NCBI GenBank assembly: GCA_011392765.1
Contig: WYCW01000003.1
Span: forward strand, 478,465-542,464
DNA: 64,000 bases
Origin: Candidatus Thiosymbion ectosymbiont of Catanema sp. Cochon2018
GTDB taxonomy: Bacteria; Pseudomonadota; Gammaproteobacteria; Chromatiales; Chromatiaceae
Reading direction: 5' to 3'
In this document: positions 1 to 64,000 of the stretch, in pieces
Layout of the letters: the number at the start of each line of letters is the position of its first letter
Numbering within the stretch: position 1 is the first letter of the stretch
Position numbers and translations under genes: made by a program
Notes under the pieces: generated by a model
What the model saw: the letters and a program-made list of their open reading frames with translations, nothing else
Databases searched by the model: none
Told to the model about the DNA's origin: nothing

Positions 1-1173
1 ATAGCTCGATCCACCCCACCGGTCGCGAACGTCGTAGGCCACTGCAAGTCCGAGAACCCGCAGCCGATCTTTAAGGAAGGGGTGGTTACCGAAGATATCC
101 GTCTCGCTGTTGATGACATCGAAGCCGCCTTCGACGAAGAGGTTGCGCGATCGGGTGCGAGTCATCGGGTAGACGACCTTGAGGTTGGCGAGGAGCTTGG
201 TGGAGTCGTAATCGAATTTGGCTATGGAGCCGCCGGGGTTGGAGTTACCATAAGAAAGGAGGCCGGAGAGGTGGGTACCACGCTTGCCGATCCGCACCGA
301 GCTATCGAACACTCCGACGCGTTGGTTCTTGCGGTTGCCCCCGAAACCCTCCCCCGGATCACTGACCAGACCGGTAATCGCGACATTCTCTCCGAAGCGC
401 GTGAATGAGTTGGCGCCGGCGCGGAGCGCGACCTCCCACTCGCCGGTGAGCGTGCTGCCGATATTGTCGACCAGCACCAGTTTGTCGAAACGCTTGCGAC
501 TGGCGATCACGGCGAGTCGGGATGCCCCGACTGTATCCTCGGATGCCTGCAGCACCCCTTTGACCTCGATACCCGGCAGGTCGTTGGCCAAGAGCAAGGC
601 GCGTTCCAGGGTGCCCAATTTGAGCGGACGTTCCGCGGCGACGGGCTCGAAGTAGCCCTCGATAAGCCGCTCGACGGACCCGATCGCTCCTTCGATCACG
701 ACGCTATCGATATATCCCTCGAGCACCTCGAGATACATGCGCCCATCGACGATGCGTTGCGGGGGTACGATTACCCGCGAGAGGATATAGCCATCGTCCC
801 GATAACGACGTTGAATCTCGCCGGCAAGCTCGTAGATTTCAGCCAGCGACACGATGGTGCCATACCGGCTCTCAAAAACCGCCAGCAGCTCCTCGGGGAA
901 ATAGACGGTGGCGCCCACCAGGTCGACGGCCCGGAGCTCGAATTGAATATGCTCCGCGCCGCTCGGTGCGAATGATTCATGACCGGGGGGAACGGCAGGG
1001 GCACTGCTGCCTTCGGGCAAGTTCGGGCGATTCCCTTCCAGATTACGCAACCAGACGTCGGGCTCCCCGGATTCGACGGATAGGGTTTGAGCCGTGGCTA
1101 TCTCAAGCACCCCCGCGGCCAGCAGCAGCACCTGCCCGGCAAGATACCAACCCGCCGCCCTAGAGAATCCCAT
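1..1173 (-). CDS. FhaC/ShlB-type two-partner secretion outer-membrane transporter, 3'-truncated by window edge
   Basis: This reading frame has no start in the supplied frame list because it runs off the window, but it is open for 391 codons from an ATG at 1173, with an AGGGGAG ribosome site upstream. An N-terminal signal peptide (hydrophobic core about residues 8-25, cleavage near ATA-QT) is followed by a POTRA-type region (about 75-150) containing the typical FPEELL, GYILSRVIVPPQ and YIDSVVIEG segments. The start of a beta-barrel follows (KLVLVDNIGSTLTGEWE, then YGNSNPGG). Family members are about 550-600 aa and export a TpsA exoprotein across the outer membrane, so the missing part is the C-terminal barrel. 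No TpsA partner is visible; it may lie beyond position 1. Family assignment is from motif recognition. Confidence 0.85.
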   Translation of the reverse strand, partial: MGFSRAAGWYLAGQVLLLAAGVLEIATAQTLSVESGEPDVWLRNLEGNRPNLPEGSSAPAVPPGHESFAPSGAEHIQFELRAVDLVGATVYFPEELLAVFESRYGTIVSLAEIYELAGEIQRRYRDDGYILSRVIVPPQRIVDGRMYLEVLEGYIDSVVIEGAIGSVERLIEGYFEPVAAERPLKLGTLERALLLANDLPGIEVKGVLQASEDTVGASRLAVIASRKRFDKLVLVDNIGSTLTGEWEVALRAGANSFTRFGENVAITGLVSDPGEGFGGNRKNQRVGVFDSSVRIGKRGTHLSGLLSYGNSNPGGSIAKFDYDSTKLLANLKVVYPMTRTRSRNLFVEGGFDVINSETDIFGNHPFLKDRLRVLGLAVAYDVRDRWGGSSY

Positions 1174-1448
1174 ACCTGATCTCCCCTGCCTCCTCTCGAC
1201 GGCCTGGTCCGTCCGCCGGGATTGCCTAATGAATTGACCCGTCACCCACGCTTCCCTGCCGTGATGCAGGTCGCTCGCCCCGGCATTATCAGCGACTACC
1301 CACGTACTTGCACAATGGGGACATCACGCAACCAAAGGCGTTGCCAAGATCGTGTCGAAGGACAAATCACAGCGAGCCGCCTGCTGCAGACAGGTCGCTG
1401 CGGCTGATCGATCCGCAGCGGCCTGATCTCCTGTGCAACAGGTGGTTA

Positions 1449-2177
1449 TCAAGAGTCTTCAGATGGGGTAGAGACCGCCTCGGAGGCGGAACGTTCGGCC
1501 TCGATTTCCTCCGGAGCCGAGAAGGTCACCCGGCGATTGACGGCATCGTAGGGATTGGTCCCGTTCAATGGCCGGGATTCTCCCAAACCGCGAATCGTCA
1601 ACCGTTCCCCGGCGACACCATGCTTTTCCATGAGGTAGTTGCGCACCGCCTCGGCCCGCCGCTGCGACAGGTCGCGGTTGAGTGCCTCGGACCCGGAGGC
1701 GTCCGTATGCCCCTCGACGACGAACGCGAATCCCTTCAACTCCTCACGATGCAACACCTCCCCGATCTTATCCAGAAACGGGATGGTCTTCGGATCCAAT
1801 CGGGCCGAGTTGATCCGGAACTGAAGGCGGAAGGAGGCCGGTCCGGCATCCGGGTTACCCTCGGAGGGAGGCAGGGGCGCCTGGACCACCGATCGCGTGC
1901 GCCTGGGTTTCGAGGCCCTGTACACGCGCTTGGGTTTCGAGCCGCTTCGTGCCCGCTTGGGCTTCGAGCCCCTCGAAGAGGCACGGGAAGACTTCTTCGA
2001 ATGCACGCGCCGCGCAGGCGGCGCCTTGCTGATCGAACGCGTACTCTTCAGGGCACGCAAGACTTCCGCCCGCGAGGCGTTCGGGTTGAGATAGCTCCCC
2101 TCCGCCCACGCGTCGAATGCGGCAAGGCTTATCACGAGCAGGGAGAGCAGGCTGATCTTGGGCTTGATGTTGCGCAT
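1449..2177 (-). CDS. OmpA-family peptidoglycan-binding protein with basic linker
   Basis: Predicted 242-aa exported protein. The start is taken at the ATG at 2177 (MRNIKPK...), which begins a clean signal peptide ending near DAWA-EG and has AAGAGG upstream; an in-frame upstream start at 2225 would spoil the signal. Residues about 50-95 form a Lys/Arg/Ser-rich linker made of repeated KPKR/KPRR units. The C-terminal half is an OmpA-like domain: FRINSARLDP, VVEGHTDASGSEALN, LSQRRAEAVRNYL and LGESRPLNGTNPYDAVNRRV include the Asp and Arg that contact diaminopimelate in this family. It lies on the same strand as the TpsB transporter. The role is probably anchoring envelope structures to the cell wall; a more specific role cannot be given. 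Confidence 0.85.
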   Translation of the reverse strand: MRNIKPKISLLSLLVISLAAFDAWAEGSYLNPNASRAEVLRALKSTRSISKAPPARRVHSKKSSRASSRGSKPKRARSGSKPKRVYRASKPRRTRSVVQAPLPPSEGNPDAGPASFRLQFRINSARLDPKTIPFLDKIGEVLHREELKGFAFVVEGHTDASGSEALNRDLSQRRAEAVRNYLMEKHGVAGERLTIRGLGESRPLNGTNPYDAVNRRVTFSAPEEIEAERSASEAVSTPSEDS

Positions 2178-2336
2178 GGCTCGATTTACCTCTTGGTTTG
2201 ATTCCGTTGGAATCCGTGGCCCCATCGTATGATGGCACCATGCCGACCATGGTTTTGTTTAGGAGTATAGTACGCTCCGTTGCCGCCAGGAAGTGGGGCC
2301 TGGGTGCCGGGCAGAATAGGCATCTATTTTCGAAAA

Positions 2337-2619
2337 CATGATCTTGTAGGTTGGGCAAAGCCGCTGGGGACGGTGGCAGCCGCCGTGGACTGCATGGACT
2401 CAGTGGACCACGTGGACCGGGGGTCGCTGTGTGCCCCCGAGTCCATGCAGTCCATACCGTCCATGTTGTCTAATGGGCTACCCTCATGTCGCCATGTGGT
2501 CCACGGCGGCGTGCCCAACATCACAGGAGGTTTCAAAATGTTGGGCACGCCGCGTCCCTGCGGCTTTGCCCAATCTACAAGATCATGTTTTTGGGAGGAT
2601 TTAGACGCGCTCGCCCGGT
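2337..2619. repeat. Family D long hairpin repeat (copy 1)
   Basis: The left arm at 2337-2364 (CATGATCTTGTAGGTTGGGC and onward) is the near-perfect reverse complement of 2560-2587. Inside lies another GCCCAACAT...ATGTTGGGC hairpin. The right edge (GGATTTAGACGCGCTCGCCC) resembles the terminal repeat of the family C elements. Related copies occur near 18391, 29529, 31494, 39760 and 48781. It occupies the space between the OmpA-like gene and the kinase gene and is unlikely to be coding. Confidence 0.8.
2386..2454. repeat. Perfect 16-bp inverted repeat nested in family D copy
   Basis: TGGACTGCATGGACTC at 2386-2401 is repeated in inverted orientation at 2439-2454, with a 37-bp GC-rich loop that itself contains GTGGACCACGTGGAC. 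None of the other family D copies in the window carries this insert. Confidence 0.8.
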
Positions 2620-2663
2620 GGTGGGCACAGCCCACCCTACGATGGATATCAACAGCCCTTAAG

Positions 2664-4664
2664 ATGTTACCGATGGACCCGAGCACATCTCAGCACACCC
2701 CCCTTCCCGAAGGCTCGGATGTCGGCGGGTACGATATTACCCGGACCCTCGGGTCCGGTACCTTCGGTATCGTTTATCGCGCCGAGGGACATGTGCTCAA
2801 GGATCCGGTCGCGATCAAGGAGTTTTTTCCGCGGGATATCGCCTACCGAACCGATGACGGGCAGGTTACGCCGCGGCAGGATCACGCGGAGGATTTTGCC
2901 TGGGCGCTGGATCGCTTCGTCAGCGAGGCGAAGACGCTCCGCAGGCTGGCCGAACCGCAACCGCACCCGAATATCATCCAGGTCCAGCACGTTATCGAGA
3001 AGAACGGCACCTCGTACTTCGTCATGAAGTGGGAAGACGGGGAGGCATTGGATGTCGTCCTCGAGCGCGAGCCGCGTTGGGACGAGGAACGCCTACAAAG
3101 GATTCTGGAGGCGTTGCTCGCCGGGCTGGAGCATGTCCACGACGCCGATGTGCTGCATCGGGATATCAAGCCGAGCAATATCCTGATCCGACCAGACGGC
3201 ACGCCGGTACTGATCGATTTCGGATCCTCACGCCGGGTCTCCGGCAACCAGGATATGTCCCAGTACGTCCAGTTGACACCGGCCTTCGCACCGCCGGAGC
3301 AACAGTATGGTCAGTATGGAAAGTGGACGGATATTTACAGCCTCGCCGCGACCTTGTTTTTTGCACTCACCGGCCACAAACCGGACCCCGTCGCGGCGGT
3401 GCGCCCCAAACTTGCCGACGAACTGCAGGGCCGCTACACGGACCGCTTTTTGAGCGGCATCGATGAGGCCCTGGAGCTGAACTACCGAGAGCGTCCGCAA
3501 TCCGTCGCCGAGTGGCGTTCGGCGTTGGGCCTGGAGTCGGATCAGAGTACCGGCGTTCCGCCCCGGACTCAGCATGAACTCCCGAGCGATGACTCGGAGG
3601 CAACCATCGTCATGCGGAAACCGGGGCCCGATCAGGCTCGGCAAACGGGGCTACCGGTCTCGGGACCGGCAGTCGCCGCGCCCACGGTCGTCCTGCCCGC
3701 CCTCCCGGACCCGGAAAACGCAGGCGAGTCGCCTCCCCCGGATACAAGCCGCCCCGAACCGACCGGCGAGGAGCCGAAATCCAAGCGGATCGGTTGGTTG
3801 AGGACCCATTGGCTGAGCGCCCTGTCGCTTGCCGTGGCGGCGGGGATCCTGGCACTGCTGATCTGGTTGTGGGCCGGACTGAACACAGAACCGCCGCCAC
3901 CTCCGGTCGAAGGCCCTGAGTCCGACGAATCACCCACGGAGGGCAAATCAACATCACCGTCGGGACAGGAACAACCCAGGGGACACGCGGAAGTGTCCGA
4001 GTCACCAACAGTAGTGACACCCTCCGAGCCGGCTCCGCCACCGCCCACCGCGGAGCAACAAATCTCCAAGGTTATCGAAGGCTTCGACTGCACCCCACTG
4101 CAAGCTGAAAAGCTCACGGAAGGCGGCTATGCGATTAAAGGGTATGTCGCCAGTCAAACCGATCTCAGGCGATTGAATACCGAATTGGGCGCAATCGCCC
4201 AAGTCACGATCGACAGCGGCGGGGTAGCGGTCGTTCCGCGCCCCCTGTGCCCCCTTCTGGGGCTGGTGAGTCGGTATTCCACCCCGTCACGACTCTCCAT
4301 CGTGCCCAACCACCCCGACGGACGCTACATCACCGGCGATGACTTCAGTGTCGTCTTCCGCAACGGCGACCAGTCTTCGGGGCGGCTGTACGCCTTCTAT
4401 ATCAGCTCCGCGGGCGAGGTCTACGCTCCCCCCGAGGCGTTCGATCGGCTCTTATACGTCGGCGCCGAAGTGGGGCTGGACGGCTACAAGGCCAGCGCAC
4501 CCGGCAAGGATCTCATGCTCGCCCTCTGGTGCCGGGGCGTGAGCTTACCGCCACACCTGGGCCGACTGGATCGCATCGAGGATTTGCTACCGACCCTGGA
4601 TGAGGTCCTGGAGGAACACGCATCCAATTGCGACATAAGCCGACGCTTCATCGAGATTCGCTGA
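2664..4664 (+). CDS. Membrane-anchored serine/threonine protein kinase with C-terminal sensor-like domain
   Basis: A Hanks-type kinase of 666 aa from the ATG at 2664 (ATG 2673 is also possible; neither has a good ribosome site). The upstream in-frame extension to 2280 runs through a repeat and is not believed. Visible motifs: glycine loop LGSGTFGIVYRAE (about 28-40), VAIKEFF lysine, catalytic HRDIKPSNIL (about 165), DFGSS (about 184) and APPEQ (about 209). A Pro-rich linker leads to one transmembrane helix (LSALSLAVAAGILALLIWLW, about 380-400), then a Pro/Ser-rich stretch. The extracytoplasmic region of about 230 aa contains a short BON-like segment (KVIEGFDCTPLQAEKLTEGG) and an end (GDDFSVVFRNGD, GRLYAFYISSAGEVY) resembling DUF4384-type domains. 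Its substrate is unknown. No phosphatase or FHA gene lies nearby. Confidence 0.88.
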   Translation: MLPMDPSTSQHTPLPEGSDVGGYDITRTLGSGTFGIVYRAEGHVLKDPVAIKEFFPRDIAYRTDDGQVTPRQDHAEDFAWALDRFVSEAKTLRRLAEPQPHPNIIQVQHVIEKNGTSYFVMKWEDGEALDVVLEREPRWDEERLQRILEALLAGLEHVHDADVLHRDIKPSNILIRPDGTPVLIDFGSSRRVSGNQDMSQYVQLTPAFAPPEQQYGQYGKWTDIYSLAATLFFALTGHKPDPVAAVRPKLADELQGRYTDRFLSGIDEALELNYRERPQSVAEWRSALGLESDQSTGVPPRTQHELPSDDSEATIVMRKPGPDQARQTGLPVSGPAVAAPTVVLPALPDPENAGESPPPDTSRPEPTGEEPKSKRIGWLRTHWLSALSLAVAAGILALLIWLWAGLNTEPPPPPVEGPESDESPTEGKSTSPSGQEQPRGHAEVSESPTVVTPSEPAPPPPTAEQQISKVIEGFDCTPLQAEKLTEGGYAIKGYVASQTDLRRLNTELGAIAQVTIDSGGVAVVPRPLCPLLGLVSRYSTPSRLSIVPNHPDGRYITGDDFSVVFRNGDQSSGRLYAFYISSAGEVYAPPEAFDRLLYVGAEVGLDGYKASAPGKDLMLALWCRGVSLPPHLGRLDRIEDLLPTLDEVLEEHASNCDISRRFIEIR

Positions 4665-4678
4665 TCCCCCAGTACAGG

Positions 4679-5280
4679 GGAATCATTTTTTTCCGCTTTT
4701 TCCGCAAAGGAACGCCAATCAACGCAAATTGGTCGCAATAGGTCACATTCTATTTTTTGTCCACAGATTACGCAGATTCTCACAGATTATTTTGTTTTTA
4801 ATCTGCGAAAATCTGCGTAATCTGCGGATAGATCAAAGCGACCGGATCATTTTTCCCATTTTCTGTCCACAGATTACGCAGATTCCCACAGATTATTTTG
4901 TTTTTAATCTGCGGAAATCTGCGTAATCTGCGTAATCTGCGGATAGATCAAAGCGACCGGATCATTTTTCCCATTTTCTGTCCACAGATTACGCAGATTC
5001 TCACAGATTGTTTTGTTTTTAATCTGCGAAAATCTGTGTAATCTGCGGATAGATCAAAGCGACCGGATCATTTTTCCCATTTTCTGTCCACAGATTACGC
5101 AGATTCTCACAGATTATTTTGTTTTTAATCTGCGAAAATCTGCGTAATCTGCGGATAGATCAAAGCGACCGGATCATTTTTCCTATCTTCTGTCCATAGA
5201 TTACGCAAAGTATCACAGATTGTTTCGTTATCATGACGCTTCTTGATTCATTTGCGTTGATTTGCGTTCATTTGCGGCTA
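4679..5280. repeat. 106-bp tandem repeat array (about 4.4 units), each unit a hairpin
   Basis: Units begin TGTCCACAGATTACGCAGAT at 4758, 4864, 4979, 5085 and (diverged) 5191. Spacings are 106, 115, 106 and 106; the long one carries an extra 9-bp GTAATCTGC. Each unit is an inverted repeat (CAGATTACGCAGATT...AATCTGCGTAATCTG around a T-rich loop) followed by GATCAAAGCGACCGGATCAT. The flanks (4700-4735 and 5250-5280) carry AACGCAAAT/GATTTGCG motifs shared with 61255-61352. No gene is seen in this 620-bp gap between the kinase and the convergent Aas-like gene. Confidence 0.9.
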
Positions 5281-5284
5281 ACTT

Positions 5285-8200
5285 TTAGGTGGCGAGCGCC
5301 AATTTCCTGGCCCCGGAGAAGTCGGTTTTTCCACTGCCGAGCTTGGGGACCTGCTCCACCCGCCGGATCTCGGCGGGGATGGTAAGCGGATTCAGACCGG
5401 CATCGATCAAGGTCTTGCGCAACCCGTCCGGGTCCAGGTCGACCGCGATCAGCAGGATAATCCGCTCACCCTTCTTCGGGTCCGGGACATTGACGGCCAC
5501 CAGGTCCAGCTCCGGTTCAGCAAGCACCTGCCGGACCTGTTCCTCGACCTGGGTCAGACTGACCATTTCACCCCCCAGCTTGGCGAACCGGCTGTAGCGA
5601 TCGACGATGGTCAGGAAGCCGTCCCGGTCCAGACGGCCCTTGTCGCCGGTCTTGTACCAGCGGCGGCCGTCGAGCTCGACAATGGCCTCGGCAGTTTTTT
5701 CACGGGCATCGAGATAGCCCTTCATCACTTGCACGCCGCTGATCAGGATGAGCCCTTCCTCTCCCGACGGCAGGGTTTCCAGACTCACCGGATCGACGAT
5801 GCGGAAGCTGGTTCCCGGAAAGGGCATCCCCACGGTACCGGGCCTGTTACCAACCTGGGTCCGCCACTCATCGGTGTCCAGGCTATCGGGCAGGTTGCAG
5901 CTCGCCACCGGTGCCGTCTCGGTAACGCCATAGCCTTCGTAGATGGGTTTTTGGAATCGGAGGGCAAAGGCCTCGCGCAAGTCCGGGCCCAGTCGCTCGG
6001 CGCCCGTAATGACCACCCGCAGGGATTCCAGCATCACGGGATGGATGTGTTTATTGCGGGTATAGAAACGCAGAAAGGTGGGGGGGCTGAACAGGATGGT
6101 GGCACGATGGCGGGCGACAGCCTTGGCGCTGCCGAGGGCGTCCGTGGGGTCCGGGTGGCAGACCATGGGGATACCTTCCAGGAGGGGCAGGAAGGTGGTA
6201 ACCGTCAGCCCGAAGGCGTGAAACAGGGGCAGATTGGAAAGGATCCGGTCGTCGGTCTCCAGGTTGAGCATGTCGAAGGTCTGACGCACATTGGCCAGGA
6301 TGTTGCGATGGGTGAGCTCGATACCCTTCGGGGCTCCCTCGCTGCCGCTGGAGAACAGGATGACGGCGGTGTCTTCGGGAGCGACCCGATGATCGGGAGC
6401 GACCCGATGATCGGGAGCAACCCGATGATCGGGAGCAACCCGATGATCGGGAGCAACCCGATGATCGGGAGCAACCCGCTGACCGAACAGGCCCCAGGCC
6501 CAACCGCCGGGAAGAATACTTGCGGCCGCGAGCATCAGCAGGCCCTCGGCCTTGCCGATCCCCGCCTTCAGGTCCTCCATGTAATGCAGCTCGATCCCAT
6601 CCAAGACGTCGCTCAGATCCAGTCCCCGGTCCTTGAGCCTGACGAGGAACTGCCGAGCAGTGATGATGTTGCGGATGCCCGCGCGCTCCATACCCGCACG
6701 CAGGGCCTCGCGGCCGGCGGTGTAGTTGAGATTGACCACCGTCCTGCCGGCCAGAAGGACAGCCATGTTGGCGATGGCCCCGGCGGCGCCGGCGGGCATG
6801 AGGACCCCCAGGTTCTGCGTCGGCGCCAGCCGCCGGACCCGGCGCGCAAACAGGAAGACGGCGGCCATGAAGCGGCGGTTGGTCAGCTCGGTACCGGTCG
6901 AGTCCAGGACACAGGGCCGGCCGCGCTGCCGGGCGGCGGTTCTGAGCCAAGCCTCGGGCAGTGTCGGCAGGGTTCGGGCATAAATCTCCCAGGCGTTGAC
7001 CGAGCGCTCGAATACGGACTGCTTGACTTGCACGGAGGTCGCGGAAAGCGGCAGGGGCGCCCCGAAGGCCAGCACCGGATCCCGCGCCCGCCGGCGGTGA
7101 TTCTCCCTGAGCTTGGCGTTGGCGAACGAGAAGGCGCTGCCCCAAAGCCCGTGCAGATAGAAGGGCAGGATAACGCCCTCCTCTACCCTGGCCGCGGCCG
7201 ACTCGAAGTCCCGTTCGAACTCCCCGAGCTGACCCGTGCGGCTGATGTGTTTTTCGGGGAACAGGCAGACGACCTCCCCCGCGTTCAGCAGCTCGGCAAC
7301 GGTATCCATTGCCTTCTCGCCTTGGTCGGCGGGGATGGGTACTATCCCGAACAAGTCGAGCAACCGGCGCTGGTACCAGCGCCCGTAGCCAGCCGGCTCC
7401 AGCACGAAGCGAACCGGCCTCGGGCTGGCCGTCCGCACCGGTAACCAATCGATCCGGGAGACGTGATTACCCAGCAGGAGTACCCCTCCCCGGGGCGGCA
7501 TGTTCGCACGCCCGATCACTTTTAACCGGTAGCGGAGCGCAAGGATGCGTTCTGCCAGGAAACGCGCCCAGGACCGGGGCAGCCTGTAGAAGGTGTAGAT
7601 GGTCCCGCCCAACGCCATGACCCCCAGGGCCTGGATGATGGGAAGGCTGCCGCTCTCCAGCCGGGCGGCCGCTACCGTCAGCCCCAAAAAGGCCAGCATC
7701 ACAATGTGTTGCACGAAATTATTGGCGGCCAGAACGCGGCCCAGCCCCGAAGCCTCGGCACGGAGCTGGATCAGCGCATTCAAAGGCACCAGGAACAGCC
7801 CACCCATGATGCCGATCACCAGAAAATCCAAGGCCATGGTCCAAACCGAGGGCAGGCCCGGCAGCAGGAACAAGCCGACGGCGATGCCCAGGGCGCCGAT
7901 GGGAACCAATCCCGTCTCTATATGGCCGCGGGACACCCTGCCCGCGATGACCGAGCCCAGGGCGATACCGATGCCGGAGCAGGCCATCGCGCCCTGGATC
8001 GCTACTGTATTGGTCGCCCCCAGGGTCTCCTTGGCAAAGGCAGGAAAGGTCGCGACCATCACCTGCGCGATGGCCCAAAAGCCCGCCAGACCCAGGATCG
8101 AGAGCCAGATGACCCGATTCCGGTAGGCCAAACCTAAGTTCTCCATCAGGTAACGACCGGTGCGGTACTCCCGCCAGTCGAAGTGCATAGCCGCGCGACG

Positions 8201-8821
8201 GTGCTGCTTCTCGGGCAGCCGGTACGCAAGGGCCAGCTCGAGCAGGGAAAAGCCCACCAGGAACCAGCCCACGGGTGCGACCAGCCCCATGACCTCCCTG
8301 GTGGTCATAAAAGTCTTTTCTGCCAGGAAGGCCTCGAACAGTACCGAGAAGAAAAAGATCCCCGCCAGGATGCCCGCGGTTACCGTAGCCTGAACGATTC
8401 CGTTGCCGGCGGCCAGCGATTCCTCGCCTACCAACTCTTTAATAAAACCGTACTTGGCCGGCGCATAGAATGCACTCTGAACCGCCAGCAGAAAGGTCAT
8501 GGCGAAGGCCGGCCAGAACCAGCCCAGATAGTAAAAGGCGGTGATCGCCAGGGTGAGCCCGACCGCGGCCCAGGCACTGATCCGCATCACCTGGTTCTTG
8601 GGGTACTTGTCCGCGAAAAACCCGGAGGGTGTGAACAGCAGCACGTACGGCAGCAGGATCAGGGCATTGACGATGGCCGTCAGGGTAACCTGCAAATCCC
8701 CTTCATAGACCTTGAACAGGGTGTTCTGGATGATGATCTTGTGCCCCAGATCCACGAAGGCGTTGAGGAAGGCCACCGCGACATAGGGCAGGAAACCGGT
8801 AATGCGAAAGAGTTGCAGCAT
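5285..8821 (-). CDS. aas: LplT-Aas type fusion: lysophospholipid MFS transporter / acyltransferase / acyl-ACP ligase
   Basis: An 1178-aa fusion of three activities that E. coli splits between LplT and Aas: import of lysophospholipid, acylation of its sn-1 position, and activation of fatty acid onto ACP. Residues about 1-410 form a 12-helix MFS transporter. Residues about 430-640 are a PlsC-type acyltransferase with H-x4-D (HVSRID, His about 453) and an FPEKHIS motif. Residues about 650-1178 are an AMP-binding ligase with the phosphate loop ILFSSGSEGAPKG, YGVTETAP and YKTGDKGRLD. Start ATG 8821 has AGGA 10 bp upstream. An unusual run of RVAPDH repeats (6376-6478) sits just before the ligase phosphate loop. 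The protein should be in the inner membrane, recycling lysophosphatidylethanolamine. Monocistronic, convergent with the kinase gene. Confidence 0.9.
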   Translation of the reverse strand: MLQLFRITGFLPYVAVAFLNAFVDLGHKIIIQNTLFKVYEGDLQVTLTAIVNALILLPYVLLFTPSGFFADKYPKNQVMRISAWAAVGLTLAITAFYYLGWFWPAFAMTFLLAVQSAFYAPAKYGFIKELVGEESLAAGNGIVQATVTAGILAGIFFFSVLFEAFLAEKTFMTTREVMGLVAPVGWFLVGFSLLELALAYRLPEKQHRRAAMHFDWREYRTGRYLMENLGLAYRNRVIWLSILGLAGFWAIAQVMVATFPAFAKETLGATNTVAIQGAMACSGIGIALGSVIAGRVSRGHIETGLVPIGALGIAVGLFLLPGLPSVWTMALDFLVIGIMGGLFLVPLNALIQLRAEASGLGRVLAANNFVQHIVMLAFLGLTVAAARLESGSLPIIQALGVMALGGTIYTFYRLPRSWARFLAERILALRYRLKVIGRANMPPRGGVLLLGNHVSRIDWLPVRTASPRPVRFVLEPAGYGRWYQRRLLDLFGIVPIPADQGEKAMDTVAELLNAGEVVCLFPEKHISRTGQLGEFERDFESAAARVEEGVILPFYLHGLWGSAFSFANAKLRENHRRRARDPVLAFGAPLPLSATSVQVKQSVFERSVNAWEIYARTLPTLPEAWLRTAARQRGRPCVLDSTGTELTNRRFMAAVFLFARRVRRLAPTQNLGVLMPAGAAGAIANMAVLLAGRTVVNLNYTAGREALRAGMERAGIRNIITARQFLVRLKDRGLDLSDVLDGIELHYMEDLKAGIGKAEGLLMLAAASILPGGWAWGLFGQRVAPDHRVAPDHRVAPDHRVAPDHRVAPDHRVAPEDTAVILFSSGSEGAPKGIELTHRNILANVRQTFDMLNLETDDRILSNLPLFHAFGLTVTTFLPLLEGIPMVCHPDPTDALGSAKAVARHRATILFSPPTFLRFYTRNKHIHPVMLESLRVVITGAERLGPDLREAFALRFQKPIYEGYGVTETAPVASCNLPDSLDTDEWRTQVGNRPGTVGMPFPGTSFRIVDPVSLETLPSGEEGLILISGVQVMKGYLDAREKTAEAIVELDGRRWYKTGDKGRLDRDGFLTIVDRYSRFAKLGGEMVSLTQVEEQVRQVLAEPELDLVAVNVPDPKKGERIILLIAVDLDPDGLRKTLIDAGLNPLTIPAEIRRVEQVPKLGSGKTDFSGARKLALAT
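6376..6478 (-). repeat. In-frame 18-bp tandem repeat encoding RVAPDH units
   Basis: CGGGAGCAACCCGATGAT and a GCGACC variant are repeated about six times head to tail. Because the unit is 18 bp, copy-number changes add or remove exactly six residues of the Aas-like protein (about residues 781-815) without shifting frame. Confidence 0.92.
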
Positions 8822-8906
8822 GTTGATTTTCCTGCAAAGAGGACCTTAAGGACAGTGTAGCCCTTTGCTTCCGACTTAGGGGAGCTTGAAAATTGGTGTA
8901 GAGTCA

Positions 8907-9013
8907 GAGGCTGTCTAAAAACTAACACATTGATTTTAAAGCGGTAGGGTTATTGCTGGGTTTTGGCCGTCCCTGGCCGCAACCCAGCCTACGGTCCCTT
9001 TTTAGACAGTCTC
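8907..9013. mobile_element. Short MITE-like element with GAGGCTGTCTAAAAA ends (copy 1)
   Basis: The left end GAGGCTGTCTAAAAACTAAC matches in inverted orientation TTTTTAGACAGTCTC at the right end. The interior holds a GCTGGGTTTTGGCC...GGCCGCAACCCAGC hairpin. A second copy with the same left 29 bp and a different interior is at 16736-16881. No transposase is encoded and no clear target duplication was found. Confidence 0.7.
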
Positions 9014-9029
9014 TTAGACGGCCTCTAAG

Positions 9030-9152
9030 GCATTGGCAGAGCTGCTGAACGTCCGTCCCGGTGAGGTCCGCGCCCTACTGCACGGGCAGTTGCCTGGGGA
9101 ACGTACCGATGAACTTAAGCAGCAGCTCCTCGAGACCGGGACACCGCTGTGA
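9030..9152 (+). pseudogene. Short orphan C-terminal-like coding scrap
   Basis: The 41-codon frame ALAELLNVRPGEVRALLHGQ... ending at TGA 9150-9152 reads like the helical C-terminal end of a protein. An in-frame TAG at 9015-9017 and the MITE immediately upstream cut it off, leaving no plausible start. It precedes the Uma2 relic on the same strand. I cannot name the family; it is probably a remnant. Confidence 0.3.
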
Positions 9153-9180
9153 ATCCGAGGTAAATTCTTTGCGTGAGTGA

Positions 9181-9333
9181 ATGATGCAACCAGCAAGCCA
9201 ACCAACCCTCTATGAGTCCCTGGAAGCTCTGCCGGAAGGAGTGACCGGGGAAATCCTGAACGGACAACTCTATACTCAATCACGGCCCTCCAAGCGTCAT
9301 GCCTACGTTGCTTCCCGTATTGATCGTTCGATA
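9181..9333 (+). pseudogene. Uma2-family (DUF820) nuclease-like gene, 5' fragment
   Basis: From ATG 9181 the frame reads TLYESLEALPEGVTGEILNG and then RHAYVASRI, typical of the first about 50 residues of Uma2-family proteins. Family members continue to about 180-200 aa. Here, after about codon 51, the frame simply becomes the antisense of the ERCC4 nuclease gene, so the rest is deleted. The junction coincides with the stop codon of the convergent nuclease gene. Confidence 0.65.
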
Positions 9334-10011
9334 TCACAAGTGAAAAATCACTTCGTCGGGGTTGCCGTAGGCAGGAGCGGCTTCTTCTACGGCCCAGCGG
9401 ATCGTCTCCGCGGTGGCCCGTCCGATGCCGCGCACCGACGCCAAAGCCTCCGCGTCGGCCTGTATGACCTCCTCCAGGCTCCCGAAGGTCTCCAACAGGC
9501 AGCGTGCCCGTTGTGGCCCTACTCCCGGCAATCCCTGAAGAACGCGAGCCTGAATCCGCGACTTGCCGCGGGGACGGCGGCCGGGGCGAGGCACCGCACC
9601 AGTAGCCGCCACGCGACCCTGGTGCGCTGCGAATAGCATGAGTTGCGCCGTCTCGGCCGCATCCCGAGAACGCAGTAAGGGAATGCCCAGATAGAGAGTC
9701 AGACCGATCAGGGCACCTTGAATGGCCTCGCGGCGCATTCCGGATGCGGCCAGGTCCGCCGCCGTCCCTTCCAGGATGAGTGCCTTCCGCAGCGGCGAGG
9801 CGGCCAGCCGGTGGGCCTGCCTGAACAGGCGTCCGTCCTTGATCGAGGTGACGAGATCGAGAAGCGTCTTGCGCTCGATGAGCAGGGCCTCGTCGATCAG
9901 GTAGTCGCCCAAGGGCAGGCGTTCGACGACCAGAGACACTTCCTCGTACTCGCGCAGACTATCGACCACGCCTCCGTTCCGCTCACGGTCGTCGGCAAGG
10001 ATCTCGATCAT
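9334..10011 (-). CDS. ERCC4-domain (XPF/Mus81-like) nuclease with helix-hairpin-helix tail
   Basis: A 225-aa protein from ATG 10011. Residues 1-130 form an ERCC4 nuclease fold: ILADDRERNGGVV, LVVERLPLGDYLID and LLIERKTLLDLVTSIKDGRL carry the D-x-RE and ERK-x3-D metal-site pattern of XPF/Mus81 nucleases. Residues about 165-225 hold tandem helix-hairpin-helix motifs (LQGLPGVGPQRARCLLETFG and VRGIGRATAETI), which bind branched DNA. The frame is open further upstream, but there another frame encodes an ATPase relic, so the short form is preferred. It is the last gene of a minus-strand series (12064 to 9334). It probably cuts branched or flap DNA. Confidence 0.82.
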   Translation of the reverse strand: MIEILADDRERNGGVVDSLREYEEVSLVVERLPLGDYLIDEALLIERKTLLDLVTSIKDGRLFRQAHRLAASPLRKALILEGTAADLAASGMRREAIQGALIGLTLYLGIPLLRSRDAAETAQLMLFAAHQGRVAATGAVPRPGRRPRGKSRIQARVLQGLPGVGPQRARCLLETFGSLEEVIQADAEALASVRGIGRATAETIRWAVEEAAPAYGNPDEVIFHL

Positions 10012-10030
10012 GGAGGAACTGACGCTGCGA

Positions 10031-10171
10031 TCATCTCTCCTGCCGCCCGTAGGCCATGCCCAACTCCATGGCCGTAGGGTAACCTCCCGGCGAGCCACGA
10101 TGGAGTAGATCGTTGGGAAAATCCCGAGGCACCTTGTCGATCTCGTCGATAAGCACCAGGGTATCGGTCTC
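10031..10171 (-). pseudogene. AAA/MoxR-like ATPase fragment (Walker B region)
   Basis: The reverse strand from 10171 reads ETDTLVLIDEIDKVPRDFPN and then DLLHRGSPGGYPTAMELGMA to TGA at 10033-10031. LVLIDEIDKVPRDFPNDLL is the Walker B segment of MoxR-like AAA ATPases. The Walker A part is absent and the next gene upstream begins within 30 bp, so the 5' part of the ATPase has been deleted. Confidence 0.6.
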
Positions 10172-10198
10172 GCATTCGTAAGCTGTCGGGATCGTTGG

Positions 10199-11248
10199 TC
10201 ATGGTACCCCCTTGCGCTCTGGATCGATCGGCAACTCGAAACGCTGTTGGTCGCGGTCGTCGCGGCCGCCCCGGTTGGGTGATACGGGCGAGACGCTCGT
10301 GCTCCGTGCCAGATCGCGGACGGTCCGGGCGGCGTGGGGAAGGACCAGTTCTCGGTCGGATTCCGATAGCTGACTGAGGGGATTCCTGGGGTCATTGAGT
10401 CCCTGGAATTGGGTGATCCATAAGCGATTCTCACGCATCAGCTTATGCAACTCCCTTTGAGCAGTTTCGGTCCATTGCACGCCGTTCCATTCCTCCAAGA
10501 GCTGCAGAAGAGACCCCCAGGAGGAGCGGCGCTCGGGAATCTGTCGGGCCTTCGCCAAGCTCTCGCCGACAGTTTGAACGAGGCGGATTTCTGTGGCTGG
10601 ATCGTGACCCGTGCGTTGCCACTGCCCGAGCAGTGCGGTCCGCATCATCGAGGCGGGAAAACGCTCAGCGCGCAGCGCATCTCGGATCAAGGCGAACCAT
10701 AGCTCCTGGTCGAGTGTCCCTAGGCCATCCACTGCGCGGACGAGGGCCAGATACTTATTGTCACCGGGCGGTGCCTGCTCTAGGATCGCCTTGAGGTTCT
10801 CACGCCAGAATCCGGGGTCGGGACGGGCCTTCCAGACCAGCAGCCAGAGGAGAGCATGGGCGCTCACCAAGAGCCGTTTTTCGTTGTCCCATTGAAAGTC
10901 TTCACGGTTATTCGGCAAGAAGTCCAGTCGGCCTAAGCCATCGGCCGGCGGGGTGACGCGCCAGGCCAATGCCACGATGCGACGGAACGGCTCATTATCT
11001 CCGCTCCACCAGGTCTCCTTCGCAACCTGCCAAACAGCATTCCAGAACCACCGACGCTGATTGTCGGTGAGTGTGGGATCACCGATCAGGGAAACCAGCA
11101 CATCCTCGTAATCTTCGATTCCGTGATACCGGTCGATGGGAGGCGGAGCCCTGTTCGTGTCGCCTCGTACCCTCGCCGCAACGTAATCCAACAGATGTTG
11201 CTCGTCGCGGAGGTCTGACGCCAAGTCCTGGGTGAGCGTGGTCGTCAT
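10199..11248 (-). CDS. Unknown protein, 349 aa, partner of the decayed ATPase
   Basis: No family is recognised. The protein is soluble, Trp- and Arg-rich (RRWFWNAVWQVAKETWWSGD) and predicted mostly helical, with no signal peptide or membrane segment. The C-terminus turns polar (RGGRDDRDQQRFELPIDPE) and stops 28 bp before an AAA-ATPase fragment, suggesting that it once preceded a complete MoxR-like ATPase gene. It follows the 11258-12064 gene after a 9-bp gap, so the two are likely co-transcribed and act together. MoxR-type ATPases often sit with accessory helical proteins in conflict or chaperone operons; assigning that role here is inference. Confidence 0.6.
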   Translation of the reverse strand: MTTTLTQDLASDLRDEQHLLDYVAARVRGDTNRAPPPIDRYHGIEDYEDVLVSLIGDPTLTDNQRRWFWNAVWQVAKETWWSGDNEPFRRIVALAWRVTPPADGLGRLDFLPNNREDFQWDNEKRLLVSAHALLWLLVWKARPDPGFWRENLKAILEQAPPGDNKYLALVRAVDGLGTLDQELWFALIRDALRAERFPASMMRTALLGQWQRTGHDPATEIRLVQTVGESLAKARQIPERRSSWGSLLQLLEEWNGVQWTETAQRELHKLMRENRLWITQFQGLNDPRNPLSQLSESDRELVLPHAARTVRDLARSTSVSPVSPNRGGRDDRDQQRFELPIDPERKGVP

Positions 11249-11257
11249 AAGATCGTC

Positions 11258-12064
11258 TTAAGGATTGTCTCCGTGATCGTTGCGGTTCGCTTCAATTCGA
11301 CGCTTATGGTAATCCCAAAACGCTTGCGGTGGTTCTTGCGGCATGTCGTGGGGGGTTACCAGCAACACGTCGAGTACGCGCTCGAAGTGCCCACCGTTAA
11401 CGATCCATTCCCGGAAACCGCGTTCGCCGGAGGCCAGCGATCGCGTCCAGCCATGATCAGGCACATCGGGAGCGGCGTCAAAGAACCAGGCCAATTCCGC
11501 ATCGGCCCAAGTTGGTTTACGCCGCAAGGAAAAATTCATCTCAAATAGCAGGTAACGGGTGTCGGGGAACTTTCCAAGTTCGTTGAATAGGCCCAGGCCC
11601 ATCAGAAATTGTGCAGTATCTTCCGTTTCGTCCAGAGTCCCGTGAAAAACCCAAAGCCGTGGGCGGTGCTCGAAGTCGTGTTCGCAAAGGTCGCCGAAAA
11701 GAGCGCACCTTGCTTCAGCCGAGAGGTGTTTATCAGCGAGAATCTCAAGATTGTGCGGTGTACCGAACCGGGTGATGGTTTTTTCGGCCGGCTCGATGCG
11801 CGCAAGGCATCCTGTACTTGGCAGCCACGTCAAGGGTAGAGCGCACTCTGTGAATGGTGGTATCCCCTCCGAGGAAACCTGTCCCGGAGAATTCTGGGTA
11901 GCGTCCAGGTTAAGCCACTTCGGGTGATTACTGAGACACTCCTTCAATTCGCTGCTTGAGTCGCGGTAGTTTTCGTACATCAGGGCTTGCTTTACCATCA
12001 GTACTTCCGTGAGATCGCCATCCTGGTATGCTTTGTGAATGGTATCGAGAAAGGTTTCTCCCAT
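11258..12064 (-). CDS. Unknown protein, 268 aa, first gene of the ATPase-associated pair
   Basis: Start taken at ATG 12064 (MGETFLDTIHKAYQDGDL), preceded by TTGGAAG eight bases upstream; an in-frame ATG at 12112 lacks a site. Early residues DTIHKAYQDGDLTEVLMVKQ and ECLSNHPKWLNL look helical. The middle contains ILADKHLSAEARCALFGDL and a WVFHGTLDETEDTAQFLMGL segment. No signal peptide or catalytic motif is recognised. It probably forms an operon with the next gene and the truncated ATPase. Function unknown. Confidence 0.6.
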   Translation of the reverse strand: MGETFLDTIHKAYQDGDLTEVLMVKQALMYENYRDSSSELKECLSNHPKWLNLDATQNSPGQVSSEGIPPFTECALPLTWLPSTGCLARIEPAEKTITRFGTPHNLEILADKHLSAEARCALFGDLCEHDFEHRPRLWVFHGTLDETEDTAQFLMGLGLFNELGKFPDTRYLLFEMNFSLRRKPTWADAELAWFFDAAPDVPDHGWTRSLASGERGFREWIVNGGHFERVLDVLLVTPHDMPQEPPQAFWDYHKRRIEANRNDHGDNP

Positions 12065-12153
12065 GCGATTACTTCCAATTGGTGGAACGGATTTGCAGCC
12101 ACACTCGGGCATTTTTCCCTGTATGTCAACGGATGACCGGTGGCGATACTGGC

Positions 12154-12228
12154 GGCGACCGCTTCTTCGGGCCCTACCCGAGCGCCTGGGCGGTGCGCGA
12201 GACTACGCAGTTGCTCCAGAATAGGTAA
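12154..12228 (+). pseudogene. uvrC-like 25-codon relic
   Basis: In frame with TAA at 12226-12228 the sequence reads GDRFFGPYPSAWAVRETTQL and LQNR. This matches the FGPYPSA-x-AVRET-LLQ pattern that follows the GIY-YIG domain of UvrC. Neither the preceding nuclease domain nor the rest of UvrC is present. Probably a recombination scar. The assignment rests on a short motif. Confidence 0.45.
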
Positions 12229-12305
12229 CATGAGGAACCGGGCGCTCTGCCGCACGCGGCCCGATTCTGGCTACAATAAATGGCTACGAGTGAGGAGGGG
12301 AACGG

Positions 12306-13328
12306 ATGGCGTCATTTTTGCAGGAGATGTTCTTGCGTTTCGGTGAGGCCATCAACGCTTGGGACGACGAGGAGGAGGAGACCACGGAGACGTCCTGCCG
12401 CGGCACCCCGGAGCTAGCGGTCGAGCACGTGGTGGACGAGACCTACAGCCGGTTGCGCTTTCTGTCCGGCTATTCCCGGCGTCTGAGAGAGCCGGTTGCG
12501 ACTACCCTTCGGCATATCGACGGGCTGGTCGAAGAGGTCCCCGGAGCCATTCTGTGTAGCCGGTCTGCGTTCTCCGAGGATCCACGGGTCAACGCCTTCT
12601 TCGCCGATCCCGACCACCTGCAAAAGGTATTCAGCCGGAGCGCGGAGGTCCGTGAGCTGCTGGATGCCGAGCCCGACGCCGAGGAGTGTTGGGCCCTTTT
12701 ATGCATGAGGAAAGAAGAGCACCGGCGGCTGGGGATGTCATTGATCGGCGATGCGGTGCGAAAAGAGGTCATGCAGACGGCGGTGAATTTCGTCGATCAC
12801 CAGGTCCTCTCTCCCGCCACCAGCGAGGTGGGGGCCAGGAGTTCGCTCAAGTGCTGCATCTTCAGCGGCTTGCTGGCGTATATCCGAAAACAGGCGCGGG
12901 ATGAGAAGATCAGGGTCATCGAGGCGGAGAATCGTCGCGACCTGCTCGTCGCCCGCCTGCACCGGAGTGTCTCCGAAAACGGCAGCGAGTCTCGCGCAGA
13001 GGTGCAACGGGAGATCGACGAGATCGAGAAAGTGCTTGCCCGGGAAATTCCCCGTTTGGCATCCCTGGAGTCCCGTCTCGAGCGCACGGTCGATGTCCTG
13101 GAGAATCCGGCTCGATACGTCAGCGGTCACCTGATCTCTATCCATCTGAGCCGTCTGGGGATCAAGCTGGACGGCAATGGGACCGATACCGGCAACGAGG
13201 TTCCGCTCTTCGAGATCCGGGTCGCGGGTCAGGGTGTCAGAATCGGGGCCCTGGTGCGTTTTCCCCGTGCCGAACTCCTGCCGCAGCAGGACTTAGCCCG
13301 CAAAGCCGATCTCTTCCTTACGCTTTGA
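12306..13328 (+). CDS. Conserved unknown cytoplasmic protein with coiled coil, 340 aa
   Basis: A strong GAGGAGGGG ribosome site lies 5 bp before ATG 12306. The protein has an acidic start (WDDEEEETTE) and a helical region with HIDGLVEEVPGAILCSRSAF and DPRVNAFFADPDHLQKVF. A clear coiled coil spans about residues 200-270 (RAEVQREIDEIEKVLAREIP), and the C-terminal half contains FEIRVAGQGVRIGALVRFPR. There is no signal peptide. The next small membrane-protein gene starts 15 bp after the stop codon, so the two probably form an operon. I do not recognise the family; it has the look of a lineage-conserved protein rather than a recent import, since GC and codon use match the core genes. Confidence 0.7.
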   Translation: MASFLQEMFLRFGEAINAWDDEEEETTETSCRGTPELAVEHVVDETYSRLRFLSGYSRRLREPVATTLRHIDGLVEEVPGAILCSRSAFSEDPRVNAFFADPDHLQKVFSRSAEVRELLDAEPDAEECWALLCMRKEEHRRLGMSLIGDAVRKEVMQTAVNFVDHQVLSPATSEVGARSSLKCCIFSGLLAYIRKQARDEKIRVIEAENRRDLLVARLHRSVSENGSESRAEVQREIDEIEKVLAREIPRLASLESRLERTVDVLENPARYVSGHLISIHLSRLGIKLDGNGTDTGNEVPLFEIRVAGQGVRIGALVRFPRAELLPQQDLARKADLFLTL

Positions 13329-13342
13329 GGCCTGACATAACC

Positions 13343-13525
13343 ATGACACCGGAAGAGGTTTTCTTTTTCATCGGTTCTGTTTTCGGCTTGTTTGGAATCC
13401 TGGCCATCGCCGTCGGTGTAGTGGTAGCGATCCTGATCGGAGAGGGAGAAATCAGGCTCATCGATACGCCGACCCTGCTCAAGGATACGGAGATCCCGCT
13501 CGGAGGGAGAAGAAAACATGAATAA
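13343..13525 (+). CDS. Small single-span membrane protein, 60 aa
   Basis: From ATG 13343, MTPEEVFFFIGSVFGLFGIL continues through one long hydrophobic helix (residues about 6-32) into a polar tail. Translational coupling with the coiled-coil gene 15 bp upstream is likely. It could be a membrane partner of that protein. No family recognised. Confidence 0.6.
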   Translation: MTPEEVFFFIGSVFGLFGILAIAVGVVVAILIGEGEIRLIDTPTLLKDTEIPLGGRRKHE

Positions 13526-13556
13526 GCCCGTCATACCCCGCATGACCGCCCAAGGT

Positions 13557-13640
13557 GGGTAGTGGGTAAGTTTCAAGTGAGGACGTCCAGCAGTCGATAG
13601 TCATTCTGAATTTCTACCACTTGAAAATTTACCACTACCC
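13557..13640. repeat. Inverted repeat between small membrane gene and manC
   Basis: GGGTAGTGGGTAAGTTTCAAGTG at 13557-13579 pairs with 13618-13640 (CACTTGAAAATTTACCACTACCC) with two mismatches around a 38-bp loop. It could act as a transcript-end hairpin for the upstream pair or be a tiny mobile repeat; it lacks a following T-run. Confidence 0.7.
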
Positions 13641-13727
13641 AAGGTGTAGTCGTCGTAATCCAAAGTACCCCTGAGCCGGACCGCCTGCCGGTATCCGGTC
13701 TTCCCGAGATTTGAGGGTCTTTACACC

Positions 13728-15215
13728 ATGTCGCTGCAACCCGTGATTCTCTCCGGCGGGTCCGGAACCCGGCTCTGGCCCCTGTCCCGGGAGGCGTACC
13801 CGAAGCAGTTCCTCCCCCTGACCGGCAAGTACACCATGCTCCAGGAAACCGTCAGGCGACTCTATGGGATCGAGACGGAGCATCCCCGGCAGGCCCTCGG
13901 TCTACTCGACCCCATCGTGGTTTGCAATGAGGCCCACCGATTTCTGGTAGCTGAGCAGCTCCGCCACCTGGACCGCCGACCTGCCGCCATTATTCTCGAG
14001 CCCGAGGGTCGCAACACAGCGCCGGCCCTCGAACTTGCGGCCGTGGCGGCCATCGACAAGGGCCAGGACCCGGTGCTGTTGGTGATGCCCGCCGACCACG
14101 ATATCCGTAACGGACATGGCTTCCGACAGGCAGTGGCGGACGGCTATGTCCTGGCCCGGCAGGGGGCTGTGATTACCTTCGGGATCGTCCCCGACCGGAC
14201 GGAGACGGGCTACGGCTACATCCGTCGGGGCGCCCGCTTTGCGGCTCAGGGGATCGGGGGCGAGGCTTATGTCCTTGAAACCTTTGTCGAGAAGCCGGAT
14301 GCGGCTACCGCTGAGGGCTATCTACGCAGCGGCGACTATCTTTGGAATAGTGGAATTTTCATGCTGAAGGCCTCGCTCTGGCAACGGCTGCTGGAGCGTT
14401 TCCGACCCGATATCGCCGCGGCCGGCGGAAAGTCGTACCACGGAGGCACGACGGAGGGAGACTTTCGATACCTGGATGCAGCGGCCTTCCACGCCTGTCC
14501 CAACGATTCCATCGACTATGGGGTCATGGAGCAGTTGACCGGGGACTCGTCGGCAGGAGAGGTATCCGCCCTCGTGCTACTGCTGGATGTAGGCTGGTCG
14601 GATGTGGGTGCGTGGTCCGCTTTATGGGAGGTAAGGGCGCAGGATGATGCCGGTAACGTGCTCGACGGCGATGCCTTCGTCCATGACGCACAGGGTAATT
14701 TACTGCTGGCCCAGCACCGCATGGTGGCGGCCGTGGGTGTTGCCGACCTGATTGTGGTGGAGACACCGGACGCGGTCCTGGTGGCGAATAAGGAATCGGC
14801 CCAGGATGTCAAGGCCGTGACCCAGTTCCTACAGCAGGAACAGCGCAGCGAGTATCGGCACCACCAGCGCATGCATCGGCCCTGGGGCAGCTTCGACTCC
14901 ATCGGATTCGGTGATCGCTATCAGGTCAAGCGCCTGACGGTAGCTCCGGGTCAATCCCAATCCCTGCAGATGCACCACCATCGGGCCGAGCACTGGATCG
15001 TGGTCTCGGGTACGGCGCGGGTCACGAACGACGAGAAGGTCTTCCTGCTCACGGAAAACGAGTCCACCTATATCCCTGTCGGCACCATCCACCGCCTGGA
15101 AAACCCAGGGACCATACCCCTGGAAATCATCGAGGTCCGGTCCGGAAGCTATCTCGGCGAAGACGACATCGTCCGTTTCGAAGACGCCTACAACCGCACG
15201 GAAAACGAGACCTGA
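13728..15215 (+). CDS. manC: Bifunctional mannose-1-phosphate guanylyltransferase / mannose-6-phosphate isomerase
   Basis: A 495-aa type II enzyme that makes GDP-mannose for surface polysaccharide. The N-terminal nucleotidyltransferase has the signature [20 protein letters not shown] and FVEKPD. A C-terminal cupin isomerase domain (about 370-480) has [17 protein letters not shown] with metal-binding histidines, and [15 protein letters not shown]. Length is normal for ManC/AlgA. ychF starts 1 bp after the stop codon. No other polysaccharide genes are in view. Confidence 0.95.
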
Positions 15216-15216
15216 C

Positions 15217-16308
15217 ATGGGCTTCAAATGCGGGATCGTGGGCCTGCCGAACGTAGGCAAGTCGACCCTCTTCAATGCCTTAACCCAGGCGGCCATCGCC
15301 GCGGAGAATTACCCTTTCTGCACCATCGAGCCGAACCTGGGGGTGGTGCCCCTGCCCGATGCACGGCTCGATGAAATCGCCCGCATCGTCAAGCCCGCGA
15401 GCGTCATCCCCACCAGTATGCAGTTCTGGGATATCGCCGGCTTGGTGGCCGGAGCCTCCCAGGGTGAAGGATTGGGTAACCGGTTCCTGGCCAATATTCG
15501 GGAGACGGATGCCATCGCCCATGTGGTGCGCTGCTTTGAAGACGATGGCCTGGTCCATGTCTCGGGCACAGTAGACCCGGTACGCGACATCGAGACCGTC
15601 AACACGGAGCTGGCTCTGGCGGACCTGGAGTCGGTGGAGAAGGCCCTGGACCGACTTGCCCGTCAGGCCAAAACCGGAGACAAGCAGGTCTTGCCCCGCA
15701 AGGCCCTAGTGGGGCGACTGCGCGACCATCTGGATGCCGGCAGACCCGCGCGTTCTCTGGAACAGACCAGTGACGAACGGCGGCAACTGCGCGATCTGTT
15801 CCTGCTCACCGCCAAACCCGTGATGTACATCGCCAACCTGGACGAAGGCGGTTTCGGGGACAATCCCCTGCTGGGTACCGTACGCGGGCTTGCGCGGGAG
15901 GAAGGCGCCGAGACGGTGCCCGTATGCGCCGCCGTCGAGGCGGAGCTCCTGGATCTTCAGGCCGATGAGCGAGAAAGCTTCCTCGCCGATCTGGGGCTCG
16001 CGGAGCCGGGCCTGAACCGGGTGGTACAGGCGGGCTACCGATTGCTGGGCTTAGAAACCTTTTTTACTGCGGGCCCCAAGGAGGTGCGGGCCTGGACCAT
16101 TCCCCGCAATACCGGCGCGCCGCAGGCCGCCGGCGTCATCCACACCGATTTCGAGCGCGGCTTCATCCGCGCCGAGGTGGTCTCCTACGAGGATTTCGTC
16201 GCCTGCGGGGGTGAGCAGGGGGCCCGCGAGGCGGGCAAGCTGCGTTCGGAGGGCAAGGACTATATCATCCGGGACGGGGATGTGATCCATTTCCGGTTCA
16301 ACGTCTGA
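15217..16308 (+). CDS. ychF: Ribosome-associated ATPase YchF
   Basis: A 363-aa member of the Obg-related YchF/OLA1 family. The P-loop [18 protein letters not shown] is at residues about 6-23, the switch region contains [19 protein letters not shown], and a helical insertion follows. The C-terminal TGS domain ends with [19 protein letters not shown] and [16 protein letters not shown]. These proteins prefer ATP to GTP and bind the ribosome, with roles in stress responses. It starts one base after manC, so they are co-transcribed here. E. coli has pth next to ychF; no pth is found here. Confidence 0.97.
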
Positions 16309-16313
16309 CTCGA

Positions 16314-16378
16314 GGGCACTTTGAAAAATACGGTTTTCGTCAACCGATGAGTAAAAACACCCATTTTTCAAGGTGCCC
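16314..16378. repeat. Family A hairpin repeat, short copy
   Basis: GGGCACTTTGAAAAATACGGTTTTCGTC at the left edge is mirrored by AAAACACCCATTTTTCAAGGTGCCC at the right. It lies directly after ychF. Longer copies with the same ends are at 24781, 37623 and 40599. Confidence 0.85.
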
Positions 16379-16421
16379 TTGACGCCATGCTCCCCCACTA
16401 GCTATATTTTGCCCCCATCCT

Positions 16422-16498
16422 GGCTACGTAGCTCAGCAGGTTAGAGCGCGGCACTCATAATGCCGTTGTCGGTAGTTCGAGTCTACCCGTAGCCACCA
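16422..16498 (+). tRNA. tRNA-Met (CAT), elongator type
   Basis: A 77-nt cloverleaf with genomically encoded CCA. Acceptor GGCTACG pairs with CGTAGCC. The anticodon stem CGGCA/TGCCG encloses CTCATAA, giving anticodon CAT. The T arm GGTAG-TTCGAGT-CTACC is intact. The acceptor starts with a paired G-C, unlike initiator tRNA. Confidence 0.95.
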
Positions 16499-16735
16499 AA
16501 TACCCCAGAGCCCGTAACCCGTAGGATGCGGTGAGCCGCCAGGGATGGCGGCGAACCGCATCGAAAGGAAAACGTAACTATTCAACCCCCCCATCTTGCG
16601 CGGTGAAAACACAACCGGAAAAAACTACGAATCCCGCGAATCAGCGCGAATCCCTCTCCGAACCTGAGAAGCTGTCCGGTTAAAAGCAATCCTGAATGAT
16701 TTGGCGTTGTCCGGAGGGAAAAGATTCTTGCCTAA
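16499..16735. other. Repeat-filled spacer after tRNA-Met, no gene
   Basis: Contains a GTAGGATGCGGTGAGC...GCGAACCGCATCG inverted repeat (about 16520-16562), also seen inside the MITE at 31311-31701, and fragments of family E (ACTACGAATCCCGCGAAT). No coding frame is supported. Confidence 0.6.
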
Positions 16736-16881
16736 GAGGCTGTCTAAAAACTAACACATTGATTTAGAAATGAAAAATTCTTCGTGTCTTCGTGGCTTTG
16801 TGTGAGAAATGAAGAACATCACACAAAGGCACAAAGCCACAAAGGGGTACTAAGAGACTGTCTTTTTAGACAGGCTCTAAG
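16736..16881. mobile_element. Short MITE-like element with GAGGCTGTCTAAAAA ends (copy 2)
   Basis: Shares GAGGCTGTCTAAAAACTAAC and the next nine bases with the copy at 8907, and ends TTTTTAGACAGGCTCTAAG. The interior is an imperfect palindrome around CTTCGTGGCTTTGTGTGA...TCACACAAAGGCACAAAGCC. Confidence 0.7.
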
Positions 16882-16977
16882 ACCGGATGCCAGGTTCGTC
16901 CCAACCGTAGGCTGGGTTGAGGGACGAAACCCAGCGTTGCTGAGTGCTACGAGCTATTTTTAACCAGACAGCTCCTC

Positions 16978-17160
16978 GGTTCGGGATGAAAGATCCCTCC
17001 TTTCAGAAGGGTGTCACAAAAGTAGCGCAGGCGTCCTCGCCTGCATCGAGAAATGCAGGCGGGGACGCCTGCGCTACGTCCCACGGATGGGCTTTTGCGA
17101 CACCCTCTTTCAGTTCGGGACGAAAGGTCCCTCCTTTCGGTTCGGGATAACAATTTCACG
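16978..17160. repeat. Three nested inverted repeats
   Basis: The innermost GTAGCGCAGGCGTCC...GGACGCCTGCGCTAC (17022-17077) is a near-perfect stem. It is enclosed by AGGGTGTCACAAAA/TTTTGCGACACCCT (17009-17105). That in turn is enclosed by TCGGGATGAAAGATCCCTCC against TTCGGGACGAAAGGTCCCTCC motifs, which are also part of family E elements. The pattern fits successive insertion of small palindromic elements into one another. Confidence 0.7.
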
Positions 17161-17219
17161 TGGATTCGCGTGATTCGTAGTTTTTCCTTTTTTTGCTGAC
17201 CGGTAACGCTTAAAACTCG

Positions 17220-18098
17220 ATGGCATCGACCTACCCCTTCGAGCTCGATCGGCCCGAAGATTACGCGCTGTGGCGAGAGCGGAAGCTCGGTGAGTATCCG
17301 GCCCGGCTCGAAGACCTGATCGTAGAGATCCGTGACCCGCGCCGGCTGACAGCCGTCGAAGCCGAAGCCCTGCAGGCCCGTTGCCGCCGCGCCAACATGG
17401 CTATCTACGCGAGCCCCAGCGGCGATGATCCGGACAAGGAGATTCCCCGTCTGCTCGGCGCGCAGCTGGGTCTGATGCGCCTGGATCACAACCTGGGCGC
17501 GGACGAGGACGCCATCACCTCATTGACGGTCCGATCCGACGTCCTGCGCCAGGACTACATCCCCTACAGCAACCGTCCGCTCGCCTGGCATACCGATGGG
17601 TACTACAATACGCCGGATCGCTGGATCTACGGGACCTTACTGCATTGTGTCCGGCCGGCGGCGGCCGGCGGCGAGAACCATCTTCTGGACCACGAGATCG
17701 CGTATCTATTGCTGCGCGACCGGAACCCGGAATTCGTGCGCGCCCTCATGCACCCGCAGGCGATGACCATCCCGGCCAATCGGGTGGACGGACAAGTGTC
17801 GCGTCCGGAGCGCTCCGGACCCGTTTTTTCGGTGCACCCGGCAGGTCACTTACACATGCGCTATACGGACCGAACGCGCAGCATTCAGTGGCGGGACGAT
17901 CCCCTTACGACGGAGGCCGTCTCCTGCCTCAAAGGCATATTGCATGGCAGGACTGCCCGGCATTTCTCGGTCGGATTGGAGGCCGGTTGGGGCTTGGTGA
18001 ACAACAACACGCTGCACACCCGGACCGGATTCGAGGATGGCGAGCGCCCGCGCCTGCTCTACCGGGCACGCTACTACGATCGAATCTCCGATACCTGA
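17220..18098 (+). CDS. TauD/TfdA-like Fe(II)/2-oxoglutarate dioxygenase-fold protein
   Basis: A 292-aa soluble protein. The WHTDGYY motif supplies the H-x-D pair (His124, Asp126) and NNNTLHTRTGF supplies the distal His (about 266), with an Arg three residues later that could bind 2-oxoglutarate. The order and spacing fit the TauD/TfdA clan. Other conserved-looking parts are AAGGENHLLDHEIAYLLL and GLVNNN. No ribosome site is obvious before ATG 17220. The substrate is unknown. It stands alone among repeats with no transporter or pathway gene beside it, so the role cannot be inferred from context. Confidence 0.75.
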   Translation: MASTYPFELDRPEDYALWRERKLGEYPARLEDLIVEIRDPRRLTAVEAEALQARCRRANMAIYASPSGDDPDKEIPRLLGAQLGLMRLDHNLGADEDAITSLTVRSDVLRQDYIPYSNRPLAWHTDGYYNTPDRWIYGTLLHCVRPAAAGGENHLLDHEIAYLLLRDRNPEFVRALMHPQAMTIPANRVDGQVSRPERSGPVFSVHPAGHLHMRYTDRTRSIQWRDDPLTTEAVSCLKGILHGRTARHFSVGLEAGWGLVNNNTLHTRTGFEDGERPRLLYRARYYDRISDT

Positions 18099-18105
18099 TA
18101 GACTG

Positions 18106-18314
18106 GCGAGGCGTTGCCTCAGACCGACGAGGCGTGACCAACCGCACCGAAGAACCACGGATGGACACGGATAAACACGGATGTGATCCGTGTTTATCCG
18201 TGTCCATCCGTGGTTCAAAGGATTTGCGATTCCCGCCCAAGCAAGAGGCAGAAATGTTTTTGTGCAGCGCGCAAACTTGACTCATTGGTAAAGATGCAGG
18301 TCCCTCAAGGAATC
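18106..18314. repeat. Family B composite repeat (copy 1) with 31-bp perfect palindrome arms
   Basis: Arms at 18152-18182 and 18186-18216 (starting GAACCACGGATGGACACGGA) are exact reverse complements with a 3-nt loop. They are preceded by CAGACCGACGAGGCGTGACC and followed by TTCAAAGGATTTGCGATTCC and AACTTGACTCATTGGTAAAG. The same order recurs at 23640, 23895, 24348 and, inverted, at 30345. Confidence 0.85.
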
Positions 18315-18512
18315 CAGGGCGAGCGCGTATAAATTTCTTATCGATCAACAAATTGCTACCAGCTCCCAAGCGCCGGCGCGGAGCGCGTAGCCCAACATCA
18401 ACCTTTCGTTGGGCACGGCGCACCGTCCCCCTCCTTCGTCGGGGCAGGCTTGGCGCGCCTTTGCCCAACTACAAGATCATGTTTTCGGAGGGATTTATAC
18501 GCGCTCGCCCTG
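18315..18512. mobile_element. Family C MITE (198 bp) with CAGGGCGAGCGCGTATAAA ends
   Basis: It begins CAGGGCGAGCGCGTATAAAT and ends TTTATACGCGCTCGCCCTG, the same terminal inverted repeats as the ISAs1-type element at 46770-47990. The left 75 bp are identical to the left end of the element at 28128. The interior is part of a family D hairpin. Its flanks do not match each other, so target duplication has been lost or it has recombined. Confidence 0.8.
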
Positions 18513-18595
18513 CGCTACCTGATCGGCGGCCTTTCCTGACCGGCGAAAACGGTTATCATACGGACCCACAAATCAGAAAATCGAGAACCTTAAAG

Positions 18596-19057
18596 ATGAT
18601 TTATGAGAAAAAGAAGGCGGAAGCCGAAGAGGCCATGACCAAGAAAGCCACCGCAAAACAAGCTGCGGCGAGCAAGGCAGCCACCGAAACGACAGCGACC
18701 GAGAAGCCGTCCGCAAAGGAGGAAGTGGCAAAGAAGGCACCGCCCCCGAAGAAGGTTACAGCGGGCGAAAAGGCCCTCACAAAGGAGACGCCGGCCGCCA
18801 CGCCGTCCCCGGCGACTCGGCCGACCCCCGCTACCTCCTCCACCCCTGGAACCGGGGCCACGCCTAAGTCCCAGTCACCTACGGATGCCGAACCAGCCGC
18901 AACTGTGCCCGCTGCGGTCAGCCCTGAGGAGCGCTTGGCGATGATTGAGGAGGCAGCTTACTACAAGGCCGAAAAGCGCAACTTCGCACCGGGCTTCGAG
19001 GCCGAAGATTGGGCCGAGGCCGAGCGCGAAATAGACGCGAAGCTCACAAAGCAGTGA
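18596..19057 (+). CDS. DUF2934-like protein with Ala/Lys/Pro-rich N-terminus, 153 aa
   Basis: Start taken at ATG 18596 (MIYEKKKAEAEEAMTKKATA), since the upstream extension to 18353 runs through a family C element. Residues 1-105 are low-complexity Ala/Lys/Thr/Pro sequence resembling histone-like or linker tails. The last about 45 residues (SPEERLAMIEEAAYYKAEKR, then APGFEAEDWAEAEREID) match the short DUF2934 helical motif. Function is unknown; the basic tail may bind nucleic acid, which is only inference. It is convergent with the lytic transglycosylase, 45 bp apart. Confidence 0.7.
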   Translation: MIYEKKKAEAEEAMTKKATAKQAAASKAATETTATEKPSAKEEVAKKAPPPKKVTAGEKALTKETPAATPSPATRPTPATSSTPGTGATPKSQSPTDAEPAATVPAAVSPEERLAMIEEAAYYKAEKRNFAPGFEAEDWAEAEREIDAKLTKQ

Positions 19058-19102
19058 GTTCCCGGCAAGACATGTGATGCGGGCAATACCACGGTCAGCG
19101 GC

Positions 19103-19720
19103 TCATAGCCGCATTTCGGTCCACAGATACCGCAATACCTTGCGTACGTACTGCTGGGTCTCCGGATAGGGAGGGATCTGGTTACCGTGCCTGACAACGG
19201 CATTTTCTCCGGCATTGTATCCGGCCAAGGCCAATCGCAGATTTTGTCCGAACTTGTCGAGCAGAAAACGCAGATGTTGTGCTCCCGCGCGTAGGTTTTC
19301 AGTCGGATCCTTAAGATCGGTCACCTTGTATTTGGCCGCGGTAGTAGGTATGAGTTGCATCAACCCGATTGCTCCCGCGGGGGAAACCGCCCTCGAATCA
19401 TAACCCGACTCGGCTCGGATGACGGCGTGGAGCAGTGCCGGATGTAGCTTAAACCGGCGGGCAGTGCGTTTTATCAATTTGGCGTACTGCTTGCGTTTAG
19501 CCGAGAGATTCTTCGGCGGAGCCAAACGCTCAGGATTACCCGAGACCATGACGAGCTTCTTTGAAGTACATCTCCATTCCGGACGAAAGTTGCTGTCCCG
19601 CAATGGCGCGTCGGTGAAACGAACCCTGCCGTCCAAATTCCTATATTTAATACCGCCGATACATGGAAGCGAAATCCCAACCATCAGCACCAACATCAAT
19701 CCGAGTGTTGTACCTTTCAT
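19103..19720 (-). CDS. Soluble lytic transglycosylase (SLT family)
   Basis: A 205-aa exported murein hydrolase. The N-terminal hydrophobic signal (LGLMLVLMVGISLPCIGG) is followed by KYRNLDGRVRFTDAP, a DUF4124-like strand seen in such proteins. The catalytic domain (about 80-200) has the Slt signature AVIRAESGYDSRAVSPAGAI with catalytic Glu about 104, then GLMQLIP and ALAGYNAGENAV. It cleaves peptidoglycan to 1,6-anhydro-muropeptides in the periplasm. Its start at 19720 lies 36 bp from a family E MITE that probably altered the upstream region. Confidence 0.93.
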   Translation of the reverse strand: MKGTTLGLMLVLMVGISLPCIGGIKYRNLDGRVRFTDAPLRDSNFRPEWRCTSKKLVMVSGNPERLAPPKNLSAKRKQYAKLIKRTARRFKLHPALLHAVIRAESGYDSRAVSPAGAIGLMQLIPTTAAKYKVTDLKDPTENLRAGAQHLRFLLDKFGQNLRLALAGYNAGENAVVRHGNQIPPYPETQQYVRKVLRYLWTEMRL

Positions 19721-19755
19721 TATTCGCGCCTTTCGTACCCTTCGCGGCTTTGTGT

Positions 19756-19925
19756 CAATGCCATTAAGTTAAGCGCTACCGGTCGGCAAAGTAAGAGAAG
19801 AAATTACGAATCACGCGAATCCTCGCGAACTTGTCATCCCGAACCGAAGGGAGGGATCTTATTCGCGGAAATTCGCGTGATTCGTAGTTTTCTCTAAGTG
19901 GCCAACAGCTAACTTAATGGCATTG
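19756..19925. mobile_element. Family E MITE (170 bp), copy 1, with 10-bp target duplication
   Basis: Ends are CAATGCCATTAAGTTA and TAACTTAATGGCATTG. The direct repeat GGCTTTGTGT occurs immediately outside both ends (19746-19755 and 19926-19935), showing transposition. The interior carries TTACGAATCACGCGAATCCT / GATTCGTAGTTTTCT inverted sequences and no gene. Other copies: 31311, 37291 and 45826. Confidence 0.92.
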
Positions 19926-19944
19926 GGCTTTGTGTGAGATCCTC

Positions 19945-20544
19945 TCAACGATTCCATTTGACCCGCAACCGATCTCTGTTCATCAAGAGCCATTGGATTG
20001 CGATAATAGCCGCCGCCGTGTCGATTCTTCCCGAATAAAGCTCTCTTATTGCCTGCTCGGTATCGAGTACGGTTACTCGGGTATCCTCACCTTCTTCCCG
20101 CAACCCATGAATACCTCCCGCCCGTGCCGCATCGACCCGCCCGCAGAAAAGTCGAATCCGGTCCGCCATCGTGCCCGGACTGGCATGATAGGCCCCGATC
20201 GGCTCCAGATCCAGAATCTCACACCCCGCCTCTTCCATTGCCTCCCGCTGCACGACCTCGCTCGCATCCTCACCCGGTTCCAGGACACCGCCCACCGGCT
20301 CCAGGGTCCAGGCCCCCCGCCCATGTTCCAGTGCCCCGATACGAAACTGCTCTACCATGACGATTTGATCGCGTACCGCGTCGTAAAGAATCGCCGCGGC
20401 TGAATTCAGATACTCGATCCGCTCACGTTCAATGATCGGGCTCCAGCCGCCACCAAAAAGACTATGCCGGAGCCGATAGCGCACCAGCCCCAGAAAACCA
20501 ATGAAACAGCGCTCGCGCGCGATAACTTCCAGCGCGTACTTCAT
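19945..20544 (-). CDS. nudF: NUDIX hydrolase, ADP-ribose pyrophosphatase type
   Basis: A 199-aa protein with the full Nudix box GGVLEPGEDASEVVQREAME EAG (residues about 83-105), whose REAMEEAG glutamates bind the metal. The preceding VRDQIVMVEQFRIG and following YHASPGTMADRIRLF segments match ADP-ribose pyrophosphatases (NudF), which hydrolyse ADP-ribose to AMP and ribose 5-phosphate. It is transcribed divergently from the YcbK-like gene. Substrate preference is inferred from family resemblance. Confidence 0.85.
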   Translation of the reverse strand: MKYALEVIARERCFIGFLGLVRYRLRHSLFGGGWSPIIERERIEYLNSAAAILYDAVRDQIVMVEQFRIGALEHGRGAWTLEPVGGVLEPGEDASEVVQREAMEEAGCEILDLEPIGAYHASPGTMADRIRLFCGRVDAARAGGIHGLREEGEDTRVTVLDTEQAIRELYSGRIDTAAAIIAIQWLLMNRDRLRVKWNR

Positions 20545-20613
20545 CGGTATTGCATTTTAGGTTTTCACTTCTATAATTGCTGCATCCCGAGTATCCACCA
20601 TCCTGGAGAAAGC

Positions 20614-21138
20614 ATGAACCGGCGTCACTTTCTTGGGCTCGCGCTAGCTGCCGTTGCAACACCGGCGTGGGCAAAAAAACAACAGCAGCCACGTATCCTC
20701 TCTTTCCACCACATCCATACCGGAGAAAGGATGACCACCGCCTATCGCATCGGTGATTATTATCAACGCGACGCGTTGCAAAAACTGAACTATTTTATGC
20801 GCGACCACAAAACCGGTGAGATAACCGTATTCGATCCCAGGCTGTTCGATCTGCTGTACGACATCGAGCGACGTCTCGGCTACCCCGCAGGACCGATCGA
20901 GGTCCTCAGTGCCTATCGCTCGCCTCGGACCAACGCCAGGCTGCGCAGGGTCTCACGACGGGCCGCGCGCAACAGCCTCCACATGTACGGCAAGGCGGTG
21001 GACATCCGCTTGCCCGGTACCTCCGTCAGACGGGTGCGCGATTCCGCTATCTCACTGAGCCGGGGTGGCGTCGGCTTTTACCCCGGTTCCAACTTTGTGC
21101 ACGTCGACACCGGCTCGGTCCGCCGCTGGGTGGCTTGA
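20614..21138 (+). CDS. YcbK/DUF882-family peptidase-like protein (M15 fold), exported
   Basis: ATG 20614 has CTGGAG 6 bp upstream. The N-terminus MNRRHFLGLALAAVATPAWA is a signal peptide with a twin-arginine-like RR. The mature about 150 aa contains HIHTGERMTTAYR, ILS-type SAYRSPRTNARLR, LHMYGKAVDIRLPG and NFVHVDTGSVRRW. The His-x6-Asp and terminal His are the zinc ligands of the M15/DUF882 fold. It is probably a periplasmic peptidoglycan-modifying protein. Length is typical for the family. Confidence 0.88.
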   Translation: MNRRHFLGLALAAVATPAWAKKQQQPRILSFHHIHTGERMTTAYRIGDYYQRDALQKLNYFMRDHKTGEITVFDPRLFDLLYDIERRLGYPAGPIEVLSAYRSPRTNARLRRVSRRAARNSLHMYGKAVDIRLPGTSVRRVRDSAISLSRGGVGFYPGSNFVHVDTGSVRRWVA

Positions 21139-21447
21139 CCAGGATCAGGTAACCCATAACTATCCGGACACCTCATCGCTACAGCCCATTGTAGCGGAGG
21201 GTGTCAGGAAAGCGAGTATTTTTTCACCACCGGGCGGCAGCTATCCTCACGGCCAATGCCATAGAGAAAAAACTACGAATCTCGCGAATCCTCGCGAAAT
21301 TGTTATCCCGAACCGAAGGGAGGGACCTTTCGTCCCGAACTGAAAGGAGGGATCTTTTTAGCGTCGATTCGTCATTTTCTCTTACCATTGGTGTGAATTC
21401 GTGTCCATTCGTGGTTCACGCCGGTTGGGCATCCGCAAGGGATACCC
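21139..21447. repeat. Spacer with family E-like fragments, no gene
   Basis: Contains ACTACGAATCTCGCGAATCC and TCCCGAACCGAAGGGAGGGA, then an inverted TCGTCCCGAACTGAAAGGAG, all shared with family E interiors, followed by GAATTCGTGTCCATTCGTGG. Both terminal repeats are missing, so this is a decayed copy. No coding frame is supported. Confidence 0.6.
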
Positions 21448-23319
21448 CTACTGTTTTGCCGATACCTCCGCCACCCCTACCTCCAGGGTGTCCGGATGGC
21501 TGCCGCAGTGAATCTCTAACGCAAGAAACTCATCGCGTGGAAACCGCTGGGCCACAATCCAATGCTGGGTGATGAAATCGCTCAGCTGCGGCAGCAGCCG
21601 CAAGGCACCACGCATCCGGGTGTCGTCGAAAAACGCGAAGGGCTCGTCGAGAAAGATAAACTGGCGGTCCATGGCAATCCGCGACATCTGTTCCTGGGCC
21701 AGTGCCAAGCGTAAAGCCAGCATGATCTGGCGCTGCGTCCCACTGGAAATCTCCTCGAAATCCAAAAAGCCCCGCTTCTCATTGGAGTAGACACGCACCT
21801 GGAGGTCGTCATCCACCTGTAGATATTCGTATCGCCGGTCTGTGAACTGGGGCAGGTTCCGCGCGGCCAGATTACGCAACTGCTCGTTGAAGCCATCGGC
21901 CATTTGTTGCGCCGCGCCTTGCAGAAGCTCACAGGCCAACCGCCGGGTCTCGATCCGCGTCCTGCAATCGTCGCCCTGCCTGACAAGCGCCTCCCGCTTG
22001 TCTTGTAGTTGCCGTCCCCTGCCCTGATCCTCGCGGGCACTTGCCAGGGCCCGCATCAGGACCGCGCGCTGACCCGCGAGCGTTTCGCGCCCGCGTTCCA
22101 GCCATGCGATCTCGTGCCGCACGGCTGTACGTGCCTCCCCGGGCGTTGCCTCCAAAGCCAAGACACGCCCCACCAGCCGGCTCCTGCGCTCGGAGTCCAA
22201 CGCCGGGACATCATCGGCCAGGGGCGCCTCGGCGGTGTCCTGTGACCCGTTCGACATAGGTAGGGACTCCAGTTCCTCCACCAGCTGCAAGGTTTCCCCC
22301 AACCGTCGCGCTCGGGCGCGCCGCCTGCGTATCCCCAGGTTCAGGGTAAATATCCACATCCAGGTCAAAAGTAAAATCCCGACCAGGGCGACGATCAGAT
22401 AGATCAGGGTTGGTTCCAAAGACAGGCCGGCGGCGGCGATCCGTTCCTCCAGGTGGTTACGAATCGTCGGTAAGGGCCACAACTCCGGCTTGAAGAGCAG
22501 GAAGGCCCAGAATCCGGCGGCAGCCAATAGGAGCAGGAAGGCCAGGGCCTGCAGAAAACCCGCGAGCCTCAGCCCGAAGGCATGAAGGCTTAACCCACCG
22601 CGGGCGCTGCGATAACCGCTCACGGCCGTAGCCAATGCGCCGATACGCTCCGCGAACCGCTGCTCCCGATCCGTCTTGTGCGCGAGCTCCTGCTCGATAG
22701 CGTCAAGACGCAAACGGTCCGGGCTGAGCAACGCCAGCTCCCCGTCAAGATCCGCGACTTCCCGGTTCAATCGACCGTCCGCCGTTTCATCGCACTCGAC
22801 CTCGGAACGCAGCTCCGCCACACAGCGTTCGAGCGGGGCAATTCCAGCCATCGCCTTCATGGAGGGGCTATGGGGGTGGGGGGTCGTGATTTCCTGTTGG
22901 GCCAGGTAGAAGGTATCGATATACTCCTCGAAGTCGTAGCCGAGTGTCCGCTCCAGATACTCATTCACCGCACCCAGACCCCGGGCTACCGGTTCCTGAG
23001 GCTGATCACGAAGTATCACACGGGCCGACTGCTCGCCACTGCGATCCAACTGGCGAATGATCTCCAGCTCCTGATCTTTCGCAGTGAACCTCAGAACCAC
23101 CCGACCGCGGATGGCCCCCCAACGGACCAGCTTGCCGAGATCGCCTGCCGCCAGCGAGTAAGTCCTGCCGAACAAGGCAAAGCAGATGATCTCGCCGATT
23201 GCGCTCTTGCCGGTCTCGTTGTCGCCGCTCACGGCGATGACCCCCTGCTCGGGAAGCTCATCGAGACGCAGGGTTCGATATTTTCGGAGGTTCTCCGCCT
23301 GCAGGCTGCGAATGATCAT
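21448..23319 (-). CDS. SbcC/YhaN-like AAA ATPase with two transmembrane helices in its middle
   Basis: A 623-aa Rad50/SbcC-type ATPase. Walker A GDNETGKS is at residues 32-39, a Q-loop FYLAQQEIT at about 140, signature EEISSGTQRQIMLALRLALA near 540 and Walker B FIFLDEPFAFFDD near 570. Where SMC-like proteins have a long coiled coil, this protein has short helices and two hydrophobic spans (about 248-275 and 300-325), as in membrane-bound YhaN-type ATPases. Such proteins normally work with a metallophosphoesterase (SbcD/YhaO type), which is absent here. The upstream 66-codon gene overlaps its start by 4 bp. Likely role is DNA-end processing or repair at the membrane; that is inference. Confidence 0.8.
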   Translation of the reverse strand: MIIRSLQAENLRKYRTLRLDELPEQGVIAVSGDNETGKSAIGEIICFALFGRTYSLAAGDLGKLVRWGAIRGRVVLRFTAKDQELEIIRQLDRSGEQSARVILRDQPQEPVARGLGAVNEYLERTLGYDFEEYIDTFYLAQQEITTPHPHSPSMKAMAGIAPLERCVAELRSEVECDETADGRLNREVADLDGELALLSPDRLRLDAIEQELAHKTDREQRFAERIGALATAVSGYRSARGGLSLHAFGLRLAGFLQALAFLLLLAAAGFWAFLLFKPELWPLPTIRNHLEERIAAAGLSLEPTLIYLIVALVGILLLTWMWIFTLNLGIRRRRARARRLGETLQLVEELESLPMSNGSQDTAEAPLADDVPALDSERRSRLVGRVLALEATPGEARTAVRHEIAWLERGRETLAGQRAVLMRALASAREDQGRGRQLQDKREALVRQGDDCRTRIETRRLACELLQGAAQQMADGFNEQLRNLAARNLPQFTDRRYEYLQVDDDLQVRVYSNEKRGFLDFEEISSGTQRQIMLALRLALAQEQMSRIAMDRQFIFLDEPFAFFDDTRMRGALRLLPQLSDFITQHWIVAQRFPRDEFLALEIHCGSHPDTLEVGVAEVSAKQ

Positions 23320-23516
23320 GTCTTATCCTCTTTCTCTTCCATGGCCCGGAGCCTGTTCACGGCCAAGTCCACGGCAGCCTTGAACCTTTCCTCGTCGAAA
23401 TCCTCCCCACGGTCATGCCAGCGCTCGAGCTCGTCCCGGCAGTAATCCGAGAAAACCACAGAAACTTTGCCGGTCTGTGCGCCCTTCGATGGGCGACCGA
23501 AAGGGATCCTGATCAT
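23316..23516 (-). CDS. Small protein coupled to the SbcC-like ATPase, 66 aa
   Basis: ATG 23516 is preceded by TGAGGT. The stop codon overlaps the ATPase start (ATGA-type overlap), implying translational coupling. The sequence is charged and soluble (YCRDELERWHDRGEDFDEER, then AVNRLRAMEEKEDKT). No domain recognised. It may be a regulatory subunit or the remainder of a larger partner. Confidence 0.6.
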   Translation of the reverse strand: MIRIPFGRPSKGAQTGKVSVVFSDYCRDELERWHDRGEDFDEERFKAAVDLAVNRLRAMEEKEDKT

Positions 23517-23636
23517 CGGCTTGACCTCACATACATGGACCGTGCTCGGCTAACCGCTCTCGCGTTGACTACCATTCTCCAGGATTTGGGGCCATTTGCC
23601 TACATCGCCGCCGAAGATGGCCGGGTAGAGACCTAG

Positions 23637-24780
23637 CGAGACTCTGCCTCAGACCGACGAGGCGTGACCAACCGCACCGAAGAACCACGGATAGACACGG
23701 ATAAACACGGATCACAATCCGTGTTTATCTGTGTTCATCCGTGGTTCAAAGGATTTGCGATTCCCGCCCAAGCCCGTAGGCTGGGTTACGGCCAGGGACG
23801 GCGAAACCCAGCACACGGTATTGCAGAAAAAGCTGGGTTTCGTTCCTCAACCCAGCCTACAACACTTAGGATGATTTATTGATTGAGAACGCCCCCCAGC
23901 GAGGCTTCGCCTCGGACCGACGAGGCGTCCAACCGCACCGAAGAACCACGGAGGCAGACACGGATAAACACGGATCACAATCCGTGTTTATCTGTGTTCA
24001 TCCGTGGTTCAAAGGATTTGCGATTCCCGCCCAAGCAAGAGGCAGAAATGTTTTTATGCAGCGCACAAACTTGACTCATTTGTAAAGATGCGGGTCCCTC
24101 AAGGATCCTAGCGAGGTTTCGCCTCGGACCGACGAAGCATGAAGATCCCACAAGCCCCTCTCCCGTAAGGTCCCATCTCCTACGCCCAACCAGCCGTTGA
24201 AGAGCCAAGGCAGGTCGAGATCGAAATCGCAATCGGGATCGCAATCGGAATTTCGATTTCGATCCCGATTTCGATCCCGATCCCGATCCCGATTTGTGCA
24301 CTGCATAAACTTGACTCATTGGTAAAGATTCGGGTCCCTCAAGGAATCCTAGCGAGGCTTCGCCTCGGACCGACGAGGCGTCCAACCGCACCGAAGAACC
24401 ACGGAGGCAGACACGGATAAACACGGATGTGATCCGTGTTTATCCGCGTTCATCCGTGGTTCAAAGGATTTGCGATTCCCACCCAAGCTCGTAGGCTGGG
24501 TTACGGCCAGGGACGGCCAAACCCGGCACACGGTATTGCGGATCGGAAAAGCTGGGTTTCGTTCCTCAACCCAGCCTACAATATTTAGATGATTTATTGA
24601 TTGAGAACGCCCCCTAGCGAGGTTTCGCCTCGGACCGACGCGGCATGAATTTTGTTTTGTACGGAAACCGGAAAACCAAGAAAAGTACGAAAGGACACGA
24701 GCCCCTGCGGCTGCCGCTCCGGTACGCGCGTCTTACCGCCTGAGCAAGCGACAGACTTCGTTGCCGTCGGTTAAACCTTA
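23637..24780. repeat. Repeat-only block: three family B copies and two GTAGGCTGGGTT hairpins
   Basis: Family B palindromes at about 23685-23750, 23945-24010 and 24398-24463 alternate with hairpins GTAGGCTGGGTTACGGCCAG...AACCCAGCCTAC (23776-23861 and 24492-24580). The linker TTGATTGAGAACGCCCC...AGCGAGG recurs and also appears in the nuoC-nuoD gap. Two copies each carry a TTCAAAGGATTTGCGATTCC tail. No gene is seen over about 1.1 kb. It separates the SbcC-like gene from rpfF. Confidence 0.85.
24215..24296. repeat. Hexanucleotide simple-sequence tract
   Basis: Runs of GATCGAAATCGCAATCGGGA followed by TTTCGATTTCGATCCCGATT: six-base units ATCGNN on one side and NNCGAT on the other, so the tract is also an overall inverted repeat. 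Lies inside the repeat block. Confidence 0.8.
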
Positions 24781-24880
24781 GGGCACTTTGAAAAATGCGA
24801 TTTTCGTCTACGGCTCACCCCAACAATCAATGGCGTAGAGTCGCTTGATTGGTGAAAATACCTATTTTTCAAGGTGCCCT
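24781..24880. repeat. Family A hairpin repeat, full copy
   Basis: The left end GGGCACTTTGAAAAATGCGA pairs with TATTTTTCAAGGTGCCC at the right. The interior has CAACAATCAATGGC and GTCGCTTGATTGGTGAAAAT, which the copies at 37623 and 40599 carry in inverted order. Confidence 0.9.
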
Positions 24881-25013
24881 TTACTTGAGTACGGGCTGGT
24901 CTTGGATTGTCATCAAGCCGTATCCGATTATACGCAGCGGATAGTGCCAGGTGTAAGGCCCCGGATCAACCGCATAATCAACCAATGTTATTTGCGATGG
25001 TAGGGATCTCATT

Positions 25014-25871
25014 ATGAGCAGACAGAGTTACCCCATCGAGATCTCTTCAGAGAATTTCGAGCACATCCAAGTCGATATTCAACCGGAACCGGGGATAGCC
25101 TATGTAATGATGTCGCCCGTGGGGTGTCCATGCTTCTCATTAGCGTTGCTCGGGGAGCTTAAACGTGCTCAGAAAAAGGTAGATGGATATGGCTGCAAGT
25201 ATTCGATTCTTTCGTCAAATGTAAAGGGGGTATTTAATTTTGGCGGGGACCTTGAATACCTCAGTAAGCAGATCAGGCAGAAAAACAGACAGGCCCTATC
25301 CGAATATATGAAGGTCTGTATCGATATTCTGCATCACGAATCGACGGTCGATAGCCGTATCCCTATCGCGGTAGTGCAAGGCGATACTTTCGGCGGAGGG
25401 TTTGAGATGGCTCTGTGTTGCGACACGATCCTCGCCGAGGAAAATGCCAGGTTCTTTTTCCCGGAAAGCAGGTTCAACCTCTTCCCCGGTATGGGCGCGT
25501 TCAGTTATCTGGCCAGAAGAACGAATGTGTCGGTTGCCAAACGCATGATTACCAGTGGGCATGTGTATAGTGCGCAAGAGGTGTTCGCGTTAGGTATTGT
25601 CGATCAAGTGGTAAGCCCAGGCGCAGGAATGCAGGCTGCCGAGAAGTATATTCACAGTTATGAACGGCGCTGCAATGCCTATGACGCCATACGCTATATC
25701 GCCGCCCACGAAAATCCGGTCACCTATGACGAACTCGTTGAGATCGGCAATATGTGGGTAGACTATGCCTTGAAGCTCACGGATCGGGACCTCCGGGTGA
25801 TGGATAAAATAGCAAGCTCGCAGGCCAAATATACTTTGAGAATCAGTCCGCAAGGGTCCAGTGAGTCATGA
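25014..25871 (+). CDS. rpfF: DSF synthase RpfF (crotonase-fold enoyl-CoA hydratase/thioesterase)
   Basis: A 285-aa crotonase-superfamily enzyme that makes the diffusible signal factor, a cis-2-unsaturated fatty acid, from acyl-ACP. The diagnostic segment is GDTFGGGFEMALCCDTILAE and then FPESRFNLFPGMGAFSYLAR. The glutamates at about 131 and 151 are 20 residues apart, like the catalytic Glu141 and Glu161 of Xanthomonas RpfF. The oxyanion-hole region SSNVKGVFNFGGDLEYL is present. It is about the same length as characterised RpfF. The sensor kinase gene rpfC follows after about 110 bp on the same strand. A GATGGTAGGGATCTCATT leader gives a weak ribosome site. Confidence 0.93.
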   Translation: MSRQSYPIEISSENFEHIQVDIQPEPGIAYVMMSPVGCPCFSLALLGELKRAQKKVDGYGCKYSILSSNVKGVFNFGGDLEYLSKQIRQKNRQALSEYMKVCIDILHHESTVDSRIPIAVVQGDTFGGGFEMALCCDTILAEENARFFFPESRFNLFPGMGAFSYLARRTNVSVAKRMITSGHVYSAQEVFALGIVDQVVSPGAGMQAAEKYIHSYERRCNAYDAIRYIAAHENPVTYDELVEIGNMWVDYALKLTDRDLRVMDKIASSQAKYTLRISPQGSSES

Positions 25872-25983
25872 GTAGGTGGTAGCGGCTTATCGACCCGGCA
25901 CAACGCCTTTTGTGCAGGGCCGATAAACCATTAGCTGTCAGGTGACTGACGCGAAGACAATTATACGAGGTTACTTAAGAAAC

Positions 25984-27690
25984 ATGGGAGATAATGGCTT
26001 TTCGGCTTTCTTTGAGCGTATCAAACAGTGCCCCGGTAATGAGCATGAGCAGGGCTATTTACGTGTCTTTCTCGTCTCCATTATCTCGCTGTATATCTAT
26101 GTTCTCGCGGTGCATCCCCAGGTTACCTTCGAGGTAAGAGACAAAGCGGCGGTACAGCAGGCAATATCGATTATCTACCCGATATTTGCCGCTTATGCGC
26201 TGGTGTTCTTTTATTGGCTGTACCGGATGCCGGTGAAGGTGCCGGTACGCCGCATCCTATCGAACTTTATCGATCTGCTGAGTCTTTCCATCGCCATGTA
26301 CCTCAGCGATGACTGGGGAAGCGTACTTTATCCGGTATACCTATGGATTTCGATCGGCAGCGCGTTCAGATTCGGATCAGTGTACTTAGTTGTAAGTGCA
26401 ATCCTCTCTATTCTGATGTTTGCCGTGGTGATATTCACGACGCCGTTCTGGTTGAAGCATCCGACAATCAGTATCGGTATGCTTCTGGGATTGCTTATTT
26501 TACCCCCTTACATCGCCCTTCTGTTAAAACAAAAAAGCGATGCGCTAAGAAAGGCAGAGATAGCGAACTATAAGGAACGCTTTCTAGCTGCGATCAGTCA
26601 CGAATTGCGCACCCCCTTGCAGAGTATTATCGCCTTGTCCGAGTTGTCCCTGCAAGCCGCTCATCGAGACAATGCACCCGACTACATGCACCGGGTCAAT
26701 GGTGCGGCGCAGCACCTGCTTTCGCTGATCAATGATACGCTGGATCTTTCAAAGATGGAAAACGGCAAGCTCATACTCGGTGAGCTTCCGTTCGACATCC
26801 GTGAGACAGTAGCCGCGGTAAAGGCCCTGGCACTGCCCCAGGCTGAAAGCAAACACCTGGTATTCATGGTTAATATCGCAGGCGATGTCCCGGCTGGAGT
26901 GATTGGTGACGAGCTGAGAATCAGACAAATCCTGATCAACCTGAGTTCGAATGCGATCAAGTACACGGAGTCGGGTGAAGTTGTACTTGCTGTTCGTGTT
27001 CTGAAGCTCGACGATGCGTCTGTCCGGTTGCGGTTCTTTGTCGAGGATACGGGTATAGGTATTAAAGCGGATGATCTCGGGAAGGTGTTTCAATCATTCG
27101 TGCAAGTTCACAATGACGGTAAAACGCGTGTCGGCAGCGGGCTGGGTCTGGTGATTTCCAGGCAACTGGTGGAGTTGATGGGTGGTGAGATTACCGTTAC
27201 CAGCGAGTACGGCAAGGGCAGCCGATTTACCTTCGAGGTCGAACTGCCCCGGGCAGCACCGCAGCCTATTGATATCCCGGCACCGGACGGCGACAAAACG
27301 ACCGGTGATAACTTATCCGGACTGCATATCCTGATTGCCGAAGACAAAGCGCTGCTTCAGTTTGTCTATAGACAGATCTTTAAAACCAGGCACTGCCGGT
27401 TGACCATAGTCGATGATGGCGAGGCCGCGCTGCAGGCGCTGCGTACCCAACGCTATGATCTGGCAATACTGGATAACCAAATGCCTTTACTCACCGGCCT
27501 GGAATCAGCGGCGATATGGCGGCGTGAGGAGCAAGGTCCACGCATGCCGATCATTTTGCTTACTGCCGATGCTACGATCACCGATCGGGAAGAAGGTGCG
27601 AGCGCTATTGATTTGATCAAGACCAAGCCGATCAACCCGCCCGATCTTATCAGGGACGTCGAGTCTCTGGCCGGTTCTGTTTCCTCATAA
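25984..27690 (+). CDS. rpfC: RpfC-like hybrid sensor histidine kinase for DSF
   Basis: Start ATG 25984 (GAGG 13 bp upstream) is preferred over GTG 25942, because the resulting N-terminus (MGDNGFSAFFERIKQCPGNE then HEQGYLR) has the length and the H-x-Q motif seen before the first helix of RpfC. Five hydrophobic helices span about 20-185. The kinase core has SHELRTPLQ (phospho-His about 206), N box NLSSNAIKYTESG, DTGIGI and GSGLGLVISRQLV. A receiver follows with Asp about 497 (LAILDNQMPLL) and Lys in KTKP. Xanthomonas RpfC continues into an Hpt domain, but this 568-aa protein ends after the receiver. No HD-GYP regulator RpfG is in the window. Confidence 0.9.
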   Translation: MGDNGFSAFFERIKQCPGNEHEQGYLRVFLVSIISLYIYVLAVHPQVTFEVRDKAAVQQAISIIYPIFAAYALVFFYWLYRMPVKVPVRRILSNFIDLLSLSIAMYLSDDWGSVLYPVYLWISIGSAFRFGSVYLVVSAILSILMFAVVIFTTPFWLKHPTISIGMLLGLLILPPYIALLLKQKSDALRKAEIANYKERFLAAISHELRTPLQSIIALSELSLQAAHRDNAPDYMHRVNGAAQHLLSLINDTLDLSKMENGKLILGELPFDIRETVAAVKALALPQAESKHLVFMVNIAGDVPAGVIGDELRIRQILINLSSNAIKYTESGEVVLAVRVLKLDDASVRLRFFVEDTGIGIKADDLGKVFQSFVQVHNDGKTRVGSGLGLVISRQLVELMGGEITVTSEYGKGSRFTFEVELPRAAPQPIDIPAPDGDKTTGDNLSGLHILIAEDKALLQFVYRQIFKTRHCRLTIVDDGEAALQALRTQRYDLAILDNQMPLLTGLESAAIWRREEQGPRMPIILLTADATITDREEGASAIDLIKTKPINPPDLIRDVESLAGSVSS

Positions 27691-28117
27691 GTGGATAGCG
27701 GGGGTTCCTTCCGGGGCCACCGAATAATAATCACTGCTGAAACCGGTTGCTTTCTATCAAGTTATCATTCGGTTGCCCTGGGGTCCCTCCATCCTTCAAC
27801 GTAGCGTCGAGCTTCCTGCACAGCGATTCCCACCAAGGCAGGGAGAACTCGTGGAAACCTCGCTTGCCTGCCTTTCGCGGTGAGATACAGGCGATCCCCT
27901 GCGACCTCCCGCATCGCCTCACCCCATTTCTGCAATAGGGCTACTCCGTTCTCGTTCGTGAGATGTCGCACGCAGCAGGGTGCGGCATTCCCCGTCAACG
28001 GCCCACCGATACGGATCCTCTCCGTCCGATGAATGAACCTCCACGGCATCCATTGTCGGTACCCAACCCCGAAATATCTCAGTGATGCGTATGGTAAGGA
28101 TTCTGTCTCGAAGTCAT
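27691..28117. other. Non-coding or decayed spacer
   Basis: No supported gene. A minus-strand frame at 27765-28049 has 94 codons (ending AVQEARRYVEGWRDPRATE) and a second frame overlaps with MDAVEVHSSDGEDPYRWAVD, which could be two parts of a frameshifted gene, but neither matches a family I know. Confidence 0.4.
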
Positions 28118-28278
28118 AGAAGACTATCAGGGCGAGCGCGTATAAATTTCTTATCGATCAACAAATTGCTACCAGCTCCCAAGCGCCGGCGCGGAGCGCG
28201 TAGATACTCTGTTCCGATGCAAGTCCAATTTGTCTCCTGATCCACAAAAATTCACCTTCGATACATAAATTAGATTGA

Positions 28279-29271
28279 TCACGCTGCCGTTTCGAGGGGG
28301 GTGTAGAAGCGGCTGCTGTCGAAGGGGGTGCGGTTCTTGAGCATGGCGTGGATGGCGTGCAGGAGCTTGCGCATGACGGCACAGAGAGCCTGGAGCTTCT
28401 TCCGGCCACGGTTCTCAATCAGATGGTGGTAGTAGGCCCTGACCGTGGGATCATGTTGTGCGGCGCTGAGTGCGGGCATGTAGAGCGCGATGCGCAAGTA
28501 GCGGTTGCCGGCTTTGGACAGGCGTGGTTTCTTGTTCACGCTGGTCCCGGATTGGTGGGCGCGGGGATCGAGTCCGGCCATGGCAACCCATTGTTTCGCG
28601 GTCATGTCCTCCGGCATGACCAGGAGTTCACCGAGGAGCTGGATGGCGCTGGCGGCGGCGATGCCGGTGACGCTGACGAGGAGTTCGAAGATCTGCTGGA
28701 GTTCCTCCTCGCTAGCGATGAGGGCCAAGACCTGTTGGCGCAGGTGCTCGATGTTGGCCTCGAGTTGGGCGATGCTGTGGTGCAGCTCGACGATCAGGAA
28801 GTCGGGCGTGGTGGCGGTTTGCTCCGCGGCATGGAGCTGGTTCTTGGTTTGGGTTCGGAGCTTGTTCAGCGCCGCGATGCGGCGGGCACAGGCGCGGATG
28901 GCGAGGGCTAGATCATCGGGGCGTTGCCAGGGCTCGAAGGGCATGCGGAGGGCGAACTCAGCCAGGACAGTGGCATCGACAGCATCGGTCTTGGTGCGGG
29001 TCTGCATGGCCTCCGCGAAGCGTTTGGCGGCCTTGGGGTTGATGACCATGACCGCAAGCCCGGCGTCATCCAGGGCGAGGGCCAAATCGAGGTGATACTG
29101 GCCGGTGGCTTCCAGGCAGACGCGGGTCACCGTTGCCTTGCGCAAGCGGTTGACCAAGGTCTGATGCCCTTGGGGGGTATTGTTGAATTCACGGGGTTTT
29201 CTGGTGCGACCGTCGCGAGCAATGACCAACGTGACGGTTTTGCTGCTGACATCGATTCCGGCAACGTTCAT
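28279..29271 (-). CDS. IS110-family transposase (DEDD recombinase), intact
   Basis: A full-length 330-aa recombinase. The RuvC-like N-terminal domain has GIDVSSK (Asp7), CLEATG (Glu54) and KTDAVDA (Asp96, Asp99), the DEDD set of the family. A coiled coil (about 120-200) leads to the Tnp20-type C-terminal domain with VTGIAAASAIQLLGEL, WVAMAGLDPR and SGTSVNKKPRLSKAGNRYLR, where the catalytic serine is expected. Members of this family recombine IS ends with target sites using a structured bridge RNA made from the IS flank. All key residues are present, so the element may be active. Confidence 0.93.
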   Translation of the reverse strand: MNVAGIDVSSKTVTLVIARDGRTRKPREFNNTPQGHQTLVNRLRKATVTRVCLEATGQYHLDLALALDDAGLAVMVINPKAAKRFAEAMQTRTKTDAVDATVLAEFALRMPFEPWQRPDDLALAIRACARRIAALNKLRTQTKNQLHAAEQTATTPDFLIVELHHSIAQLEANIEHLRQQVLALIASEEELQQIFELLVSVTGIAAASAIQLLGELLVMPEDMTAKQWVAMAGLDPRAHQSGTSVNKKPRLSKAGNRYLRIALYMPALSAAQHDPTVRAYYHHLIENRGRKKLQALCAVMRKLLHAIHAMLKNRTPFDSSRFYTPLETAA

Positions 29272-29523
29272 GAGCGGTTCCTCGGAAGCAAAAAAGGCGC
29301 TAGGATCATGACCTGGTTCCCCGACCCTGGACCCTCGCCTACCGACCTTGTGTATGCAGGCTCACGAGCGCAGCTCATGGCCTCGGATACTCTCCGGTAT
29401 GGGCGAAGAGGGCGGGGAGCCAATCTACGGACAGGCTCAAGGCCTCAGGTTGGGACGGCTTCCCCAGGTACTCTTCATCAAATCCTTTTATACCTCATCC
29501 TTGGCTTTCCCTTGGAAACAGAA
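29272..29523 (-). ncRNA. Candidate bridge-RNA region of the IS110 element
   Basis: In IS110-group elements the non-coding segment upstream of the transposase encodes the bridge RNA. Here about 250 bp precede the ATG at 29271 and have no coding frame of note. They contain several short inverted stretches, for example GAGCGCAGCTC and GGCCTCGGATACTCTCCGGT. Secondary structure was not computed; the location follows from family knowledge. Confidence 0.35.
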
Positions 29524-29668
29524 CATACAAGGTTGGGCAAAGCCGGATCAGGGACGATCCGGCGTGCCCAACATCAGCATTTCGTTGGGCACGGCGCACC
29601 GTCCCTGGCGCGCCTTTGCCCAACCTACAAGATCATGTTTTCGGAGGGATTTATATGCGCTCGCCCTG

Positions 29669-29984
29669 AGAAGACTATAAAGCGTCTTTAACGCCTAGCC
29701 AGGGAAAAACAATCGTCTCATGATGTCAACAGCTCATTCATTGATTGCCGAAAGGCACAACCCAAACCCAATCAAGCGGAAAACCATACCGCTATTTGAA
29801 AACAGGAACAACGGGACCTGCAAAACATTAGTGATCGATACCCATACGGGCACTGAAGGGAAGCCGCGGGTTGGTGGTGAGAAGGGTGTGATAGGGCGGC
29901 TTGTCCTCCCTCCGGCATCGCGGCTTCCCTCGAGTGTCTGCATCGAGAGTAGACGAGTCCATTCACACTGCGGGAGTGACCGGC
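29669..29984. other. Spacer without supported gene
   Basis: After the MITE target duplication the 315 bp hold no recognisable gene. A plus-strand frame from 29720 runs through in a frame different from the Cro-like gene and is probably a shadow. Confidence 0.5.
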
Positions 29985-30248
29985 ATGACCAAGGCGGAGG
30001 CAATCCGGATGTTCGGGAGCAAGAAGGCATTGGCGGATGCGATGGGCGTCCACCGGAGCCTGATCTCGAAGCTGCCGGACGAGCTGCCCACCAAATACAG
30101 CGACCGGGTAACGGGGGCGGCGATTCGGCTGGGCCATGTGATCCCGCGACCGGTCGCCGGCGGCCGGCAACTGGAACGAGACCCGGCCGAAGACGGACAT
30201 TCCGGCACAGTCGGAGCACCACGCACGCCTTCCGGCTCGATGTCATGA
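29985..30248 (+). CDS. Cro-like helix-turn-helix regulator, 87 aa
   Basis: ATG 29985 has GGGAG 8 bp upstream. MTKAEAIRMFGSKKALADAM GVHRSLISKLPDELP is the Cro/YdaS-type pattern: a short N-terminal helix, then a helix-turn-helix with ALADAMGVHRSLISKL as recognition unit. The tail (about 50-87) is Arg/Gly-rich and may be disordered. Such stand-alone Cro-like proteins are usually phage-derived. No phage gene is nearby. Codon use resembles the core genes. Confidence 0.75.
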   Translation: MTKAEAIRMFGSKKALADAMGVHRSLISKLPDELPTKYSDRVTGAAIRLGHVIPRPVAGGRQLERDPAEDGHSGTVGAPRTPSGSMS

Positions 30249-30344
30249 ACGAGGAAGTAAGCTCCGCCACCGGAAGTCGAATCATGCTGACAGATGCTCA
30301 ATATATCGATTTGTCTCGTGAGAGTTTCAAGAGACTTCAGAGCT

Positions 30345-30570
30345 AGGATTCCTTGAGAGACCTGCATCTTTACAAATGAGTCAAGTTTGTGCGCTGCACA
30401 AAAATAGTTCTGCCTCTTGTTAGGCAGGAATCGCAAATCCTTTGAACCACGGAGGCAGACACGGATAAACACGGATTGTGATCCGTGTTTATCCGTGTCT
30501 GCCTCCGTGGTTCTTCGGTGCGGTCGGTCACGCCTCGTCGGTCTGAGGCGAAGCCTCGTTAGGAGGTGTA
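30345..30570. repeat. Family B composite repeat, inverted copy
   Basis: Reads as the reverse complement of the copy at 18106: CAAATGAGTCAAGTTTGTGC, then GGAATCGCAAATCCTTTGAA, then palindrome arms CACGGAGGCAGACACGGATA and its complement, then GTCACGCCTCGTCGGTCTGA. Confidence 0.85.
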
Positions 30571-30633
30571 CAGAGAGATAAGTATGATTTTCTATCGATT
30601 GCCTTGCTCCGAAAACAAGATTATGTAAGAAAA

Positions 30634-30890
30634 TATACTGCCACACGGCACAATCTGCGCATTTCACTCCCTCTCCCTCCGAGGATGTCGCAAAAGTCCT
30701 TTCGAACCACAGAGGACACAGAGAACACAGAGAGGGGGACGGGCCAATTCTCTGCGTTCTCTGTGTCCTCTGTGGTTTAAACTTCATAGACTGGCAGCTG
30801 AGGCCACCGCTTTTGCGACACCCTCCGGCGCAGAGAGGGCGGGGGAGAGGGGGAAATTCAAAAGCTCGGATTGTGCCGTGTGGCAGTATA
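30634..30890. repeat. Nested palindromic element with 22-bp perfect arms
   Basis: TATACTGCCACACGGCACAA plus TC at 30634-30655 recurs inverted at 30869-30890. Within it GTCGCAAAAG/CTTTTGCGAC forms a second pair, and the innermost pair is CGAACCACAGAGGACACAGA against TCTGTGTCCTCTGTGGTTTA. This looks like three small palindromic repeats inserted one inside another. Confidence 0.8.
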
Positions 30891-30903
30891 GAAAGACTCG
30901 GTG

Positions 30904-31287
30904 TCAGGTTCCGGACTGAACCGAAAACTCGGCCGTAACTGCGGCACGTGTCGATTCTATTGTCGCGGGTAGATCTCTACCAACTTCCTCGGCAATTCCG
31001 AACTCGCCTGATTTCAGGGCAGTACCGAGTTTCATGCAAAGTAATTCCAGCGCGGGCATTCCCCCTTGCTGTGCATAACCAACCGTGGCATGTAGCAACG
31101 CGCGGATTCCGGCCGGATCACTGCGATAACAGGAGACATCCAAGAGTGCCGCCAGCTCACCCCCATCGGCAAACGACTCCAGAATTTTATGAACGACATG
31201 GTCCCGAACAGCCGGAATATCATGGGCCATAGCCAGTGCCTGCGCGGCGTCATAATGGGGGATGTTATCCGAATTGTCGATAGCCAT
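30904..31287 (-). CDS. Small Hpt-like protein (degenerate), partner of the response regulator
   Basis: A 127-aa helical protein from ATG 31287. The segment ALLHATVGYAQQGGMPALEL followed by LCMKLGTALKSGEFGIAEEV resembles the HxxKG-x-LGA...L-x-LE-x-A-x-GD layout of histidine phosphotransfer domains, but the Lys-Gly after the histidine is changed to Val-Gly. It may be a degenerate Hpt or only share the fold. Before insertion of the neighbouring MITE its ATG would have followed the response-regulator stop codon by about 4 bp, so the two were once a tight operon. Function beyond this is inference. Confidence 0.6.
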   Translation of the reverse strand: MAIDNSDNIPHYDAAQALAMAHDIPAVRDHVVHKILESFADGGELAALLDVSCYRSDPAGIRALLHATVGYAQQGGMPALELLCMKLGTALKSGEFGIAEEVGRDLPATIESTRAAVTAEFSVQSGT

Positions 31288-31310
31288 ATGGTTATATCCT
31301 GATTATTCCG

Positions 31311-31701
31311 CAATGCCATTAAGTTAGCTGCTGGCCGCTTGTCGTAGGATGGACGTAGGATGCGGTGAGCGCGGTATACCGTAGCAGGATTACACCAATC
31401 CCGACCGCGAACCGCATCGATGGTGCGGTGAGCGCGGTAGGTCTTATCAGGATGACACGACGAGGGGGCGCGAACCGCATCAAGGGATGGCCCGTGCCCA
31501 ACACCTTGTTGGGCACGCCCACCGTCCACAGATGCGGTTCGCGCCTGGCGGTGGTGCAGTCCGGAAAGGACAACACACGCTCACCGCATCCTACGGGCTT
31601 TGCCCAACCTACGAATCGCGCGCATCAATCCGCGAGGATTCGTGTAATTTGTGATGCTTCCTCTCTTTTGCCGGCCGGCAACGCTTAACTTAATAGTATT
31701 G
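31311..31701. mobile_element. Family E MITE, enlarged copy (391 bp), with target duplication
   Basis: Ends CAATGCCATTAAGTTAGCTG and CTTAACTTAATAGTATTG. The flanks GATTATTCCG (31301-31310) and AATTATTCCG (31702-31711) are a 10-bp duplication with one change. It is longer than other copies because GTAGGATGCGGTGAGC hairpins and a family D hairpin (about 31494-31612) sit inside it. It supplies the stop codon of the response-regulator gene. Confidence 0.88.
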
Positions 31702-32400
31702 AATTATTCCGAGCCTGACGCAGGCGCGGAAGATGAGAATATGGGTCCTGACACCGAGAATGGATTTGATCTCCACGATCTTCTTATCAACGTATTTCTT
31801 CCCGGTCGGCAGCACATCGGCGATCTCAGTGGGAGACAATCCTTCCAACAACAACCTGAGTACATCTCCTCTACGCCCTTTAAGCAACTGAGTACGGATA
31901 GGCTCGTTCGAATCGACTTCCAGTGAGTCGATTGCGATTTGGAAACGAGGCACGACGTACCTGCCGCCCCGCTTGACCTGTTCAATGGCCCAGCAGATCT
32001 GTTTCGGCACGGTGCCCTTGTCGAGAAAACCACTGGCTCCCGCGTCGAGAAGATCCTTCACCAACGGGGGATCCGCATTACCGCTCAACAACACGATCGC
32101 CGTATTCGGACTTTGCCGCTTGAGCGCTTCCAGCGACGGCGCATCACACGGCATGGGTCTATCCCCGCGCTTATTCGGCATCCAGACATCGCACAGCAAA
32201 ACGTCCGGGGACGTCTTTCTCAGGGTCCTGAACACCTGGGAGCGATCGGAGCAGATTTGAACCACCTCCATCCTCCCGGATGAGGCCGAGTACAGGAGGT
32301 CGGGAAGCACGTCGGCGAGCAGATCATGATCTTCGGCGATGACGATTGTGGTCTTCCCGGATGTCGGTACAGTACTTCCATTGCCTTGTATCTCTACCAT
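31690..32400 (-). CDS. NarL/FixJ-type response regulator, C-terminus altered by MITE insertion
   Basis: About 236 aa from ATG 32400 (a TTG at 32424 is also open). The receiver domain has TIVIAEDHDLL, phospho-acceptor Asp in VLLCDVWMPN and Lys in GFLDKG. The LuxR-type helix-turn-helix spans KGRRGDVLRLLLEGLSPTEI and KYVDKKIVEIKSILGVRTH. The last residues IIQYY and the TAA come from the MITE end; joining the flanks restores IIRI and a TAA just before the Hpt-like start codon. The change is only at the extreme C-terminus, so the protein may still work. The cognate kinase is not adjacent; RpfC is 4 kb away. Confidence 0.88.
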   Translation of the reverse strand: MVEIQGNGSTVPTSGKTTIVIAEDHDLLADVLPDLLYSASSGRMEVVQICSDRSQVFRTLRKTSPDVLLCDVWMPNKRGDRPMPCDAPSLEALKRQSPNTAIVLLSGNADPPLVKDLLDAGASGFLDKGTVPKQICWAIEQVKRGGRYVVPRFQIAIDSLEVDSNEPIRTQLLKGRRGDVLRLLLEGLSPTEIADVLPTGKKYVDKKIVEIKSILGVRTHILIFRACVRLGIIQYY

Positions 32401-32595
32401 AAATAAGCGCCATAATTTTACCAAATTTTCGACTATACAGGCTCTCTGTAGGGAGCCGAAAGGCGTCTTTGACGCCTATTCAATTTGAACGGTTGCTGTT
32501 CGCTGAGGCCGGAGAAGTTCTCGGTGCCTTCCGGCAATAGTCGGTCGAGTGCTGGCAGCGCGGGGATCGAGCTTCAATAGAAAATATGCCTCTGT

Positions 32596-34422
32596 CTATT
32601 GGTGGACCCGGAAATAGCAGGTCAGTTCGGGCAGATCGACCTCCCGCGGCGTCAACCGGACCCGACTATTCAGCTCGGGATTCCCGCGCAGTCTCACCTG
32701 CGCTTCCAAGGCCAGCTCCGGAATCAACACCACCGCCTTGTGCTCGCCCTTATCGACCACTATCCCCTCTCCTTGCCACTGCGGATCGGCACGTAGGTAG
32801 ACCAGCTTCCAATGCTGATTGGAAAGCCGCTCGGCACGCCGCACGGCGGCGGCGGCCGTCTCCGCCTCGGCAATGCGCGCGGCGACCTGTCGGGCATCGA
32901 GCAATCGGTTTCCGGCCAGCCAGGCCCGAATCTGCTGGTGTACCAACAGATCCGAGTAACGCCGTAGCGGACTCGTCGCCCGGGCATAGCGGGTCATTCC
33001 CAGACCGAAGTGGGGCCCTGGGACGCCGGTGAGCTGCGTTGGTTTGAAACGCCGGCGGTAGGCATACATAGCCGCCAGGTCCGCAGGCCGCTCGACCTGG
33101 TCCGGCGCCGCTTGGGTCGCAAAGGGGATCGGAATCTCCCGTTCCAGGCAGAATCCGGCCGCGGCCTCACCGGCCATGAGCATGGCATCCGTTACCAAGC
33201 CGCGGCTGCGCAGCCGCGGCAGGGATCGAATCATCACCTTGCCGTCGCGCACCCGCACACTGACCTCGGGCAGCTCGATCGCGGCGGCGTTTCGGGCAGT
33301 GCGACGTGCGCGAAACCGCTCGGCCAGGACATTCAGCCGGGCCAGGGGCGACTCCCCGAGCCGTTGCTCGGCCATCTCGTAAGTCAGCCGTTCGACCCGT
33401 ACCCAGGTAGTGCGGATATCGACATCCGTCAGCTCACCGGCCTCCCCGCACCGAAAGCCGAAGGACAAGGCGGGAGAAACGGGTTGCAGACCGAGTCCCA
33501 GACGCTCCGTCACCGCCAGGGGTAGTATCTTGACTGTCCGCTCCGGCAGATACTGATTGGCACCCCGGGCCCGGGCCTCAGGCTCCGGGTCGCTATCCGG
33601 CGCCACCAGGGCGGCCACATCGGCGACGTGTACCCAGATCCGATCGCCGTCCAGGCTCAGGGCGTCATCCGGATCTTGGTTACCTTCATCGTCGATGGCG
33701 TAAGTAGGCAGGTAAGTCAGGTCGAGACGTTTTTCGGGCGGGAGATCCGGCACCGGCAGGTCCGGATCCGCAGTCGGCAACCGGTTGCGTGCCGGGTAGG
33801 GATTATGATCCCGCGACCAATAGCCGACCTGAATCAGGGCACGGTGCGCGTTCTGCACCGTCTCCTGGTAACCCAGGGCCCGGAGAATGCGGCTGCCGGT
33901 GGTCTCACCGAGGGCCAGGCGCACCACCTCTTGCAGGCGTTCCCCATCCTGCGGGGCGGGCCGGGCCCGTCGCAACCGTTCCAGAAACTCGTTCCAACTC
34001 TGCTCGGCGGCGGCCTTGGCTGCCTGCTCGGCCCGGTCCTGCTCCACCTCGCGGCGCGTTCGCACCCGGACCGCCTCCGGGGTACCTTCGAAATAGAGCC
34101 CCTCCGCTACCAACTGCCAGGCGGCCCAGGTCGTCGCCGGAGAGTGCTCGCCGAACATCAGCTCGGTGAGCTCGCTCAGAGTGGTTTCACTCCCCTCCAG
34201 GAGCTCCCAGGCCTCGGCAAGCTCACCCCCCCGCGGGCCAAGCTCGGCCAGGTTATACAGCGGTCCGGGGTGCAACAACCTGACGTCCTTGGGGCGGACC
34301 CGCTTGATTTGTCCGCCCTCGAGCTCGATATCGATCTTCTCACCGAGCGCCAGGACGCGCGCGGGCCGAACCTTGTAGAGCACCAGGCTGTCCGGCCGCA
34401 GGGTGGCTTGATTCTGTACCAA
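32596..34422 (-). CDS. RNB-domain exoribonuclease (RNase II family)
   Basis: The frame opens at ATG 34494, but the TTG at 34422 has GGAGG 10 bp upstream and excludes a Pro/Gly-rich non-conserved stretch, so 608 aa is preferred. The RNB catalytic domain (about 230-530) has YAIDDEGNQDPDDALSLDGD, whose aspartates bind Mg for 3'-5' hydrolysis of single-stranded RNA. HVADVAALV and TRYARATSPLRRYSDLLVHQ are conserved parts. The N-terminal region is not a classic cold-shock pair. It is shorter than RNase R and close to RNase II-like proteins. It is divergent from tpiA. Confidence 0.9.
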   Translation of the reverse strand: MVQNQATLRPDSLVLYKVRPARVLALGEKIDIELEGGQIKRVRPKDVRLLHPGPLYNLAELGPRGGELAEAWELLEGSETTLSELTELMFGEHSPATTWAAWQLVAEGLYFEGTPEAVRVRTRREVEQDRAEQAAKAAAEQSWNEFLERLRRARPAPQDGERLQEVVRLALGETTGSRILRALGYQETVQNAHRALIQVGYWSRDHNPYPARNRLPTADPDLPVPDLPPEKRLDLTYLPTYAIDDEGNQDPDDALSLDGDRIWVHVADVAALVAPDSDPEPEARARGANQYLPERTVKILPLAVTERLGLGLQPVSPALSFGFRCGEAGELTDVDIRTTWVRVERLTYEMAEQRLGESPLARLNVLAERFRARRTARNAAAIELPEVSVRVRDGKVMIRSLPRLRSRGLVTDAMLMAGEAAAGFCLEREIPIPFATQAAPDQVERPADLAAMYAYRRRFKPTQLTGVPGPHFGLGMTRYARATSPLRRYSDLLVHQQIRAWLAGNRLLDARQVAARIAEAETAAAAVRRAERLSNQHWKLVYLRADPQWQGEGIVVDKGEHKAVVLIPELALEAQVRLRGNPELNSRVRLTPREVDLPELTCYFRVHQ

Positions 34423-34587
34423 CGCGCCGAAACCTCCAGTACGCGGATTCCAAGGGCCCCTTAAGATCCGACCAGACCCGAAGTTCGGTATCATACCTCG
34501 TCATCGAACGGGATTCCCTGATCGCCCCTGCGAACATGAACACAATCCGCTCCTTCAGACTCACTTCATGTCGGACAAGACCGGCAG

Positions 34588-34616
34588 TTGATTTTCAACG
34601 TTCGAAAAGCTAGCAT
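34588..34616 (+). promoter_or_regulatory. Candidate sigma-70 promoter for tpiA-secG
   Basis: TTGATT at 34588-34593 and TAGCAT at 34611-34616 are separated by 17 bp, about 30 bp before the tpiA ribosome site GAGG. The -10 box is a weak match, so this is tentative. Confidence 0.35.
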
Positions 34617-34646
34617 AATTATCTTTTATAGGTAGAGGAAGTGATT

Positions 34647-35408
34647 ATGCGTCAGCCTTTGGTTGCGGGTAACTGGAAGATGAACGGGTCGCGGGAGAGC
34701 GTGCGTGAACTGCTTGCCGGGATCGAGGTCGGGATCGGTACCATCGAAAAGTGTGAGGTGGCGGTCTGTCCTCCTTATATTTTTATTCCCCAGGCGCAGG
34801 CCGTGCTGACGGGTACCTCGATCCCCTGGGGCGGTCAGAATCTGTCCACGGAGGCATCCGGCGCCTTCACCGGCGAGGTAGCCGCCTCCATGCTGCTCGA
34901 TTTCGGCTGTACCTATGTGATCGTGGGCCATTCGGAGCGCCGTACCCTGTACGGTGAGGACGACGCCCTGGTGGCGAAGAAATTCGCCGTAGCTCGGGCC
35001 GCCGGGCTCAAGCCTATTTTGTGTGTGGGCGAGACCCTTGAAGAACGCGAGAAGGGCGTGACCGAAGAAGTCGTCGCCCGCCAGTTGGATGCGGTGACCA
35101 GGCTGGAGGGGGTCAAGGCGCTCGCCGATGGCGTCATTGCCTACGAGCCGGTGTGGGCCATCGGGACCGGTAAGACCGCCACCCCGGAACAGGCCCAGGA
35201 AGTACACGCCTTCATCCGCAAACGGATCGCGGAACAGGACAAGGGTGTTGCCGATAAGGTGCGGATTCAGTACGGCGGCAGCATGAAGCCCGACAATGCC
35301 GTCGAGTTGATGGCCAAACCCGATATCGACGGGGGCCTGATCGGGGGTGCCTCCCTGAAAGCCGAGGACTTTCTGGGTATCTGCAAGGCCGCGGACGACA
35401 GCGTCTGA
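34647..35408 (+). CDS. tpiA: Triosephosphate isomerase
   Basis: ATG 34647 is chosen over GTG 34641 because the GAGG box is then 9 bp away and the protein starts MRQPLVAGNWKMNGS. The 253-aa TIM barrel has the substrate-binding NWKMN, catalytic His in IVGHSERR, catalytic Glu in AYEPVWAIGTGKTATP (flexible loop 6) and the phosphate loop YGGSMKPDN. It interconverts dihydroxyacetone phosphate and glyceraldehyde 3-phosphate in the cytoplasm. secG follows 18 bp later, the standard proteobacterial arrangement. Confidence 0.97.
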   Translation: MRQPLVAGNWKMNGSRESVRELLAGIEVGIGTIEKCEVAVCPPYIFIPQAQAVLTGTSIPWGGQNLSTEASGAFTGEVAASMLLDFGCTYVIVGHSERRTLYGEDDALVAKKFAVARAAGLKPILCVGETLEEREKGVTEEVVARQLDAVTRLEGVKALADGVIAYEPVWAIGTGKTATPEQAQEVHAFIRKRIAEQDKGVADKVRIQYGGSMKPDNAVELMAKPDIDGGLIGGASLKAEDFLGICKAADDSV

Positions 35409-35426
35409 TGCCGGGCTGACCGAGCG

Positions 35427-35888
35427 ATGCAGATCGCCCTCAATGTCTTCCATCTGTTTCTGGCCATCGGCCTGGTCGGGTTGGTCCTGATCCAGCACGG
35501 CAAGGGGGCCGATGCCGGAGCGGCCTTCGGCAGCGGTGCGTCCGCGACCGTGTTCGGGGCGCGCGGCTCCGCGAGCTTCCTCTCCCGCGTCACCGCCGTC
35601 CTGGCCACACTGTTCTTCCTCACCAGCATGGCGCTGGCCTATTTTGCGAGCCAGGTGGGTGAGCCCGAAGGTCTGATGGAAGGCGTCGAGGTACCGGCAG
35701 GCCCCGTGCCGGTGCCCGGCGAGACACAGCAGGATGTGCCGGTTGTTCCGGGTATCGGCGGTGGATTGAACCAAAACGACGTGCCGATGGTCCCACAGGC
35801 TACGGCACCCTCTGCAGACGTGCCGCAGGCCCCGGTTCCGGAGGCCACATCCGGGTCGGTGTCGGATGTGCCGGTGCCGGAGGAATGA
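35427..35888 (+). CDS. secG: Protein-export translocase subunit SecG with long C-terminal tail
   Basis: A 153-aa inner-membrane protein. The N-terminal SecG core (about 1-75) has two helices flanking the conserved [27 protein letters not shown] loop. The remaining about 75 residues form a Pro/Val-rich tail with repeats such as [16 protein letters not shown] and DVPQAPVP, longer than in E. coli SecG (110 aa). It stimulates SecYE-SecA translocation. In relatives a tRNA-Leu gene usually follows; here it is 2.8 kb further on because foreign genes intervene. Confidence 0.93.
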
Positions 35889-35933
35889 ACTAGGGTATCG
35901 CCTGCAAGAAAACCATCATCATCCGCATGGTTC

Positions 35934-36350
35934 ATGGTGCATATCGCGTTCCCTCTCGTGCCGTTCTTAATCGAGGGGGCTATCAGGTATTTGGTATTCG
36001 ATGCATCGGTATCATGGAGCACATTCAGCAGTTCTACCTTGGCTATGTCATCTGGTCTATTATGCCTCTTCGTTAGCCAAAGCTTACTAACCCATAAACG
36101 AATTATCCCAAGCGAGGAAGAAACGGAGAGAATGATTGGAACATCTCATGCTTTTTCAGGATTAGCAATTACTTCATTTGTCTTTTTTGGGGTTGTGGTG
36201 TTGCTTTCTGCTTTAGTTGAGAAGGCAAATCCAAGTGGTCTTCGGGAGATAAAAGGTGGGTTTGATGTATTTATTCTAATCGGTTCTTCAGTGCCCATAT
36301 TATTTTCGATATACGCACAGAGAAGCTTCAAGCTTAGGACGGCTCTGTAA
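35934..36350 (+). CDS. Four-helix membrane protein paired with a membrane GTPase, 138 aa
   Basis: Hydrophobic spans at about 3-22, 33-50, 72-95 and 108-126 with a charged loop (THKRIIPSEEETERMIG). No family recognised. GC content is clearly lower than in secG before it. The GTPase gene starts 5 bp after its stop codon, so the two form an operon and probably one system at the membrane. The start ATG 35934 has no clear ribosome site, and other starts are possible. Confidence 0.6.
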   Translation: MVHIAFPLVPFLIEGAIRYLVFDASVSWSTFSSSTLAMSSGLLCLFVSQSLLTHKRIIPSEEETERMIGTSHAFSGLAITSFVFFGVVVLLSALVEKANPSGLREIKGGFDVFILIGSSVPILFSIYAQRSFKLRTAL

Positions 36351-36355
36351 GTGCT

Positions 36356-37258
36356 ATGTATGAAATACTCTCAACCACTACAATCAGCGCAGCACTTATT
36401 GGCGCGACCTCCTCACTAATTATAATCTTTTTTTCTTGGGTATGGGCAAGAAGGAAATTACCTATAGCGCATAATGTTGCTGTGATCGGTTACCCGAGGT
36501 CCGGGAAGACGATGTTGATTACAGCATTATTCGCAGAAATATTTTCCAGGAAGATAAAGAACCTTGCCATTACCCCAAGAGGTGAGGAAACGATTAACCG
36601 TATCAATGGTGACATAGCCCGTTTGGAACGAGGCGATGAATTAGGAGCTACAACGGATCAAGACCTATTCGCTTACCGGGCAGATATGATCATCGGGTCA
36701 AGTTTGTTTTCGACGCGTTACAAAATAGAAATTGGAGATTTTCCAGGTGAGGATAGCAAGGAACTATCCAGCAAGGATATTCAGTGGTTACATGATTTAC
36801 CCTATTTTAAGTGGGTATTGAGTGCTGATGCGTTTATCTTTGTCGTGGATTCGGAAAAAATCATAGATGAGGAAGTGTCTAAGATAGTATATCGATCCCA
36901 ACTGACAAGTTCTTTTCGTGCCACATGGCAAAGATTCAAAGATCATCATTATGATGGGGCGAAAGAATTACATGACAAGCCTATTGTATTGGTATTTTCA
37001 AAATGCGATTTGTTATACGATTTTTCAGAATCCAATGGATCTGAGAAGGATGGTTTTGCGGCAGTGAAAAACAGGCTTTTGAACGAATACTCGGATTTGA
37101 TCGCATATCTCAAGTCGGAGACAGAGAAATTCAACGTGGTGTTTAGTAGTTCCTTTAAGAAAGACTCTATAACTGGGGTAAGAATGGGAGTACCGGAGTT
37201 ATTGGTGGGCATACACTTCCGAGGTCCAGGTAAGGGCGGTTTGACGATTTACATATGA
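36356..37258 (+). CDS. Membrane-anchored TRAFAC-type GTPase, 300 aa
   Basis: An N-terminal transmembrane helix (about 10-30, SAALIGATSSLIIIFFSWVW) precedes a P-loop GTPase domain. G1 is GYPRSGKT (45-52), G3 is DFPGED (near 128) and G4 is FSKCD (near 219). VVDSEKIID and PIVLVFSKCDLLYDF are typical G-domain strands. G2 and G5 cannot be identified with certainty. The C-terminus ends hydrophobically (GLTIYI). It resembles the conflict-system GTPases often found with a membrane partner (DO-GTPase type), but that link is inference. AT-rich composition suggests recent transfer. Confidence 0.7.
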   Translation: MYEILSTTTISAALIGATSSLIIIFFSWVWARRKLPIAHNVAVIGYPRSGKTMLITALFAEIFSRKIKNLAITPRGEETINRINGDIARLERGDELGATTDQDLFAYRADMIIGSSLFSTRYKIEIGDFPGEDSKELSSKDIQWLHDLPYFKWVLSADAFIFVVDSEKIIDEEVSKIVYRSQLTSSFRATWQRFKDHHYDGAKELHDKPIVLVFSKCDLLYDFSESNGSEKDGFAAVKNRLLNEYSDLIAYLKSETEKFNVVFSSSFKKDSITGVRMGVPELLVGIHFRGPGKGGLTIYI

Positions 37259-37290
37259 ATCGTGTGCGACTAGCCCGTAGGTGTGGGATG

Positions 37291-37460
37291 CAATGCCATT
37301 AAGTTAGCTGTTGGTCACTTAGAGAAAACTACGAATCATGCGAATTTCCACGAATAAGATTCTTCCTTTCAGTTCGGGATGACAAGTTCGCGAGGATTCG
37401 CGTGATTCGTAGTTTCTTCTCTTACTTTGCCGACCGGTAGCGATTAACTTAACGGCATTG
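37291..37460. mobile_element. Family E MITE (170 bp), copy 3
   Basis: Ends CAATGCCATTAAGTTAGCTG and TTAACTTAACGGCATTG. Flanks GTGTGGGATG (37281-37290) and GATTGGGATG (37461-37470) agree at 8 of 10 positions, a slightly eroded target duplication. It lies just after the GTPase gene. Confidence 0.88.
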
Positions 37461-37515
37461 GATTGGGATGAGTTTGCGAACCCCAACAATTGATTACCTT
37501 TAGAAGAATGGAAAT

Positions 37516-37640
37516 ATGGGAAGAATAGTCACAACCATACATGGATCTCAAACGAGGATACAGCGATGAATCTGGCAAAATACAAAGGAAATGCCGATAT
37601 ATTTGGAATTTTGTCTACAAAAGGGCACCTTGAAAAATAG
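37516..37640 (+). pseudogene. Deleted copy of the aspartic-protease gene plus short coding scrap
   Basis: ATGGGAAGAATAGTCACAAC then CATGGATCTCAAA joins the first codons of the protease gene at 38340 to its YMDLK codons, as if the middle had been deleted. It is followed by a 24-codon frame MNLAKYKGNADIFGILSTKG (37566-37640) whose 3' end runs into the family A repeat. Both are remnants. Confidence 0.5.
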
Positions 37641-37721
37641 GTATTTTCACCAATCAAGCGACTCTAAGCCATTGATTGTTGAGGGGTACTATGGACGAAA
37701 ACCGTATTTTTCAAAGTGCCC
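37623..37721. repeat. Family A hairpin repeat, full copy (inverted orientation)
   Basis: GGGCACCTTGAAAAATAGGT at the left, GTATTTTTCAAAGTGCCC at the right. The interior CAATCAAGCGACTCTAAGCC is the reverse complement of that in the 24781 copy. Confidence 0.9.
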
Positions 37722-37783
37722 AAAAGAGAGTTCCTAGACAGTCTAATGTTTCTAAGGTGTCCTTGAAATTGAGGAGGTCAGAA

Positions 37784-37933
37784 ATGGTGGAATCAACTAA
37801 AAAGCGGGTTGCGACTACTACAGTGATTTCGGGTAAAAAAGTTAAAGTTGCCATGCCGAGTGAGGTGAAATCCGCTACGAAAAAAATCAAAAAGCAATAC
37901 GCTCAAGCTTTGGATAATTTGAAAAACAGATGA
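37784..37933 (+). CDS. Small basic protein, putative antitoxin for Doc, 49 aa
   Basis: ATG 37784 follows a strong GAGGAGGTCAG site; upstream in-frame ATGs lie in a repeat. MVESTKKRVATTTVISGKKV continues to VKSATKKIKKQYAQALDNLK, a Lys-rich sequence that ends by overlapping the doc start codon by 4 bp (ATGA). Position and coupling indicate the antitoxin of a Doc module, although it does not resemble classic Phd. Confidence 0.65.
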   Translation: MVESTKKRVATTTVISGKKVKVAMPSEVKSATKKIKKQYAQALDNLKNR

Positions 37934-38328
37934 TTGAATTAGATGACTTGATACACTTGTCGGGGGATGAAATCAAGGCTATTCATGATTCGATACTTGA
38001 AGGCAATTCGGGTTTGAAAGGGTCGAGACCTGATTTGTCCGTAGAGGCGTTGGTCGGGCGTATTCACTCAAACCTGATCTATCAGACATTTTTTTCGATA
38101 GAGGAAGTGGCTGCGCTTTATGCCGAGGTTATTGCCAAAGGTCATGTTTTTAATGATGGTAATAAACGTACCGCACTGGTGAACATGCTCACTTTTTTGG
38201 ACTTGAACGGCCATTATCTCGTTGTGAATCAAAATCAGTTAGCGGACAAAATTGTCGAGTTATCTGATGGAAAGATGAATTATATACAATTCGCTTTGTG
38301 GCTCAAATCGAAAATGTTTGAGAATTAA
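37930..38328 (+). CDS. doc: Doc-type Fic-fold toxin
   Basis: A 132-aa protein with the Fic/Doc signature HVFNDGNKRTA (His72, Asp76, Gly77, Asn78, Lys79, Arg80). The Doc variant of this motif (DGNKR rather than DGNGR) is associated with phosphorylation of elongation factor Tu. SVEALVGRIHSNLIYQTFFS and ALVNMLTFLDLNGHYL match Doc family helices. It overlaps the upstream small antitoxin-like gene by 4 bp. All catalytic residues are present, so the toxin should be functional. Lower GC than neighbours suggests acquisition. Confidence 0.88.
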   Translation: MIELDDLIHLSGDEIKAIHDSILEGNSGLKGSRPDLSVEALVGRIHSNLIYQTFFSIEEVAALYAEVIAKGHVFNDGNKRTALVNMLTFLDLNGHYLVVNQNQLADKIVELSDGKMNYIQFALWLKSKMFEN

Positions 38329-38339
38329 GTGATGAAAAT

Positions 38340-38771
38340 ATGGGAAGAATAGTCACGACCATAGATATTCGGAACTTGGCGGCATCGGGATTGTCAAAGA
38401 AAATCGATGCCTTTGTCGACACGGGGGCGAGTTATCTGACTCTGCCTTCGGCTTGGAAAGAACAATTCGGAGTATTCGGTACGGAAGAAGTGGTCGAGTT
38501 GCAGACTGCTACGCAACAGGTTGTCGAAGGTACGGTGTGTGGGCCGGTTAAGATAAAAGTGGAAGGATTCAGATCGGTTTATAACGAAGTGCTTTTTGTG
38601 GATATGGAACCGGACGCTGGCGAATATGAACCTTTGCTTGGCTACCTTGTTCTTGAGCAGTGTGGGGCTGCGGTGGATATAATTGGACATCGCTTGATCC
38701 CGGTAAAATATATGGATCTCAAAATTTGCCGACGTGGTGGAATTGGTAGACACGCTATCTTGAGGGGGTAG
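38340..38771 (+). CDS. Retropepsin-like aspartic protease, C-terminus runs into tRNA-Leu
   Basis: A 143-codon frame starting MGRIVTTIDIRNLAASGLSK. The active-site triplet FVDTGASYLTLP (about 26-37) and PLLGYLVLEQCGAAVD match clan AA retropepsin-like proteins, which may act as dimers. The recognisable domain ends near IPVKYMDLK. The last about 14 residues (CRRGGIGRHAILRG) and the stop codon are read from the 5' half of the tRNA-Leu gene on the same strand, so the natural end has probably been lost. It starts 11 bp after doc and may be part of the same cassette. Confidence 0.75.
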   Translation: MGRIVTTIDIRNLAASGLSKKIDAFVDTGASYLTLPSAWKEQFGVFGTEEVVELQTATQQVVEGTVCGPVKIKVEGFRSVYNEVLFVDMEPDAGEYEPLLGYLVLEQCGAAVDIIGHRLIPVKYMDLKICRRGGIGRHAILRG

Positions 38772-38812
38772 TGGCGTAAGCCGTGCCGGTTCGACTCCGG
38801 CCGTCGGCACCA
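38728..38812 (+). tRNA. tRNA-Leu (GAG)
   Basis: An 85-nt class II tRNA with encoded CCA. Acceptor GCCGACG/CGTCGGC. The anticodon stem CTATC/GGTAG encloses TTGAGGG, giving GAG. The variable arm TGGCGTAAGCCG is long and the T arm GCCGG-TTCGACT-CCGGC is intact. In relatives this tRNA lies directly between secG and nuoA. Confidence 0.95.
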
Positions 38813-39020
38813 ATTTGTCAGTCGTTGCATTAAGTTTCACAGTAACTATAATTGGAAGAGGGACACAAGCAGTTCCACAACCTCCCCGGCACGCGACAGT
38901 GCCCCAATTTTAGTTCCTGTGCAATCGTCCGGGACTCCGCATTGCAAGTAGCGCAGCGCCGAAAATATCTGTGAGTGGCCTGGCAACTGAATGTCCAACG
39001 AAATCAGACCGGAGATTCCC

Positions 39021-39713
39021 ATGACCACGAAACGCGTTTTGGCCACTAACGATCACGGCGGTCCGATAAAACTATCACCCTCGGACCAGATACATGCCAA
39101 TCACACAGGGGGAAACTTCAGGGTACAAAAGACACTCACGTTGAGATTGGAAGAGTGGCCGCATTTGTCCTCCCAAGCGATGGATAAATATGAAAGGGAG
39201 GTGATAGCCAATCCCAACTTGGCCGGGGTGAGCACAGACCTTCTTGAACATCCCGCGCATGGTATGTCTTACCCTTTTCCGGCGAACGAATCCAGATATA
39301 TCGCGGGATTTGATATCTCGAAAGGAGGCCGTGCTCTCACCATTTATCCGCGACGCGCTAATGCTGTAACGAACGCCCTGGAAAGATATACCCAAAACAC
39401 CGCTTTACGCGGTTGTACAGGGGCCATGCGCGAGAACCACGTTCAACACATCTGGATCCACCCCAAAGGATTACCTCGTAACATACACTTGAGTGCACAT
39501 AAACACTTTGTATTTCCATCAGGTGCCAGAATAAATCGAATTCAAGTGGGTTTAATTATTACGGAGGCCGTGCGTCTTGGCCTGATTCACCCGGCCGGTA
39601 TGGAGCCCAGGGAGGTGGAAGGTGGTAGAAGACTGGAATATCATCGCAACTTGACCCATGACAGACGCATAGCGTACGAACGGGCTGTGCTGAACAGTAT
39701 AATAATACAGTGA
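39021..39713 (+). CDS. Unknown protein, 230 aa
   Basis: Start taken at ATG 39021 with GGAG six bases upstream (alternative 38991). The protein is soluble and basic, with HANHTGGNFRVQKTLTLRLE, a middle KGGRALTIYPRRANAVTNAL and AHKHFVFPSGARINRIQVGL. No signal peptide, membrane span or known motif is seen. It sits alone between tRNA-Leu and the repeats before nuoA, so it is part of the accessory material. Intermediate GC. Confidence 0.6.
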   Translation: MTTKRVLATNDHGGPIKLSPSDQIHANHTGGNFRVQKTLTLRLEEWPHLSSQAMDKYEREVIANPNLAGVSTDLLEHPAHGMSYPFPANESRYIAGFDISKGGRALTIYPRRANAVTNALERYTQNTALRGCTGAMRENHVQHIWIHPKGLPRNIHLSAHKHFVFPSGARINRIQVGLIITEAVRLGLIHPAGMEPREVEGGRRLEYHRNLTHDRRIAYERAVLNSIIIQ

Positions 39714-39754
39714 ACGAAACAATCTGTGAGAATCTGAGTAATCTATGGATTTTA

Positions 39755-40060
39755 AAGCCCGTAGGATGGGCAAAGCAAGCGCCTATCAGGATGGTGTTAA
39801 AATTGCGGTCATTCCCCGGCGGTTTTCGAGCCGCGACTGCTTGTAGGCTGCACAAAGCGCAGCGTGCCCATCAATTGAGGAGTCCCTCCCGGCAGGCAGG
39901 TGTCGTGCCCAGCATTGTTGTTGGGCACGGGCCAAGCTCCCTCCTCCGTCGGGACAGGCTTGGTCCTTTGCCCAACCTACGGGTCAGCAAGGTACCGGTG
40001 CTCCCGACTTTGCCCAATCGACACGGCTGGTAGTAACTTGTTTATTTATACGCGCCCGCC
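39755..40060. repeat. Family D hairpin copy and degenerate family C end before nuoA
   Basis: CCCGTAGGATGGGCAAAGCA, CAGCATTGTTGTTGGGCACG and CTTTGCCCAACCTACGGG show the family D layout. TTTATTTATACGCGCCCGCC near 40035 resembles a family C terminus. No gene is seen between 39714 and 40166. Confidence 0.7.
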
Positions 40061-40166
40061 TGGACAGGCTCCTAGGGCAGCTTGACAGTCGCGCACAAAC
40101 TCCACTAGACTCCGCCGCTACGCCTGCAATCATAAAAACTACATAAAGCGCGGGGGAGGAGGCAAG

Positions 40167-40523
40167 GTGCTCGAAAACTATCTGCCCATCCTGATCTTTT
40201 TAGGTGTCGGGCTCCTGGTGGGGGCCGGGGCTATGGCGGCAGGTTTCGTGCTGGGCGCACATCGTCCGGATGCGGCAAAAAATGCCCCCTACGAATGTGG
40301 TTTCGAGGCCTTCGAGAATGCGCGCATGAAATTCGATGTGCGCTACTATCTGGTCGCCATCCTCTTCATCATCTTCGATCTCGAGATCGCCTTCCTCTTT
40401 CCCTGGGCCGTGGTGCTGGAGGATGTGGGCAAGGTCGGTTTTGTTGCCATGTTCGTCTTTTTGGCGATCCTGGTGGTCGGTTTCATCTACGAGTGGAAGA
40501 AAGGGGCCCTGGAATGGGAGTGA
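40167..40523 (+). CDS. nuoA: NADH-quinone oxidoreductase subunit A
   Basis: The GTG start at 40167 has a strong GGGGGAGGAGG site. The 118-aa inner-membrane protein has three helices, the conserved loop [20 protein letters not shown] and [12 protein letters not shown], typical of NuoA near the quinone-binding junction of complex I. It is the first gene of the nuo cluster. A 400-bp repeat block separates it from nuoB, where most relatives have a few bases. Confidence 0.96.
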
Positions 40524-40566
40524 GAGTCCTAGGGGGTGTTCTCAATCTGGGGTTTTTACTTGCATT

Positions 40567-40760
40567 AGAACCACGGATGAACACAGATAAACACAGATGG
40601 GCACCTTGAAAAATAGGCATTTTCACCGATCAGGCGACTCTAAGCCATTGATTATTCGGGTACGCCGTTGACGAAAATCGGATTTTTCAAAGTGCCCAGA
40701 TTGTGATCCGTGTTTATCTGTGTTCATCCGTGGTTCTTCGGTACAGTTCGTTTGAGAATG
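40567..40760. repeat. Family B palindrome split by a family A repeat, between nuoA and nuoB
   Basis: The left arm GAACCACGGATGAACACAGA (from about 40568) and right arm ATCCGTGTTTATCTGTGTTC (about 40703) would form the usual family B palindrome. They are separated exactly at the centre by a complete family A unit (40599-40697). The right side continues with family B flank CGGTACAGTTCG. Confidence 0.88.
40599..40697. repeat. Family A hairpin repeat inserted in a family B palindrome
   Basis: GGGCACCTTGAAAAATAGGC ... CGGATTTTTCAAAGTGCCC, 99 bp. It is nearly identical to the copy at 37623. Confidence 0.9.
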
Positions 40761-40931
40761 TCCCCTAATGTCAACAGGACCTAGTACACCGTTTCACAGT
40801 ATTTTTGCTCAAACTCCGGAGCGTAGGAACGAGCACGGGAAGGCGTTCGGGAACCGCACTTTGGGGGCGCCGTGTCGAAAAATCTCCTGGACGGGATCTT
40901 TCGAGTGTCCTGATTATCGGCGAGGTTGGTT

Positions 40932-41408
40932 ATGGGTATCGAGGGAATCCTCCCGCAAGGTGTAATTACCACTACCGCGGACAAGCTGATCAACTGGGCG
41001 CGCACTGGTTCCCTGTGGCCCATGACCTTCGGCCTGGCCTGTTGTGCCGTCGAAATGATGCACGCCGGGGCCGCCCGCTACGATCTCGACCGCTTCGGCA
41101 TCGTCTTTCGTCCCAGTCCCCGTCAGTCCGATGTGATGATCGTGGCCGGGACCCTGTGCAACAAGATGGCACCGGCCCTGCGCAAGGTCTATGACCAGAT
41201 GGCCGAGCCGCGCTGGGTCATCTCCATGGGTTCCTGCGCCAACGGCGGCGGCTACTATCACTATTCCTATTCGGTGGTGCGGGGTTGCGATCGCATCGTG
41301 CCGGTGGATATCTATGTTCCCGGTTGCCCACCGACGGCGGAGGCCCTCCTGTACGGTATCCTCCAGCTACAGAACAAGATCCGCCGCACCAATACCATTG
41401 CGCGTTGA
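40932..41408 (+). CDS. nuoB: NADH-quinone oxidoreductase subunit B
   Basis: ATG 40932 (GAGG eight bases upstream) gives a 158-aa protein. The four Cys ligands of iron-sulfur cluster N2 are visible in [23 protein letters not shown] and [17 protein letters not shown]. It forms the quinone-site end of the peripheral arm together with NuoD. The region between nuoA and nuoB now consists of repeats, so transcription from nuoA must cross strong palindromes. Confidence 0.97.
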
Positions 41409-41430
41409 GCCTGGCGGAGAGGGAACCTTC

Positions 41431-41763
41431 ATGCCGCATATCACCGACTTCCGTGCCGTATACCTTCCATACTGTCTTGAACAGCAAACCGATGGCACGT
41501 GGGTCGTATTGAACCGTTATTACCAGCCGGTCGGTTTCAACACCAGTGAACCCGTTCCCTATAAAGAATATCCGGTTTCCGCAAGACTACCGGAGATCAG
41601 TCCCGGCACATTGGAGCAGTTGTCTCCGGACAAGGCCATGATAAACAACAGGATTTACCTATACAGCAGTATCTCCTCTCCTGTGCGCAGCGAGGCGAAC
41701 ATGGATGCCTATATGAAGAAGCTGGCTATCCTCGCCGATCTGGAGATCCTGAGAAAATCCTGA
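41431..41763 (+). CDS. Orphan 110-aa protein between nuoB and nuoC
   Basis: ATG 41431, with GGCGGAGAGGG upstream, begins MPHITDFRAVYLPYCLEQQT DGTWVVLNRYYQPVGF. The protein is soluble, ends YMKKLAILADLEILRKS, and resembles no complex I subunit I know. It begins 22 bp after nuoB and ends 57 bp before nuoC on the same strand, so it should be co-transcribed. It might be an accessory factor or an inserted stray gene. Composition is close to the nuo genes but slightly lower in GC. Confidence 0.65.
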   Translation: MPHITDFRAVYLPYCLEQQTDGTWVVLNRYYQPVGFNTSEPVPYKEYPVSARLPEISPGTLEQLSPDKAMINNRIYLYSSISSPVRSEANMDAYMKKLAILADLEILRKS

Positions 41764-41820
41764 CCCGACACCCACATCGGGTCCGACGGCTCAGGTGGAA
41801 CGTCAGAACAGTCACTGCAG

Positions 41821-42540
41821 ATGTCACACCAGGAATCGAAAACCGGCGATGCCAGGTTAGACGCCCTGGCAGCCGGGCTCACCGGGCATTTCGGCGCCCA
41901 GGATTGTGAGGTGCTGACCGCCGCGGGAGAGATCACCCTGGTGGTTCCCCCCCAAGCCTTGCTCACGGTCGCCACCCTGCTCCGCGACCATGAGGACTTT
42001 CGCTTCGAGCAGCTCATCGACGTTTGCGGGGTGGACTACGCGGCCTACGGGCGTTCGGAGTGGACCACGGCGGATGCCTCGAGCAGCGGCTTCGGGCGTG
42101 GCGTCGCGCGCGGTTTCGAGTTCGCGGATATCGAGGATCCCAAGCGCTTCGCCGTGGTCTACCATCTGCTCTCGCTGACCCACAATCGGCGCCTGCGGGT
42201 GCGCGTGTATGCCGACGCGCCGCAGCCCATGGTGGATTCGGTGATGACGATCTGGTCGTCGGCCGCTTGGTTCGAGCGCGAGGCCTTCGATCTGTTCGGT
42301 ATCCTCTTCAAGGGTCATCCGGATCTGCGGCGAATCCTCACCGATTACGGCTTTGTGGGCCATCCGTTCCGTAAGGACTTTCCGCTGACAGGGCAGGTGG
42401 AGATGCGCTACGATCCTGAGCAGGCGCGGGTCGTCTACGAACCCGTGAGCATCGAGCCACGGACCCTGGTGCCCCGCGTCATCCGCGCCGAGGGACGCCA
42501 CGAGTCTAACGAAGCTTTGCCTCAGACCGACAAATCGTGA
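41821..42540 (+). CDS. nuoC: NADH-quinone oxidoreductase subunit C, with repeat-derived tail
   Basis: A 239-aa protein, separate from NuoD. Conserved parts are [50 protein letters not shown] and [15 protein letters not shown]. The last about 16 residues ([16 protein letters not shown]) and the stop codon read into sequence matching family B flank (CCTCAGACCGACAAATCGTG), so the native C-terminus has been replaced. This part is usually variable, so function is probably kept. It contributes to the peripheral arm. Confidence 0.95.
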
Positions 42541-42734
42541 ATCGCTGGGGCAAGAACCACGAATGAACACGAATGGACACCAATCGTTCCACCGGTCCCA
42601 CAAGCCTCTCTCCCGCCGGGAGAGGGCCGGGGAGAGGGGATCAAAACAGGGATTCCTGCCGCATCGATCCCCCTCTCCCCAACCCCTCTCCCCGGGGGGA
42701 GAGGGGCCTTTCGGTTTTGAGAGCGCCCCCTAGC
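42505..42734. repeat. Degenerate family B block forming the nuoC end and nuoD leader
   Basis: Begins GAGTCTAACGAAGCTTTGCC (in nuoC) and ends GAGAGCGCCCCCTAGCG next to the nuoD ATG; both edges match the linker seen at 24604. Between them are AACCACGAATGAACACGAAT and a C/G-rich hairpin CCCTCTCCCC...GGGGAGAGGG. No ribosome site remains before nuoD. Confidence 0.8.
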
Positions 42735-42735
42735 G

Positions 42736-43995
42736 ATGCCTGAGATCCGCAACTACACCCTGAATTTCGGCCCGCAGCACCCGGCGGCGCATGGGGTGTT
42801 GCGCCTGATTCTGGAGCTGGACGGCGAGGTGATCGTCCATGCTGATCCCCACATCGGGCTGTTGCACCGGGGCACCGAGAAGCTCGCCGAGTCCAAGCCC
42901 TTCAATCAGAGCATCGGTTACATGGACCGGCTCGATTACATGTCCATGATGTGTAACGAGCACGGCTATGTGCGCGCCATCGAGAAGCTGTTGGGGATTA
43001 CAGCCCCCGAGCGCGCCCAGTGGATCCGCACCCTGTTCGACGAGATCACGCGCATCCTCAACCATCTGCTGTGGCTGGGATCACATGGGCTCGACGTGGG
43101 CGCCATGACCATGTTTCTTTATTGCTTTCGCGAGCGCGAAGACCTCCTGGATTGCTACGAGGCGGTCTCCGGTGCCCGCCTGCACGCCGCCTATTATCGC
43201 CCCGGCGGTGTCTACCGGGATCTGCCCGACCAGATGCCGCGCTATCCGGAAGCGGCCACCAAATACCACAGCCGGGCGGACATGGAACGCAAGAACGCCG
43301 CCCGCGACGGGTCCCTGCTCGACTTCATCGAGGATTTTACCGAACGCTTCCCGACCTATGTCGACGAGTACGAGACCCTGCTCACCGACAACCGGATCTG
43401 GAAGCAGCGCACGGTGGGCATCGGCGTGGTCTCTCCCGAGCGCGCTCTGCAGCTCGGTTTTACCGGCCCCATGATTCGGGGCTCCGGCTTTGCCTGGGAC
43501 CTGCGCAAAAAGCAGCCCTATGCCGCCTACGACCAGGTCGATTTCGATATCCCGGTGGGCCAGAATGGGGACTGCTACGACCGTTACCTGGTGCGGGTCG
43601 AAGAGCTGCGTCAGTCCAACCGGATCATCAAACAGTGCGTGGACTGGCTGCGGGCCAACCCGGGTCCGGTGATGATCGACGACCACAAGGTCGCACCGCC
43701 GCCCCGCTCGGAAATGAAGGACGGCATGGAGTCCCTGATCCATCACTTCAAACTCTTCACCGAAGGTTACTGCCCGCCCCCCGGCGAGGTTTATTGCGCA
43801 GTGGAGGCACCGAAGGGCGAGTTCGGCTGCTATATCCTCTCCGACGGTGCCAACAAGCCCTATCGACTCAAGATCCGGGCGCCGGGATTCGTCCACCTCT
43901 CCGCCATGGACGAGATGACCAAGGGCCACATGTTGGCGGACGTGGTCGCCGTCATCGGCACCATGGACATCGTATTCGGGGAGATCGACCGCTGA
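42736..43995 (+). CDS. nuoD: NADH-quinone oxidoreductase subunit D
   Basis: A 419-aa protein of the peripheral arm forming the quinone cavity with NuoB. Conserved segments include [57 protein letters not shown] and the C-terminal [18 protein letters not shown]. It starts directly after a repeat block and lacks a recognisable ribosome site. nuoE overlaps its stop codon by one base. Confidence 0.97.
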
Positions 43996-44522
43996 TGAGC
44001 CTCCGAACCGCACCGCTCAAGGTCCCCTCCGACCGCGCCAAGGAGACCCTGTTCACCCCCGAGATCCGCGCCGAGATCGACCGCTATATTGCCAAATACC
44101 CGGCCGAGTGGAAGCAGTCCGCAGTCATGCCGGCCCTGACCCTGGTGCAGGAGTCCAACGGCGGCTGGCTGAGTCGGGAGCTCATGGATGACGTGGCCGC
44201 CTACCTGGAGATGTCCGCGGTTGCGGTCTACGAGGTCGCCACCTTCTACGGCATGTACGATCTGGAGCCGACGGCCAAAAACAAGGTGTGCGTCTGCAAC
44301 AGCATCTCCTGCATGTTGTCCGGCTCCGAGGACCTGCTCTCGCATGTGGAAAAAAAGTACGGCGTCGAGCCCGGTCAGACCACCCCCGACGGCAGATTCA
44401 CCTTCAAGGAAGTCGAGTGTCTGGGCGCCTGCCGCCATGCCCCGGCGGTGCTCGTCGGCAAGACCTATCACGAAAACCTGTCCGCCGAGGCGCTGGACGC
44501 ACTGATCGCGGGCCTGGAGTGA
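43995..44522 (+). CDS. nuoE: NADH-quinone oxidoreductase subunit E
   Basis: A 175-aa thioredoxin-like [2Fe-2S] subunit. The ligands are C-x4-C in VCVCNSISCML and C-x3-C in VECLGACRHAP, the N1a cluster. ALTLVQESNGGWLS and YEVATFYGMYDLEP are family segments. TGATG overlap with nuoD implies coupled translation, and nuoF follows after 3 bp. It works with NuoF in NADH oxidation. Confidence 0.97.
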   Translation: MSLRTAPLKVPSDRAKETLFTPEIRAEIDRYIAKYPAEWKQSAVMPALTLVQESNGGWLSRELMDDVAAYLEMSAVAVYEVATFYGMYDLEPTAKNKVCVCNSISCMLSGSEDLLSHVEKKYGVEPGQTTPDGRFTFKEVECLGACRHAPAVLVGKTYHENLSAEALDALIAGLE

Positions 44523-44525
44523 GCA

Positions 44526-45809
44526 ATGGACCGGCCTCACAATAGCGTCTGCTTCCGCACCCTGCACCTGGACGAACCGGCCGCCCTGGGGACCTACCGT
44601 AGCGTCGGCGGCTACGCCCAGTGGGAGAAGATCCTCAAGGAGAAACCGGATCCCGGCGGCATCATCGAGGACCTCAAGCTCTCGGCCCTGCGCGGGCGCG
44701 GCGGCGCGGGATTTCCCACCGGGCTCAAATGGAGCTTCATACCCCGCACTGCCACGGGGCAGAAATACATCGTCTGCAACTCGGACGAAGGCGAACCCGG
44801 TACCTGCAAGGACCGGGATATCCTGCGTTACAACCCGCACCAGCTCATCGAAGGCATGGCGATTGCCGGCTACTGCATCGGCGCCACGGTAGGCTACAAC
44901 TATATTCGCGGCGAATTCTACGAGCCTGTCGAATGCTTCGAGACCGCCCTGCGGGAGGCCTACGACGCAGGCCTGCTCGGCAAGGACATCCAGGGTTCGG
45001 GAACGGATTTCGATCTTTACACCCACTTAGGTGCCGGCGCCTACATCTGCGGTGAGGAAACGGCACTGCTCGAGTCCATCGAGGGCAAAAAGGGCCAGCC
45101 CCGCCCCAAGCCCCCTTTTCCTGCCCAGGCGGGGCTGTATGGTAGGCCCACTGCCATCAATAACACCGAGTCCCTGGCATCGGTCCCGGTGATCCTGGAA
45201 AAAGGCGGTCAGTGGTTCCTGGACCAGGGACGGCCCCATAACGGCGGTCCCAAGCTATTCTCCGTGACGGGACATGTCCGGAAACCCGCCAACTTCGAGG
45301 TCCCCCTGGGCACACCTTTTAAAGACCTGCTGGCGATGGCCGGCGGCATCAAGGACGATAAATCACTCAAGGCAGTCATCCCCGGCGGCTCCTCGGTGCC
45401 CGTGGTGCCGGGAGAGATCATGCTGGAAACGGACATGGACTACGACTCCATCGCCAAGGCGGGCTCCATGCTCGGCTCCGGGGCCGTCATCGTGATAGCC
45501 GAGGGGACCTGCATGGTCAAAGTCCTGGCCAACCTGTCCCATTTCTATGCCGCGGAGTCCTGTGGCCAATGTACCCCCTGTCGAGAAGGGACCGGCTGGC
45601 TATCCCGAGTGCTGCACCGCATTCTGCATGGGCAGGGCCGGCCCCAGGACCTGGATCTGCTCGACGGGGTAGCAGAACGCATCGGCGGGCGCACCATCTG
45701 TGCTCTGGGTGATGCCGCGGCCATGCCGGTCCAGAGCTTCCTCAAGCACTACCGCCACGAATTCGAGCACATGATCGAACATGGCAGGAGTCCGGTCGAG
45801 GCCGCCTGA
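44526..45809 (+). CDS. nuoF: NADH-quinone oxidoreductase subunit F (NADH- and FMN-binding)
   Basis: A 427-aa protein. The glycine-rich NADH/FMN site is [17 protein letters not shown] and [19 protein letters not shown]. The N3 [4Fe-4S] ligands are in [15 protein letters not shown] plus Cys in [10 protein letters not shown] family E MITE lies 16 bp after the stop codon, and nuoG, normally next, is 13 kb away. Transcription of nuoG and nuoH from the nuoA promoter is therefore doubtful. Confidence 0.97.
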
Positions 45810-45825
45810 GGCGGGAGGTATCTGG

Positions 45826-45996
45826 CAATACCATTAAGTTAGAGGAGAAACTACGAATCACGCGAATCCTCGCGAAATTGTCATCCCGAACCGAAGGGAG
45901 GGATCTTTTTCACGCCGATTGCACGATTTGTCATTTTCTCTTGCCCATCCTGACCGACCACGACAAGCGGTCATCAGCTAACTTAAAATGGCATTG
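45826..45996. mobile_element. Family E MITE (171 bp), copy 4, with perfect 10-bp target duplication
   Basis: Ends CAATACCATTAAGTTA and TAACTTAAAATGGCATTG. AGGTATCTGG lies directly outside both ends (45816-45825 and 45997-46006). It marks the left edge of the island that splits nuoF from nuoG. Confidence 0.93.
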
Positions 45997-46006
45997 AGGT
46001 ATCTGG

Positions 46007-46714
46007 TGACTCAGGCACAAGCTCTAGGAGATGCGATATGAAGACTGGTGGCGCTTGATCTGGAATCGTGGGTTCTTGGAGATGATTTTATAGCAGCATA
46101 AGCATAATGATCATGGGTATCTGGATATGGGAATCTAAATTTAGGTTCCTATATCCGGGTATTTAACATTAGAGTTGTACCCGATGCGAATCCTTAAAAA
46201 TCAACACCTTATATTAGAACAAGGGTCAATACGGTACTCATTAACCAGGAAATAAAGGGTTAGACGCCAAATAATTTCCGTAACATATTGATTTTAAAGC
46301 ATGTTACAAAGGGTACAACTCTATTGGGTACCGGTACCTATGTTTAGGGGGTAACTATTCAGGTACAGGATGTTGTGTACGAGCGGTGACGAACCACAAG
46401 ATGTTGTGTTTTCATCGCACAGAAAGGCACGGAAATGCTGTATTTTCCGGCTATTATCACATCCTGAAATCCGTAACTCTTTGTTTTTTATACGAATGGG
46501 GGTCCTGAATAGTTACTTTAGGGGCATAATAAATATTAGGTACTTTAGTTGCGGCGGAGAAGCCGTCAGGTGCGTGTTGGCGCGATAAAGGTATGTTCCC
46601 GACATTGACGCTATGAGTCAATATCAGGAATCGTGCCTTATAAACAGAATTACAATCCTTGCTCGACTGTCGTAGAAAGCCATATTCTTCTGGTTATCAG
46701 AAAATGGGGGACAA
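46007..46714. other. AT-rich spacer with family F motifs, no gene
   Basis: Contains ATAAGCATAATGATCATGGG, GGAATCTAAATTTAGGTTCC and, at 46504-46587, TACTTTAGTTGCGGCGGAGA followed by AGCCGTC. These also occur together at 62471-62612 after nuoH. Several small hairpins are visible but no coding frame is supported. Confidence 0.6.
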
Positions 46715-46769
46715 ATGATGCCAAACCGCAGTATATATATCTGGAAACTCGAGCCAATCATCAATGCAG

Positions 46770-47990
46770 CAGGGCGAGCGCGTATAAAGTTGTGTAGTAA
46801 CAAGTAGATAGGGGAAAGTAGGGGGACGACTTTGCGGAGGTTTCCCCGCGATAAACAGCATCCAAGAGCATTTTCCGGACTTGAGGACCCTCGGGTTGAG
46901 CGCAACAAACTGCCATGGATTTATGGATATTCTGCTTCTGGTGATTTGTGCCGTCACCGGAGGTGCTGACGGATGGGAAATAGAAGAGTTCGGGTAAGGC
47001 GAAACTCAGTGGCTACGCCAGTTTGCCCCGTTTGCCAATGGTGTCCCGTCTCACGATTGCATTGCCAGTCTGATCTCCAGATTTATCGGTCAAGGGATTT
47101 CAAGGCGTGCTTTGCGAACTGGACCGCAGCCATCGCACAAACCACGGGGGGTGAGGTCATCGCAGTGGATGGTAAAGCCGCCAAAGGCCGTGTGATCGCA
47201 AGCGTGGACGCGCGGCATTACATGGTCAGTGCCTGGGCAAACGCACCAATCGCCTGGTCCTGAATGACCGGGAAGCGACGGCGAGAGAAATCAACGAAAT
47301 CTGCGGCTATTCCTAAGTTGTTGGAGTTACTGGAACTGACCGGCAGTATCGTCACCATTGATGCCATGGGTTGTCAGCGGGAGATTGCGGCACAAATCGT
47401 CAACCACGGTGGTGAATACGTGTTGGCACTCAAAGGCAACAGAGTGCCCTATACGAGGCGGTCAAGGACTTTTTGCGGTGGCCCAAGCCGGGGAGTTTGC
47501 CGGGGTCGGCGCGGGCTTCTATGAAGAAGTTGATAAAGGACCATGGGCGCTTGGAAACCCGCGCCGCTACTGGATCACCGAGAGTTACCAAACACTTCCC
47601 TAACACCGCGCGCAGTGGATGGGGCTACGCAGCATCGGTCTGGTCGAAGGCGTAGCTGCTTGATTAGCGAGACCGAAACCGTGGAGCAACGTCTTTATCT
47701 CAACGCCATTGCCGCCGATGCCCCGCGTTTCGCGCACGCCGTGCGCGGACAGAAGTGGAAAATCGGCTTCACTGGCGACTTGATGTGGTGTTTGGTGAGG
47801 ATTTGCCAGTCGCATCTGCAGAAGGCAACGCCGGCGATCATGACCGCGATCCGCCACCTGTGCCTGGCGTTTGTTTGAACGTGAGCCCTCACTCGGCGTC
47901 TGGCACAGGAGAAGCGACGACAAGCCGCTTGGGATGACGACTACCGCGCTAAGGTCGTGTTTGGATAGGAGTTTATACGCGCTCGCCCTG
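46770..47990 (+). mobile_element. ISAs1-family insertion sequence (1221 bp) with 10-bp target duplication
   Basis: Ends CAGGGCGAGCGCGTATAAAG and TTTATACGCGCTCGCCCTG. ATCAATGCAG flanks it on both sides (46760-46769 and 47991-48000). It carries a decayed ISAs1 transposase gene on the plus strand. Its ends are those of the family C MITEs at 18315 and 28128, so it is probably their parent type. Confidence 0.92.
46862..47878 (+). pseudogene. ISAs1/H-repeat type transposase, multiple frameshifts
   Basis: Pieces in different frames align in order with ISAs1 transposases: FSGLEDPRVERNKLPW, DILLLVICAVTGGADGWEIE, FAPFANGVPSHDCIASL, GGEVIAVDGKAAKG, GSIVTIDAMGCQREIAAQIV, YVLALKGNR, YRTGTR-like gap, then TVEQRLYLNAIAADAPRFAH and a C-terminal piece. 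At least four frameshifts and one small deletion are needed to join them. Catalytic D in AVDGK and TIDAMG remain, but no functional protein can be made. Confidence 0.85.
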
Positions 47991-48780
47991 ATCAATGCAG
48001 AAGGCTCTGTCGAAAAAATCGTCGAGAAGGCGCTCGAGCTGCATTGGTGCGCTATGGGTAAATCTCGCTGACGGGAGTTCACTACCGTAATGTAAAAGGA
48101 CGTATGGCTAAAGAAAATGACCAAGCTTGTCGATCTTTGCAGTGCAAAGGGTATAAAAGTTTGGGGATGGCATGTTCCAAGGTGTGAAACTTCGAACAAA
48201 GCAAAGCGAGAGGCATCGAACATTCTCGGCATCGCATCCAATTTTCGATTGGACGGATTGATCATGGATGCAGAGCATGGACCAGGTTTCTTTCGAGGCG
48301 GAAAAAAAGAGGCCGAAGTCTATGCCTCGGAAATGCGCAAGGTTGCCGATAAAATCGCGAAGCCCTTGGCCATATCCAGTCATGACATACCGCAAAATAT
48401 GCGTGGTTGGCTTCCGAAGTTCAATAAAATCGCCTTTGTGGCAGACTTTAATTATCCACAGGTCTATTATGGCTCAAGTCCAAGTGTAGAGCATCGATTG
48501 ACCCGTGCGGAGGAGGCCAACGCTCACGTTACGATTCCGTTTAGACCCGTGGGGGCGGCATGGATTGGAGATGCAGGCGGATGCTCTTCCGCCTCCGCCT
48601 GTGCCGAACGAGCCAGAGAGTTCATCCGACTCGTTGAAAACCGTGGATACGAGGAATATTCGTTCTGGCATTGGGCTGGTGCACCAAATGCATTTTGGGA
48701 AGTCCTGAACACAGTACCAGGACCCCCCCCTACTGAAGAAAACGGGGATAGATCCTGACGTATCCCCACAAACCAGCCAA

Positions 48781-48907
48781 GTAGGTTGGGCAAAGCCGCC
48801 GGGGCGCCGGTACTTTGCCGGTGTGGCCCGGAAAGACCCCACGCTCCGGCGGCGTGCCCAACGATTTTGTTGGGCACGGGCCATCCCTAGCCCTTTGCCC
48901 AACCTAC
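48781..48907. repeat. Family D hairpin repeat, complete 127-bp copy
   Basis: GTAGGTTGGGCAAAGCCGCC at the left pairs with CCTTTGCCCAACCTAC at the right. GCCCAACGATTTTGTTGGGC forms the inner hairpin. Confidence 0.88.
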
Positions 48908-48973
48908 CTCGCTATAATTTGTTGTTTTATATTGGAATAATGTGGGGACACTTACAGGAACAGACCACATTTT

Positions 48974-49022
48974 GATTATTCAGACCGCGCCGTTGACGAA
49001 AACCGCGTTTTTCAGGGTGCCC
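48974..49022. repeat. Family A repeat, right half only
   Basis: GATTATTCAGACCGCGCCGT then GACGAAAACCGCGTTTTTCA and GGGTGCCC match the right half of the copy at 40599. The left half is missing. Confidence 0.7.
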
Positions 49023-49296
49023 TTGAGGCGCAAGCGACTGATTCTGGAGTCGATTTCGTGGGGATACCTGCAGGGATAGATCACGTTTTCTGCGTACTCC
49101 TCGCCGGTTAAAAGAGCGTTAGCCCCCTATAAAAGGCCCCGCAATAGAAGTCAAACTAGGCAAGCAATAAAAAGTCGCCGTAAAAATGGTGCGGAAGATA
49201 TTTACTTGATCATGCGCCAGATTCTCCGGAGAGAAAATAAAATCGGTCAAGATCAGGAGCACTTCTGGATGGTTGTTCTGAATCGATTATTATAGC

Positions 49297-49590
49297 ATGA
49301 AATACAATATAGAAATTGGACAAAGTGCTGATGAGGACTTGACCTTCTACGAAGTGTTTGAGCAACGAATTATAGTAAAAGCGATCATTGAATACCTGCA
49401 ACTAGATGCTAATGTTGAAACAAGAAAACGCAAACGGCTTCGTTCCAATCCTGTAGCACCCTGGGAATTACGGATAGGAGATTTCCGAGTATTTTATGAA
49501 ATTAATGCAAATCGGAATGTTAAGATTTTGGCTATTGGACATAAAGTTCACAACGAATTATTTATTCGTAGAAAAAAGGTAGAGATATGA
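49297..49590 (+). CDS. RelE/ParE-superfamily toxin, copy 1
   Basis: A 97-aa protein starting MKYNIEIGQSADEDLTFYEV. KAIIEYLQLDANVETRKRKR LRSNPVAPWELRIGDFRVFYEI shows the RelE/ParE helix-then-sheet layout with the WELRIGDFRVFYE core. The toxin precedes the antitoxin, and the two overlap by 4 bp. A second copy at 54692 differs at only two residues (Thr16/Ser, Val65/Ala). Expected activity is ribosome-dependent mRNA cleavage or gyrase inhibition; which one cannot be told. Confidence 0.85.
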   Translation: MKYNIEIGQSADEDLTFYEVFEQRIIVKAIIEYLQLDANVETRKRKRLRSNPVAPWELRIGDFRVFYEINANRNVKILAIGHKVHNELFIRRKKVEI

Positions 49591-49832
49591 TCACAATAGA
49601 TTTACGACAGAAGAAACATTCTGTAGATGAATTATTGGCCTTGGCAAAATCCGAATCGGTTTTTCTCCATGGAAAAGATGGTGAACATTTCATATTGGAA
49701 GAAACAGATGATTTTGAAAAAGAAGTTGAAGCGTTGGGTAAAAGTGAAAAATTCATGAAATTTCTTGAGGGAAGATCAAAAGAAAAGGACACAATCTCTA
49801 TATCAACCATAGCAAAAAGATTAGGAATGTAA
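49587..49832 (+). CDS. Antitoxin of the RelE/ParE-type pair, copy 1
   Basis: 81 aa, MITIDLRQKKHSVDELLALA then SVFLHGKDGEHFILEETDDF and SISTIAKRLGM. Acidic, with a short beta start and helical end, in the style of Phd-like antitoxins. It overlaps the toxin gene by 4 bp. The second copy at 54982 differs at two residues (His28/Tyr, Gly51/Ser). Confidence 0.8.
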   Translation: MITIDLRQKKHSVDELLALAKSESVFLHGKDGEHFILEETDDFEKEVEALGKSEKFMKFLEGRSKEKDTISISTIAKRLGM

Positions 49833-49909
49833 ATCACCTAATCGGAACTTGCATCCGACCTCCTCCGTCGACGGGTGAATTGAGGTGTCAGCCGCTGGAA
49901 GTTTCGGTA

Positions 49910-50236
49910 GTGTTATTACTGAATGACATTGTTGCAATCGTTACGAAAATAAGGAAACGGCAGTATGAATTTTCGAAGCATGCAATTGATCAAACGATTA
50001 TAAGAGATATTAGCGTATCGGAGATTGAGCAGGCAATCGCTGATAATGCTGTGATTATCGAGGATTATCCGAACGACAAATACGGTCCCAGCTGCTTGAT
50101 ATTGGGGTACGCCAAAAACGGACGACCACTGCATATTCAATGTAGTTATCCAAATCGTCCGCTAATAAAAATCGTCACCTCATATCAACCGAATCTGGAA
50201 CTATGGATCGACAATAAAGTCCGAAAAACGAAATGA
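49910..50236 (+). CDS. DUF4258-family toxin-like protein
   Basis: GTG 49910 has GGAAG upstream; about 108 aa. VTKIRKRQYEFSKHAIDQTI IRDISVSEIEQAI, then YGPSCLILGYAKNGRPLHIQ and KIVTSYQPNLELW follow the DUF4258 pattern (FSxHA, GRPLH, I-T-Y-P). DUF4258 proteins usually pair with YgiT-type antitoxins, and such a partner follows 14 bp later. It looks intact. A related but frameshifted gene is at 58214. Confidence 0.8.
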   Translation: MLLLNDIVAIVTKIRKRQYEFSKHAIDQTIIRDISVSEIEQAIADNAVIIEDYPNDKYGPSCLILGYAKNGRPLHIQCSYPNRPLIKIVTSYQPNLELWIDNKVRKTK

Positions 50237-50249
50237 AGAGGCGGTTGTT

Positions 50250-50459
50250 GTGAATGAGACAATGGTTGAAACCCAGGTTACATACACTATCGAATATCAA
50301 GGAAGATTTTATATTATCGAGCATGTCCCCGCTCGGGTGTGTAAGGAAACGGGAGAACGGTATTTTGCCCCGGAAACAGTGGAGTGTATTCAGGATTTCA
50401 TTAAAGAAGGTAAGAAGCCGGTGCGCATGATTGAGACACCTGTATATAACTATGCGTAG
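50250..50459 (+). CDS. YgiT/MqsA-type antitoxin lacking zinc-finger cysteines
   Basis: GTG 50250 (or ATG 50262) gives about 69 aa. YTIEYQGRFYIIEHVPARVC KETGERYFAPETVECIQDFI is the YgiT-like core, but the usual N-terminal C-x2-C is absent and the second C-x2-C is reduced to CKET. Compare the intact MICEFCGG and CVECGERYF of the protein at 58496. The finger is therefore probably not zinc-bound, though the toxin-binding part could remain. Confidence 0.72.
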   Translation: MNETMVETQVTYTIEYQGRFYIIEHVPARVCKETGERYFAPETVECIQDFIKEGKKPVRMIETPVYNYA

Positions 50460-50765
50460 CTAGCCTAATTAATATTGAAGCGAAAATTGACGCTGGAACT
50501 GGAAAGAAGATAGAGGTCACTTACTCGTTCCCTAAACCTACGGGGTGGGCCTATTAGCGGGAAAAGGGGACAGGCTCGATTGATGGGTCGTTTTTCACGG
50601 ATCATTCGCCTGGCATTCGGCTGCAAACGACCCGGTGCCGCGGTCCGGCTCCTCGGCAACTTTCAAGCTCAGTGCCACGTGGCATTGGATGCCTGAGTCG
50701 AGCCGTTAGGCCAAGAAATTAAAGTGATACGTAGAATTTGAATGGGACTATAATAGGAGGTAAAA
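50460..50765. repeat. Family G spacer repeat
   Basis: From about 50565, GGACAGGCTCGATTGATGGG, CAAACGACCCGGTGCCGCGG, CAACTTTCAAGCTCAGTGCC and a CCGTTAGGCC end recur at 57285-57428, and in part at 53345, 55445 and 57770. It contains a GGGTCGTTT/AAACGACCC hairpin. No gene. Confidence 0.75.
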
Positions 50766-50999
50766 ATGAAAGCTATCACATTTACTGATTTTCGAAAAAA
50801 AGCTTCCGGATTTATTAATCAAGTAGAATACGGAGAAACATTTATCATAGTCCGTCACGGCAAACCAGTCGCCGAAATAATTCCCTTCTCGGATAATACC
50901 GCTATGCCCCCGGCATGGAAACAAAAAGGAATTCAGTTACAACTTCAAGGCAGTGATTTGTCTTCAGCTATTCTTGAAGACCGCGAAGCCAATGCATGA
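50766..50999 (+). CDS. Phd/YefM-family antitoxin without toxin
   Basis: ATG 50766 has ATAGGAGG upstream. 77 aa, MKAITFTDFRKKASGFINQV then GETFIIVRHGKPVAEIIPF, the standard Phd/YefM fold that binds DNA and its toxin. A toxin gene should overlap its end. The sequence begins plausibly (ATGAAAACAGCATTAGTTAC at 50997) but then passes into a repeat, so the toxin is missing. Confidence 0.9.
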   Translation: MKAITFTDFRKKASGFINQVEYGETFIIVRHGKPVAEIIPFSDNTAMPPAWKQKGIQLQLQGSDLSSAILEDREANA

Positions 51000-51281
51000 A
51001 AACAGCATTAGTTACGGCGGAGAAGCTGTTCTGCTGGCTCCCACGCTCCGGAGACTGTGAAAGTATTCGGTTTTCCCGGGAGCGGTGGGCTGAAGTTACC
51101 ATATTTCACGCTGAATTATGTATCAAATGGGGCCAAGGAGAAAGATTTTCGGCTAAATGAGAGGAACTATGTTGCCTTGTCCCTGACCCTCTGAAAATTC
51201 AGCAATACTTTCACAGTCTCTGGAGCGTGGGAACGAGCGTGACGGAGAGACTATCGATTGCATGTTAGGAGAGCGATAAAT
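51000..51281. repeat. Family H insertion within a family F motif
   Basis: TCCCACGCTCCGGAGACTGT then GAAAGTATT at about 51041-51069 recurs inverted at about 51204-51233. Outside it, TAGTTACGGCGGAGAAGC and ATCGATTGCATGTTAGG are the two halves of the family F motif seen intact at 52270-52306. A related copy of family H is at 63398-63545. Confidence 0.7.
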
Positions 51282-51509
51282 ATGAATACAGTCATGACAG
51301 ATATTAAAAAGCTATCCATCTCCGAACGAATTCAGCTTGTAGAAGATATCTGGAATAGCATTGCTGAGGAACCTCCGTTTTCCTTAGAGCTTTCCGCGCA
51401 GGAACAGGGTGAACTACATCGCCGGTATGCGGCACATCAGGCTGATCCATCCACAGGTATTCCTTGGAAACAGGTACGCGCAAAGATTTTTTCAAGGACA
51501 CAGAGTTAA
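51282..51509 (+). CDS. Addiction-module antitoxin (TIGR02574-like)
   Basis: 75 aa from ATG 51282. IKKLSISERIQLVEDIWNSI AEEPPFSLELS is the hallmark of putative addiction-module components: LS-x-ER-x-LVE-x-IW-SI. The stop codon overlaps the toxin start by one base. Confidence 0.88.
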   Translation: MNTVMTDIKKLSISERIQLVEDIWNSIAEEPPFSLELSAQEQGELHRRYAAHQADPSTGIPWKQVRAKIFSRTQS

Positions 51510-51802
51510 TGGAACTCATATTCAGGCCCGAAGCCGAGGCAGAATTGCTGGAAGCCCAAGTATGGTATGAAGCACGTTCCCCCGGATTAGGTTTTGAATT
51601 TGCTTGTGCAGTTGAAGTTGCAGTGGAGTCGGCATTACGGATGCCGCTTGCTTATCCGAAAATTGAAGGTGAATTCCGACACATTCTTTTGCGTCGGTTT
51701 CCTTATTCGATTATTTATCGCCCTTCTGAATCAGAGGTTGTTGTTGTGTCATGTTTTCACCATAAGCGCAAGCCTGGCTCTTGGTCGGGCTCCGTCGGCT
51801 AA
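51509..51802 (+). CDS. RelE/ParE-family toxin
   Basis: 97 aa. MELIFRPEAEAELLEAQVWY EARSPGLGFEFACAVE and FRHILLRRFPYSIIYRPSES EVVVVSCFHHKRKP show the ParE/RelE layout, including the strand RRFPYSIIY and basic HHKRKP end. It is translationally coupled to the upstream antitoxin. The last residues GSWSGSVG differ from the usual W-x-x-R ending. Confidence 0.88.
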   Translation: MELIFRPEAEAELLEAQVWYEARSPGLGFEFACAVEVAVESALRMPLAYPKIEGEFRHILLRRFPYSIIYRPSESEVVVVSCFHHKRKPGSWSGSVG

Positions 51803-52179
51803 TTGCGCTCCAGCTGACCGCTGCGGCGCTTTTTGGTATTTCGATAGACACTACCGGAACAGCTAAAGGTCGAGTGGTCGAACATCAATGTCTATGGGGT
51901 GGAATAATGACTAGCATGAATCAATTTGGAGGTACAATAAAATAGTAGCCAACCTTTCACATGTTGCTAATAAACCTAAGAATATACTCTTCTAATATCG
52001 ATATTTCGGTTATCATGCAAGGGTTAATAATTATAACATATTGAAAAACAAAGATTCTTTGGGTTCATAATAGCTAATGAAAACGTAAAAATGGTATATA
52101 AAGAGTATAGTATAGTTAAAGGAGAAGATGCCCATAGTGATATTTTAGATATAGAAATGGCAAAACTTCTATGGGCACT
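51803..52179. other. Spacer with attC-like hairpin near its start
   Basis: GCGCTCCAGCTGACCGCTGC GGCGC (51806-51830) is an imperfect hairpin of the kind found in integron attC cores. The rest is AT-rich with no supported gene; a 33-codon frame at 52091 is probably chance. Confidence 0.45.
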
Positions 52180-52306
52180 AATAAGCCCGTAACCCGTACA
52201 ATCGCTGTGTTGAACCAAAGCCGTTGGGGTTCGTTGAGGTGGACCCCAACCTACGCAAAAATGTAGGTACCTTGGTTGCGGTGGGGAAGTCATCGATTGC
52301 ATGTTA
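52180..52306 (+). other. attC-like palindromic site (candidate integron recombination site)
   Basis: The ends GTAACCCGTACAATCG (52190-52205) and CGATTGCATGTTAGGC (52290-52306) are complementary with small bulges, and the right end carries GTTAGGC (consensus GTTRRRY). Internal AACCAAAG/CTTGGTT and TGGGGTTCG...CCCCAACC further lengthen the palindrome. CCCCAACCTACGCAAAAATGTAG is shared with the site after the antitoxin at 58732. Confidence 0.45.
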
Positions 52307-52469
52307 GGCATTCAACTGCGGTTAAAGAGGAAGGGGGACACAGCAAGGTTACACCAAATTCTATGGAACCATTGGAGTAATAGTCGTATTTCTTCATATT
52401 ACAAGCGCAAAATATTATGAAAGAGCATAATGACATGGGTCATTTTCCATAATTTGGGAGTGTCGAAGA

Positions 52470-52721
52470 ATGGTTCAGTTGGTAAAGATAGGAAATTCCC
52501 AGGGTATTAGAATCCCGAAGCCTTTGATTGAGCAAGCTCATTTGGAAGGAAAAGAGCTTAAATTACAAATGATTAATGATGGGCTATCGATAACATCGGA
52601 AAAAGAGACTCGGAAAGGTTGGGAACAGGCTATAGAGCAAACAATTGCTGCCCAGGGCCGAGAAACTCTTGATGAAGAGTGGTTAAACTTTCCTCTGGAT
52701 TCCGACGAAGATCCGGAGTAG
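52470..52721 (+). CDS. MazE-type antitoxin, copy 1
   Basis: 83 aa. MVQLVKIGNSQGIRIPKPLI EQAHLEGKELKLQ is the AbrB/MazE swapped-hairpin DNA-binding domain. The acidic tail (FPLDSDEDPE) would neutralise MazF. Nearly identical to the protein at 57834. The mazF gene that should follow is cut off after 15 codons. Confidence 0.9.
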   Translation: MVQLVKIGNSQGIRIPKPLIEQAHLEGKELKLQMINDGLSITSEKETRKGWEQAIEQTIAAQGRETLDEEWLNFPLDSDEDPE

Positions 52722-52723
52722 TG

Positions 52724-52774
52724 ATGGCTAAACGATTTGAGGTATGGCTAGTCGACCTGAATCCAACAATATGA
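52724..52774 (+). pseudogene. mazF 5' stub
   Basis: MAKRFEVWLVDLNPTI then TGA: the first 15 residues of MazF (FEVWLVDLNPT) end where the next antitoxin gene begins. The junction replaced the rest of mazF with another module. Confidence 0.85.
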
Positions 52775-53004
52775 ACATAGACCAGATAGCAAGTGAAGCT
52801 CTTCAACTTGATCCGAAAGATCGAGCCATTCTTGCGGAGACGATATGGGAAAGCCTGGAGGATCCATATGTTGTGTCACCGGATGTGTCTGATGAAAAGT
52901 TAATAAAGTTAGCGAAACAAAGAGATGATGAGATTGAAAGCGGTAGAACAACGCCTGTATCGCACATGGAATTGATGAATAGGCTGCGCAGGAATGAAGA
53001 TTGA
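52771..53004 (+). CDS. Addiction-module antitoxin (TIGR02574-like)
   Basis: 77 aa from ATG 52771. MNIDQIASEALQLDPKDRAI LAETIWESLEDPYV has the family L-x-P-x-DRA-LAE-IWESL motif. It begins inside the mazF stub, so the two modules have recombined. It overlaps the following toxin gene by 11 bp. Confidence 0.88.
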   Translation: MNIDQIASEALQLDPKDRAILAETIWESLEDPYVVSPDVSDEKLIKLAKQRDDEIESGRTTPVSHMELMNRLRRNED

Positions 53005-53287
53005 ATACCATCCTGCAATAGAGCGAGAACTCAGAGAAATAATCGATTATTACAACGAATGTTCGCCGGGGCTCAGCAATGAGTTTTTGAATGAATTTGA
53101 GTGCCAGGCATTAAAAATAGCAGCCATGCCTTATGGATGGACCGTTGTGAACGGCGATGTTCGGCGGGCTCTGATGCGCAGATTTCCATATGTCATATAT
53201 TTTCGGGTGGTGAATGCGGATACGTTGCGCGTAACAGTAGTCAAGCACCAGCGTAGACATCCAAAAAGAGGCTTGGGTAGAAAATAA
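52994..53287 (+). CDS. RelE/ParE-family toxin
   Basis: 97 aa. MKIEYHPAIERELREIIDYY NECSPGLSNEFLNEFE, then VRRALMRRFPYVIYFRVVNA DTLRVTVVKHQRRHPKRG, a complete ParE/RelE-type toxin with the typical RRFPYVIYF strand and basic HQRRHP end. It overlaps the antitoxin gene. Confidence 0.88.
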   Translation: MKIEYHPAIERELREIIDYYNECSPGLSNEFLNEFECQALKIAAMPYGWTVVNGDVRRALMRRFPYVIYFRVVNADTLRVTVVKHQRRHPKRGLGRK

Positions 53288-53437
53288 TAAATGTTAAGAA
53301 CAAAAGGAAACGGGGACAGGCGTTTCTTCACCTCCAGGAAAGGGAGAAAAGGGATCAGGCTCAATTGATGGGTCGTTTTTCACAGCTTTATTCGGAAGGC
53401 AATCATCGGCAACAAGTCTGAAAATGCATTGCGAGAA

Positions 53438-54503
53438 CACTAGCGTCCGGTTAAAAATCGAATAGATTCAATTGGTTGGAAATGTAGGGTTCCGGGTTCT
53501 GCTGTAGCGCATCCATAACAACTTGTTTTATATGCCTTTGCTCGAACAGATTGACTTCCAAAATGTGCAATAAAGTGTGGAGGCTCAGCTCGGGTAAGTG
53601 CCATTCCTTCTTGGCGACAGCGAGTAACAGATAGGTACTGATGGCAATCCAGATCTGGGTCTTTACGGCATTGGCAGACTGTCCAGAGAAGGACTTGATC
53701 TTGAGATGCTGCTTGATCCACTTGAAGAATAGCTCGACCTGCCAGCGTTGGCGGTAGATCTCGGCGATTGTTGCTGCCGGCAAGGCAAGATGATTGGTCA
53801 AAAAGACGAAGCGTTTGTCCCGCGCCTGATCGACGAAACTGATGCGGCGCAACCGCTCCGGGTAAGTCGTGGCGGTTTGTGTACCGGTCAGCCGAATCAA
53901 CTGGTCGCTGCGCACCCCGGCGGCCTTGTCCGACGGCCGATAGGTTTCGCACCGGCAGTCGCGGAGGTTTTTCTTGGCCCGCACCACGAAGAAGGCGGGA
54001 ATCTGATGGATGCGGTAGAGCCGATCGAAATCGTTGTCGGCGCGATCCATCGACAGGATCGAGCCAGGCTCCAAGGGAATCCAGTCCAACGCCAGCACGT
54101 CGTGAACCTTGGCGGGGGTCAGGGCCACGAAGGTGGGAATGGAACCGCGCAGATCCAGTAGCGTATGCGCCTTGACCGCCGCCTTGGTGGTGCGAAAGTG
54201 GGCCCACGGGAACACCGAGAGACACAGATCGATGTATTGATCCCAACACGAAAACTGACGCACCCGGTGGTGCCCCCGGTAACGCTCGACGCACGGGTTG
54301 AACTCGTAGCGGGAGATCAGTTGGAAGAGTTGGGCGAAGACGGTCTTCTTGGCCATGGTGTACCCTGACATGGAGTAAATGCTGGGTACTGTACGCGAGA
54401 ACGGCCCCGGGGCCTTGCGAATAAAAAAATCTTATGATTGCCATTTTCTCCTTAAAATACATCGTGTTACAACAATGATTATGAATTTAACCGGACGCTA
54501 GTG
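53438..54503 (-). mobile_element. IS4-family element with CACTAGCGTCCGGTTAAA ends, internally deleted
   Basis: The left end CACTAGCGTCCGGTTAAAAA and right end TTTAACCGGACGCTAGTG are inverted repeats. No target duplication: the left flank matches sequence also found at 56159-56200 and the right flank matches 48923-48961. The element therefore sits at a recombination junction. Confidence 0.88.
53451..54356 (-). pseudogene. IS4-family transposase with internal deletion
   Basis: The frame is open (301 codons), MAKKTVFAQLFQLISRYEFN ... RQFSCWDQY, but then jumps directly to IDLCLSVFPWAHFRTTKAAV. In related transposases about 75 residues lie between these, including the first catalytic Asp in LDSTTIDLCL. 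The later parts (second Asp region SMDRADNDFDRLY and YRQRWQVELFFKWIKQHL with the catalytic Glu) are intact. It cannot be active by itself. Confidence 0.82.
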
Positions 54504-54691
54504 GTTTTATATTGGAATAATGTGGGGACACTTACAGGAATGGAAGTCAAACTAAGCAAGAAATAAAAAGTCGCCGTAAACAGTGCGGAAGATATTTATC
54601 TGAATCATGCGCCAAATTCTCCGTAGAGAAAACAAAATCGGTCAAGGTCAGGAACACTTCTGGATGGTTGGTCTGAATCAATTATTATAGC

Positions 54692-54985
54692 ATGAAATAC
54701 AATATAGAAATTGGACAAAGTGCTGATGAGGACTTGAGCTTCTACGAAGTGTTTGAGCAACGAATTATAGTAAAAGCGATCATTGAATACCTGCAACTAG
54801 ATGCTAATGTTGAAACAAGAAAACGCAAACGGCTTCGTTCCAATCCTGTAGCACCCTGGGAATTGCGGATAGGAGATTTCCGAGCATTTTATGAAATTAA
54901 TGCAAATCGGAATGTTAAGATTTTGGCTATTGGACATAAAGTTCACAACGAATTATTTATTCGTAGAAAAAAGGTAGAGATATGA
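54692..54985 (+). CDS. RelE/ParE-superfamily toxin, copy 2
   Basis: 97 aa, identical to the protein at 49297 except Ser16 and Ala65, in the duplicated segment. All core residues (WELRIGDFRAFYEI) are kept. With two nearly identical pairs in the same array, antitoxin from one should neutralise toxin from the other. Confidence 0.85.
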   Translation: MKYNIEIGQSADEDLSFYEVFEQRIIVKAIIEYLQLDANVETRKRKRLRSNPVAPWELRIGDFRAFYEINANRNVKILAIGHKVHNELFIRRKKVEI

Positions 54986-55227
54986 TCACAATAGATTTAC
55001 GACAGAAGAAACATTCTGTAGATGAATTATTGGCCTTGGCAAAATCCGAATCGGTTTTTCTCTATGGAAAAGATGGTGAACATTTCATATTGGAAGAAAC
55101 AGATGATTTTGAAAAAGAAGTTGAAGCGTTGAGTAAAAGTGAAAAATTCATGAAATTTCTTGAGGGAAGATCAAAAGAAAAGGACACAATCTCTATATCA
55201 ACCATAGCAAAAAGATTAGGAATGTGA
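54982..55227 (+). CDS. Antitoxin of the RelE/ParE-type pair, copy 2
   Basis: 81 aa; differs from the protein at 49587 at Tyr28 and Ser51. It overlaps the toxin gene by 4 bp. After its stop codon similarity to copy 1 lasts another 75 bp. Confidence 0.8.
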   Translation: MITIDLRQKKHSVDELLALAKSESVFLYGKDGEHFILEETDDFEKEVEALSKSEKFMKFLEGRSKEKDTISISTIAKRLGM

Positions 55228-55302
55228 ATCACCTAATTGGAACTTGCATCCGACCTCCTCCGTCGACGGGTGAATTGAGGTGTCAGCCGCTGGAAGTTTC
55301 GA

Positions 55303-55578
55303 GTGTTGGCAATACGGTGCAAGGCGGAGGTCAAAGAAAAGGATACCCATTTTGTTTACCCCTTCCGTCCGGTGCGGGAACTGTTGAACTGAGCTTGTGC
55401 TATTGTGGTTACGCAGGCTATAGTGCGACCTAAGAATCAGGAAAAGGGACTAGGCTCAATTGATGGATCGTTTTCTGCTTTTTGCTGCCGGTGGTGCGAG
55501 GCGTTGGCTGTCGTTATTCAACCGTTTGTTGTTGCAAGTTACCATCGGATACTTATTAACTGAGTGAGGGAAATCGGT
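55303..55578. other. Spacer, partial family G repeat, no gene
   Basis: AGGCTCAATTGATGGATCGT near 55449 is the left part of family G. No supported coding frame. Confidence 0.5.
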
Positions 55579-55788
55579 ATGGCACACATTGAGTTAAGCG
55601 GAGACGCCTTAAAAAAACTGTTCAAAGAAGCCCTTACTGAGATGCTCCAGGAGCAGCGTGAACTATTGCATGATGTGTTTGTTGAAGTGCTGGAAGATAT
55701 GACGCTAGCCGAGACTATCCGAGAAGGTCAACAAACGGAAAAAGTCTCCAGAGAGGCGATTTTCGAAATCCTTGAGGGTCAGGGGTGA
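55579..55788 (+). CDS. Small helical antitoxin
   Basis: 69 aa from ATG 55579 (GAGGG upstream). MAHIELSGDALKKLFKEALT EMLQEQRELLHDVFVEVLED is an acidic helix pair typical of antitoxins that accompany RelE-type toxins. The toxin gene starts at an overlapping GTG. Confidence 0.8.
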   Translation: MAHIELSGDALKKLFKEALTEMLQEQRELLHDVFVEVLEDMTLAETIREGQQTEKVSREAIFEILEGQG

Positions 55789-56051
55789 AGATCATATTTC
55801 GAAAGAGTTTTGCACGAGATCTGAAGAAAATCAAAGATCCAAACATTCTGGCACAAGTCAAGCAAGCCGTAGAAGAAGCAGAAGAGGCGGCCAGTTTAAG
55901 AGAGGTCAACAGGGTAAAAAAGCTCAGTGGAGCCGATAGCCTTTACCGCATCCGCGTTGGCGAGTATAGGATCGGCCTGGCGGTTGGCACATCTGAAGTC
56001 GAGTTTGTGCGGTGTCTTCATCGGCGCGAGATGTATCGGCACTTTGCATGA
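55785..56051 (+). CDS. RelE-family toxin (plasmid-stabilisation type)
   Basis: 88 aa from GTG 55785, overlapping the antitoxin by 4 bp. MKIIFRKSFARDLKKIKDPN and VKKLSGADSLYRIRVGEYRI GLAV ... RCLHRREMYRHF contain the RelE motifs LSG-x-YRIRVGEYRI and HRR-x-YR. Catalytic Arg and Tyr positions are present, so an mRNA interferase is likely. A 27-bp scar of this gene's start recurs at 58762. Confidence 0.88.
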   Translation: MKIIFRKSFARDLKKIKDPNILAQVKQAVEEAEEAASLREVNRVKKLSGADSLYRIRVGEYRIGLAVGTSEVEFVRCLHRREMYRHFA

Positions 56052-56065
56052 AATTAGGGTAAGCG

Positions 56066-56126
56066 ACAGCTAAAAACAGGCTCCAGCGGATGCTCGTAAA
56101 CTCGCACCGCTGAGCCTTACTATTGG
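56066..56126 (+). other. attC-like hairpin after the RelE module
   Basis: GGCTCCAGCGG and CCGCTGAGCC flank a 17-nt loop (ATGCTCGTAAACTCGCA), followed by TTACTATTGGGCGTTC. The SCAGCGG...CCGCTGA core with a nearby GGGCGTT is a common layout of integron attC sites. The right-end consensus GTTRRRY is not met (GTTCAAC). Confidence 0.45.
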
Positions 56127-56207
56127 GCGTTCAACTGCCTGCCTATTGATTCGGAAGGCAATCATCGGCAACAAGTCTGAAAATGCATTACGAGAAGAGG
56201 AAAAATC

Positions 56208-56441
56208 ATGCTCTCAACCGTTGAAGTAATTGTTGAAAAAAATGGCAATGTACGCTTATTGGAACCGTTACACCCCAGCCACTCCATGCGGGCACTATTA
56301 ACCTTGCTCGAACCTTTGGAGAAATCAACTATTACACCTAAGCGTTCATTGCACGAATTTATTGGTATACTGAAAAATTCCACTGTCTTTTCCGGCAATC
56401 CCGTTACTTTACAACGAGACATGCGTGATGACTGGGATTAA
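56208..56441 (+). CDS. Antitoxin of a PIN-type (VapBC-like) module
   Basis: 77 aa. MLSTVEVIVEKNGNVRLLEP has an AbrB/VapB-like beta start, then helices ending RDMRDDWD, a typical acidic VapB tail. It overlaps the PIN toxin gene by 14 bp. The GAGAAGAGGAAAAATC leader provides the ribosome site. The toxin has an internal stop codon, so this is functionally an orphan. Confidence 0.8.
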   Translation: MLSTVEVIVEKNGNVRLLEPLHPSHSMRALLTLLEPLEKSTITPKRSLHEFIGILKNSTVFSGNPVTLQRDMRDDWD

Positions 56442-56811
56442 ATACTTGTTGGATACTAATATTGTGATCGGCTTACTTAAAGCATTCCCGGACGCAACGA
56501 ATTTATTGCAACCGTATCCTGATTTACTTGAGAAATGTGCCGTCAGCCAGATTACCCGCATGGAATTGCTTGGTTTTCCGGGGGTTGACATGGAAAACAC
56601 ACAATAAATTTCGGCATTTTTAGAGAATTGTCCAGTTTTCCTTTTGGATGAGCGCATTGAGCAAGCTGCAATTGTATTGCGTCGCACGGGGCATTTTAAA
56701 TTGCCGGATGCCATTATTGCCGCAACAGCACAACTTAACGATCTTAAGCTTTTAACACTGGATGAACGCCTTGCTAAAGCATTCAAGGCTTATGAAGCAA
56801 AGGAAATTTAA
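56428..56811 (+). pseudogene. PIN-domain (VapC-like) toxin with one nonsense codon
   Basis: Reading from ATG 56428: MTGIKYLLDTNIVIGLLKAF, RMELLGFPGVDMENTQ, stop TAA at 56605-56607, then in the same frame ISAFLENCPVFLLDERI, GHFKLPDAIIAATA and LLTLDERLAKAF to TAA 56811. All four PIN acidic residues (LDTN Asp, MEL Glu, PDA Asp, LDE Asp) are present, so a single base change killed an otherwise whole toxin. Confidence 0.9.
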
Positions 56812-56840
56812 TTGTTCCGTGTTCACAGTGTCTAGCCCCC

Positions 56841-57236
56841 ATGTTTGCCAAGCGAACTGTTCGCAGCACGTGGTTGGTGTGGAAGGCGATAGCGGCCTTG
56901 TTGGCTACAGTCGCAGTCGTTACCTTATCTACAAGTGGTGTCATGGAACAGCCTGATCCTGCGTCGCTGACCGGCGCTTCCGAGGCCGAGGTCCACTCTC
57001 AGCTCGGAAGTCCGTCCTTAGCTGACGAGTTTGTTCTTGACAGCAACCTTCGGGAATTCCGTATCGAACTCTTCAACCACTTCACGCCCGAAGAGGTTGC
57101 TACAGCAAACATCCCCATCCGGGAACTCACTTGGACAAGGGGCGATCGGCAGGCGATGACTCTCTGGTTTGAACGTTCCGACGACGCGTGGAAGGTGGTG
57201 CATGGGCTCATTTGGCGCCAGGATGCTGATTTCTGA
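56841..57236 (+). CDS. Exported or membrane-anchored small protein, 131 aa
   Basis: Basic N-terminus then one hydrophobic helix (WLVWKAIAALLATVAVVTLS, about 11-30), then a periplasmic part with GASEAEVHSQLGSPSLADEF, resembling the G-x-s-x-x-ev-x-x-lG-x-P pattern of SmpA/OmlA-like folds, and MTLWFERSDDAWKVVHGLIW. No cysteine lipobox. GC is higher than in the toxin-antitoxin genes around it. Function unknown. Confidence 0.6.
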   Translation: MFAKRTVRSTWLVWKAIAALLATVAVVTLSTSGVMEQPDPASLTGASEAEVHSQLGSPSLADEFVLDSNLREFRIELFNHFTPEEVATANIPIRELTWTRGDRQAMTLWFERSDDAWKVVHGLIWRQDADF

Positions 57237-57280
57237 CCGAGTCCTGGTAGCAAAGAAGTGAAAGTGCATATTCGGGGAAA

Positions 57281-57428
57281 GGGGCCAGGCTCGATTGATG
57301 GATCGTTTTTCATAGATCATTTGCCTGAGATTCGGCTGCAGGCGACCCAATGCTGCGGTCTGACTCCTCAGCAACTTTCAAGCTCAGTGCCATGCGGCAT
57401 TGGTGGGCGCCTGAGCCAAGCCATTAGG
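57281..57428. repeat. Family G repeat, second full copy
   Basis: GGCCAGGCTCGATTGATGGA, GCAGGCGACCCAATGCTGCG, CAACTTTCAAGCTCAGTGCC and AGCCATTAGGAA align with 50570-50712. Confidence 0.75.
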
Positions 57429-57451
57429 AATGGGGAAGGATAGTCGAAAAC

Positions 57452-57469
57452 GTACACGAATAAGTGTAC
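57452..57469. promoter_or_regulatory. Palindromic operator candidate GTACAC-N6-GTGTAC
   Basis: GTACACGAATAAGTGTAC is a perfect 6-6-6 inverted repeat 9 bp before the likely start of the XRE-type regulator gene, a common place for autorepressor binding. Confidence 0.5.
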
Positions 57470-57478
57470 ATTCTTCTT

Positions 57479-57763
57479 GTGAAGAAACGAGAACTCGAAA
57501 ATGAACTGAAAGGTAAAAATGATACCTTTGAGGTTGGTTCGTCGGATTCTAAACATATGATAGGCCTTCTTTTGCAGCGGAAAAGAGAAATAAGCGGTCT
57601 TTCACTTTCCCAAGTTGCTGACCGCTTGGGCATGTCTTCACGCAATTCTTATGCTCGATACGAGCAAGGTGAATCTGTTCCTTCCGTTGAAAAACTAAAT
57701 GATCTTCTCCATGCTGTATCCCCAAATTCAGACATTGTTATTAGTGAAAGTACAATTTCCTGA
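57479..57763 (+). CDS. XRE-family helix-turn-helix regulator, probable antitoxin
   Basis: GTG 57479 (MKKRELENELKGKNDTFEVG) is preferred because GTG 57464 lies inside a palindrome. IGLLLQRKREISGLSLSQVA DRLGMSSRNSYARYEQGE is a clear XRE helix-turn-helix, similar to antitoxins of HicB/HigA-like systems. About 94 aa. No toxin gene is adjacent: upstream is family G repeat, downstream another family G fragment. Probably represses its own promoter through the palindrome. Confidence 0.8.
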   Translation: MKKRELENELKGKNDTFEVGSSDSKHMIGLLLQRKREISGLSLSQVADRLGMSSRNSYARYEQGESVPSVEKLNDLLHAVSPNSDIVISESTIS

Positions 57764-57833
57764 CAAAGAGGCCAGGCTCGATTGATGGATCGTTTTTCAC
57801 AAATTATTTTCCATAATTCGGGAGTGTTGAAGA

Positions 57834-58088
57834 ATGGTTCAGTTGGTAAAGATAGGAAATTCCCAAGGTATTAGAATCCCGAAGCCTTTGATTGAGCAAG
57901 CTCATTTGGAAGGGAAAGAGCTTAAATTACAAATAGTTGATGATGGACTATTGATAATACCAGAAAAAGAGGCTCGGAAAGGTTGGGAACAGGCTATAGA
58001 GCAAACAATTGCTGCCCAGGGTCAAGAAACTCTTGATGAAGAGTGGTTAGACTTTCCTCTGGATTCTGACGAAGATCTGAAGTGGTGA
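57834..58088 (+). CDS. MazE-type antitoxin, copy 2
   Basis: 84 aa, nearly identical to the protein at 52470 over the AbrB-type DNA-binding half (KIGNSQGIRIPKPLI) and differing mainly in IVDDGLLIIPEKEA. The acidic C-terminus ends SDEDLKW. It overlaps the mazF ATG by one base. The mazF partner has a stop at codon 4. Confidence 0.9.
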   Translation: MVQLVKIGNSQGIRIPKPLIEQAHLEGKELKLQIVDDGLLIIPEKEARKGWEQAIEQTIAAQGQETLDEEWLDFPLDSDEDLKW

Positions 58089-58207
58089 TGGCTAAATGAT
58101 TTGAGGTGTGGCTAGTTGACCTGAATCCAACAAAGGGTAGAGAAATCAATAAAGTGCGGCCTTTTTTGCGTCCGGTTATGAGAGGTGTTAGGCCCAGAAA
58201 GCATTGA
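58088..58207 (+). pseudogene. mazF with early nonsense codon and 3' deletion
   Basis: ATG GCT AAA TGA, then the frame continues FEVWLVDLNPTKGREINKVR PFLRPVMRGVRPRKH and ends at 58207. It matches MazF up to about residue 30 (with a changed end), so it is both nonsense-mutated and truncated. Confidence 0.85.
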
Positions 58208-58213
58208 GCGGCA

Positions 58214-58487
58214 ATGTCTGTCATAAAGAAGATTCAACAGCGGATAGTTGATCGTGACTATTTCATGTCATCCCATGGGGAAGAGGAAATGCTGGATGAT
58301 GATCTTGAACGAAAAGATGTTGAAAACGCGATACTTATAAGGTAAAGTTGGCAAGAAGATGACTCATGACGAACGAGGAACAAGGTATCGTATAGAGGGC
58401 CCGGCGCGGGATGGAAGATTGATTCATGTGATATGCAGATTTCAAGAAAACGGCAATTTCACTATAATCACTGTCTATGCGTTATAG
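58214..58487 (+). pseudogene. DUF4258-type toxin gene with one frameshift
   Basis: MSVIKKIQQRIVDRDYFMSS HGEEEM, DLERKDVENAILIR then TAA. Shifting by one base near 58342 continues GKVGKKMTHDERGTRYRIEG, then GRLIHVICRFQENGNFTIIT VYAL to TAG 58487. This is the complete DUF4258 fold, so a single indel has inactivated it. The intact YgiT-type antitoxin follows after 8 bp. Confidence 0.88.
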
Positions 58488-58495
58488 GTAACATT

Positions 58496-58732
58496 ATGAT
58501 TTGCGAATTCTGCGGCGGAAACACAAACCCCAAAAGCGTAAAACGCCAACATTGGCTAAACAAGAAACTATATATTGTTGAGAATGTTCAAGCAGAAGTA
58601 TGCGTAGAGTGTGGTGAACGGTACTTTCATGCAAGCACGCTTGATGCTCTTGACGAATATTTGTCTACAAGCCACTCTGTAAAAGAACGCCTTGATGTTG
58701 AAGTTGTCAATTTCAATCAAGTTGTGGCCTAA
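58496..58732 (+). CDS. YgiT-type zinc-finger antitoxin
   Basis: 78 aa from ATG 58496. MICEFCGGNTNPKSVKRQHW, then NVQAEVCVECGERYFHASTL. The two C-x2-C pairs form the zinc finger of MqsA/YgiT N-terminal domains. The helix-turn-helix part of MqsA is absent, as is usual for DUF4258 partners. The toxin upstream is frameshifted, so it is an orphan antitoxin. Its stop codon overlaps a GCCTAAC motif. Confidence 0.88.
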   Translation: MICEFCGGNTNPKSVKRQHWLNKKLYIVENVQAEVCVECGERYFHASTLDALDEYLSTSHSVKERLDVEVVNFNQVVA

Positions 58733-58838
58733 CGTGTCACCCCAGCCTACGCAAAAATGTAGTTCGAAAGAGTTTTGCACGAGATCTGAGAGAAAATCAA
58801 TGCTGGGGTTATATCGCCTAACAGGGTTGGGCAACCGG
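58726..58838 (+). other. attC-like half-sites and relE scar before nuoG
   Basis: GCCTAACGTGTCACCCCAGC (RYYYAAC-type start) overlaps the antitoxin stop; CTGGGGTTATATCGCCTAAC lies 60 bp later and its CTGGGG pairs with CCCCAG. Between them TTCGAAAGAGTTTTGCACGA and GATCTGA copy the start of the RelE gene at 55785. This is the right edge of the island. Confidence 0.5.
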
Positions 58839-58845
58839 AAGAAAA

Positions 58846-61215
58846 ATGACGGACAAGATCACCATTGAGATCGACGGGCGTGCCTGTGAGGCGACCCCCG
58901 GCGAAACGATCATCGCGGTCGCCGACCGTGAGGGTATCCCTATCCCGCGTTTCTGCTACCACAAGAAGCTATCCGTTGCTTCTAATTGCCGCATGTGTCT
59001 GGTGGAAGTGGAGCAGGGTGGGCGACCTTTCCCCAAGCCGGCCCATGCCTGCGGCACGCCGGTCGCCGAGGGTATGCGGGTACTGACCCGATCACCTCTG
59101 GCCGTGGATGCCCAGCGGGGCACCATGGAGTTCCTGCTCATCAATCATCCGTTGGACTGCCCGATCTGCGATCAGGGCGGCGAGTGCGAGCTGCAGGACG
59201 TAGCCATGGGCTATGGCGGGGATGTCTCCCGCTACAGCGAGCGCAAGCGGGTGGTCGCGGACGAGGACCTGGGACCTCTGGTCGCTACCGACATGACCCG
59301 CTGCATCCACTGCACCCGCTGTGTGCGTTTCGGGGCGGAGATTGCGGGTGTCCGCGAGCTGGGTGCCACCGGCCGCGGCGAGGACATGCGCATCGGCACC
59401 TATGTGGCACACACGATCTCCCACGAGCTCTCGGGCAACATCATCGACCTCTGTCCCGTGGGGGCCCTGACCTCCAAACCCTTCCGCTTCAGCGCCCGCT
59501 CCTGGGAGCTGACCCAGGCCGACGGCATCGCCCCCCACGACGCAGTGGGGTCGAACATCCATCTTCACATCCGCAGCAACCGCGTCATGCGGGTGCATCC
59601 CAGAGACAATGAGGCGGTGAATGAGACCTGGATTTCGGACCGGGACCGCTTCAGCTACCAGGCCCTCGATACCGATGACCGCCTGCTCCACCCCATGGTC
59701 AAACGGGGTAAAGAGTGGCAGGCCGTCGCTTGGCAGGAGGCCCTCGCCTTGGTTGCCGAAGGGCTCAAATCCGCCGGCGATGGGTTGGGCACTCTCGTCT
59801 CGCCGACCGCTACGCTGGAGGAGATGTACCTGCTCCAAAAAATCGTCCGTGGACTGGGCAGCAACAACATCGATACCCGTCTACGGCAGCAGGACTTTCG
59901 CGGTGACGCCATCGCTCCTTCTCTGCCCTGGCTTGGAGTGCCCATCGCGGACCTGGAGCGGCAGCAGGGCCTGCTCCTGATCGGGACAGACATCCGCCAA
60001 GAACAGCCGCTGTTGGCCCATCGTATCCGCAAGGCGGCCCTGGCCGGTGCCCAGGTGGCCTTGGTCAATCCGCTCCGGCTCTCTCTGACCTTCCCGAGCA
60101 CCCAGTACGTCGGTCATCCGGCGGGGATGCTCGAAGACCTGGGGGCCATCGCCAAGGCCCTGGGCGGACATGGCTCCGACTCGCTTAAAAACCTGATCGC
60201 CGCCGCCCGGCCGGAGGCGTCCCACCAGGAAACCGCACGTTGGTTGCAGGAGGTGGGGCGGCGGGGTAGGGGGCTGATCCTGCTCGGTGCACTCGCCGCG
60301 GCCCACCCGGACTACTGCCTCCTCGAGAATCTGGCCCAGGCGGTCGCCGAGGCGGCCGGGGCGACGGTCGGCTACCTGCCGACGGCCGCCAATAGTGTAG
60401 GGGCCTACCTGGCCGGCGCTTTGCCGCATCGAATGCCGGGTGCGTACATGAGCCAGACTCCAGGAATATCCGCGGCGGAAATGTTGGAGCATCCTCGCAG
60501 TACTTATCTGTTATGGGGTCTCGAGCCCGCTTATGACCTCGGCAATCCGGCCCGGGCGTTGCAGACCCTCGACCAGGCCGAGTTGGTCGTGGCCTGTGTG
60601 ACCCATCGTAGCCCATCCCTGGAACAGACAGCCGACATCATGCTGCCCATCGCGGCCTTTGCCGAGACCTCCGGCACCTTCGTCAACGCGGATGCGACCT
60701 GGCAATCCTTCCGCGGAGCGATAGCCCCGCCCGGCGAATCTCGACCCGGCTGGAAGCTGTTGCGGGTTTTGGGCAATCTGCTCGACCCCCCCGGTTTCGA
60801 GCAGGTCAGCTCGACGGATGTCCTCGCCGAGTTGCAAGGGATCTGCGGTAATATAAAACCGAGCAACCGGCCGCGGGGCGACCTCCAGGTAGAACCGCGG
60901 GGTTCAGCAGACGGGCTCGTCCGGATCGGCGATTTGCCCATCTATGCCGTGGATCCCCTGGTGCGCCGTGCCCCGGCCCTCCAGCGCACACCGGCCGCCG
61001 GTCGGTTCGGCGCATTTCTGGGCCCTACCGAGGCATCGGTGCTGGGACTGGCCGAGGGGGACCTGGTAAAGGTGCGCCAGAACGGTTTTTCTGCAAAGAT
61101 GCCAGTGAGTCCGGACGACGCGGTCCCCGCAGGTTGTGTGCGTATTCCGGCCGGAGTTGCCGGCAGCGAGGCCCTGGGGAACCAAATCGGCCCCGTCTCC
61201 ATAACCAAGGTCTAG
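58846..61215 (+). CDS. nuoG: NADH-quinone oxidoreductase subunit G
   Basis: A 789-aa iron-sulfur subunit of complex I. The N-terminal ferredoxin has RFCYHKKLSVASNCRMCLVE plus HACGTP (N1b). HPLDCPICDQGGECELQD and CIHCTRCVRF with DLCPVGALT bind [4Fe-4S] clusters (N4, N5). The rest is a molybdopterin-oxidoreductase-like domain. The C-x2-C-x3-C set of the optional N7 cluster is not seen after SWELTQADGIAPHD. It is shorter than E. coli NuoG (about 908 aa). A GGAAGAAAA site precedes ATG 58846. A 13-kb island separates it from nuoF, so it may need its own promoter. Confidence 0.96.
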   Translation: MTDKITIEIDGRACEATPGETIIAVADREGIPIPRFCYHKKLSVASNCRMCLVEVEQGGRPFPKPAHACGTPVAEGMRVLTRSPLAVDAQRGTMEFLLINHPLDCPICDQGGECELQDVAMGYGGDVSRYSERKRVVADEDLGPLVATDMTRCIHCTRCVRFGAEIAGVRELGATGRGEDMRIGTYVAHTISHELSGNIIDLCPVGALTSKPFRFSARSWELTQADGIAPHDAVGSNIHLHIRSNRVMRVHPRDNEAVNETWISDRDRFSYQALDTDDRLLHPMVKRGKEWQAVAWQEALALVAEGLKSAGDGLGTLVSPTATLEEMYLLQKIVRGLGSNNIDTRLRQQDFRGDAIAPSLPWLGVPIADLERQQGLLLIGTDIRQEQPLLAHRIRKAALAGAQVALVNPLRLSLTFPSTQYVGHPAGMLEDLGAIAKALGGHGSDSLKNLIAAARPEASHQETARWLQEVGRRGRGLILLGALAAAHPDYCLLENLAQAVAEAAGATVGYLPTAANSVGAYLAGALPHRMPGAYMSQTPGISAAEMLEHPRSTYLLWGLEPAYDLGNPARALQTLDQAELVVACVTHRSPSLEQTADIMLPIAAFAETSGTFVNADATWQSFRGAIAPPGESRPGWKLLRVLGNLLDPPGFEQVSSTDVLAELQGICGNIKPSNRPRGDLQVEPRGSADGLVRIGDLPIYAVDPLVRRAPALQRTPAAGRFGAFLGPTEASVLGLAEGDLVKVRQNGFSAKMPVSPDDAVPAGCVRIPAGVAGSEALGNQIGPVSITKV

Positions 61216-61254
61216 TACGACGGTACCGAAATACCGATAACATGGGAATCGTTT

Positions 61255-61352
61255 TTTTGCAGCAAATGAACGCGAATCAACGCAAATCGGTCACAATCAG
61301 CTTACCATTAGTGACCGTTCTTGATCTATTTACGTTGATTTGCGGCTAAATC
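61255..61352. repeat. Inverted AACGCAAATC repeat between nuoG and nuoH
   Basis: GAACGCGAATCAACGCAAAT and ATTTACGTTGATTTGCGGCT are near-complementary, with GGTCACAATCA/TTAGTGACC inside. Related to the flanks of the 106-bp tandem array at 4700 and 5250. Confidence 0.75.
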
Positions 61353-61413
61353 TTCCCTGATGATCCTGCGAGCAAGGAATACTAAGGCGATTTCTGTCAG
61401 TAGATAAACAACG

Positions 61414-62448
61414 ATGATCGAACTCTGGAACTCACTGCCGGAAGTCATCCGGATCCTGCTCAAGATCGTTGTCCTCCTGGGACCGCTCATGGGCCTGGTC
61501 GCCTACTACACCTTGGCCGAGCGCAAAGTCATCGGCTACATGCAGATTCGGATCGGCCCCAACCGGGTTGGACCGCGTGGTCTCCTGCAGCCCATTGCCG
61601 ATGCGGTCAAGCTCATGTTCAAGGAGATCGTGCTGCCCACCGAGGCGAACAAAACCCTCTTCCTGATCGCCCCCATGCTGACCTTGGGCCCGGCCCTGGC
61701 CGCCTGGGCCGTGTTTCCCTTCGACGAGGGGCTGGTGCTGGCGGACATCAATGCCGGTCTTCTCTACATCATCGCCCTGACCTCGTTGGGCGTCTACGGT
61801 GTAATCATCTCGGGCTGGGCCTCCAACTCCAAATACGGTTTTTTAGGGGCCATGCGTTCGGCGGCCCAGATGGTCGCCTACGAAATCGCCATGGGCTTTG
61901 CCCTGGTAGGGGTCCTGGTAGCGGCCGGCAGTCTCAATCTCGGGGACATCGTGCATGCCCAGGAAGGCAGCTTACTGACTTGGTTCTGGTTGCCCCTGCT
62001 GCCCCTGTTCGGCATCTACTTCATCTCCGGCGTAGCGGAGACTAACCGCGCGCCCTTCGACGTAGCGGAAGGCGAATCGGAGATCGTAGCCGGTTTTCAT
62101 GTCGAATACTCGGGGATGGCCTTCGCGGTCTTTTTTCTGGGCGAATATGCCAACATGATCCTGATCTCCGCGCTCTCGGCCCTCATGTTCCTCGGCGGCT
62201 GGCTGTCTCCCCTGCCGGCGACCTGGGTGGACGGAATCTTCCTGCTCGACGACGGCTTTCACTGGCTGGTGCTCAAGACTTTCTTCTTCATGTTCTTATT
62301 TCTCTGGTTCCGGGCCACCTTCCCCCGCTACCGCTACGACCAGATCATGCGCCTGGGCTGGAAAGTATTCATCCCCATCACCATCGTCTGGATCCTGGTG
62401 ATCGGGCTTGCGGTGATTTATAAAGTGCCTCCTTGGTGGTCGGCATAG
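61414..62448 (+). CDS. nuoH: NADH-quinone oxidoreductase subunit H
   Basis: A 344-aa inner-membrane subunit with eight predicted helices that links the peripheral arm to the proton-pumping arm. Conserved loops are [20 protein letters not shown] and [20 protein letters not shown] (quinone-site loop), and the ending [20 protein letters not shown] is typical. nuoI should follow directly, but about 1.5 kb of repeats, an unknown gene and part of another module follow instead. Confidence 0.96.
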
Positions 62449-62465
62449 GAAAGACATAACGACGG

Positions 62466-62622
62466 AGCCATAAGCGCAATGATCGTAGGTACTAACTATA
62501 GGAACTTAAATGTAGGTTCCTAGAGTTAGGTATCTAATATTAGATACCGGTATCTATATTTCGGGGCATGCTAAATATAGGTGCTTTAGTTTCGGCGGAG
62601 AAGCCACCGTTGCATGTTATGC
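62466..62622. repeat. Family F palindromic region after nuoH, attC-like ends
   Basis: GACATAACGACGGAGCC on the left is partly complementary to CCACCGTTGCATGTTATGC on the right. Inside are AGGAACTTAAATGTAGGTTCCT and GGTATCTAATATTAGATACC hairpins and TTTAGTTTCGGCGGAGAAGC, shared with 46504-46587. Confidence 0.6.
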
Positions 62623-62646
62623 GAGAAATCTAAGTTAGGAGACAAC

Positions 62647-63324
62647 ATGGAGACTAAAGGTAATCATCTGGTTGAGTTAATAAAATATCCAGTTCTTGTT
62701 TTCTCTATCGTGCTAGCGCTAATTCTTCTGAAGTATTCATTAAATCTGGAGTTCGGAATGATTACTGAAGTATCAACAGATGGGTTGAAGTTTTCTGAGA
62801 AAAGCAATAAGGAAGCTTTGAAAGCGATCGCGGGGTTGGAATTAAGGTTAAATGATCTATCTGTAAGAATCAATTCTATTGAAGATAGGGATAGTGAGAA
62901 TGGTGTTGACGCAGATCAAATAGAATTTAAGGCGTTTACTGCATCGCAAGAAGTATCTGACGCGACAGCGAATATCGCTCAATTATCGCCGCCTATTCAA
63001 GGCAAGCAATCTGAGGCTTTAGCCGGCTGGATGTGGATTGGAAATTATACAGACGAATGGTCAAAAACTCCATTGGCGCATATTGACACAGGACAGCCGA
63101 TAAAAATTGCACTAACCAATATGCAGGTAGGTACTGAATACAAAGTATTGAATAACATGGTGGTGAGAGACGGGTTGCCACCGAATGATGAAGATTATTA
63201 TCACGCAAGAAAAATCTTGGGTGTAGTGCCACGAGGATCAAGAGTAAGACTACTGAAAAAGCCTGAAAGCATAGATAGAGAGTTTACCATACAGTATTGG
63301 GCTAAAGCGGAATATCAAATTTAA
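62647..63324 (+). CDS. Membrane-anchored unknown protein, 225 aa
   Basis: ATG 62647 follows TAGGAGACAAC. One N-terminal transmembrane helix (YPVLVFSIVLALILLKYSLN, about 14-33) is followed by a coiled-coil stretch (EALKAIAGLELRLNDLSVRI) and a C-terminal domain with EALAGWMWIGNYTDEWSKTP, TEYKVLNNMVVRDGLPP and VPRGSRVRLL, which resembles a bacterial SH3-like fold (inference). AT-rich compared with nuoH. Family not recognised; accessory gene downstream of a family F site. Confidence 0.65.
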   Translation: METKGNHLVELIKYPVLVFSIVLALILLKYSLNLEFGMITEVSTDGLKFSEKSNKEALKAIAGLELRLNDLSVRINSIEDRDSENGVDADQIEFKAFTASQEVSDATANIAQLSPPIQGKQSEALAGWMWIGNYTDEWSKTPLAHIDTGQPIKIALTNMQVGTEYKVLNNMVVRDGLPPNDEDYYHARKILGVVPRGSRVRLLKKPESIDREFTIQYWAKAEYQI

Positions 63325-63857
63325 GTGAAGGATATAGGGGACAGGCCACGTTTTCTATGGCAGGTTGAATTGACTGTTTAGCAGGGGGAAAATGTGATCT
63401 GATCTCTGGCTCCCAGCAAAATTCCGCGCCATGTGGGGCTAGGGGAAAGCTATGACGCTTAATCTGGGGAAATTGTGTCATTCTGTCCCTGACCCTCTGA
63501 AAATTCAGCAATATTTTCACAGTCTCCGAGGCATGGGAATGAGCTAAGAGCCGACAGCGGTGGCGAATTAGGAGGAGGCATTGTCGCACGATAATAAAGG
63601 AAACTAAAAAGGAGATGGGAGTATCAATATTCCACCATCCCAAGCTACTACTTCGACAGGCGTGAATCTTTGAGAACGTTTAGCGAAATCACAAGGAAAT
63701 GGTGGTTAGAAATGTCCAGCACCTAATGAGATGTTCATATCAAATGCTGTGCTTGGAGAGTTGAATGCCGGAAACTATCCACGTAAGGACCGTAGGACGG
63801 GAAAGCGTAGCGCATCCCGCCATGTTGGTCTGTTTGATGAAATTACGGGAGTATTGA
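63325..63857. repeat. Family H repeat and decayed sequence, no intact gene
   Basis: CCCTGACCCTCTGAAAATTC and AGCAATATTTTCACAGTCTC (63485-63530) match 51181-51225. Around 63720-63775 a frame NEMFISNAVLGELNAGNYP vaguely recalls a PIN-domain core but has stops on both sides. Confidence 0.5.
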
Positions 63858-64000
63858 ATGAATCACAGTTTACTTGATTCGGCTTTAAAGATACCTCCAC
63901 GAGAACGAGTGGTATTTGCGGAGTTGATTCTGGCAAGCATAGATCATGAGGAAGAGGAGGTGAGAAGATCATGGGTGTCGGAAGTAAGAAAAAGGATCGA
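63858..64000 (+). CDS. Addiction-module antitoxin (TIGR02574-like), cut by window end
   Basis: From ATG 63858: MNHSLLDSALKIPPRERVVF AELILASIDHEEEEVRRSWV. The L-x-P-x-ER-x-x-AE-L-ASID motif is that of the antitoxins at 51282 and 52771. At least 47 codons are present with no stop before the window edge. A RelE-type toxin gene is expected beyond 64000. Confidence 0.8.
   Translation, partial: MNHSLLDSALKIPPRERVVFAELILASIDHEEEEVRRSWVSEVRKRI

Follow-up and report, generated by a model that had tools for sequence, protein, structure and literature searches.

The window, a 64,000-nucleotide stretch of a Candidatus Thiosymbion genome that is 99.8% complete, encodes an adjacent rpfF-rpfC pair whose identity as a DSF-type synthase and sensor is supported by trees and motifs, as an earlier sequence-only reading of this DNA had proposed. 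Hosts of Ca. Thiosymbion (Chromatiaceae) are nematodes, which carry the bacteria on the outside, and gutless worms, which house them internally. Because RpfC lacks a histidine-phosphotransfer (Hpt) domain and the genome lacks HD-GYP proteins, the exit from this pair would be through a separate Hpt protein to a regulator other than RpfG. We propose, with a probability of roughly 0.45, that the RpfF signal is relayed by RpfC to HptL, a putative free Hpt protein encoded nearby, and from HptL to a NarL-type regulator with transcriptional output (Table 1).

Table 1. Features of the rpfF-rpfC region and of a related locus on contig C9 (positions are those of the window unless a contig is named)
Feature	Position	Strand	Basis or remark
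Segment of 9.0 kb, missing from the matching site in G115, a genome of the same genus	23604-32605	.	Comparison with G115
Dispersed repeat units, three to four imperfect copies, upstream of rpfF	23632-24644	.	
MITE-like element with 16-bp inverted ends, upstream of rpfF	24781-24879	.	4 copies in window
rpfF, DSF-synthase-type crotonase, 285 aa	25014-25871	+	Profile matches, PDB matches, motifs, tree
rpfF-rpfC spacer, 70 nt, with possible ~20-bp imperfect hairpin (25884-25929)	25872-25941	+	Fold z only -1.65
rpfC-type hybrid histidine kinase, 582 aa; ~5-TM input, HisKA, HATPase_c, REC; no Hpt	25942-27690	+	Domains, tree, motifs
IS110-family transposase between rpfC and HptL	28279-29271	-	PF01548, PF02371
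HptL, putative free Hpt protein, 127 aa, candidate phospho-histidine H65	30904-31287	-	Predicted fold and residue
Dispersed repeat, ~400 bp, between regulator and HptL	31291-31689	.	93 genome matches
NarL/FixJ-type response regulator, REC and C-terminal HTH-like	31690-32424	-	Domains, paralogues
Regulator-divergent Hpt fusion, one frame	C9:265203-266306		Convergent with degraded kinase gene

RpfF scored 289 bits against the broad RpfF-type model NF006452 (cutoff, 177) and 190.8 bits against NF053515, the strict xanthomonad RpfF equivalog of NCBIfam (cutoff, 550); it is therefore classed as RpfF-type, broadly defined, and not as a xanthomonad equivalog. Its best PDB matches were Xanthomonas RpfF (3m6m) and the RpfF-like structures 7zq7, 6dgn, and 5fus. 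The two catalytic glutamates that the sequence-only reading had picked out (E131 and E151) are both invariant in an alignment of 11 members, and the oxyanion-hole glycines of the GGGFE motif are likewise invariant. In a 102-row tree, the RpfF clade takes in the proteins of the window and of Ca. Thiosymbion oneisti and leaves ordinary crotonases out (97% SH-aLRT), and the ordinary-crotonase reading is rejected on this basis. Within that tree, both proteins sit on a long stem in a 16-row gammaproteobacterial set (96% support) made up of Sedimenticola/Chromatiales, a tubeworm symbiont, and others.

The five-helix input, kinase, and receiver previously read in RpfC are matched by about five hydrophobic segments N-terminal to the kinase, followed by HisKA, HATPase_c, and REC domains. 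The phosphorelay residues His220 and Asp511 are in place, and the ATP-binding motifs are kept. A domain scan found no Hpt domain in either the window or the T. oneisti protein, in line with the earlier claim; lacking the C-terminal Hpt of the Xanthomonas form, the protein is classed here as an Hpt-less RpfC-type kinase. Its input domain matches those of kinases adjoining rpfF at up to 119 bits; of 65 rpfF-linked kinases, 61 share E34 and 59 share R41. All RpfC-type input domains are reported to carry a conserved N-terminal glutamate, E19 in RpfC and E8 in PA1396 (PMC6536496); the conservation of E34 agrees with this, and E34 may be the exact equivalent. In a 112-row kinase tree, the protein lies among RpfC-type kinases on a long stem whose exact place is not well supported. 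The alignment with T. oneisti RpfC begins only at residue 15, so translation may in fact start at Met15 (25984).

The closest relatives of the pair are those of T. oneisti (74% identity for RpfF, 78 to 81% for RpfC), in which the same tandem order is found. Gene order was compared across the 66 loci, out of 80 in the named collection, that have a kinase visible beside rpfF. The two genes are convergent in 64 of these and on the same strand in two: T. oneisti has them in tandem with a 4-nt gap, and in Noviherbaspirillum rpfC lies upstream of rpfF. Within this sample, therefore, the tandem order seen in the window is a feature of Thiosymbion. An Hpt-less RpfC also occurs in Krumholzibacteriia-type loci, both gammaproteobacterial examples tested (2/2) have RpfC with Hpt, and an HD-GYP gene is present in at least 21 of the 80 loci, a lower bound from a motif search of limited flanks. 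Against the T. oneisti orthologues, rpfF has a dN/dS of 0.20 and rpfC one of 0.22, close to the value for RNase II in the same comparison (0.23), so both genes are maintained under purifying selection. The hairpin in the rpfF-rpfC spacer is weakly supported, and the short T. oneisti gap leaves no room for a counterpart. A promoter scan of 24600 to 28300 gave no more sites than shuffled sequences, and no RNA families were found between 20 and 36 kb of the window. In the literature searched, no paper combined Thiosymbion with quorum sensing.

The absence of an adjacent rpfG or other HD-GYP gene holds and extends to the whole genome, where a profile search returned 0 HD_5 matches, so no RpfG was found elsewhere in this 99.8% complete genome. 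A single protein contains GGDEF, and its GGDEF-EAL architecture has no PAS match, so no RpfR-type receptor (PAS-GGDEF-EAL) was found. With no HD-GYP protein and only this GGDEF-EAL protein, the RpfG/c-di-GMP output of Xanthomonas is absent. Two Hpt domains exceed the Pfam PF01627 cutoff in the genome, one within a kinase on C1 and one free on C10. The genome search for rpfG and free Hpt proteins that the sequence-only reading had called for thus ended with no rpfG and with two free Hpts, that on C10 and the divergent HptL, and its expectation that output passes through a separate phosphotransfer protein and regulator is supported by the Hpt-less RpfC and the lack of HD-GYP.

The pair lies in a segment that begins at the left repeats, lies between SbcC-like and RNase II-type genes, and also carries IS110, HptL, and the regulator. 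In G115, the homologous SbcC-like and RNase II blocks are about 100 bp apart. G+C content is 50 to 55% for rpfF, rpfC, HptL, and the regulator versus 62 to 66% for the neighbors, and insertion in the window lineage is a simpler reading than loss in G115. The locus had been described as isolated and bounded by repeats and insertion elements. The pair is indeed present as described, but its insert also carries a response regulator and a free Hpt. Repeats do lie on the left, and an IS110 with repeats on the right, but these repeats are copies of dispersed elements that recur throughout the window and the genome, so they are not specific markers of the rpfFC locus; the 9.0-kb insertion is the clearer boundary. 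Copies of the MITE-like element lie at window positions 16314-16378, 24781-24879, 37623-37721, and 40599-40697 (three of about 99 bp and one shorter), with inverted ends of 16 bp, GGGCACTTTGAAAAAT. Elsewhere in the window, a 106-bp unit forms a tandem array of 4.4 copies (4752-5229), and 18-bp tandem repeats occur six times, near-perfectly, at 6375-6482 (TCGGGAGCAACCCGATGA), possibly within a coding frame.

HptL and the regulator are convergent with rpfC, 3.2 to 4.7 kb downstream, and the repeat of about 400 bp that separates them leaves both frames intact. HptL was found by eye, by paralogue comparison, and by folding, the PF01627 census having given two Hpt domains only; it reaches the cutoff of no Pfam family, its own score against PF01627 being 14.9 bits (cutoff, 24.6; E = 0.033). 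The AlphaFold model is helical and confident (pLDDT 90.8) and is predicted to have the four-helix Hpt fold, its best matches being the Hpt domains of BarA and of a Shewanella hybrid kinase (Z = 14.9 to 15.0, above the 13 that chance similarity between helical bundles can give). The histidine of the HxxxG motif is H65, conserved in 10 of the 11 HptL relatives; HptL is without the usual lysine of HxxKG. By predicted fold and residue, and not by the curated cutoff, HptL is a putative divergent Hpt, and it suggests an Hpt family too divergent for the Pfam cutoffs.

The regulator has a paralogue on contig C9, 70% identical and fused to an HptL-like open reading frame. The gene convergent with this fusion (C9:266369-267800) is a frameshifted isochorismatase-PAS-kinase-receiver gene. 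Between paralogues, HptL and the regulator show dN/dS of 0.5 to 0.6 and are thus faster evolving. Regulator and Hpt genes are also neighbors in genomes of the family, in several cases with an HK-REC hybrid kinase as the next gene, and both of the cassette-linked hybrid kinases scanned there (2/2) are Hpt-less. In loci L210-L218, the order is response regulator, divergent Hpt, a protein of about 316 aa without Pfam match, and an Hpt-less hybrid kinase, continuing with a protein of about 690 aa that resembles a TonB receptor; the whole set is apparently a mobile phosphorelay cassette. By eye, the regulator-Hpt cassettes of family genomes lie near apparent conjugative-element genes. In T. oneisti, the regulator-Hpt copy is N-terminally truncated and lies between fmt- and rsmB-like genes (L186:3970-4812), apart from rpfFC, which is on a 3-kb contig (3,008 bp); linkage of cassette and rpfFC in T. 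oneisti is unsupported, the contig with rpfFC being too short.

Under the proposed scheme, RpfF, judged by its family, would release a DSF-type cis-2-unsaturated fatty acid, which would be sensed by the membrane input domain of RpfC, a domain matching those of DSF-sensing kinases. The intact motifs suggest that His220 would be autophosphorylated and would pass its phosphate to Asp511 of the receiver, from which it would travel to a separate Hpt and on to a regulator that is not RpfG. HptL, through H65, and then the NarL-type regulator are the strongest candidates, with an output that would be transcriptional rather than c-di-GMP breakdown. The identity of the signal, the phosphotransfer steps, and the RpfC-HptL pairing are all three matters that we infer. 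HptL and the regulator were chosen because of their proximity, their shared insert, the fold, and the association of the cassette with Hpt-less hybrid kinases elsewhere, which make the pairing plausible. Against it, relatives of the cassette belong with a different kinase, linkage is unconfirmed by T. oneisti, and a second free Hpt exists on C10; moreover, the paralogous C9 cassette lies beside a degraded kinase gene, HptL and the regulator evolve faster, HptL has no HxxKG lysine, the promoter scan lent no support, and an additional Hpt-less hybrid kinase is encoded at C1:580955. We consider it possible, and put forward tentatively, that in an animal symbiont lacking HD-GYP, DSF sensing was switched from c-di-GMP breakdown to direct control of transcription by joining an Hpt-less RpfC and a mobile Hpt/NarL-regulator cassette on a single insert.

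The C10 Hpt offers a different route. This free 121-aa protein (C10:429140) comes directly after a LuxN/CqsS-type hybrid kinase with two receivers (C10:429110-431374), whose core matches LuxN; a further LuxN/CqsS-type hybrid kinase with two receivers has its Hpt fused (C1:350763-353357), and the two kinases are a possible second quorum-sensing channel. A working DSF pair could thus pass phosphate from RpfC to the C10 Hpt so that two quorum channels converge, the nearby regulator-HptL cassette being unrelated, much as LuxN, LuxQ, and CqsS converge on LuxU in Vibrio (PMC8895600). We regard this as rather doubtful: the C10 Hpt is about 75 kb distant and already has a kinase of its own next to it, and no regulator was found beside it at that locus.

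It is also conceivable, but unlikely, that the pair is acquired cargo without a dedicated output, the signal being made and sensed while RpfC mainly holds RpfF through its receiver. The pair does lie on an insertion island, the Xanthomonas RpfC receiver binds RpfF in a non-phosphorelay role (PMC4504480; structure 3m6m), and the receiver in the window matches 3m6m_D (E = 1.2e-5); but many other receivers match equally well or better, the phosphorelay residues are all conserved, and the purifying selection includes the kinase. Highly improbable is the reading in which the pair consists of an ordinary enoyl-CoA hydratase and a hybrid kinase unrelated to RpfC. The shortfall against the strict RpfF model (190 of 550 bits) would fit it, but neither of the groupings that the sequence-only reading had named as contrary to its claim, RpfF with enoyl-CoA hydratases or RpfC with unrelated hybrid kinases, occurred in the trees; in addition, the RpfC input domain is common to rpfF-linked kinases, and the pair is conserved in T. 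oneisti.

The proposed relay from RpfC through HptL to the NarL-type regulator can be set beside several known systems. With rpfF/rpfC-rpfG of Xanthomonas the window shares the catalytic glutamates of RpfF, an RpfC-type input, kinase, and receiver, and the adjacency of the two genes, but its pair is tandem where that of Xanthomonas is convergent, its RpfC lacks Hpt, and its genome has neither RpfG nor any HD-GYP protein. A sensor kinase in a bacterium missing HD-GYP is a test case for rewiring to a new output, and a DSF synthase with its sensor would let the bacteria, or the host, read symbiont density. The Leptospirillum rpfFCG genes are unidirectional, and L. ferriphilum encodes the Hpt-bearing part in a gene of its own (PMC8357829); both traits resemble the co-directional window pair and its candidate separate Hpt, but RpfG, an HD-GYP protein, is kept there. 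The Krumholzibacteriia-type loci (L046, L048, L075, L116, and L123) have an Hpt-less rpfC product of about 575 aa beside rpfF and no HD-GYP within the DNA examined, but their genes are convergent and they are distant in both trees. In P. aeruginosa, PA1396 is RpfC-like, lacks Hpt, and signals via an orphan Hpt to the DNA-binding PA1397 (PMC4504480, PMC6536496), the same combination of Hpt-less RpfC-like kinase, separate Hpt, and DNA-binding regulator that we propose; the window differs in having a DSF synthase beside the sensor and a candidate Hpt on the same segment. What would be new here is a self-made signal feeding an Hpt relay in a bacterium without HD-GYP proteins.
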